Shown here: piece by piece, positions 1 through 32,141 of the stretch
Layout of the letters: each line of letters starts with the position of its first letter
How positions within the stretch are numbered: the stretch's first letter is position 1
Assembly: GCA_017938245.1 (NCBI GenBank)
Contig: JAGBBX010000048.1
Coordinates: 1 to 32,141, forward strand
Reading direction: 5' to 3'
Origin: Bacteroidaceae bacterium
Lineage (GTDB): Bacteria > Bacteroidota > Bacteroidia > Bacteroidales > Bacteroidaceae
Length of the DNA stretch: 32,141 nucleotides
The notes under the pieces: model-generated
What the model saw: only the letters and a program-made list of their open reading frames with translations
What the model was told of the DNA's origin: nothing
Databases searched by the model: none
Position numbers and translations under genes: made by a program

Positions 1-41
1 AGCGAAGCGAGTTCCGCAGCACCCAAAAAACATCGTGAGCA

Positions 42-182
42 TTTTACGTTAAGATTTTCGTGCGCAGAGCCTTTTGCCTACTTTTCGTCGGCACGAAAAG
101 TAGGAGAAAAAGAACAATGAAAGGCTGAATTTAGCAAACAAGCCTAAATGAGAGACTGAAAAGTTTTACCGGACACCAATAT
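42..182 (+). repeat. Dispersed ~140-bp intergenic repeat, copy 1
   Basis: This stretch is nearly identical, as a reverse complement, to 32001-32141. It is also related to 1631-1728 in the same orientation. It contains a 12-bp perfect stem at 77-88/93-104 (CCTACTTTTCGT paired with ACGAAAAGTAGG, loop CGGC) and ends in a conserved ACCGGACACCAAT segment. It has no coding potential. No terminal inverted repeats or target duplications are obvious, so calling it a miniature mobile element would be inference. Confidence 0.85.
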
Positions 183-422
183 ACAGAAATAGGCGAATAT
201 AGGTAAAGTATTTATTTCCAATATATAACAAGGATATATCTTCTATAAATTTCAGTTTGCAAATGTAAAACTAACTTCAATTATGACAAAAAAATATAAA
301 TTATATTTACAAAGACTTATTTCTTTCTTCATTTCTTCAACATTCATCGTTCCATTGCGACCACCTAAAAAGAACTTTATACAACAATAGAATAGCAACT
401 ACCACAAAAAAACAGCAAGACC
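183..422. other. AT-rich intergenic stretch, no gene seen
   Basis: This stretch between repeat copy 1 and the galE promoter is AT-rich and holds no convincing open reading frame or RNA gene. With 1-182 and the promoter it accounts for the roughly 500 bases before galE. Confidence 0.6.
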
Positions 423-453
423 TTTGTATTATTAAAAAGAATATTTAACTTTG
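423..453 (+). promoter_or_regulatory. Bacteroidota-type promoter for galE
   Basis: TTTG at 423-426 and TAACTTTG at 446-453 are separated by 19 bp, matching the Bacteroidota primary sigma pattern of TTTG then TAnnTTTG. Transcription would start near 460, leaving a leader of about 45 nt before galE. Confidence 0.8.
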
Positions 454-503
454 TAGGATTAAAAACTAAAAAGTATTAAAAACAACCCATAAAACAAACA
501 AAA

Positions 504-1520
504 ATGAAAATCCTACTAACCGGAGGTGCAGGTTTCATTGGAAGCCACACCTTGATTGAACTTACCGAGGCAGGCCACGAGGCTGTAGTAGTTGACAATC
601 TCGACAACTCTTCTCCCATTTCGTTGAAACGCGTTGCTAAAATCATTGGCAAAGATGTACCTTTCTACAAGGTAGATATCCGCGACCGCGAGGGTCTTCA
701 GAAAGTATTCGACGAGCACAAGTTCGATGCTTGTATCCACTTTGCCGGTCTTAAGGCTGTGGGCGAGAGCTGCGCTAAACCCCTTGAGTACTACGAGAAC
801 AATATGAACGGTACATTCGTGCTTGTTGACGTAATGCGCAAGAACGGTTGCAAGAATATGATTTTCTCTTCAAGTGCAACAGTTTACGGCGACCCCGCTA
901 TAATTCCTATCACCGAGGAGTGCCCCAAAGGCAAATGCACCAACCCCTACGGACAGACAAAGTCGATGCTCGAGGAGGTTCTTATGGATATTCAGAAGGC
1001 TGATAACGAGTGGAACATTGTTCTTCTTCGTTACTTCAACCCCATTGGTGCACACAAGAGCGGTACTATCGGCGAGAACCCCAACGGTATCCCCAACAAC
1101 CTTATGCCCTACATCACACAGACAGCAGTCGGCAAGCGTGCCGAACTTGGTGTATTCGGTAACGACTACGACACACACGACGGTACAGGTGTACGCGACT
1201 ACATCCACGTAGTAGACCTTGCACGTGCTCACGTAGCAGCTCTTAAGGCCATAGTTGCCAACAAGGGTATTGCCATCTACAACATCGGTACAGGTCACGG
1301 TTACTCGGTACTCGACGTTGTAAAGGCATTCGAGAAGGCAAACGGCGTTCCCGTTCCTTACGCTATCAAGCCCCGTCGTCCGGGTGATATTGCTACCTGC
1401 TACTGTAACCCCGCAAAGGCCGAGGCAGAGCTTGGTTGGAAGGCTCAGTTCGGTATCGAGGATATGTGCCGCGACAGCTGGAATTGGCAGAAGAACAATC
1501 CTAACGGATTCGAGGAGTAA
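504..1520 (+). CDS. galE: UDP-glucose 4-epimerase
   Basis: This cytoplasmic short-chain dehydrogenase/reductase interconverts UDP-glucose and UDP-galactose, supplying precursors for the Leloir pathway and surface glycans. The 338-residue length is typical of GalE. The N-terminal NAD-binding glycine motif (G7, G10, G13) and the catalytic Y149xxxK153 in NPYGQTK are intact, preceded by an SSSATVYG segment carrying the active-site Ser/Thr region. The ATG at 504 puts the Rossmann motif at residues 3-14, as expected. The gene has its own promoter and is followed by a strong terminator at 1552-1583, so it appears monocistronic. Glutamate codons are 19 GAG and 2 GAA, a strong bias worth comparing with the tRNA-Glu(CTC) array at 19.1-20.1 kb. 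UDP-GlcNAc epimerase activity cannot be excluded from sequence alone. Confidence 0.95.
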   Translation: MKILLTGGAGFIGSHTLIELTEAGHEAVVVDNLDNSSPISLKRVAKIIGKDVPFYKVDIRDREGLQKVFDEHKFDACIHFAGLKAVGESCAKPLEYYENNMNGTFVLVDVMRKNGCKNMIFSSSATVYGDPAIIPITEECPKGKCTNPYGQTKSMLEEVLMDIQKADNEWNIVLLRYFNPIGAHKSGTIGENPNGIPNNLMPYITQTAVGKRAELGVFGNDYDTHDGTGVRDYIHVVDLARAHVAALKAIVANKGIAIYNIGTGHGYSVLDVVKAFEKANGVPVPYAIKPRRPGDIATCYCNPAKAEAELGWKAQFGIEDMCRDSWNWQKNNPNGFEE

Positions 1521-1551
1521 AATCCGATGCTTTAATAAGCAAAATAGAATC

Positions 1552-1583
1552 AAGAGGGCAATTACTATAGTTGCCCTCTTTTC
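1552..1583 (+). terminator. Intrinsic terminator after galE
   Basis: AGAGGGCAA and TTGCCCTCT form a 9-bp stem with a 9-nt loop, followed by TTTCTT. It lies 32 nt after the galE stop codon. Confidence 0.9.
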
Positions 1584-1630
1584 TTATCTCTCAATCACCA
1601 TAAAAAACAAAATCATAAGGCTGTTCATTG

Positions 1631-1728
1631 GTGCGCCTTTTGCCTACTTTTCGTCGGCACAAAAAGTAGGAGAAAATAACAATAAAAGGCCTAAATGAGA
1701 GACTGAAAAAGTTTTACCGGACACCAAC
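1631..1728 (+). repeat. Dispersed intergenic repeat, copy 2 (internally deleted)
   Basis: This matches copy 1 from the CCTACTTTT hairpin to ACCGGACACCAA but lacks an 18-nt internal segment (copy 1 reads GGC-TGAATTTAGCAAACAAGC-CTAAATG, this copy GGCCTAAATG). The hairpin carries one change, CACAAAAAGTAGG instead of CACGAAAAGTAGG. It ends only 17 nt before the acetyltransferase start codon, so it forms that gene's upstream region. Confidence 0.8.
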
Positions 1729-1745
1729 AATAAAAAACGAAAAAA

Positions 1746-2363
1746 ATGAAAAAAGAGATAGCCCCGCAGGAGACCACACGAGCCGGAGCCTTTTCACTTT
1801 GGATGTCATCGCCAATGCCAATGGTAACACTCACAAAGACATTCGATGTAAGCAACATAATAAAAGCGAGTAAAAAAAGCGGGATAAAGTTCAACACCCT
1901 GCTCTGCCATTGCATAGGAAAAGCAGCAAGCAGCATCGAAGAGTTTTATCTTTTACCCGAACAAGGTAAACTATTCCAATACAACCACATTGCCATAAAT
2001 GTAATTGTAAAAAACATAAAGGGAGGAATAAGTTCCTGTGATATACCATTTACCGATGATATAAAAGAGTTTGCCGACAATTACAATCGACTCACACAAA
2101 AGGCTTGCCACGAGTGCGAAAGCACCTTTTTAGAGGATTATATGATTATCGGAACATCGGCAATGATAGAAACCGAACTCGACAGCATCATCAACCAATA
2201 CACCGACAAATTCAGTAATCCTATGGTAATGTGGGGGAAATATCGCAAAGGATGGTTTAAGGCCACCCTGCCAATATCATTCCAATTTCACCACGTACAA
2301 ATGGATGGAGGGCACGGAGCAAGATTTTTGGAACAACTACAAAGGGAAATAAATAAGTTATAA
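1746..2363 (+). CDS. CatA-like O-acetyltransferase (chloramphenicol acetyltransferase family)
   Basis: The 205-residue product fits the trimeric class A chloramphenicol acetyltransferase fold, which moves acetyl from acetyl-CoA to a hydroxyl group. The C-terminal signature HHVQMDG (H182, H183, D187, G188) matches the family HHxxxDG active-site motif, and the length is close to the usual 210-220. Chromosomal Bacteroidales members of this family are often not proven resistance enzymes, so the substrate is unknown. The ATG at 1746 is the first in frame and lies directly downstream of repeat copy 2. No promoter of its own is obvious. Glu codons are mixed GAA/GAG, unlike the GAG-dominated galE, which may mark lower expression or a different origin. 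A hairpin lies downstream at 2469-2505. Confidence 0.8.
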   Translation: MKKEIAPQETTRAGAFSLWMSSPMPMVTLTKTFDVSNIIKASKKSGIKFNTLLCHCIGKAASSIEEFYLLPEQGKLFQYNHIAINVIVKNIKGGISSCDIPFTDDIKEFADNYNRLTQKACHECESTFLEDYMIIGTSAMIETELDSIINQYTDKFSNPMVMWGKYRKGWFKATLPISFQFHHVQMDGGHGARFLEQLQREINKL

Positions 2364-2389
2364 TAAACACCTGTAACCTACTATAATTC

Positions 2390-2421
2390 GGGCGATTAGA
2401 AATCGCCCCTACACGCAATGA
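2390..2421 (+). repeat. Short dispersed hairpin repeat, copy 1
   Basis: GGGCGATT-AGA-AATCGCCC is a perfect 8-bp hairpin followed by CTACACGCAATGA. A close relative occurs at 20289-20320. Confidence 0.6.
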
Positions 2422-2468
2422 GTGGTTATTTTATAGCAGGTACAAAATCGTCCCACGCCATAAAAACA

Positions 2469-2505
2469 TATTAGGCGCACAACTCGAAAGGTTGTGCGCC
2501 TAATA
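2469..2505. terminator. Strong hairpin, probable bidirectional terminator
   Basis: ATTAGGCGCACAAC and GTTGTGCGCCTAAT form a 14-bp perfect stem around TCGAAAG. It sits between the convergent acetyltransferase and protease genes. On the minus strand it is followed by ATGTTTTTAT, so it probably serves mainly the protease gene. Confidence 0.75.
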
Positions 2506-2526
2506 TTAAATTATATCTCAGGAAAT

Positions 2527-5500
2527 TTATCTTACGATAAACTTAGTACCCTCGATGAGATATATACCACGTGGGAGTGAGAGACGCAATACGCCATCCA
2601 CCACCTCGTCGGCAACAACGGCACCATATACATTGTAAACAGTTACGCGACGAGCAGCCTCGGTACAGAACTCAACCTCGCTGCCTTTAACATTAACCTT
2701 GATAACACTCTGTTCCTCGGTCACATTCTCAATATCCGACCAAGCAAAGTCATCGTTTGTAATCTTCTTGGCAAGGTAGAAACTCTCGATAATAAGATTG
2801 GTATAACCACGAGTATTCATAAGCAAACCAACAGTTACCTCAGTCTCCTTAGAAACGGTAAACGACACCTCGCCCTCGGTGAACTTAGCGCTTGCCAAAG
2901 CCTCGGTAATATCCTCGGTATCGGGTATAGTATTACCTTCGGCAACAACAATATAAGAATAATCGTCCTGCATAGCAACCTTCTGCTTAACACCAAATAC
3001 ATAGTGTCCTGCCGGCAGAGTAATTGTCTGATACAACTTATGGTCGGCAAGCTCGGCTTCGAAGTCATACTCCTTAAGTGTGAGTGCAAGTGCATCGCCC
3101 TCGTTGGTATTTACATAGAAACCGGTTGTTACCTTTCCGTTTACAACAGGATTCTCGATGTGCCAGGGTGACTGCTCGCTATTCTGCTGCAGACTCATAC
3201 AAATCTTTATCGAGGGGTTAACCGAAGTACCTGTGTGCAAGAAAGGCTTCTTATAGTTCTTTAGGTAAGTAGCCGCAACATCGTCAAGCTCGGTCATACT
3301 TAAGCAGAATGCACCAAGTGACGAACTCCAGGCATCACCCTCGGGACCAAATCCCGAACGTACACCGTTGTTAGCATTTGATGTAGCATCCTGAACATCA
3401 CCTGAGCTCTGATTAAACTGATAATAAAGGACAAGAGCGTGCTCACGCTCGGCACTCTTTACATCCTCGATGGGAGCATTTGCATACTCAAGAATCTGTT
3501 CTTTTGTAAGAGCACTATTCCAAATGCGGAACTCATCGATAACTGCATTCATAGCACCCTGTGAACCACCAAGAGTAAATGTCTCGGGCATTGTGGGGAA
3601 CTGACTCTTAAAGCGAGTGTAGATAGTCTCAATACTCTCACCGTCACGATAGAGATGCAGATTACCCTTGTCGAATACAAGAGCATAGTGGTGCCATTCA
3701 CCCACCTTGAAGAAAGTGGCATTAGATGTATAAACGGTACCACCCATAGAGAATGATAGAGAACCATCGCCAAGCGAACAGATGAGCATATCACCCATTG
3801 TTCCACCGATAGCGTGCGATGCGGTAATATTCTTCTTGGCGTTCATCCACCAATCCATTGTAAAGGCCCTTGTTGTGCTAAGAGTCAACGGATTTTTGAA
3901 TGTAACAAGCTCGGTCTTTTCACCACGGAAGTTAAGTCCGGTCTTAGAGTCGGCGTTGCACACCACGATAGCATTTCCGCGTGTACCCACTCCTGTACCA
4001 ACGTGGTTCGATGCCTCCAATGATACTTTATAAATACCGGGCTCATCCATCTTCATCTCGAAGTTCTGCTCCGAAGATACATAGTGATGATAACGGTCGG
4101 ATACTATCCAATGCCACTTTGTCGGCAAATACTTACTCTGGTCTAATAATTTGACAGTACCACCCTTATGCAATACAGCCGGTTCAATCTTAAAGTCGAC
4201 ATCGGGAGTTACGTTACCCACAGTAATTGTCTTAGAGTACTCCGATGTACCTGCCGCATTAGTAGCCTTAAGCGTTACGGTATAGAATCCCGGCTCGTTG
4301 TATGTAGCTGCTGCATTCACAGTCTTAACGCTCTCGACCTCGGCGCCGGGCATCAGCCACTCGAAGCTGCCGGTAAGAGGAGTTGTGGTGTTTATGAAGC
4401 TGATGCGCTCGCCCACAGTAGCAGTCTCGGCAGCCTTGAAGCCTGCAACAGGAAGAGGAAGAGACTCAACGGTGAGTTTCTGCTCACTCTTTGCCGAGTT
4501 ACCAAGTCCATCGTAAACGGTAAGAGTAATTGTCTTCTCGCCTGTACTATCAAATACAATATCGGGATGTTGAACACCATACTGCTTGCCATCGGCCTCC
4601 CACAAGAATTTAATTGCATTTGCCGATGAGGTATTCTTGATGCTTAGCGAGCTGTTTGAGTAATAGGGAGCCTCGGGAAGCTCGAACGACGAAACAAGTT
4701 CGCGCTTATCAACCAACAAAGTTGTGTTGGCGATTGTTCTGTGACGACCTTCCAATGTAACAACCTCGTGACCCTTAACGTCGAACAGTTTGCCATTTTC
4801 ATCCTCGTTCATATTGATATATGCCAATAGGTCGGGGTTATTTGCAGCATCGGCAACCTCGTAATACATCATAGACTTAATCTGCGACGGTGTACGTACT
4901 GTATTCCAAACACGGAACTCATCCATACTACCGTTGATAGCTGTAGCCGATGTTGTTCCACCCACAACGAGTGAACCGAATCCGCCAATGCCATTAATAC
5001 CCGATGTGCACTCGCCCACATTCTCGCCATCGACGTATGCAGTCATAGTGTTACCATTAACCACTACGGCCACGTGATGCCATTTTCTTGCAGCAAGCGC
5101 ATTTGCAGCCGACTCGATACGTGCGCCGGTATTCCATCCTACAACCAACTGCGACGAAGATGTTGTATGCAACATAAAATTCTCGGCCCAACCGGGACCC
5201 ATCTGCTGATTATAATCAACGCAAGTAGTAGGATTCAACCAGAACTCGATTGTAGCAGTGGGAAGAACCTCATTGAACAGGTCTTTTATCTCGAATCCCG
5301 AAGTCTGGAATCCGTGAACATTATTCTTCTCGGGCACAGAACCCTGGAAAGCTGTTACAACAGTAGGAGTAACACGTGTCGACTCGGCCTCCTTACCGTT
5401 TATATCATATACAGCCGCAAGAGTGTATGAAGTAACATCACCTGCATCAAAGCTTGTTACATCCTTTTCCAAACGCTTAACAAGCTGTGCTCCATTATAG

Positions 5501-7038
5501 ATATTATAACCAAGAAGCTCGTAGGTAGAGAGAGCGGGAACATCCCAAGTGAGTTTGCCTGCCTCGAGCATTGCGTTACGAGGAACATTCAAAGGCTCAC
5601 CGGTAACAACAACCGAGATATATGTCTTGCTACCAAGAGTCTTTATCTTAACACCACCCTCGGGAATATCACAGGGGAACTCAACACCATTCTCGTCGAA
5701 CTCATAGTCGAGAATAGAGCACTTATGTACCTTACCGTTACCCGAAGCACTAACCTTAGACTGGATAACGAAGAAATACTTTAGAGGTTTACGTGTATCG
5801 AATCCCGCAGAAAGGTCGGTAAGGTCATAACCAAACTCCATTGGCTCGTAGTGTATACCATCCTTCCAACGACCAAGCATAGGCATCAGAGCATCGCCAT
5901 TCTCGCCATCACCATCACCCGCATATTTAAAATGCTCGAAGTTTACAATCTTCTCGGGAGTTGTCGCATTTATATCCGATGAGATACCTGCCGAAAGCAT
6001 CAGCTCGCTGCGTTTCGAGTACTCCATCTCAATTTTCATTGTACGTATTGGACGATAGTTCTTGCGTATGTGATAAATCTCGGGCCAATAGTAATCGGTA
6101 GAGTTAGCATGTGTCACAGCGTTCTTGTAGGGACAGTAGATGAAACCGCTGTTACACCACGATGAACCCCAAGAGTTAGCGATAATCCAAGCACCTACCT
6201 CGTCTTTCTCTTTCTCGCCCGAAACACCGTTACCATCGAGGTCGAACTCAATCTCATCGTCATATCCAACGATTGTAAGCGCGTGATCGACCTGCTTGCC
6301 CCAAGCGCCAACGTAATACATATTATTTACGCCAAGCTCGCGGTTCTTTGCAGTGTTAGGTATTCTGAGCCAAGTACCGGCACTCGCAACACCGATACCA
6401 CAGATACCTCCGGCAGCAAAATCCTTGTCGCCGTTGTGATTCCACAACCAGTTCTTTACAGCCTCACGTCCCTCCTCGGTCTCTACCGACATTGGGAAAT
6501 TGGTTGTCTTGCCCAAACGATTGAACATTGCCGAGTACCACTTATCATAGCCTTGCATCCAACCAAAGTCATTGTCGGCACAATCCTGATTACCGAAGAG
6601 TGCCGAGTAGGTACGACCGCCGTAAACCTCGATATTAGGAATACCGTTGGCAATAGCCATCTGGTCCTTCGACGAACCCGAGTTTGTGAGCAACCAGGTA
6701 AAGTGTGAAGGATAGATATTCTCGGGCTCCGACGCATCGGCATTTCTCAGAGCGTTAATCTCGTAAGTGAACATATACGAGATACGAGATGCTGAACCAC
6801 ACGAACCACCATCCTGATTAAAAATTGTGGGAAAGTGCTTGTTTGTAGCGTTATTCACTCGCACAGGGCGTGTCTTTGTGGCATCACCCTTACGAATCAT
6901 AAGAGTCTTGTCACCCCTTGTAGGAGGAGCATAATCGGGGTACTTCTCATAGTTAACCTCGACCTGCGCAACTACAGGAATGGTTACAGCTATCATAGCA
7001 GCCGCAACCAACTTTGTTTTTAATTGTTGTAGGTTCAT
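2527..7038 (-). CDS. Large secreted papain-like (C1) peptidase with LamG and PKD modules and a T9SS-like tail
   Basis: A 1503-residue secreted protein. Residues 1-25 are a signal peptide ending VVAQ. A papain-like domain follows: NQDGGSC with probable nucleophile C80, VDHALTIVGYD with H252, and IANSWGSSW with N288. Calcium-site-like DLDGNG lies just after the His. Then come a LamG/concanavalin-like domain (about 590-730, ending MDEFRVWN), three PKD-like beta-sandwich repeats (about 795-1025, with GFYTVTLKATNAAG and similar), a second LamG domain (about 1050-1185, ending IDEFRIWN), a beta-rich region, and a C-terminal VYNVYGAVV...LPRGIYLIEGTKFIVR stretch resembling a type IX secretion sorting domain. 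It probably cleaves protein or peptide substrates at the cell surface or outside, with LamG/PKD modules binding glycans or partners. The modules are recognised by motif; substrate and sorting route are inference. It appears monocistronic. Confidence 0.88.
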   Translation of the reverse strand: MNLQQLKTKLVAAAMIAVTIPVVAQVEVNYEKYPDYAPPTRGDKTLMIRKGDATKTRPVRVNNATNKHFPTIFNQDGGSCGSASRISYMFTYEINALRNADASEPENIYPSHFTWLLTNSGSSKDQMAIANGIPNIEVYGGRTYSALFGNQDCADNDFGWMQGYDKWYSAMFNRLGKTTNFPMSVETEEGREAVKNWLWNHNGDKDFAAGGICGIGVASAGTWLRIPNTAKNRELGVNNMYYVGAWGKQVDHALTIVGYDDEIEFDLDGNGVSGEKEKDEVGAWIIANSWGSSWCNSGFIYCPYKNAVTHANSTDYYWPEIYHIRKNYRPIRTMKIEMEYSKRSELMLSAGISSDINATTPEKIVNFEHFKYAGDGDGENGDALMPMLGRWKDGIHYEPMEFGYDLTDLSAGFDTRKPLKYFFVIQSKVSASGNGKVHKCSILDYEFDENGVEFPCDIPEGGVKIKTLGSKTYISVVVTGEPLNVPRNAMLEAGKLTWDVPALSTYELLGYNIYNGAQLVKRLEKDVTSFDAGDVTSYTLAAVYDINGKEAESTRVTPTVVTAFQGSVPEKNNVHGFQTSGFEIKDLFNEVLPTATIEFWLNPTTCVDYNQQMGPGWAENFMLHTTSSSQLVVGWNTGARIESAANALAARKWHHVAVVVNGNTMTAYVDGENVGECTSGINGIGGFGSLVVGGTTSATAINGSMDEFRVWNTVRTPSQIKSMMYYEVADAANNPDLLAYINMNEDENGKLFDVKGHEVVTLEGRHRTIANTTLLVDKRELVSSFELPEAPYYSNSSLSIKNTSSANAIKFLWEADGKQYGVQHPDIVFDSTGEKTITLTVYDGLGNSAKSEQKLTVESLPLPVAGFKAAETATVGERISFINTTTPLTGSFEWLMPGAEVESVKTVNAAATYNEPGFYTVTLKATNAAGTSEYSKTITVGNVTPDVDFKIEPAVLHKGGTVKLLDQSKYLPTKWHWIVSDRYHHYVSSEQNFEMKMDEPGIYKVSLEASNHVGTGVGTRGNAIVVCNADSKTGLNFRGEKTELVTFKNPLTLSTTRAFTMDWWMNAKKNITASHAIGGTMGDMLICSLGDGSLSFSMGGTVYTSNATFFKVGEWHHYALVFDKGNLHLYRDGESIETIYTRFKSQFPTMPETFTLGGSQGAMNAVIDEFRIWNSALTKEQILEYANAPIEDVKSAEREHALVLYYQFNQSSGDVQDATSNANNGVRSGFGPEGDAWSSSLGAFCLSMTELDDVAATYLKNYKKPFLHTGTSVNPSIKICMSLQQNSEQSPWHIENPVVNGKVTTGFYVNTNEGDALALTLKEYDFEAELADHKLYQTITLPAGHYVFGVKQKVAMQDDYSYIVVAEGNTIPDTEDITEALASAKFTEGEVSFTVSKETEVTVGLLMNTRGYTNLIIESFYLAKKITNDDFAWSDIENVTEEQSVIKVNVKGSEVEFCTEAARRVTVYNVYGAVVADEVVDGVLRLSLPRGIYLIEGTKFIVR

Positions 7039-7212
7039 AGATATAAATTTAGTTTAAAAATAATTATTTTTTCTGCCGATAAGAAGTTAACTTGTATAGA
7101 TTATATTTAAAACTTGGAAAGTTAATCACTTTTTACCATTTAACAATAATATATATATATAATTTTTATATTATTAACAAAAGAGGTTATCAGCCTTCCC
7201 GAGGAGGCAACG

Positions 7213-7251
7213 CAAAAAAACAGCGTTGACAGTTATAAACCATCAACGCTG
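7213..7251 (-). terminator. Intrinsic terminator after the phosphohexomutase gene
   Basis: On the minus strand CAGCGTTGA and TCAACGCTG form a 9-bp stem with a 13-nt loop, followed by seven T. It lies just downstream of the stop at 7274. Confidence 0.88.
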
Positions 7252-7273
7252 AATATTTTTTATTATCTTATTA

Positions 7274-9013
7274 TCAGATAGAGAGAGCCTCTTTCATCTT
7301 GACAATAAGAGCATCGGCAGCAGCAGTAGCAGCCTCGAAGTCCTCGCGTGTCTTCATAACACCCTTAGCCTCCATATAGAACTTAATCTTAGGCTCGGTT
7401 CCCGAAGGACGAACAGATACCTTGTTGCCGCTCTCGGTAAAGTACTGAAGTACGTTAGAGGGCTCGGGCATATCAATATCGGTTACGTTACCATTTACGT
7501 CGGTCTGCTTCATAGCCTTGAAGTCCTTGTAGCAAACAACCTTCTCACCTGCCATCTCCTTGAGGGGATTAGCACGGAAGTTCTCCATCATCTGACGAAT
7601 CTCATCGGCACCGCTCTTTCCCGGCTTAACCACGTTTACGGTAATCTCCTTAGAGAAGCCATACTCTACGTAGATATCCATCAAAAGCTCATAGAGACTC
7701 TTGCCGTTATCCTTTGCCCAAGCAGCAACCTCGGCAATGAGACTACAAGCCGAAACAGCATCCTTGTCGCGGCAGAAGTCCTCGGCCAAGAAACCGAAGC
7801 TCTCCTCTCCACCACCGATATACTTTGCAATACCCTCGTTGTCGCGGATAACCTTAGCAATCCACTTGAAACCTGTGTAGCAGTCGTACATCTTAAGGTT
7901 GTTCTTCTCGGCAATATTCTTAATAACCTCTGTCGTAACTATTGTCTTAACAACAAACTCCTTACCAGTCATCTTACCCAGCTTAGTGTACTGTGTAATA
8001 ATGTAGTAGAGGAACATCATACAAGTCTGGTTACCATTGATAATCATCCATTCACCCTTGTCGTTCTTGCAAGAGATTGCGAGACGGTCGGCATCGGGGT
8101 CAGAAGCCATTACAAGGTCGGCATCAATTTTCTTTGCAAGGTCGATAGCCATTGTCATAGCCTCGGGGTTCTCGGGGTTGGGCGATACTACTGTAGGGAA
8201 GTTTCCATCCTTAACCATCTGCTCCTCGACGCAGTGGATATTCTCGAAGCCCCAGCGACGAAGTGATGAAGGAATGAGAACGCGACCGCAACCGTGAATA
8301 GGAGTATAGACAATCTTAAGGTCTTTGTGACGCTCTATAACCTCGGGGTCGATGATAAGAGTCTTAACCTCGTCGAGGAAAGCATTGTCGACATCCTCAC
8401 CGATAATCTGAATGAGTTCGGGGTTGCCCTGGAACTTGATATCCTCGACCTTAACACTCTCTACATTCTTGATAGTGTTTACATCGTGAGGAGAGAGCAT
8501 CTGTGCACCGTCGTCCCAATAAGCCTTGTAACCGTTGTACTCCTTGGGATTGTGGCTTGCTGTGATATTCACACCACTCTGACAGCCGAGGTAACGTATA
8601 GCGTATGAAATCTCAGGTGTAGGACGCAAATCCTCGAAAAGGTAAACCTTGATACCGTTAGCCGAGAAGATGTTTGCCGAAATCTCGGCAAAGAGACGGC
8701 TGTTGTTACGGCAGTCGTGACCAACAACCACAGAAATCTGCTCAAGGTCTTTGAAACACTCGTTAAGATAGTTTGCCAATCCCTGTGTAGCACGACCAAC
8801 AGTGTAGATGTTCATACGGTTGCTACCTGCACCCATAATACCGCGCAGGCCACCGGTACCAAACTCAAGCTCCTTGTAGAAGGCATCGATAAGAGGAGTC
8901 TTGTCCTCGTTGTCGAGCATAGCCTGTACCTCTTTGCGTGTCTCCTCGTCATAAGCGGGAGAGAGCCACTCATTGGCCTTCGCAGTCACCATTTTAATTA
9001 ATTCCTGATCCAT
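7274..9013 (-). CDS. Phosphohexomutase (phosphoglucomutase/phosphomannomutase family)
   Basis: A 579-residue cytoplasmic alpha-D-phosphohexomutase that moves phosphate between C1 and C6 of hexose phosphates, linking glycolytic sugars to nucleotide-sugar synthesis. All four family motifs are present: phosphoserine loop TASHNP with S153, metal-binding DPDADR (D305, D307, D309), sugar-binding GGEESFG (401-407) and phosphate-binding RPSGTEPK (534-541). The N-terminal EFGTGGLRG at 50-58 is characteristic of the long PGM/PMM type common in Bacteroidota and Firmicutes. Length is normal. Glucose versus mannose preference cannot be decided from sequence. The ATG at 9013 gives the usual N-terminus. It stands alone, with a good terminator downstream. 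Confidence 0.93.
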   Translation of the reverse strand: MDQELIKMVTAKANEWLSPAYDEETRKEVQAMLDNEDKTPLIDAFYKELEFGTGGLRGIMGAGSNRMNIYTVGRATQGLANYLNECFKDLEQISVVVGHDCRNNSRLFAEISANIFSANGIKVYLFEDLRPTPEISYAIRYLGCQSGVNITASHNPKEYNGYKAYWDDGAQMLSPHDVNTIKNVESVKVEDIKFQGNPELIQIIGEDVDNAFLDEVKTLIIDPEVIERHKDLKIVYTPIHGCGRVLIPSSLRRWGFENIHCVEEQMVKDGNFPTVVSPNPENPEAMTMAIDLAKKIDADLVMASDPDADRLAISCKNDKGEWMIINGNQTCMMFLYYIITQYTKLGKMTGKEFVVKTIVTTEVIKNIAEKNNLKMYDCYTGFKWIAKVIRDNEGIAKYIGGGEESFGFLAEDFCRDKDAVSACSLIAEVAAWAKDNGKSLYELLMDIYVEYGFSKEITVNVVKPGKSGADEIRQMMENFRANPLKEMAGEKVVCYKDFKAMKQTDVNGNVTDIDMPEPSNVLQYFTESGNKVSVRPSGTEPKIKFYMEAKGVMKTREDFEAATAAADALIVKMKEALSI

Positions 9014-9249
9014 AAGTTATGAATTTTTAAATTAGTTAGATATATTTTATGATTCTTATTTCATCAATAGTGCAGTTGTATAAAAAACAGCTGTTCCAAA
9101 CAAGTGGTTCCCGAAATTACAGACTCCACCTAATGTAATTAAACAACTATCGCGTAAAGATATGCAATTATTTTAGATGCTGTCTATTTTTTCTTAAAAA
9201 AATTTAATACGCATATTAAATAACAATATACTCTATTCTATATCAAATA

Positions 9250-10902
9250 TCACTTTGCTTGGGGGATAAGATACTTATCTTTTGTCTGCTCCACGATAGC
9301 ACGTTTGTACTCCTCGGGATATCCGGGACGAACAATTTTGCCTGCAAGACCTGTCTTTCCACGCAATAGCTTGCCGTTCTTCTCCTCCTTCACCACAAAG
9401 TCGTTGTACTTTACAATGATTTTCTCGCCGAATTTTTTCCACTCGGCAAGAGCATCCTCAGCACTATTGCAGGTGAGGTCGGTAAGTATCTTAACGGCAT
9501 ATTTGGGCGAAGCGTCGATAACTGCAAGTGCCTGCTCCTCGGCCTCCTTGCTCTGAGCATAGTATTTTGTATCCAAAGCACTCTGCACACCACGCATATC
9601 CTCAATCACCATAGAGTATTTGGGATATATCATATTAGCCACCCAGTTGAACACCCAGAAAGAGGATTTCCAAGAGAACTCAACGGGATCGGCATAACAC
9701 TCTTTGTAGCAGTCGGGCACCTCTGTTGCACAGCAATATACGGGAGTGAATACCACCATATTGGCATCGTCGGTACCAAACCACATAACTCCACCGACAG
9801 CGTCGGGCAAGAAGCTACGCAGCTGAGCAACAAATGTAAAGGCTGTCTGGAAAGTGGAGATAGGACGCTCGTTGAAATACTCTTTTCCATCGACCTTGAA
9901 GCTGAGAGGCGACAGACGATAAGGCATATTAAAGGGTCCCGCTCCCAAATCCTTTGTTACGTCGAAAGGAGTACCCTCGTAGTGGTCGCGCATTCCATTC
10001 TGCATATCCTTAAGAGTAACGGGTGCCTTAGGCTTCATATAAAGAGGCATAGGCTCGGCTGTTGCGTCGCCCGACGCCCACGCAAGATATTTATTCATAT
10101 CCTCGGCACCGAACATATTGAAGAAGCTCCACACACGCGCATCACAGTAACGCAGACCGCCAAAGTCGGCCGGACAGTAGGCCGCAGCAAAGTCAAAATC
10201 CTCGTCTTTTCCATCGAAGTAACCCATCTTACGTGCGAACTTAATTACATCTTTCGAGTAACGAACATTCTCCTTGTCCTTCATATCGAATTTACGGATG
10301 CGAGCCTGATTGGCGTGTGCCGAGATGCAGTCATCGGGGATGCGTATTGCCACCCACACGGCACCTTTCTCTTTTCCACCCTTTCCAATCATCTCAAGTA
10401 TCCACGCCTCATTTTTATCGGCAATAGAGAAACTCTCACCACTGCTGTAATAACCATACTCCTGAACAAGAGATGTCATAACATCAATAGCCTCACGCGC
10501 TGTCTTTGAACGCTGAAGAGCAATATATATGAGGTTACCATAATCGATAAGCCCTGTTGTATCGACAAGCTCTTCACGACCACCGAAAGTAGTCTCGGCG
10601 ATAGCCACCTGATACTCGTTGATGTTTCCAAGCACATTGTAGGTGCGACGAGCCTCGGGGATACAACCTAAATAGTCTCCCGAATCCCAATTATAAATCT
10701 CGCGCATTGTACCATCGGGGTGAATTGCCGCAGGGAAATGCGCCACAAAACCACTCATTCCATAGCTGTCGGCACTGTACGAGATAAACACCGAACCGTC
10801 GGCCGATGCTTTTTTGCCGACGATAAAATTGGTACACGCATCTGCTGTCATAAACGAAAAGAGAGCACAGATGACTGACAATAGAATCTTTTTCATAATC
10901 AT
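9250..10902 (-). CDS. Secreted C69-family dipeptidase
   Basis: A 550-residue Ntn-hydrolase of peptidase family C69. The N-terminus is a signal peptide (KKILLSVICALFSFMTADA) directly followed by CTNFIVG. C23 is therefore expected to become the N-terminal or near-N-terminal nucleophile after cleavage, as in family members. Further matches are GSVFISYSADSYG, ETTFGGREEL and the AREAIDVMTSLVQEYGY segment. It should act in the periplasm or outside the cell, trimming dipeptides. The start could be at 10902 or two codons later (10896, MKKILL). It follows the M23 peptidase gene by only 12 bp, suggesting co-transcription with the flippase and M23 genes and perhaps shared work on peptide or muropeptide turnover (inference). 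No clear terminator was seen downstream. Confidence 0.88.
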   Translation of the reverse strand: MIMKKILLSVICALFSFMTADACTNFIVGKKASADGSVFISYSADSYGMSGFVAHFPAAIHPDGTMREIYNWDSGDYLGCIPEARRTYNVLGNINEYQVAIAETTFGGREELVDTTGLIDYGNLIYIALQRSKTAREAIDVMTSLVQEYGYYSSGESFSIADKNEAWILEMIGKGGKEKGAVWVAIRIPDDCISAHANQARIRKFDMKDKENVRYSKDVIKFARKMGYFDGKDEDFDFAAAYCPADFGGLRYCDARVWSFFNMFGAEDMNKYLAWASGDATAEPMPLYMKPKAPVTLKDMQNGMRDHYEGTPFDVTKDLGAGPFNMPYRLSPLSFKVDGKEYFNERPISTFQTAFTFVAQLRSFLPDAVGGVMWFGTDDANMVVFTPVYCCATEVPDCYKECYADPVEFSWKSSFWVFNWVANMIYPKYSMVIEDMRGVQSALDTKYYAQSKEAEEQALAVIDASPKYAVKILTDLTCNSAEDALAEWKKFGEKIIVKYNDFVVKEEKNGKLLRGKTGLAGKIVRPGYPEEYKRAIVEQTKDKYLIPQAK

Positions 10903-10914
10903 TTGTTTATATTA

Positions 10915-12603
10915 TTAATATCTAATCTTTTTTTCTACAACCGTTGTATTTCCCGCATTATCGGTAACCGTCAGCAGCAAGGTATGTACCCCGCGTTTTA
11001 TTTTCTCACGCCTGAGATTACAAGTAATTCGGCCATTTTTGCTACTATACTCAAAGAGCACAAAAGCACCATCTATAAGTCCTTTAAACTCCTTTATTCC
11101 GCGCCCCTTATCGCCCATAGCAAATGTTATTACACCGCTGCGCGACCATCTTTTCTCGTTCACCGGCCTAAGTTTGGGAGGAAAAGTATCAATCCCCACC
11201 TCGTAGCATCCAAGCTGTGAAATATCGGCAGTCACCCATCCGTTATTATATACTCCGCCAACATTAGTACCACCATTTTTTGTCACTCTACGCACATAAT
11301 ACTTCTCGGGCGAAACACCTTGCAATGTATCCAATATCTCAAAAGCGACTGAGCCCTTTCCACGCAGAGGATATATCTTGCTACCTATATTATATCGTCG
11401 CGACACATTGCGCGCAGCACTATCCTCGGTCACAACGAGCAGAGCATTCTCGAAAAGTTCGCCACGAGGAATTGAGAGCCTCATACCGGGATAAGCCAAC
11501 TCATTATTAAGGAACCAATAGAGATAGTGAGCATCCAACGACTCAACAGGTGGAACAGAGTCGCGCACCCCACGCAACGCCATACGGTAACTGCTTTTAT
11601 TTCCGTGATAATCGCCAAGAACAAGTTTCACATTATATACACGCTCTTGGTCTATAGTAATCCATCCCCTATTATCATCGACCGAGATTATGCGCAGCGG
11701 ATTATTCTCCTGCACCGACGTATGCTGATACCACTCGCCCCGCTTTATGTAACGGTCGTAGTCGACCCAAGCATTTATCAAGCGATTTTCGGTGCGCGAA
11801 TAACCATCCATCCGACTGCTGAAACGCAATGAGTCATCGACAAATAAATCAATAGAGTAAACACCATAATTATTATTAGTGTTATCCATATAATCATTTG
11901 CCCTTACCGAGAGTTCTACCATACCCCACACGCGCAGAGTATCGCGCAGTTGCCCCCCCTTTACTCTGCGCGTAACAGTTGTAGCACCACCATTCACAAC
12001 TCCACCACCCGGATAGGGCGATACCGCCACCGCGTGTGCACGTGGCGGACGTGTATCTGTCAACTGCTTATGATAGAATCGAATAGGATTTATCATCTCA
12101 TTGCCACTGGCGGCACGTACCTCGAAATGCAAATGCGGACCGAAAGAGTATCCCGTGTTTCCGGCAAGAGCAAGCACCTCACCACGCTTCACCGGAAATT
12201 CGTAAGGTTCAAAGTTTATGTCGACCGAAAATTTTTCCTCGGCATACTGTTTGGCACGTATCCTCGCAGCTATGCTGTCGGGGAAAGCCTCAAGGTGACC
12301 ATATACCGTAATATATCCACACCTGTGAGTGACATATAAAGCCCTGCCGTATCCACCCGGAGTGACCGTTGCACGCGAGATATATCCATCGGCAGGAACA
12401 CGTATAGGCTTACCCACCACCCCTTGTGTTTTAAAATCCAATCCTCCGTGAAAATGATTCGAGCGCAGTTCACCAAAGTTACCACTCAGAAGCAGCGGAA
12501 AGTCAAATGGCGAAGCAAGCTCTATGCTGTCGTTACCCTGCGCCACCACATTTACAGGCCACGCAAGCAGAAAAGCAATAAATATATAAAGAAATCTTAT
12601 CAT
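10915..12603 (-). CDS. M23-family (LytM-like) murein endopeptidase with signal peptide
   Basis: A 562-residue exported zinc peptidase. A hydrophobic signal peptide (MIRFLYIFIAFLLAWPVNVVAQ) is followed directly by the M23 domain. Metal ligands H52 and D56 (HGGLD), H103 (YGHLE) and the GPHLHFEV motif with H157 and H159 are all present, so it is probably active, not a degenerate LytM activator. The remaining ~380 residues are beta-rich and include DNAGNTTVVEKKIRY at the end, resembling an Ig-like module. The likely role is hydrolysis of peptidoglycan cross-links in the periplasm. The ATG at 12603 is preferred; an in-frame GTG at 12606 is the alternative. It starts about 20 bp after the flippase stop, inside a tandem TAAAAGGGGG repeat that also offers a purine-rich ribosome site. 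Confidence 0.9.
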   Translation of the reverse strand: MIRFLYIFIAFLLAWPVNVVAQGNDSIELASPFDFPLLLSGNFGELRSNHFHGGLDFKTQGVVGKPIRVPADGYISRATVTPGGYGRALYVTHRCGYITVYGHLEAFPDSIAARIRAKQYAEEKFSVDINFEPYEFPVKRGEVLALAGNTGYSFGPHLHFEVRAASGNEMINPIRFYHKQLTDTRPPRAHAVAVSPYPGGGVVNGGATTVTRRVKGGQLRDTLRVWGMVELSVRANDYMDNTNNNYGVYSIDLFVDDSLRFSSRMDGYSRTENRLINAWVDYDRYIKRGEWYQHTSVQENNPLRIISVDDNRGWITIDQERVYNVKLVLGDYHGNKSSYRMALRGVRDSVPPVESLDAHYLYWFLNNELAYPGMRLSIPRGELFENALLVVTEDSAARNVSRRYNIGSKIYPLRGKGSVAFEILDTLQGVSPEKYYVRRVTKNGGTNVGGVYNNGWVTADISQLGCYEVGIDTFPPKLRPVNEKRWSRSGVITFAMGDKGRGIKEFKGLIDGAFVLFEYSSKNGRITCNLRREKIKRGVHTLLLTVTDNAGNTTVVEKKIRY

Positions 12604-12611
12604 CACACTAT

Positions 12612-12641
12612 CCTTTTTACCCCCTTTTACCCCCTTTTACG
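12612..12641 (-). repeat. Tandem 10-bp repeat at the flippase/M23 junction
   Basis: The minus strand reads TAAAAGGGGG twice and then TAAAAAGG. It covers the last codons and stop of the flippase gene and the upstream region of the M23 gene. Because the unit is not a multiple of three, copy-number change would alter the flippase C-terminus. Confidence 0.8.
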
Positions 12642-14141
12642 TCTGAACCTATTCACTATTTTACCCAAGAGACCCGAGTACTTATGCAAGAAATAGAGCG
12701 AAACAAGTGACGACAACAGCACACACGCACTATTTCCAATCCAATAGAACAGACCATCGGGTTGCACAAACGAGAGTGATAGGGCCACCAACATCAATGG
12801 TAACTGCATAATAAAATAAACAACAACACGACGCGACAATGAGAACCCGTATTTGAAACGCGCCACAGTATATACAATAACAAAATCAACTATATGCGTA
12901 AGAGCAACTCCCATACCAACCCCCAACACACCATATGAAGAGTATCCGGCAAGCACAAAAAGCACAAGCATTATATTATATACCGACTCCAACCCCAAGA
13001 AAAGCAGCGAGTCGCTCGATGCCAGTGGCAGAAACGAAATTGGATAGGTCATTGTACGCATAAACATACCCAGCATTGCCACCTGAGCAATTGCTACCGC
13101 AGGCATAAAGTCGCTATCATATAGTAGCGGAATCAACAAAGGCATTGCCACCATAAAAGCCATAAGAATCGGCGATTGAATGAGTAGCTGCACCTCGACC
13201 TGCTCATTCACCATTCCATTGCGTGGAACCACCCTCTTTGCCACCCCCGATAGTCGAGGATAATATTCCGAGTCGAGTGCAGCAAACAGTATTCCCGGCA
13301 GCATAGTGACCATAGCCAAGCCGGCAGTAAAGAGTCCTGCAGTCTCGCCATCGCCAATATCCGAGAGCATTGCACAAATAAACCACATAGCACACGACGC
13401 CAGAATAGAGGCATAGATATATCCTGCGCCCAATTTCACCATATCCCACCCTTCACGCAAAAGCCTCGTCGAGAATGGCGATACGCTATATCGGTACAAC
13501 GGAAACGAAAAATAGAGCAACACACACATCTGCAAAAATGCTGTGAGCAAAATAGTCGGGAAAATACCACCGACGCCCATAATGTAGTACAGCGGCACAG
13601 CAACAAGCAGCGATATTAAAGCTGTTGCAAAAGTGTATACCGCCACCTTATTTAGCTGCTTGACACCACGTAGAATAGCCAATTCGCCATTAGAAATTGC
13701 CATAAAAAAGACCACAGGGGCAAGCATCAAAAATCGTGGCAAATAGTAAGTATGATTTTCGCCAAAAATCCATTCACTGATGAAGGGCGTCACACACAGC
13801 ATAAGCAGCATACCCACAATACCTGTCAGAAAAGCCACACTGCGCACCACCTTTACACATCGCTGCACAACGTGCGCATCGGCATTCTCGTATGCATCGG
13901 CCATAGTTCTTATGGCGCTGAACGAGAGACTAAGTCCCGTACAGTCACTGAACATCTGTATCGTGCGATTGAAGATAGCAATCACCGAGAGTCCCGAGAC
14001 ACCCAAGAGTACACTCGCCACCTTATTACGCAACAAATTCAGGAGCATAGACACCCCTTGTGCCCCTCCAAAAATTCCAAGATATTTGACAGTACGACCG
14101 TAGCTACCCTGTTCTACACCATTATCATTCGATTCGCCCAT
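12627..14141 (-). CDS. Polysaccharide flippase, MOP/Wzx-like membrane protein
   Basis: A 504-residue integral membrane protein with about 12-14 hydrophobic segments across its length, of the oligosaccharide/polysaccharide flippase group in the MOP superfamily. The N-terminal LGIFGGAQGVSMLLNLLRNKVASVLLG segment is typical of Bacteroidales flippases. It should move lipid-linked sugar repeat units across the inner membrane. It is divergent from three glycosyltransferase genes at 14380-17501, which fits a shared surface-glycan pathway, although no initiating glycosyltransferase or polymerase is visible. It leads a minus-strand cluster with the M23 and C69 peptidases. The C-terminus, RRKRG, is encoded within the tandem TAAAAGGGGG repeat. 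The ATG at 14141 is the first in frame, 44 nt downstream of a possible TATCTTCG box. The substrate is unknown. Confidence 0.88.
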   Translation of the reverse strand: MGESNDNGVEQGSYGRTVKYLGIFGGAQGVSMLLNLLRNKVASVLLGVSGLSVIAIFNRTIQMFSDCTGLSLSFSAIRTMADAYENADAHVVQRCVKVVRSVAFLTGIVGMLLMLCVTPFISEWIFGENHTYYLPRFLMLAPVVFFMAISNGELAILRGVKQLNKVAVYTFATALISLLVAVPLYYIMGVGGIFPTILLTAFLQMCVLLYFSFPLYRYSVSPFSTRLLREGWDMVKLGAGYIYASILASCAMWFICAMLSDIGDGETAGLFTAGLAMVTMLPGILFAALDSEYYPRLSGVAKRVVPRNGMVNEQVEVQLLIQSPILMAFMVAMPLLIPLLYDSDFMPAVAIAQVAMLGMFMRTMTYPISFLPLASSDSLLFLGLESVYNIMLVLFVLAGYSSYGVLGVGMGVALTHIVDFVIVYTVARFKYGFSLSRRVVVYFIMQLPLMLVALSLSFVQPDGLFYWIGNSACVLLSSLVSLYFLHKYSGLLGKIVNRFRRKRG

Positions 14142-14184
14142 TGCGAAAAAACTCTTCGTCCTATTCTATAATACAAAAATCTTG

Positions 14185-14192
14185 CGAAGATA
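14185..14192 (-). promoter_or_regulatory. Possible -7 element for the flippase cluster
   Basis: TATCTTCG on the minus strand is one base from the TAnnTTTG consensus and lies 44 nt upstream of the flippase start. No clear TTTG is seen at the expected upstream spacing. Confidence 0.4.
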
Positions 14193-14340
14193 ATAAAAAT
14201 ACCCAAAAGGCAGGCATCTACAGCAATAAATATTTACAGCCCTGCTTCTATTAAAAAGTATATTTTTGAAATTTAAACAGCTTCTAATACCCACCCTAAT
14301 ATTTTTTCCAAATAAAAGAACAGCACATATAAAATTTTAT

Positions 14341-14348
14341 TATCTTCG
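14341..14348 (+). promoter_or_regulatory. Possible -7 element for the glycosyltransferase operon
   Basis: TATCTTCG lies 31 nt before the first glycosyltransferase ATG and is one base from TAnnTTTG. It is the divergent partner of the element at 14185-14192. The -33 TTTG is not evident. Confidence 0.4.
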
Positions 14349-14379
14349 CAGGTAATTAAAAAAAGCGGCCACAAGAGAG

Positions 14380-15351
14380 ATGAAATTAAGCATCATAGTT
14401 CCGGTTTACAAAGTCAGACGACACCTGCAAAATTGCATAGAAAGCATTTTGCAGCAAACATACACCGACTATGAACTGATTCTTGTCGATGACGGCTCTC
14501 CCGACAACTGCGGCGCCATTTGTGACCGATATGCACAAGAGTGCGACAAAGTGCGCGTCATACACAAGAAAAACGGCGGTCTCTCCTCGGCACGCAATGC
14601 AGGCCTTGCCGTTGCCCGGGGCGAATACATTACATTTGTCGACGGCGACGATACCGTAGCATCGGGAACCTACTACTACAATATGCGCATATTGGCATCG
14701 AACCCCGATATCGACATCCTAGAATATCCCGTTATTGAGCACTACGAGTCGCCCAACAGCCATATAATTTCGTTCAAGCCCGAGAAAATCACCGGCAGCA
14801 GCAATATATTCAGCGATTGGATAAGGCGCAAAGGATACGAACACAGCTACTCGTGCAACAAAATTTACCGCTCCGAGCTCTTTTTCTTCGTACGCTATCC
14901 CGAAGGCGAAGTTTTCGAAGACACTATGGTTACCCCCACCCTCATAGAGAGCAGTCAGACCGTCTATTACTCCGATGCCGGTTTCTACTACTACTACGAC
15001 CACGAAGGCAGCATATCGAACAGCTACTCCTTTGCCACCCAGCAGTTCCGATACAAAAACCTCGTCAATCTCTACAAAAAAGTCAAGAACGAGTACAAGA
15101 TGGAAGCCGAGAGCCACGATATACTCTTCCGCGCCCTTGACAACCTCACCGACCTACTCCGTTGCAGCGACGGCAGCAGGCAACAGCAACAAGCAGCCTG
15201 CGACTTACTCAAAGGTGAGAATATCCCCTTAAAGACACTCTATCAGAAAGAGGTACCCTTTAAGACAAAAATAAAGTACACCACATTTGCCCTGTTCGGT
15301 GCCTCTCTCCACAGCCGACTCTATGCGATATTCCATAAGAAGCTATGCTAA
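14380..15351 (+). CDS. Family 2 glycosyltransferase
   Basis: A 323-residue GT-A fold enzyme. The N-terminal strand SIIVPVYK, nucleotide-binding DDGSPDN (D37, D38), NGGLSSARNAGL and the DXD-type motif FVDGDD (D88-D91) are intact, so it should transfer a sugar from a nucleotide donor at the cytoplasmic membrane face. The second half (about 100-323) is an acceptor-side region with several aromatic residues and no convincing membrane span. It is first in a three-gene plus-strand operon, with 45 bp before the next gene, and is divergent from the flippase gene. Sugar and acceptor specificity cannot be read from the sequence. Confidence 0.92.
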   Translation: MKLSIIVPVYKVRRHLQNCIESILQQTYTDYELILVDDGSPDNCGAICDRYAQECDKVRVIHKKNGGLSSARNAGLAVARGEYITFVDGDDTVASGTYYYNMRILASNPDIDILEYPVIEHYESPNSHIISFKPEKITGSSNIFSDWIRRKGYEHSYSCNKIYRSELFFFVRYPEGEVFEDTMVTPTLIESSQTVYYSDAGFYYYYDHEGSISNSYSFATQQFRYKNLVNLYKKVKNEYKMEAESHDILFRALDNLTDLLRCSDGSRQQQQAACDLLKGENIPLKTLYQKEVPFKTKIKYTTFALFGASLHSRLYAIFHKKLC

Positions 15352-15396
15352 AAGGGCATAAATAGTTTTTATAGATTTTCAAACTGCTTTTAAGAT

Positions 15397-16401
15397 ATGA
15401 TATTTCTGTCAATAGTAATACCACACTACAATTTGCCACGCGAGCTATTAACACGTTGCGTGAAAAGCATTGTAGAGCAAGATATTACCCCCGACAGTTA
15501 CGAAATCATAGTAGTAGACGATGGTTCCGATGAGCCACCATATTGGCTCAGTGAGACCTTTGCCGACTACCCCGTATATCTTCACAAGATAAGCCATGCA
15601 GGACCCGGTGCAGCCCGCAACCGAGGCATCACCGAGGCACGCGGTCGCTATATACAGTTCATCGATGCCGACGACTGCCTGCAACCCAAGAGCCTTGCTC
15701 CTTGCCTGGACATCATACGCGAAGAACTGCCACAAGTATTCCGTTTCCACTATCGTATATGCACCGATGAGAGCAGTTTGTCGGGCCCAACCACTTCAAC
15801 GACAATAAAAACGAGCAACATAATCAGCGGTGCTGTATATATGGCCGAAAACAACCTCTCGGGCAGCCCCTGCACCTATATATTCGAGCGCAGTGTAGTA
15901 TTGAAACACAATATAGAGTTTGCAACCAACGTCTTTCACGAGGACGAAGAGTTCAATGTAAAGCTACACTATCACGCAACCAGCCTCATCGACAGCAATG
16001 CAGTAATCTACAACTATTGTTTGCGCCCCGGCTCGACAACATCAAGCAGCGACAAGAAGTTCGAAGAGAAGCGCCTCGACGACCTCTTCTCACTGCTCGA
16101 GCGCCTCACCCGCTTTCGCAAAAAACAAGAAGAGACAAGCAACAAGATACAGCGCAAGGCAATGAAGCGAAAAATGTCGATGCTCACCGTCGACACAATC
16201 CTTAATTTGTTATATAACAACGAGAGTGCCAAACAGATACACATACTATGCAAAGAGCGTCTGCATCCACTATCGCTCTATCCGCTGCCCTATCTTAGCC
16301 ACAGCATCAAATACATTCTATTCCGATTCTTGGCAAACAGCAAGATAGGTCTTACTATTCTTCGTCAAATAACACCAAACGAAAAACCTGCAAAAAGATG
16401 A
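15397..16401 (+). CDS. Family 2 glycosyltransferase
   Basis: A 334-residue GT2 enzyme. SIVIPHYN at the N-terminus, VVDDGSDEP (D41, D42), GPGAARNRGI and FIDADD (D90, D92, D93) form a complete donor-binding and metal site. The C-terminal part is basic and rich in Lys/Arg (about 225-255), possibly aiding membrane association. The stop overlaps the next gene's start as ATGA at 16398-16401, implying translational coupling. It probably adds a successive sugar in the same glycan as its neighbours. Specificity is unknown. Confidence 0.92.
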   Translation: MIFLSIVIPHYNLPRELLTRCVKSIVEQDITPDSYEIIVVDDGSDEPPYWLSETFADYPVYLHKISHAGPGAARNRGITEARGRYIQFIDADDCLQPKSLAPCLDIIREELPQVFRFHYRICTDESSLSGPTTSTTIKTSNIISGAVYMAENNLSGSPCTYIFERSVVLKHNIEFATNVFHEDEEFNVKLHYHATSLIDSNAVIYNYCLRPGSTTSSSDKKFEEKRLDDLFSLLERLTRFRKKQEETSNKIQRKAMKRKMSMLTVDTILNLLYNNESAKQIHILCKERLHPLSLYPLPYLSHSIKYILFRFLANSKIGLTILRQITPNEKPAKR

Positions 16402-17501
16402 AGATACTACTCATAGGCGAATACAGCAATGTCCATTGGACACTTGCCCAAGGACTTCGCAGCTTAGGGCACACCGTCTGCGTAGTCAGTAACGGCGATT
16501 TTTGGAAAGACTACAAGCGTGACATCTCACTTGTACGCAACAACTACACAAAATGGGGCGGCATAGAGTATCTTATAAAAACACTCTGCACCCTACCCCG
16601 TCTGCGTGGCTACGATATTGTGCAGCTGATAAACCCAATGTTCCTTGAGCTAAAAGCCGAGAAGATAGAAGCAATATACCGTTATCTGCGACAACACAAT
16701 AAAAAAATTTTCCTAGGCGCCTTTGGGATGGACGCTTTGTGGGTCGAGAGCGCCACTGCGACCCCTCGCGTGTTCCGCTACTCCGATTTTAATGTGGGAG
16801 ACAAAGAGATTCTCAATGACTACACACGAGAGCAGATAGCCGATTGGCAGAACACACCCAAAGCCCACCTTAACCACTACATTGCCAACGACTGCAACGG
16901 CATAATAGCAGGAATGTATGAGTACCACACAGCCTACAAAGAGAAATATACCCGAAAATTGACATACATTCCCTTTCCCATAGACATTGACAAAGAGCTA
17001 CAATTTACCCCATACGACGGCAAGCGCAAAGTGCGTTTCTTCATCGGCATACAAAAGAGCCGTAGCATATACAAAGGCACAGATATAATGTTACGTGCCC
17101 TTGAGCGCCTACACACCGGCTACCCCGACGAATGCGAGATACTAAAAGCCGAAAATATCCCGTTCGCCCAATACAGCAAGATGGTAGACGACTGCGACAT
17201 TCTCCTTGACCAGCTATATGGTTACTCTCCCGGAATGAACGCCCTGTTAGCCCTCTCAAAAGGCAAGATAGTCGTCGGTGGCGCCGAAGAGGAGTGTTAC
17301 GAGATATTAGGCGAACACGAACTCCGCCCAATGGTAAACGTAATCCCCGACGAAGAAGATGTATACAACAAACTACGTGAGATACTATTGAATAAAGAGC
17401 ATATTGCCACAATGCAGCGCGATAGTATCAGACTCATAGAGCGTCACCACCTACCCAGGAAAGTAGCACAAGCATATTTAGATTTTTGGGAAAGCAAATA
17501 A
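16398..17501 (+). CDS. GT-B fold glycosyltransferase (GT4-like)
   Basis: A 367-residue protein with an N-terminal Rossmann start KILLIGEYSNVHWTLAQGL, a central linker, and a C-terminal half containing SPGMNALLALSKGKIVVGG followed by EEECYEIL. This matches the acidic E-x7-E-like donor-binding region of GT-B retaining enzymes. The closing segment, LIERHHLPRKVAQAYLDFW, is typical of GT4 C-terminal helices. Its start overlaps the previous stop by 4 bp. A strong terminator lies right at its end (17500-17544), so it closes the operon. Exact family assignment is less certain than for the two GT2 genes. Confidence 0.82.
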   Translation: MKILLIGEYSNVHWTLAQGLRSLGHTVCVVSNGDFWKDYKRDISLVRNNYTKWGGIEYLIKTLCTLPRLRGYDIVQLINPMFLELKAEKIEAIYRYLRQHNKKIFLGAFGMDALWVESATATPRVFRYSDFNVGDKEILNDYTREQIADWQNTPKAHLNHYIANDCNGIIAGMYEYHTAYKEKYTRKLTYIPFPIDIDKELQFTPYDGKRKVRFFIGIQKSRSIYKGTDIMLRALERLHTGYPDECEILKAENIPFAQYSKMVDDCDILLDQLYGYSPGMNALLALSKGKIVVGGAEEECYEILGEHELRPMVNVIPDEEDVYNKLREILLNKEHIATMQRDSIRLIERHHLPRKVAQAYLDFWESK

Positions 17502-17544
17502 AAACAGATGGCATATTTTTTTGTCTATGCCATCTGTTTTTATT
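17500..17544. terminator. Bidirectional intrinsic terminator
   Basis: AAAACAGATGGCATA and TATGCCATCTGTTTT form a near-15-bp stem with A-runs on the left and T-runs on the right, working in both directions. It separates the glycosyltransferase operon from the convergent permease gene. Confidence 0.93.
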
Positions 17545-17574
17545 GAAATATCAAAGATACAACGACTATCAGAA

Positions 17575-18858
17575 TCAAACTATAAATTTCAGCAAGAAGA
17601 AAACAGCAAGGATACACATACCTATGCTCACCTTCTTATACTTTCCACTAAGCAAATTTATAAATATATACGACAAGTGTCCAAGCACTATACCATCCGA
17701 AATACTATAGCATAGCGGCATAAACAGAATACAGATGAACGCAGGAATCGACTCGGAATAATCCGAGAAATTAACATTCAGCACCGAGCCCATCATCATT
17801 AGTCCCACCAATACAAGCACCGGTGTAGTAGCCGCAGCAGGGATAGCAAGGAACAGAGGCGACAAGAATAGCGCCAGCAAGAAGAAGAGACCCGTAGTAA
17901 ACGCTGTCAGTCCGCTTCGACCACCCTCGTTCACACCCGCAGCACTCTCGACATATACAGCCACAGTACTTGTACCCATCATAGCACCAACTGCGGTCGA
18001 AACAGAATCCACCATAAACACCTCCTTCAAACGTGGTATCTTACCATCTTTCACCATTCCCGCACGCTCGGTAACACCAATTACAGTACCTATACAATCG
18101 AACAGGTCGACAAAAAGTAATGTAAATACAATCACCAACATATCCTTAGTGAATATATTAGTCCACTCGAACTGCATAAATATTGGCTCAATACTAGGAG
18201 GAACACTCACAATACCATCAAAATTAGTTTCCCCAAGAGGAATACCCAATAGAGTAGTAAGAAGAATACCGAAGAGGAGCGCACCCTTGACATTTTTTAC
18301 AAGCAAGATAGATGTTACAGCAATACCTATTACACCCAACAGAGCCGAGCCGGTAGTAATATCACCAAGACTGACAAGCGTTGCAGGATTATCTACAATA
18401 ATATTAGCACTTTTCAGTCCAATAAAAGCTATATAAAGTCCTATACCCGCACTTATAGCCTTCTTAAGAGTATCGGGCAGAACATCCACAATTTTCTCGC
18501 GCAGGTTAGTGACAGTAAGCAAAATAAAAAGAAGTCCCTCCAAGAATACAGCCGTAAGTGCAAACTGCCACGAATATCCCATCACTGTACACACCGTATA
18601 GGCAAAAAAAGCATTCAATCCCATACCGGGTGCAAGAGCCAACGGCAATTTAGCATAAAGTCCCATAAAGATAGTAGAGATACCCGCCATTATTACAGTA
18701 GTGGTAAATAGCGCCCCTTTATCCATTCCCGTCTCGCTCAGAATATTGGGATTCACTGCCAAGATATAGGCCATAGTCAAGAAAGTCGTCAATCCCGCCA
18801 TAACCTCAGTGCGTATGGTAGTCTCCTTAGGATTGAAGCCAAACAATTTAGTCAACAT
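17575..18858 (-). CDS. NCS2 family purine permease (AzgA/PbuG-like)
   Basis: A 427-residue inner-membrane protein of the nucleobase-cation symporter 2 family, AzgA-like branch, expected to import adenine, guanine or hypoxanthine with protons. The N-terminus KETTIRTEVMAGLTTFLTMAYILAVNPNIL is the classic opening of this branch. LAPGMGLNAFFAYTVC and MGTSTVAVYVESAAGVNEGGRSGLTAFTTG are substrate-site segments conserved in it. About 12-14 hydrophobic segments span the protein and length is normal. It has a leader of about 120 nt if the TATCTTTG box at 18988-18995 is its promoter. No purine riboswitch signature was recognised there. It is convergent with the glycosyltransferase operon across a shared terminator. 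Confidence 0.93.
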   Translation of the reverse strand: MLTKLFGFNPKETTIRTEVMAGLTTFLTMAYILAVNPNILSETGMDKGALFTTTVIMAGISTIFMGLYAKLPLALAPGMGLNAFFAYTVCTVMGYSWQFALTAVFLEGLLFILLTVTNLREKIVDVLPDTLKKAISAGIGLYIAFIGLKSANIIVDNPATLVSLGDITTGSALLGVIGIAVTSILLVKNVKGALLFGILLTTLLGIPLGETNFDGIVSVPPSIEPIFMQFEWTNIFTKDMLVIVFTLLFVDLFDCIGTVIGVTERAGMVKDGKIPRLKEVFMVDSVSTAVGAMMGTSTVAVYVESAAGVNEGGRSGLTAFTTGLFFLLALFLSPLFLAIPAAATTPVLVLVGLMMMGSVLNVNFSDYSESIPAFICILFMPLCYSISDGIVLGHLSYIFINLLSGKYKKVSIGMCILAVFFLLKFIV

Positions 18859-18987
18859 AAGTTTTTGTTTTAGTAGTTTTTCGGTTTTATTTTTAGTTTT
18901 TGTTGCAGAAAATATTACAAACGAGCGAGATAGCCAAAGTTACTTTGACATTTCGCAGCGAACATAGTACATTTTCACGATAAACCA

Positions 18988-18995
18988 CAAAGATA
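18988..18995 (-). promoter_or_regulatory. Possible -7 promoter element for the purine permease
   Basis: The minus strand has TATCTTTG, a full match to TAnnTTTG, about 130 nt upstream of the permease start. The -33 element is weak. Confidence 0.5.
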
Positions 18996-19067
18996 ACAAC
19001 AAAGAGTTAAAAACGCAACAGATTAAAAGATTAGTCAGATTAGTTAAGAATAGATATGCAGATAAAC

Positions 19068-19099
19068 AAAAAAAATTAGAACCTCATAGAGTCCTAACC
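19068..19099 (-). terminator. Terminator T1 of the tRNA-Glu array
   Basis: On the minus strand TTAGGAC and GTTCTAA form a 7-bp stem (one G-U pair) followed by eight T. It closes the whole array. Confidence 0.85.
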
Positions 19100-19103
19100 A
19101 AAG

Positions 19104-19181
19104 TAGCGCCTACGGGAATCGAACTCGTGTTCGTTACAAGATGATGAGTGAGAGGCGTGTGTCCTAGCACCATCATATAAC
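19104..19181 (-). pseudogene. Degenerate tRNA-Glu-like unit U1
   Basis: Read on the minus strand it starts GTTATATGATGGTGCTAGG, keeps CTCTCAC, carries the inserted TCATCATCTTGTAACG and ends in the T-arm and AGGCGCTA. The T-stem has an A-C mismatch (ACGAG against CCCGT). The 5' acceptor strand is gone, so charging as a tRNA is not expected. It could be a decayed copy or a small RNA. Confidence 0.85.
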
Positions 19182-19214
19182 AAAAAAAAATTAGAACCTC
19201 ATAGAGTCCTAACC
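19182..19214 (-). terminator. Terminator T2 of the tRNA-Glu array
   Basis: This has the same stem as T1 (TTAGGAC/GTTCTAA, loop TCTATGAG) with nine T, between units U2 and U1. Confidence 0.85.
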
Positions 19215-19218
19215 AAAG

Positions 19219-19296
19219 TAGCGCCTACGGGAATCGAACCCGTGTTCGTTACAAGATGATGAGTGAGAGGCGTGTGTCCTAGCACCATCATCTAAC
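19219..19296 (-). pseudogene. Degenerate tRNA-Glu-like unit U2
   Basis: It begins GTTAGATGATGGTGCTAGG on the minus strand and has an intact T-stem (ACGGG/CCCGT). AGATGATG pairs perfectly with CATCATCT of the inserted segment, replacing the tRNA 5' architecture. The acceptor 5' strand is absent. Confidence 0.85.
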
Positions 19297-19328
19297 AAAA
19301 AAAAATTAGAACCTTAATGGTTCTAACC
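19297..19328 (-). terminator. Terminator T3 of the tRNA-Glu array
   Basis: TTAGAACC and GGTTCTAA form a perfect 8-bp stem with nine T. Relative to T1/T2, the G-U pair has become A-U. Confidence 0.87.
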
Positions 19329-19332
19329 AAAG

Positions 19333-19410
19333 TAGCGCCTACGGGAATCGAACCCGTGTTCGTTACAAGACTATGAGTGAGAGGCGTGTGTCCTAGCACC
19401 ATCATATAAC
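19333..19410 (-). pseudogene. Degenerate tRNA-Glu-like unit U3
   Basis: It has the same plan as U2, but the 3' arm of the new hairpin reads CATAGTCT, which pairs poorly with ATATGATG. The T-arm is intact and the 5' acceptor strand is lost. This unit argues that the new hairpin is not strictly conserved. Confidence 0.82.
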
Positions 19411-19443
19411 AAAAAAAAAATTAGAACCTTAGTGGTTCTAACC
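19411..19443 (-). terminator. Terminator T4 of the tRNA-Glu array
   Basis: TTAGAACC/GGTTCTAA gives a perfect 8-bp stem with loop ACTAA or similar, followed by ten T. Confidence 0.87.
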
Positions 19444-19447
19444 AAAG

Positions 19448-19526
19448 TAGCGCCTACGGGAATCGAACCCGTGTTCTTTACAAGACGATGAGTGAGAGGC
19501 GTGGGCCACTAGCACCATCATCTAAC
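19448..19526 (-). pseudogene. Degenerate tRNA-Glu-like unit U4
   Basis: It starts GTTAGATGATGGTGCTAG and reads GTGGCCCACG where other units have GGACACACG. The 3' arm CATCGTCT still pairs with AGATGATG through one G-U pair. The T-arm is intact and the acceptor stem is lost. Confidence 0.82.
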
Positions 19527-19558
19527 AAAAAAAATTAGAACCTCATAGAGTCCTAACC
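19527..19558 (-). terminator. Terminator T5 of the tRNA-Glu array
   Basis: The stem is of T1 type (TTAGGAC/GTTCTAA) with eight T, located just after hybrid unit U5. Confidence 0.85.
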
Positions 19559-19562
19559 AAAG

Positions 19563-19644
19563 TAGCGCCTACGGGAATCGAACCCGTGTTCGTTACAAGA
19601 TGATGAGTGAGAGGCATATGTCCTAGCCACTAGACGAAAGCGCC
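19563..19644 (-). pseudogene. Hybrid tRNA-Glu unit U5 (intact 5' half, degenerate 3' half)
   Basis: The 5' half is that of an intact tRNA-Glu (GGCGCTTTCGTCTAGTGGC), so the acceptor and D-arms can form. The segment after CTCTCAC is the degenerate type, with TCATCATCTTGTAACG in place of GCATGG. Only about three central anticodon-stem pairs remain (TATGC against TCATC) and the variable region is about 10 nt longer. It is probably non-functional as a tRNA and looks like a recombinant between intact and degenerate copies. Confidence 0.85.
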
Positions 19645-19674
19645 AAATATTTATTTTAGAGTTTTTCTTTTTTG

Positions 19675-19752
19675 TAGCTCCTACGGGAATCGAACTCGTG
19701 TTCGTTACAAGATGATGAGTGAGAGGCGTGTGCCATAACACCATCATCTAAC
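19675..19752 (-). pseudogene. Degenerate tRNA-Glu-like unit U6
   Basis: It follows terminator T6 with no spacer and begins GTTAGATGATGGTGTTATGG. The new hairpin AGATGATG/CATCATCT is perfect. The T-stem carries the A-C mismatch and the 3' end reads AGGAGCTA instead of AGGCGCTA. Confidence 0.83.
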
Positions 19753-19784
19753 AAAAAAAATTAGAACCTTATATGGTTCTAACC
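19753..19784 (-). terminator. Terminator T6, directly after an intact tRNA-Glu
   Basis: TTAGAACC and GGTTCTAA form a perfect stem around ATATA, followed by eight T, starting 4 nt after the mature 3' end of the intact tRNA at 19789-19860. It is probably the true terminator of the functional tRNA transcript. Confidence 0.9.
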
Positions 19785-19788
19785 GAAG

Positions 19789-19860
19789 TAGCGCCTACGG
19801 GAATCGAACCCGTGTTCCATGCGTGAGAGGCATGTGTCCTAGCCACTAGACGAAAGCGCC
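19789..19860 (-). tRNA. tRNA-Glu (anticodon CTC), copy B
   Basis: A 72-nt cloverleaf identical to the copy at 19986-20057. The acceptor is GGCGCTT/AGGCGCT with G1-U72, the anticodon stem CATGC/GCATG holds loop CTCTCAC, and the T-arm is ACGGG-TTCGATT-CCCGT with discriminator A. CCA is not encoded. It reads GAG codons. Terminator T6 follows at once. Confidence 0.95.
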
Positions 19861-19891
19861 AAATATTTATTTTAGAGTTTTTCTACTTTTG

Positions 19892-19962
19892 TAGCACCTA
19901 CGGGAATCGAACTCGTGTTCGTTACAAGATGATGAGTGAGAGACGTGTGTCCTAGCACCATC
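19892..19962 (-). pseudogene. Degenerate tRNA-Glu-like unit U8
   Basis: It lies between the two intact tRNA-Glu genes. It starts AGATGGTGCTAGG with no GTTA lead, so the new hairpin is shortened. It has the A-C T-stem mismatch, ACGTCTCTCAC at the anticodon region, and AGGTGCTA at the 3' end. It must be carried in any transcript that runs from copy A to copy B. Confidence 0.83.
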
Positions 19963-19985
19963 TTTTTCCCATATTTGCTTTTTTG

Positions 19986-20057
19986 TAGCGCCTACGGGAA
20001 TCGAACCCGTGTTCCATGCGTGAGAGGCATGTGTCCTAGCCACTAGACGAAAGCGCC
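19986..20057 (-). tRNA. tRNA-Glu (anticodon CTC), copy A
   Basis: A 72-nt intact tRNA with acceptor GGCGCTT/AGGCGCT (G1-U72), D-arm GTCTAGTGGCTAGGAC, anticodon stem CATGC/GCATG with CTC at positions 34-36, T-arm ACGGG/CCCGT and discriminator A. CCA is not encoded. It lies 23 bp downstream of tRNA-Ser in the same orientation and probably shares its promoter. Confidence 0.95.
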
Positions 20058-20080
20058 AAATCTCTGTAGCAAATTAAGAG

Positions 20081-20167
20081 CGGAAGCTGGGGGATTCGAA
20101 CCCCCGGTACGGTTACCCGTACGGCAGTTTAGCAAACTGCTGGTTTCAGCCACTCACCCAAACTTCC
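20081..20167 (-). tRNA. tRNA-Ser (anticodon GCT)
   Basis: An 87-nt class II tRNA with acceptor GGAAGTT/AGCTTCC and discriminator G, as expected for serine. The anticodon stem GCAGT/ACTGC has loop TTGCTAA giving GCT. The long variable arm CGTACGGGTAACCGTAC and T-arm GGGGG-TTCGAAT-CCCCC are complete. CCA is not encoded. It is the first gene after the promoter at 20202-20233. Confidence 0.96.
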
Positions 20168-20201
20168 GTTGAAAAAGTGCTTCAACCCTTATTTTGCGTT
20201 G

Positions 20202-20233
20202 CAAAGGTAGTGTTCTTTTTTTAATCCTGCAAA
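20202..20233 (-). promoter_or_regulatory. Promoter of the tRNA-Ser/tRNA-Glu array
   Basis: On the minus strand TTTG (20233-20230) and TACCTTTG (20209-20202) are separated by 20 bp, a full match to the Bacteroidota consensus. It lies about 35 bp upstream of mature tRNA-Ser. It is the only full-consensus promoter I could find for the array. Confidence 0.82.
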
Positions 20234-20288
20234 TTTTAGAGCAATTATTTTTCAAAAAAAGAGATTTTTTCTTTTAAAATCAGCTTTC

Positions 20289-20366
20289 CGGCGATTGAAA
20301 ATCGCCCCTTCTCGCAATGAATATCCCTAATCAGTTGGGCATTGGTTATTCTTTCTAATCGCCCGC
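20289..20366. repeat. Short dispersed hairpin repeat, copy 2, with inverted half-copy
   Basis: GGCGATT-GAAA-AATCGCC followed by CCTTCTCGCAATGA (20289-20320) matches 2390-2421. TTTCTAATCGCCCG at 20352-20365 is the inverse of the first half. This fills most of the space between the tRNA promoter and nadC, and no gene is seen there. Confidence 0.6.
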
Positions 20367-20450
20367 CAATTTAAGCAATATATAAATAAGGAAAAGAGTG
20401 AAAGCCTATAAAACAGACCTCCACCCTTTCTATAATTTTGCAAAACTTGA

Positions 20451-21302
20451 TTATTTAACAGCCTTAAAACTCATATCAAGCCCCTTCACCGAGTGTGTAA
20501 GTGCTCCAACCGAAATAAAGTCGACACCACAGAGAGCATAGTCGCGCAGAGTATCGAATGTGATACCACCCGACGACTCAGTCTCGTAACGTCCTGCCAC
20601 CATCTCGACAGCCTTGCGAGTAACCTCGGGAGTGAAGTTATCGAACATAATACGCTGAACACCACCAAGGTCGAGCACCTGCTGCAATTCATCGAGGCTG
20701 CGCACCTCAATCTCAATCTTCAAGTCTTTACCCTTCTCCTTGCAGTACTCCTGCGCACGCAGAATAGCTTTTTGTATTCCGCCGGCAAAATCGACGTGAT
20801 TATCCTTTAAGAGAATCATATCAAAGAGTCCTATACGATGATTAGTTCCACCACCAATGCGCACAGCCTCTTTCTCCATAATGCGCATACCGGGAGTAGT
20901 CTTTCTTGTATCCAGAACACGAGTTTTTGTACCCTCGAGCTGACGCACATAACGACGAGTCATTGTCGCGATGCCACTCATACGTTGCATCACATTCAGC
21001 ATAAGACGTTCGGTCTGCAACAGCGAGCGCACGCTACCGGTCACATACATTGCAATATCACCCTTCTTCACCTCGGCACCATCCTCGATAAGCACCTCTA
21101 CCTGCAGTGTCGGGTCGAAACGATGGAATATACGCATTGCCATATCGACACCTGCGAGTACACCATCTTCCTTTATAAGAAGCATATTTTTACCCATAGC
21201 ATCGGCAGGAATAGAAGATAGCGTAGTGTGGTCGCCATCGCCAATATCCTCGGCAAACGATAAATCGATAAGTCTCTCAATAAGTTCGTCCTTAATATCC
21301 AT
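20451..21302 (-). CDS. nadC: Nicotinate-nucleotide diphosphorylase (carboxylating)
   Basis: Quinolinate phosphoribosyltransferase, which makes nicotinate mononucleotide from quinolinate and PRPP in de novo NAD synthesis. With the start at 21302 the product is 283 residues, the normal length; a longer reading from 21371 would add a non-conserved hydrophobic extension and run over the likely promoter. Signatures are all present: DTRKTTPGMR (131-140), EAVRIGGGTNHRIGL (145-159), LLKDNH with K166 and H169, and late EIEVRSLDE and FISVGALTHSVKGLD. nadA and nadB are not in the window. It is divergent from rlmH. Confidence 0.95.
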   Translation of the reverse strand: MDIKDELIERLIDLSFAEDIGDGDHTTLSSIPADAMGKNMLLIKEDGVLAGVDMAMRIFHRFDPTLQVEVLIEDGAEVKKGDIAMYVTGSVRSLLQTERLMLNVMQRMSGIATMTRRYVRQLEGTKTRVLDTRKTTPGMRIMEKEAVRIGGGTNHRIGLFDMILLKDNHVDFAGGIQKAILRAQEYCKEKGKDLKIEIEVRSLDELQQVLDLGGVQRIMFDNFTPEVTRKAVEMVAGRYETESSGGITFDTLRDYALCGVDFISVGALTHSVKGLDMSFKAVK

Positions 21303-21336
21303 AGTAGTCACAATTAAAAAATTTCCAATTTTCCTG

Positions 21337-21344
21337 CGAAGATA
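21337..21344 (-). promoter_or_regulatory. Possible -7 element for nadC
   Basis: Minus-strand TATCTTCG lies 35 nt before the chosen nadC start and is one base from TAnnTTTG. It supports the shorter start codon. Confidence 0.45.
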
Positions 21345-21387
21345 AATAAATATGAGCACCAAAGCAAACACAATTACACTTTTTTCC

Positions 21388-21395
21388 TATCTTCG
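21388..21395 (+). promoter_or_regulatory. Possible -7 element for rlmH
   Basis: TATCTTCG lies 26 nt upstream of the rlmH ATG and is the divergent partner of the nadC element. No clear TTTG sits upstream. Confidence 0.45.
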
Positions 21396-21421
21396 CATCG
21401 TAAATAAAAGACGTAACGAAT

Positions 21422-21895
21422 ATGAGAATAACCCTTTTGGTTGTTGGACGCACCGTCGACAACAATATTACGAGCGGAATTGCCGACTACGTAAAGCGAC
21501 TTAGCCACTTTACTCAGTTCGACACCGAGATAATCCCCGAGCTGAAGAATGCCCGCAAACTAAGCGAGGCACAGCAAAAAGAGCAAGAGGGCGAACTCAT
21601 TCTAAAATCTTTTGCCCCAGGCGACCACATCGTACTCCTTGACGAAGGAGGCCGAGAGTTCCGCAGCACCGAGTTTGCCGCCTGGATAGAGCACAAGCAG
21701 AACATCTCGACCCGTCGTCTCGTCTTTGTAGTGGGAGGCCCCTACGGATTTTCACAAAAGGTATACTCGGCAGCAAACGAGAAACTATCGCTCTCGCGAA
21801 TGACATTCTCGCACCAGATGATACGTCTGCTCTTTGTCGAGCAACTCTATCGCGCCTACACAATCATTAACCACCTACCCTATCACCATGAGTAG
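21422..21895 (+). CDS. rlmH: 23S rRNA (pseudouridine1915-N3)-methyltransferase
   Basis: A 157-residue SPOUT methyltransferase that modifies pseudouridine 1915 in helix 69 of 23S rRNA on assembled ribosomes. Family features: LLDEGGREFRS (72-82), the SAM-binding knot loop FVVGGPYGF (102-110), and the C-terminal EQLYRAYTIINHLPYHHE that completes the active site. Length is exactly typical. The last 8 bp overlap the start of the next gene (ATGAGTAG), so the two are translationally coupled. Divergent from nadC. Confidence 0.97.
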   Translation: MRITLLVVGRTVDNNITSGIADYVKRLSHFTQFDTEIIPELKNARKLSEAQQKEQEGELILKSFAPGDHIVLLDEGGREFRSTEFAAWIEHKQNISTRRLVFVVGGPYGFSQKVYSAANEKLSLSRMTFSHQMIRLLFVEQLYRAYTIINHLPYHHE

Positions 21896-22634
21896 AACAT
21901 TCGCACTATTTTTTGTATTGCTATCCACCATATTAAATTCCACAGCGCAGGACACCCTGCGCATAATGAGCTATAACATAAGAAACTGCCGAGGATTAGA
22001 CAACACCCTCGACATACAGCGCACCGCCGATGTAATTAAAAGCAGCGATGCAGATGTTATTGCCTTACAAGAGGTTGACAGCGTCACCCGACGCAGCAAG
22101 GGAATTTTCATAGCCGACACACTTGCCACGCTAAGCAATATGCAGGCTTATTTTTCGACTGCAATAGAGTACAAGGGCGGAAAATACGGCCTTGCCATAC
22201 TAAGCAAAAAGCGCCCTATCGCTATACGTCGGGTTCCTCTCCCGGGACGCGAAGAGCGACGCACACTGCTTATCACCGAATTTTCAAAATTCATATTCGC
22301 CTGCACCCACCTATCACTGAACGAAGATGACCGTCTAACCTCTCTCGCCATCATAGACAGTATCGCAAAAAATGCCCAAAAGCCATTTTTCATTGCAGGC
22401 GACCTTAATGACAATCCACAGTCGCAGTTCATAAAGACAATGCTAATAAATTGGGATATTCTCTCGCCAATAGACGAGTACACCTTCCCCGCCGACACTC
22501 CAAAGGCAACAATAGATTACATTGCCACACTGCACAGCAACGCGCAGGCAATAGAAAAGTTTAGCTCAAAGGTCGTTAATGAGTCTAAAGCATCGGATCA
22601 CCGCCCTATTCAAACAACCGTTATTCTCAAGTAA
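21888..22634 (+). CDS. Exported endonuclease/exonuclease/phosphatase family protein
   Basis: A 248-residue protein. The start at 21888 is chosen because it gives a clean signal peptide (MSRTFALFFVLLSTILNSTAQ); the reading frame extends further upstream but only inside rlmH. The EEP fold motifs are complete: IMSYNIRN with N30, LQEVD with E62, GDLNDNP with D172 and N174, and SDHRPI with D237 and H238. Such exported Bacteroidales proteins may hydrolyse nucleic acids, phosphoesters or phospholipids; substrate is not resolvable here. It overlaps rlmH by 8 bp and ends 6 bp from the convergent lipoprotein gene, with no room for a separate terminator. Confidence 0.9.
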   Translation: MSRTFALFFVLLSTILNSTAQDTLRIMSYNIRNCRGLDNTLDIQRTADVIKSSDADVIALQEVDSVTRRSKGIFIADTLATLSNMQAYFSTAIEYKGGKYGLAILSKKRPIAIRRVPLPGREERRTLLITEFSKFIFACTHLSLNEDDRLTSLAIIDSIAKNAQKPFFIAGDLNDNPQSQFIKTMLINWDILSPIDEYTFPADTPKATIDYIATLHSNAQAIEKFSSKVVNESKASDHRPIQTTVILK

Positions 22635-22640
22635 AATACC

Positions 22641-24077
22641 CTACTCCTTTTCGGGCAGAGGAATATATTGGAAGCACCCTGCATCGGCAAGCGAATCGGG
22701 ACGCTCGTTACCGTCGAGGTCATATTTCAAAGCCGAAGAATACTCTTTTGCTGCCACGCCTCGTGCCAAAGCACTATCACTAAGATGAAAATCATACATA
22801 AACACCGAGTGATCGACCAATCGGAACTGCTGCGCACCAAAAGGAGTCTCCTCCTTACTATCGAACACATTATTGACAAAACAACTGTCGCCATCGTTAA
22901 CAGTATTCAGCAGTGACGACACAAAAAGATAGTTGCGACAATCGGGAACGCTATCGCCAAGTGTCGAAAGATAACCCATAATCTCATCCTCACGCGAACC
23001 CTCGACAATACAGTTGGCAAATAGAGCCTCGCGCAGCGGCGCAGGACGACCATCAATAGAATTATGCAGTGCCAGCGCAACGTCACGCTGTTTCCATACA
23101 TAAAAATTAGCAATCGTACAGTGCACAAAACGCACCTTGCCACCAACCACCTTCACACAATTGCCACGCGCATTTGCCAAAAGAGAATTTCTCACATCGA
23201 TACGCGCCATAGTAGTCTCGAGCGCATTGCCATCGAAATTCTCGATGCGCGAAGCATCTACCGTCAGACGCTGCGCGACCGTGTCACCCTCAACCACTTT
23301 TATTCCATATTTTGCGCTGTGAATATCGCAGTGCGAAAAGATATTTCCGTTGCTCGTCGAGTCGATGGTTACACCGCCCCACTGCCCCGGGATGCGGTCG
23401 TATGGCAGATAGCTGAACATATTATCGGTGCGGTCGCCTCGAAAGACGATAGGCCGTTCACGACTGCCCTCGGCTTTTACCGTTCCGCGCACAATCATCT
23501 CGGCATCCTTGTGAAAATAGAGTGTCACCCCCGGCTCTATCAACAATGTAACATCAGGAGCTACAACAATGCTGTCATACACAATATAATGTCCTGCCGT
23601 TATCTTTGCATCGGCACTATAGGTAACACCGCGCAAAAAATTCACATCCCTGCCGTATGCCAATAGTGTTACATACTGCTGCACCCCGCTCTCGAGAGTA
23701 AACTGCACCGAGTCACTGACGAAAAGCGGAGTATCGGCACCGTTGCCATCAAGAGTAGCCTCGATAAAGAGATACATACTATCTTTTTTACGTATCTCGA
23801 TGTCACGCACAACATCGGCAAATTGTCCATCGACATTGATTCTGAATCCCGACTCTCCGCCGGCCAACCTCACACTGCTTAATCGCAGCGACGAATTATT
23901 GCGATTATAGACCTTCATCATCGCAGTAGGTGAACCAATGGTAGAAAAAAGAGTGTCAAACTGTATTGTATCGCACGAGAACTCGAGCCTTAGCGACGCA
24001 TCGGACGAAAAATCGGCCTCCTCGCTACAAGCAGCAAGGAGAACCGATAACATAAGTGTGTATATAATCTTTTTCAT
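22641..24077 (-). CDS. Lipoprotein with predicted right-handed beta-helix
   Basis: A 478-residue lipoprotein: MKKIIYTLMLSVLLAAC gives a lipobox with C17. Residues ~20-150 form a beta-rich N-terminal domain. The region from about 160 (GHYIVYDSIVVAPDVTLLIEPGVTLYF, then IVRGTVKAEGSRERPIVFRG) through 380 shows the short repeated strands and the EPGVTLYF / GTVKAEG / PIVF pattern of parallel beta-helix proteins. The tail (ALKYDLDGNERPDSLADAGCFQY) resembles a closing segment common in these families. No catalytic residues could be assigned. It starts 46 bp after pepD, possibly co-transcribed, with a TTCTTCGT/ACGAAGAA hairpin at 24082-24112 between them. Function is unknown; surface glycan or protein binding is possible. 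Confidence 0.78.
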   Translation of the reverse strand: MKKIIYTLMLSVLLAACSEEADFSSDASLRLEFSCDTIQFDTLFSTIGSPTAMMKVYNRNNSSLRLSSVRLAGGESGFRINVDGQFADVVRDIEIRKKDSMYLFIEATLDGNGADTPLFVSDSVQFTLESGVQQYVTLLAYGRDVNFLRGVTYSADAKITAGHYIVYDSIVVAPDVTLLIEPGVTLYFHKDAEMIVRGTVKAEGSRERPIVFRGDRTDNMFSYLPYDRIPGQWGGVTIDSTSNGNIFSHCDIHSAKYGIKVVEGDTVAQRLTVDASRIENFDGNALETTMARIDVRNSLLANARGNCVKVVGGKVRFVHCTIANFYVWKQRDVALALHNSIDGRPAPLREALFANCIVEGSREDEIMGYLSTLGDSVPDCRNYLFVSSLLNTVNDGDSCFVNNVFDSKEETPFGAQQFRLVDHSVFMYDFHLSDSALARGVAAKEYSSALKYDLDGNERPDSLADAGCFQYIPLPEKE

Positions 24078-24123
24078 TACATTCTTCGTATATCATCAAT
24101 ATAACGAAGAAATATACATTTTA

Positions 24124-25581
24124 TTATTTAGATGGCGCATTTTCGAGTATTGCCACCAAATGCTGCCAGAAACGCTCGGTCGACGGTATATTCAGTTTCT
24201 CATCGGGAGAATGCACACCGCGCATTGTAGGGCCAAAAGAAATCATATCGAGATGAGGTGCCTTCTCCAAGAAAAGTCCGCACTCGAGACCCGCGTGAAT
24301 AGCCTTAATCTTAGCCTCACCGCCAAACAGACGTGTATACTGCTCACAAGCAACCTTCATAATCTGCGAGTTCATATTGGGCTTCCATCCGGGATAGTGT
24401 CCCTTTGTCGTTACTGTTGCACCGCCAAGCTCAAATGCCATACGCACCGAATCTGAAACATTATCACGTGCCGATTCTATAGAACTTCTCTGGCTTGTAG
24501 TAACGGTAATTACACCATTATTCACTCGGCGCACAGAAGCAAGATTACTTGATGTCTCTACAAGACCGGGGACATCCTGGCTCATTGCAAACACACCATT
24601 GAACACTGCGTGTAGCGATTGCAACAATCCTTTTGTAGTTTTAGAATCTATCGCGCGACCAACAGGGTCGGTGCTCTGAAGCACAAATTTCATATCGGGT
24701 TCCGTTACGCTATATTCATCCTGCACCTCGGCTGCAAATACATTAAAATCGACACGCACACTCTCCTTATCTTCAGACTGTACAGCGAATACAGCCCACG
24801 CATCACGCGGGATGGCATTATGCAGACTGCCTCCATCAATATCGCAAAGATAAAACTCATACTTCTCGGCCACACGACAGAGGAAACGGTTCAGGAGTTT
24901 ATTGGCATTTGCACGACCCTTGTTAATATCATCACCCGAATGACCACCTGTCAACTGCGAAATTTCGGCCTTCATAAAGAAAAGGTCGCCTGCTATAGGC
25001 TCGTATATGTAACGAAAATCGGCATAGTTGCAAACACCACCTGCACAACCGATGAAAATCTCACCCTCATCCTCGGAGTCGAGATTAATGAGAATATCGC
25101 CCTGCAACAAATTGGCATCGAGCGCCATAGCGCCTGTGAGTCCTGTCTCTTCATCAATAGTGAAAAGACAGTTTATTGGGCCGTGTTTCAGTGTACTATC
25201 GGCAAGAACAGCCATTCCTGCCGCCACGCCAATACCATTATCGGCGCCAAGAGTAGTACCGTCGGCACGCAGCCACTCGCCATCGACAATAAGCTTAATC
25301 GGGTCCTTAGAAAAATCGTGCTCAACATCCTTGCGCTTGTCGCACACCATATCCATATGCCCCTGCAGAATAATAGTCTTTCTATCCTCGTAACCCGGTG
25401 TAGCAGGCTTCTTTATAAGTACATTGCCCACCTCATCTGCAATAGTCTCCAATCCTAATCCATTACCAAAATCCTGCAAGAAACGAGAAATCTGCTCCTC
25501 GTGCTTCGATGCGTGAGGAATCTCACAAATCTGTGCAAAATAGTCAAAAACCATTTGCGGTTTCAAATTCAATTTTACCAT
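24124..25581 (-). CDS. pepD: Aminoacyl-histidine dipeptidase (M20C, PepD)
   Basis: A 485-residue cytosolic metallopeptidase that cleaves Xaa-His and other dipeptides. Zinc ligands and catalytic residues fit M20: ILQGHMDMV (H75, D77), GADNGIGVA (D114), TIDEETGLTGA (E144, E145) and INLDSEDEGE (D166). The SQLTGGHSGDDINKGRANANKLL segment is diagnostic of the PepD subfamily, and HAGLECGLF carries the late ligand His. Length and start (ATG at 25581, MVKLNLKPQMVFDYF) are typical. No obvious promoter was identified in the 220 bp upstream. Confidence 0.95.
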   Translation of the reverse strand: MVKLNLKPQMVFDYFAQICEIPHASKHEEQISRFLQDFGNGLGLETIADEVGNVLIKKPATPGYEDRKTIILQGHMDMVCDKRKDVEHDFSKDPIKLIVDGEWLRADGTTLGADNGIGVAAGMAVLADSTLKHGPINCLFTIDEETGLTGAMALDANLLQGDILINLDSEDEGEIFIGCAGGVCNYADFRYIYEPIAGDLFFMKAEISQLTGGHSGDDINKGRANANKLLNRFLCRVAEKYEFYLCDIDGGSLHNAIPRDAWAVFAVQSEDKESVRVDFNVFAAEVQDEYSVTEPDMKFVLQSTDPVGRAIDSKTTKGLLQSLHAVFNGVFAMSQDVPGLVETSSNLASVRRVNNGVITVTTSQRSSIESARDNVSDSVRMAFELGGATVTTKGHYPGWKPNMNSQIMKVACEQYTRLFGGEAKIKAIHAGLECGLFLEKAPHLDMISFGPTMRGVHSPDEKLNIPSTERFWQHLVAILENAPSK

Positions 25582-25719
25582 AATCTATATTACTTCATTC
25601 ACTGTTAATTTATATTAATAACTAAGCATATTTTGTAAAAATCTATTAAAAATCATCTCTAAAATCATTTATTTAGATTTTTTGTAAATCTCTATGGTCG
25701 AAATGGACGATAAAAGTAG

Positions 25720-25727
25720 TATCTTTG
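25720..25727 (+). promoter_or_regulatory. Possible -7 element for the small membrane protein/OmpH pair
   Basis: TATCTTTG is a full match to TAnnTTTG and lies 76 nt before the ATG at 25804. There is no TTTG at the proper upstream spacing. Confidence 0.5.
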
Positions 25728-25803
25728 CAAAGATATTCAAACTGCGCGATAGAAAAATAAAAAAACAATTTATTTTTCGCCAATTGCTATTTGATAGTAA
25801 AAA

Positions 25804-26028
25804 ATGTTCAAGACACTACTTTTAACGACAATAATTATAGCAATAAGTATTGCTTTATTGTCAATAACGATAATATTAAAGAAGAACGGCCGTTTCCCAA
25901 ACACACACGTTAGCGGAAACAAAGGACTACGCAAAAGAGGTATAAAATGTGCCCAGTCGCAAGACCGTGACGCGCGTCGCGACAACCCGATGGCCGTATC
26001 CGAGAGTAGCAAAACAAAGAAACAATAA
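25804..26028 (+). CDS. Small single-pass membrane protein, conserved in Bacteroidales
   Basis: A 74-residue protein with one N-terminal hydrophobic helix (LLLTTIIIAISIALLSITIIL, about 5-25) and a short charged tail containing KKNGRFPNTHVSGNKGLRKRGIKCAQSQDRDAR. From memory this tail pattern recurs in small Bacteroidales proteins, which supports a real gene; no function is known to me. It starts with ATG after an AT-rich leader and a TATCTTTG element. The OmpH-like gene begins 12 bp after its stop, so the two are probably one operon. The single Cys (in KCAQSQD) and the basic tail are the only notable residues. Confidence 0.7.
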   Translation: MFKTLLLTTIIIAISIALLSITIILKKNGRFPNTHVSGNKGLRKRGIKCAQSQDRDARRDNPMAVSESSKTKKQ

Positions 26029-26040
26029 CAAATAAAAACT

Positions 26041-26637
26041 ATGAAAAGATTTAAATTCACAGCGATTGCAGCGGCAACCGCAACAATCCTTCTCTTTGCT
26101 CAGTGTGCAAACAATCAAGCCAATCAGGCAGCGCCCGTTGCCACACAGGCTACAACCGCAGAAGCTGCGCTAAAAGTTGCATACGTAGATGTAGACTCAC
26201 TCCTCAACAACTACAAGTTCTCGGTAAAGCTACGCAACGATATGCTTCGCAAAGGCGAGAATATGCGTATGACACTTAGCGAGAAGGGCAAGGCACTTCA
26301 GGCAGATATGGATGATTTCAGACGTAAAGTAGAGAATAACGTTTACGCTACACGTCAGCGTGCCGAGGAAGAGCAAGCCCGCATTCTCAAGAGTCAAGAG
26401 GAGCTTGCGCGTCTCGAGCAGCGCCTTGTCAACGAACTTTCGGCAGAGGATCAGAAAAACAACATTGCGCTTCGCGATTCTATCAACCATTTCCTCAAGG
26501 AGTACAACAAAACTCACGGTTACGACCTCATCCTCAGCAAAATGGCCGATAACATTTTGTTAGGCAACGAGTCGCTCGATATCACAAAAGAGGTTATCGA
26601 CGGACTCAACAGCCGATATAAAGAGGAGAGTAAATAA
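26041..26637 (+). CDS. OmpH/Skp-family periplasmic chaperone-like protein
   Basis: A 198-residue exported protein of the OmpH/Skp family. The N-terminus is a signal sequence ending LLFAQCANN, which may be an atypical Bacteroidota lipobox (Cys 22). A short linker is followed by VAYVDVDSLLNNYKF (residues ~45-60), the family entry motif, and a long charged helical region (about 60-150, rich in Glu, Arg and Lys) that should form the coiled-coil tentacles. The end, KTHGYDLILSKMADNILLGNESLDITKEVIDGLN, is the standard OmpH C-terminus. Skp relatives hold unfolded outer-membrane proteins. It is followed by two hairpin terminators. Confidence 0.9.
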   Translation: MKRFKFTAIAAATATILLFAQCANNQANQAAPVATQATTAEAALKVAYVDVDSLLNNYKFSVKLRNDMLRKGENMRMTLSEKGKALQADMDDFRRKVENNVYATRQRAEEEQARILKSQEELARLEQRLVNELSAEDQKNNIALRDSINHFLKEYNKTHGYDLILSKMADNILLGNESLDITKEVIDGLNSRYKEESK

Positions 26638-26646
26638 GTAAACAAA

Positions 26647-26672
26647 TAAAAGTTCTAACATTGAACTTTTTC
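26647..26672 (+). terminator. Intrinsic terminator after the OmpH-like gene
   Basis: AAAAGTTC and GAACTTTT form an 8-bp stem with loop TAACATT, ending in a T-run, 10 nt after the stop codon. Confidence 0.7.
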
Positions 26673-26686
26673 CGTCCATATTTGTA

Positions 26687-26725
26687 GAAAGGGGTGTGTC
26701 CGCAGGACACATACCCTTTTATTTT
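26687..26725 (+). terminator. Second hairpin terminator upstream of the thioredoxin gene
   Basis: GGGGTGTGTCC pairs with GGACACA-TA-CCC (2-nt bulge) around loop GCA, followed by TTTTATTTTT. It lies about 25 bp before the thioredoxin ATG and could attenuate read-through into that gene. Confidence 0.75.
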
Positions 26726-26749
26726 TATAACATTATAAATATTTAAACA

Positions 26750-27046
26750 ATGGAAAAACTCAATGACATCATTTCGGGCAGCAAACCGGTATTAGTCGAT
26801 TTCTATGCACAATGGTGCGGACCTTGCAAGACGATGACTCCGATACTCGAAGCATTAAAGCAAGAGATGGGCGATTGCATACGCATCATTAAGATTGATG
26901 TAGACAAGAATAACACAATAGCTGCCACCTACACCATACACTCGGTCCCCACCCTTATACTCTTCAAAAACGGCAACGCCCTATGGAGAGCAAGCGGCGT
27001 ACACCCCCTCCACGAACTTAAAGAGATTATATCACAATATATTTAA
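26750..27046 (+). CDS. Thioredoxin
   Basis: A 98-residue cytosolic thioredoxin that reduces protein disulfides. The active site is WCGPCK with C23 and C26. FYAQW precedes it, cis-proline P67 lies in SVPT, and the FKNG turn and C-terminal helix are present. The length is slightly under the usual 104-110 because the N-terminal strand is short. No signal peptide, so cytoplasmic. It lies downstream of two hairpins and no clear promoter was seen, so its expression may depend on partial read-through or an unrecognised promoter. Not assigned to trxA since Bacteroidales carry several paralogues. Confidence 0.93.
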   Translation: MEKLNDIISGSKPVLVDFYAQWCGPCKTMTPILEALKQEMGDCIRIIKIDVDKNNTIAATYTIHSVPTLILFKNGNALWRASGVHPLHELKEIISQYI

Positions 27047-27172
27047 TATACAACACACATATTTCTCGCTCGTTTTTTCTCATTTGAGGTGAACCTCGAA
27101 TAATACGAGGTATATGTACCAACCACTTATCAAATTTCGCCCTCATCCTGCCATTATTACGCAAGTTTTTCG

Positions 27173-27180
27173 TATATTTG
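27173..27180 (+). promoter_or_regulatory. Possible -7 element for the export/kinase operon
   Basis: TATATTTG matches TAnnTTTG and would give a leader of about 100 nt before the Wza-like gene. A -33 TTTG at the right spacing was not found. Confidence 0.5.
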
Positions 27181-27288
27181 CAAATTGTTTGGGTATTAAA
27201 ACGTATTTTCATCTATTCATAGATGCTTAATACACTGATATACAACCCGTCAATGTGTAATATATGATTTTTAAACAACTTCTTGGTT

Positions 27289-28086
27289 ATGAAGATGAAA
27301 AATATAATAAGTATTCTCCTGTGTATGCATTTATTGGCATCGTGCACTTCTTATAAGAAAGTTCCGTATATGCAGAATAGTGATGAACTTGCAAAAATAG
27401 AGCAGTTAACAACTGCTTTTGAAGCAAGAGTACAGCCTAAAGACTTAATAACAATTCAGGTGCTTGCTCCCGAGGAGCCATCCATCTCTTATATCTATAA
27501 CTTCACGGCAAGCACACCGCGTCAAGAAAGCACAAACACAGCTCTTACATCACAGCCGGCAATAGTACCATATCTTGTTGACAATGATGGCACTATAAAT
27601 TTTCCAATGATAGGCAAATTATATGTTGCCGGAAAAACACGTCGAGAGATAGAGGCGCTTGTACTGGATAAAATAAAGGGCTCTTTCAAAAAAGAACCAA
27701 TTGTCACTATGCGCTTTAACAATTTTAAAGTTTCGGTGATTGGCGAGGTCAACCGACCAGGTACAATTACTATAAACAACGAGCGCGTAAATGTACTCGA
27801 AGCGATTGCACTTGCAGGCGATCTGACCATCTACGGACGTCGAGACAATGTAATGTTGCTGCGCGAATACCCCGATGGTAAAAAAGAGATACACGAGTTG
27901 AACCTAAACGACATTTCTTTTCTCAATTCGCCCTATTACTACTTACAACAGAACGACATTCTGTATATTACACCCAACAAGACAAAAGCAAAAAACTCCG
28001 ATGTAGGCAATAGCACTACATTGTGGTTCTCGGCTACATCAATACTCATTTCATTAACTTCGTTGTTGTATAACATTCTGCGATAA
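27289..28086 (+). CDS. Wza-like polysaccharide export lipoprotein
   Basis: A 265-residue outer-membrane polysaccharide export protein. The signal sequence ends LLASC with lipid-attachment C19. The Poly_export domain begins near VQPKDLITIQVLAPEEPSIS and includes VDNDGTINFPMIGKLYVAGKTRREIEALVLDKI. An SLBB-like domain follows (FKVSVIGEVNRPGTITINNERVNVLEAIALAGDLT), then DILYITPNK. A hydrophobic C-terminal stretch (WFSATSILISLTSLLYNIL) may be the outer-membrane helix. The start at 27289 is preferred; ATG at 27295 is an alternative, and an upstream TTG at 27283 is unlikely. It precedes the tyrosine kinase gene by 6 bp, the usual Wza-Wzc pairing for capsule or exopolysaccharide export. Confidence 0.9.
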   Translation: MKMKNIISILLCMHLLASCTSYKKVPYMQNSDELAKIEQLTTAFEARVQPKDLITIQVLAPEEPSISYIYNFTASTPRQESTNTALTSQPAIVPYLVDNDGTINFPMIGKLYVAGKTRREIEALVLDKIKGSFKKEPIVTMRFNNFKVSVIGEVNRPGTITINNERVNVLEAIALAGDLTIYGRRDNVMLLREYPDGKKEIHELNLNDISFLNSPYYYLQQNDILYITPNKTKAKNSDVGNSTTLWFSATSILISLTSLLYNILR

Positions 28087-28092
28087 TAAATT

Positions 28093-30504
28093 ATGGATAA
28101 TAAAGGTAAAGATATAAATTCAAAAGATAGAACGTATTTGGCTATGCTGCTCGATTATTTCTTGCAGTATTGGAAACTATTTGCGTTATCAATTATTTTT
28201 TGTTTTGCCGTAGCTTTTGTATATCTTAAGTATTCCCCTCGATTATACAGAGTGAATGCAAAGATACTCCTTAAAGACGACAAAAAGGGTGCTTTTAATT
28301 CACAAGCCGATATGTTGGCCGATTTTGGATACCAGCCAACAAACAGCAGTATGGAGAACGAAATCGAGGTATTGGGCTCCAAGAACGTTGTGCTTGCTGC
28401 TGTAAAACGTGCAGGCTTATATATAAAATATGTAAACAACGGAACACTTATCGATAAGCCAATCTCCAAGGCAACAAGCAGAATTAATGCAGCAATAGAA
28501 GAAAAGCTACTCGACTCACTCTCATCAAGCGTGAATATCAATCTGGAACTAGGCGAGGATTCATTGTATATGATGTCATACAGCCACTACTGCAACAAAA
28601 CAAAAAAAGTTGTTGCAAGCAAGCCTGTAAAGATTACGACCTATCCCTATGCTCTTACTACCGAGGTGGGCGATATCCTACTCGAAGAGAATCCGAATGG
28701 AGTACTGCTTGATGAGGTAACAATATCTATATATAACCCATTATCTATGGCATCATATTATCAGGGTTCAATAGCTATTGCCCCCGTCAGCAAGACAGCA
28801 TCGGTAGCTATAATTTCTGTTACAGATAACGTTCCTGATAACGGTATCGATTTTATAAACTCGCTTATTTTATGCTATAATATACAGTCAAACGAAGACA
28901 AAAATATAGTAGCTCAGAAAACCGAGGAGTTTATCAGCGCCAGAATAAAGATTATTGGAGAAGACCTTAGAGCGCAAGAGAAGAACCTCGCAAGCTATAA
29001 GAAAGACAATAAATTCATCAACCCTGCAGTTGACGTTGAACGTCTGCTCAACAATGAGAGTAATTACACCGAGCGCCTTCAAGATATCACCATACAGTTG
29101 CAACAAGTCGATTATCTACTCAAGTATCTTAAGGACAAAAAGAACGACAAACAGGCTATACCAACAATCGTAGGCCTCTCAAATGAATCGGCACTGACCT
29201 CTTTTATTACACACTACAACTTAGAGGTTGCCAAGCGCAACCAGCTGCTAACCACGGCTACCGAAGAGAACCCGCTTGTACTCTCGGCAAATTCAAGAAT
29301 AGAGGCTGCACAGAAAGACATCATTGAAGTTTTAGAGACACTTGCTTCATCGATAAATATGAGAAAGAATGCTCTTGAGGGGGTATCCGGAGAGTTTACA
29401 CAACGAGCATCGCAGACCCCTGCCGTTGAGCGCATCTATGCCGATCTTACTCGTGAGCGCGATATAAAGTCGCAGCTCTACGTAATGCTGTTGCAGAAAT
29501 ACGAAGAGAACGCCTTGGCACTTGCCGTTACTGCCGACAATCTAAAGTGCATAGAGAAAGCGAGTGGCGGAGGCCTCGTTTCACCAAACAGCAAAACAGC
29601 CTATACGCTTGCACTGTTCATTGGTATCTTTTTGCCCATTGCCTTTATCTATTTGACAGAGACCTTCGAGACAAAAATAAAACGCCTGGATGATATTGAG
29701 AAATACTGCAAGCTACCTATTGTCGGTTGCATTCCCGAACTTGCCATTCTCAAGAAAAGCGGGAAACGCCATTTGGTTGTAAAAGAGGGAGAGAACGATA
29801 TTATGGCCGAGGCCTTCCGTTCGATACGTACCAATCTCCATTTTTTAATACAAAAGAACAGTGGCAGTGTGGTAATGTTTACATCGAGCACCTCGGGTGA
29901 GGGCAAAACTTTTGTATCGTCCAACTATGCAATGTCATTGGCTGTAATGGGCAAAAAAGTACTCTATATGGGTCTTGATATACGTCGTCCACGCCTTGCC
30001 GAAGTATTCGGACTCGACCCAACCAAAGAGGGAATAACAAGTTTCTTGGCAAGCGACGGCAATGATTTAAGTATGCTCGACAGCTATATACAACCCTCGG
30101 AGATTAACCCCAACCTATATCTGTTGACAGCAGGAATTATTCCTCCCAACCCTGCTGAACTATTGGCAAAGGACACCCTTGACAAAGCCATTGCCTACCT
30201 TTCGAAAAAGTTCGACTATCTTGTACTCGACACCGCCCCCATTGGTCTTGTATCCGACTCGCTAATCCTTGGCCGTGTTGCCGATGCCGCAGTGTATGTT
30301 GTACGTGTTAAGTACACCCAAAAGGCCGACCTCGAGTACCTTGAACGTATTGCATCCGATGGCAAGTTGAAGAATGTCTCATTGGTAGTCAATGCCGACG
30401 ATATGAATGTTTCGGGTTCCCGCTACGGCTCCAAGCGTCGCCGTTATGGCAGTTCATACTACGGCTATGGTTACTCACCCGATTCGTCGCGCAAACATAA
30501 ATAA
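28093..30504 (+). CDS. Wzc-like polysaccharide co-polymerase and BY-type tyrosine kinase
   Basis: An 803-residue inner-membrane protein controlling polysaccharide chain length and export. Order: TM1 near 27-45 (LSIIFCFAVAFVYL), periplasmic Wzz domain with coiled-coil (about 275-460), TM2 near 500-520 (YTLALFIGIFLPIAFIYL), then the cytoplasmic BY-kinase. Its Walker A is SGEGKT with K605, Walker A' is LYMGLDIRRPRL with D629, and Walker B is LVLDTAP with D713. The tail RYGSKRRRYGSSYYGYGYSPDSS is a Tyr-rich autophosphorylation cluster. All kinase motifs are intact. Partner of the Wza-like protein upstream. No polymerase or initiating transferase follows, so the glycan genes it serves lie elsewhere, perhaps including the flippase/GT cluster at 12.6-17.5 kb (inference). 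Confidence 0.95.
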   Translation: MDNKGKDINSKDRTYLAMLLDYFLQYWKLFALSIIFCFAVAFVYLKYSPRLYRVNAKILLKDDKKGAFNSQADMLADFGYQPTNSSMENEIEVLGSKNVVLAAVKRAGLYIKYVNNGTLIDKPISKATSRINAAIEEKLLDSLSSSVNINLELGEDSLYMMSYSHYCNKTKKVVASKPVKITTYPYALTTEVGDILLEENPNGVLLDEVTISIYNPLSMASYYQGSIAIAPVSKTASVAIISVTDNVPDNGIDFINSLILCYNIQSNEDKNIVAQKTEEFISARIKIIGEDLRAQEKNLASYKKDNKFINPAVDVERLLNNESNYTERLQDITIQLQQVDYLLKYLKDKKNDKQAIPTIVGLSNESALTSFITHYNLEVAKRNQLLTTATEENPLVLSANSRIEAAQKDIIEVLETLASSINMRKNALEGVSGEFTQRASQTPAVERIYADLTRERDIKSQLYVMLLQKYEENALALAVTADNLKCIEKASGGGLVSPNSKTAYTLALFIGIFLPIAFIYLTETFETKIKRLDDIEKYCKLPIVGCIPELAILKKSGKRHLVVKEGENDIMAEAFRSIRTNLHFLIQKNSGSVVMFTSSTSGEGKTFVSSNYAMSLAVMGKKVLYMGLDIRRPRLAEVFGLDPTKEGITSFLASDGNDLSMLDSYIQPSEINPNLYLLTAGIIPPNPAELLAKDTLDKAIAYLSKKFDYLVLDTAPIGLVSDSLILGRVADAAVYVVRVKYTQKADLEYLERIASDGKLKNVSLVVNADDMNVSGSRYGSKRRRYGSSYYGYGYSPDSSRKHK

Positions 30505-30598
30505 GCTTTCCGCCTGCTTGTGGTTAACAAATTTATGTCATTTATGGTCGAATCGTAAAAAATAGTGAAAAAATATCTTTATTTTTGAAAATAATGCT

Positions 30599-30606
30599 TA
30601 TCTTTG
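30599..30606 (+). promoter_or_regulatory. Possible -7 element for spt
   Basis: TATCTTTG matches TAnnTTTG exactly and lies 57 nt before the spt ATG. The nearest TTTG (30584-30587) is too close for the usual 19-21 bp spacing. Confidence 0.55.
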
Positions 30607-30651
30607 CAGCCGCTAAGATTAAAGAAATGATTATTTAATCTGCGATGCTAA

Positions 30652-31848
<1,197 letters not shown>

Positions 31849-31860
31849 TACATAGTTGTT

Positions 31861-31934
31861 CGGGGTGTAGCGCAGTCCGGTAGCGCACCTGGTTTGGGAC
31901 CAGGTGGTCGCAGGTTCGAATCCTGTCGCCCCGA
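31861..31934 (+). tRNA. tRNA-Pro (anticodon TGG)
   Basis: A 74-nt cloverleaf with acceptor CGGGGTG/CGCCCCG (C1-G72, as in bacterial tRNA-Pro), D-arm, anticodon stem CCTGG/CCAGG with loop TTTGGGA giving TGG, and T-arm GCAGG-TTCGAAT-CCTGT. Discriminator A; CCA not encoded. It lies 12 bp after the spt stop and is followed by a terminator. Confidence 0.95.
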
Positions 31935-31937
31935 CAA

Positions 31938-31999
31938 AAAGAGAAAATGCCGAAAATCGATTATTCATAAGAGATTTAAAGCATTTTCTCTTTTCTTTT
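31938..31999 (+). terminator. Probable terminator after tRNA-Pro
   Basis: GAGAAAATGC and GCATTTTCTC form a 10-bp stem (extendable by A-T pairs) with a 30-nt loop, followed by TTTTCTTTTA. The large loop lowers confidence slightly. Confidence 0.7.
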
Positions 32000-32000
32000 A

Positions 32001-32141
32001 TATTGGTGTCCGGTAAAACTTTTTCAGTCTCTCATTTAGGCTTGTTTGCTAAATTCAGCCTTTCATTGTTATTTTTCTCCTACTTTTCGTGCCGACGAAA
32101 AGTAGGCAAAAGGCTCTGCGCACGAAAATCTTAACGTAAAA
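32001..32141 (-). repeat. Dispersed ~140-bp intergenic repeat, copy 3 (inverted)
   Basis: This is the reverse complement of 42-182 with only a few differences (for example ATAACAATG for AGAACAATG). It includes the same CCTACTTTTCG hairpin. The window ends inside it, so its true boundary is not visible. Confidence 0.88.

Follow-up and report, generated by a model that had tools for sequence, protein, structure and literature searches.

A tandem array of tRNA-Glu-derived units in a Bacteroidaceae tRNA operon and its likeness to the tRNA-linked repeats of E. coli

What is a series of altered tRNA-Glu copies doing inside a tRNA operon of a Bacteroidaceae genome? The window studied here, a stretch of 32,141 nucleotides (GenBank assembly GCA_017938245.1, contig JAGBBX010000048.1), holds nine tRNA-Glu(CTC)-derived units at 19103-20057. 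All follow tRNA-Ser(GCT) on the minus strand; two are intact tRNAs, one is a chimera and six are degenerate. A sequence-only reading had pointed out the array, and its nine T-arm-bearing units were confirmed. It had also offered three options for their nature: decaying tRNA duplications, a tRNA-like small-RNA family and a sponge for tRNA-processing factors. The second fits best, specifically in the form of the tRNA-linked repeats (TLRs) of E. coli, which that reading did not name.

Sequence comparison places the units directly behind tRNA genes of the operon, each ending in the 3' end of that tRNA, and the rest of the type A unit found in the window is likewise built from pieces of tRNA-Glu. 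We consider it fairly probable that the array is the Bacteroidales counterpart of the E. coli TLRs, co-transcribed with its operon, using the tail as a 3' processing signal and grown by unequal recombination; its transcription, processing and function are what we infer.

Layout of the array

The operon is read on the minus strand, and all features below lie on that strand. A match to the motif TTTG ... TAnnTTTG, which we take to be the Bacteroidetes-type promoter, was found by pattern at 20202-20233, upstream of tRNA-Ser; the window has five matches to this motif versus 1.85 expected, a count reached by 2 of 100 shuffles. The operon's first gene, tRNA-Ser(GCT), lies at 20080-20167 (ARAGORN and Rfam). 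Two intact tRNA-Glu(CTC) genes follow at 19985-20057 and 19788-19860, each found by ARAGORN and by Rfam at 60.9 bits. Between them, at 19891-19979, stands the headed type A unit, whose head AGCAAATATGGGAA pairs with its tail TTCCCGTAGGTGCT in a predicted three-way junction (z = -5.0).

Behind the second intact tRNA-Glu is the first of six terminator hairpins (19753-19784, GGTTAGAACC...GGTTCTAA plus a T run, found by scan and pattern). Next come a headless type A unit with a changed T-stem (19674-19749, ACGAG) and no terminator behind it, and the chimera at 19562-19644, which joins the 5' half of an intact tRNA-Glu to a unit-type insert, TCATCATCTTGTAACGA, and an intact T-arm. The second hairpin (19527-19556, TTAGGACT...GGTTCTAA, by pattern) keeps its pairing through a G-U pair. 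Four distal headless type A units complete the array, each with a terminator behind it: 19447-19523, with an intact T-stem and the hairpin at 19419-19443 (scan); 19332-19408, with an intact T-stem, hairpin arms mismatched in part and the hairpin at 19304-19328 (scan); 19218-19293, with an intact T-stem and the hairpin at 19183-19212 (pattern); and 19103-19178, with a changed T-stem (ACGAG), one arm mismatch and the hairpin at 19068-19097 (pattern), where the array ends. All six hairpins, with their T runs, were read from the sequence: one behind the second intact tRNA-Glu, one behind the chimera and one behind each distal unit. The scan by itself gives three of the six on the minus strand, and the pattern by itself four of the six. 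The sequence-only reading had not mentioned the six terminators, the promoter motif, or the pairing of the 5' head of 19891-19979 with the tail.

That reading had described nine units repeating about every 115 bp on one strand. The number and the common strand stand, but the spacing is not uniform: successive units are 94-115 bp apart, and Tandem Repeats Finder reports a period of 115 with 6.6 copies (score 1044). Only two units were said to be normal tRNAs, and two are indeed intact; ARAGORN and Rfam, however, make three tRNA-Glu(CTC) calls, the third being the chimera at 45.5 bits, which has a unit-type 3' half and a mismatched anticodon stem. The other six of the nine are called by neither program and lack the complete cloverleaf of a functional tRNA. 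The T-arm, said to be kept by the degenerate units, is kept in part: the 5' strand of the T-stem is altered (ACGAG for ACGGG) in three of the six. The head is missing from five of the six, and the arms are mismatched in two of the four distal ones.

In the window's incomplete genome the only Glu(CTC) genes identified are those of the array, and there is one tRNA-Glu(TTC) elsewhere. A search for non-intact 3'-end repeats downstream of tRNA genes, which covered 98-800 bp behind each of 30 of the 46 tRNA places in this genome, found them for only two entries, both Glu(CTC), among 27 distinct tRNA entries.

Two other identities were considered and rejected. A protein-coding repeat does not agree with the periods of the window, mostly 114-115 bp, which break the frame, and one relative locus (L040, with a 93-bp period) has an open frame across its units. 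A known RNA family other than tRNA was rejected on the Rfam results: in the window only tRNA scored above the gathering score, and the matches at seven relative loci, taken up to E = 1, were limited to tRNA, sub-threshold matches overlapping tRNA-Ser, and weak mir-8186 and tmRNA-end matches.

Distribution across the genus and beyond

All 44 genomes of the genus were searched, and type A units or remnants were found in 11 of them. Headed units occur in the window's genome (G000) and in G006, G018, G019, G029, G030, G035, G063 and G064; the type A units of G009 and G025 are all damaged. In the relatives the units lie between or behind the tRNA-Glu genes of the corresponding operon, with the gene order Ser-Glu-unit-Glu found in the window and relatives alike, directly behind a stable-RNA gene. 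The number of copies at a locus runs from one to several; G035 has five type A units, and its contig ends inside the array. One damaged unit lies off-site (G064:C36), with tRNA-Glu absent from the 1.8 kb examined. An assembly artefact is an unlikely source of the array, because units stand at this operon in further MAGs from the genus. The presence of the same non-tRNA segments in 11 of 44 genomes, and headed-unit changes that follow a new predicted fold, bear out the claim that the units expanded as a single family instead of decaying one by one.

The sequence-only reading had proposed looking for conserved arrays in Bacteroidales genomes; units were recovered within the genus but not across the order with covariance model R1. 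R1 was built from headed units and is a low-information model; searched order-wide with stricter filters, it matched one genome of 393, the window's own, and none of the other 392. The headed unit at 19891-19979 scores 84.8 bits against this model, itself built with that unit, and R1 also matches the two intact tRNA-Glu genes of the window's genome at 44.1 bits. A pattern scan of 84,980 species returned six stretches, all from MAGs titled Bacteroidaceae or Bacteroidales, and five of the six came from the gut of roe deer, sheep, water buffalo or goat. A viral origin of the units was rejected, with no exact match to the unit pattern in viral contigs.

A tree of NadC from 40 genomes was used to follow type A across the genus. 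The units are patchy on it, with eight changes when all 40 rows are kept and six once genomes with a missing or cut tRNA-Glu locus are omitted by hand, and type A genomes cluster no better than under random relabelling, 130 of 500 shuffles being as low. The tree lacks G006, a genome with a type A unit from which no NadC was obtained. The near relatives of G000 on this tree (G034, G066 and G008) have no unit in the stretches seen, and the G008 contig ends inside the tRNA run.

Patchiness of this kind favors neutral decay, by which a tRNA-Glu copy was rearranged once, after which tandem duplication and gene conversion with intact tRNA genes spread its tRNA-like pieces and kept them, with no function for the RNA. 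The damaged copies in G009, G025 and at G064:C36 favor it as well, as do the chimera in the window and the arm mismatches of the distal headless units. Neutral decay is a serious rival, above all for those distal headless copies of the window's genome, which may be drifting. The option of decaying tRNA duplications in the sequence-only reading thus suits some distal copies, but the headed units speak against it, since their changes follow the new predicted fold. As an explanation of the array we hold neutral decay to be possible but doubtful.

Predicted fold of the headed units

In the headed units, P0 and P1 are predicted to pair the 5' head (AGC...TACGG) with the tail (CCGTA...GCT), formerly the 3' strand of the T-stem and the 3' strand of the acceptor. 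P2 is a predicted hairpin made from the piece that runs from the D-loop to the anticodon loop, lengthened by arms that are not from the tRNA. P3 is predicted to pair CGAAC with GTTCG, turning the T-loop into a stem and the old 5' strand of the T-stem into the loop of that stem. With the T-loop in a new stem and the former T-stem 3' strand paired to the head, the RNA is predicted to be a three-way junction rather than a tRNA. In the predictions none of the 17 headed units has a T-stem pair, all 17 have at least four of the five P1 pairs, and 15 form P3; imposing the T-stem pairs that remain makes each of the 17 less stable, by 4.2-13.1 kcal/mol. The T-stem is kept and formed in five of the eight headless units scored (the chimera included), and a ninth, from G009, lies outside the scoring. 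In our judgement P1 and P3 are probable; the P2 arms are unproven.

The distribution of changes is consistent with the junction. In an alignment of 15 headed units, limited to tRNA-derived columns and with four ambiguous ones omitted, distinct changes from tRNA-Glu number 5 of 75 possible at junction-paired columns versus 17 of 75 at unpaired ones (p = 0.0099, with the junction structure derived from those same sequences). The same changes show no bias when sorted by cloverleaf pairing (13 of 78 paired, 9 of 72 unpaired, p = 0.50). Two of the five changes at paired positions keep the pair by G-U and three break it, two of the latter in the decaying unit L041. Because all 17 headed units are predicted to fold without a T-arm, and because their changes avoid junction-paired but not cloverleaf-paired positions, the type A units look like more than random decay. 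Neutral decay would also have to account for a T-stem 5' strand that is changed in 17 of 17 headed units while the adjoining T-loop strand is changed in only 1 of 15 aligned rows, for which gene conversion alone is insufficient.

Other measures of pairing are mixed. Paired cells make up 93.5%, versus 35-47% when the partners are slid, and 2 of 500 shuffles were as high; the covariation score is 0.077 (11 of 500 shuffles as high), and two-sided changes occur in four cells, which 42 of 500 shuffles reach. RNAalifold left the arms out, found no two-sided change and gave a covariation term of 0.05. The whole-unit z-scores are -5.0 in G000 and -3.8 in G018, and -0.4 to -1.6 in the other eight of ten units. 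The head-tail complement is individually unusual in 2 of 12 units, those of G018 (11 of 1000 shuffles) and G022 (type B, 34 of 1000).

Divergence agrees with the fold in part: it is low in P0, P1, P3 and the apical stem (0.00-0.10) and higher in several loops (0.17-0.63). It is, however, just 0.04-0.07 in three unpaired stretches (columns 41-47, 75-78 and 84-86) and reaches 0.26 and 0.13 in the two P2 arms. The arms fared no better in two direct tests, and both results favor neutral decay. Native P2 arms gave -10.47 kcal/mol versus -10.41 when swapped between species (8760 of 20000 permutations as low), and against shuffled arms the native ones were no better in 10 units (fraction as low 0.27-0.95). 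In the alignment, read by eye, an A-C mismatch in the apical stem is repaired differently in G063, G064 and the headed unit of the window.

The copied tail and the comparison with E. coli

Two further unit types end in the same tail. Type B stands behind the corresponding tRNA genes in G022 and G032, with a diverged copy in G036. Type C stands behind them in G006, G019, G029 and G062, and type C arrays lie near contig ends in G021 and G035. By standard tRNA numbering, the type C tail has 17 nt in common with tRNA-Glu (positions 58-73 plus the next C) in all eight copies listed, and the type B tail 16 nt (59-73 plus C) in all four copies listed. The pattern that yielded these copies selects on the last bases, misses changed tails (one in G032 and the G036 copies) and was run on some loci only. 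Selection on the tail's last part leaves the start of identity as the informative point, and 58 and 59 are indistinguishable as that start because one extra base can match by chance. CCA is not encoded in the tRNA-Glu tails here. The type A tail is identical to the tRNA mostly over 22-23 nt, and over 30 nt in four window copies (the chimera included) and in L092. Two window units have one tail substitution each, and identity is interrupted in five other copies (13, 1, 2, 17 and 21 nt).

The interiors of types B and C are not tRNA-like and, with many matches across the genus, are dispersed hairpin repeats. That unrelated interior modules keep a common tail is a further point against neutral decay. 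Queries of the two types, which included the tail, matched at least 35 (type B) and at least 37 (type C) of the 44 genomes, mostly in the interiors and away from tRNA-Glu. These matches would suit REP-like mobile hairpins, hairpin modules placed at a tRNA 3' end by a single-strand transposase, type A being one that derives from a tRNA; the rtT-like elements of E. coli, which have been placed among the BIMEs (PMC2965389), are a parallel to types B and C. REP and BIME elements resemble types B and C in being dispersed hairpin repeats, but type A is confined to the tRNA-Glu operon save for the damaged G064:C36 unit, and a Y1 transposase (Y1_Tnp) was found in 5 of the 44 genomes, which are incomplete MAGs, and not in G000. 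We consider the mobile-hairpin explanation very unlikely.

A repeat that begins in the T-loop also recalls integration. Some integrases reportedly cross over in the T-loop, and a tyrosine integrase of that sort would leave copies of tRNA 3' ends, making the units minimal or decayed integrative elements. Partial tRNA copies from integration, lying as here beside an intact tRNA, are described as common in prokaryotes (PMC9897764). In that source, however, the partial copy marks the distal limit of an element several kb long, whereas here the copies are in tandem, about 100 bp apart (PMC9897764). Units of some 90-115 bp hold no gene, several stand in tandem between tRNA genes, and type A is built from the 5' side of the tRNA too; no integrase was recognised by eye among the neighbouring ORFs listed for the window and three relatives. 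Scars of integrative elements are a very unlikely source.

The closest likeness is to the TLRs of E. coli, which are non-coding units in stable-RNA operons whose last 18-19 bp, CCA included, repeat the 3' end of the upstream RNA (PMC8144298). They were first described in 1978 with 'no known function', and an early claim about the tyrT repeat was retracted (PMC8144298). Three of them, rrA, rrB and rrF, are reported to be transcribed and processed to discrete RNAs (PMC8144298). In an E. coli K-12 control, eight distinct repeats were measured behind tyr, arg and pro tRNAs; seven have 19 nt and one has 18 nt in common with the tRNA, a stretch that begins at position 58 or 59 and ends at 76 with the encoded CCA. 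Such tails were found in three of seven stretches (L208-L214) and were absent at the other four (L210, L212, L213, L214), in a test that is blind to the 5S repeat overlapping the gene end. Upstream complements to the tail, which resemble P1 of the headed units, occur in all four distinct tyrT-tyrV repeats: three have 10 bp (0-3 of 1000 shuffles) and the fourth has 8 bp (79 of 1000). Among the three arg repeats and the one pro repeat, a complement occurs only behind argV (8 bp, 14 of 1000 shuffles).

The units here are like the E. coli TLRs (tyrT-tyrV/rttR, argV-argQ, proK, rrA/rrB/rrF) in being non-coding and directly behind stable-RNA genes of an operon, in numbering one to several per locus, and in a tail that repeats the upstream tRNA exactly, starting at position 58 or 59 and covering 16-17 nt in types B and C. 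E. coli rrB is placed between two terminators (PMC8144298), and likewise the distal window units stand behind a first terminator. They differ in belonging to another phylum, in having six terminators within one array, in a type A interior that is derived from the tRNA and, by prediction, refolded, and in the period, 94-115 bp here versus 175-178 bp at tyrT/tyrV and 133-168 bp behind arg and pro tRNAs. They also have no match to Rfam RtT, an RNA described as a by-product of tRNA operons (PMC4986893), above the gathering score in the window or up to E = 1 in the seven relative loci, and for this reason the array is called a counterpart of the TLRs and not a homologue. 3'ETS-leuZ of E. coli, reported to pair with the sRNAs RyhB and RybB (PMC8144298), would be a parallel as an RNA released from a tRNA operon, as we infer for the units here; it differs in being a trailer, and a copied tRNA 3' end was not found at its locus (L213). 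A literature search confined to open-licence PMC papers surfaced no Bacteroidales case, which does not imply absence in print.

If the array is a TLR counterpart, the promoter upstream of tRNA-Ser would transcribe the proximal unit along with the tRNAs, and the enzymes that mature tRNA 3' ends would cut at the copied tail to give RNAs of about 75-90 nt. Unequal recombination among the units and with the intact tRNA-Glu genes would expand and partly homogenise the array, and the chimera may be a trace of it. The likeliest role of the released RNAs would be that of a by-product or a weak regulator, with a level following tRNA transcription.

A TLR-type array in a second phylum, sharing the tail start at 58/59 with E. 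coli while the interiors differ, separates what is constant (the place in the operon and the tail) from what is free (the module), and makes the tail the part to test. It also suggests that tRNA pieces can be re-used in another predicted fold. More tentatively, and as a conjecture we would not yet bet on, TLRs may be a recurrent class of bacterial RNA beyond the enterobacteria, in which a hairpin module and a copied tail running from 58/59 to the 3' end are added behind a tRNA gene in distant phyla and the tail is kept as a portable 3'-maturation signal, one module here being a three-way-junction RNA evolved from tRNA-Glu. If so, whatever module the copied tail is joined to, whether tRNA-derived or REP-like, would become a stable small RNA whose amount tracks tRNA transcription. 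The chimera at 19562-19644 also serves as a warning, as automatic annotation counts it as a third tRNA-Glu in the array.

Predicted head-to-tail pairing and an open frame recall the E. coli tyrT repeats

All four distinct repeats of the E. coli tyrT-tyrV locus (NC_000913.3, L208) have a copied tRNA tail that is complementary to a stretch upstream, over 10 bp (GGGGAAGGAT) in three repeats and 8 bp in the fourth. This is similar to P1, the predicted stem that pairs the 5' head with the copied tail in the headed type A units of the genus. The 93-bp units of one relative (G018, L040 3-611) are crossed by a single uninterrupted reading frame repeating the peptide KSKYGKNKWLGHMPLTPCFFTNTSSIPVGAT, and this resembles the tpr frame inside the tyrT repeats.

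Dispersed hairpin repeats

Type B units (L067, L069, L101 and L102) have an interior, with hairpins TGAAGC-TAAA-GCTTCA and AACGC...GCGTT, that is a repeat dispersed across the genus. The type B unit matched, chiefly through its interior, in 35 of all 44 genus genomes searched, and the type C unit (GATTGACAACGCTTGC...GCAAGC.TTGTC; L031, L034, L038, L094, L206 and L207), a second dispersed hairpin repeat, in 37 of 44, both counted among the matches listed with queries that included the tRNA tail. One genome, G028, has at least 20 type B interior matches (90 candidate places, 20 scored, 20 matched). Type C units are in tandem at some places.

Surroundings of the array

In three relatives (L037, L040 and L094) a convergent glycosyltransferase-like gene, similar by eye to window 16398-17501, adjoins the array. 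A permease-like gene (17575-18858) separates the two in the window, and is absent between them in those relatives, judging by eye from the listed ORFs. The window also holds a short tandem repeat, TTTTACCCCC, at 12615-12640 (2.6 copies).
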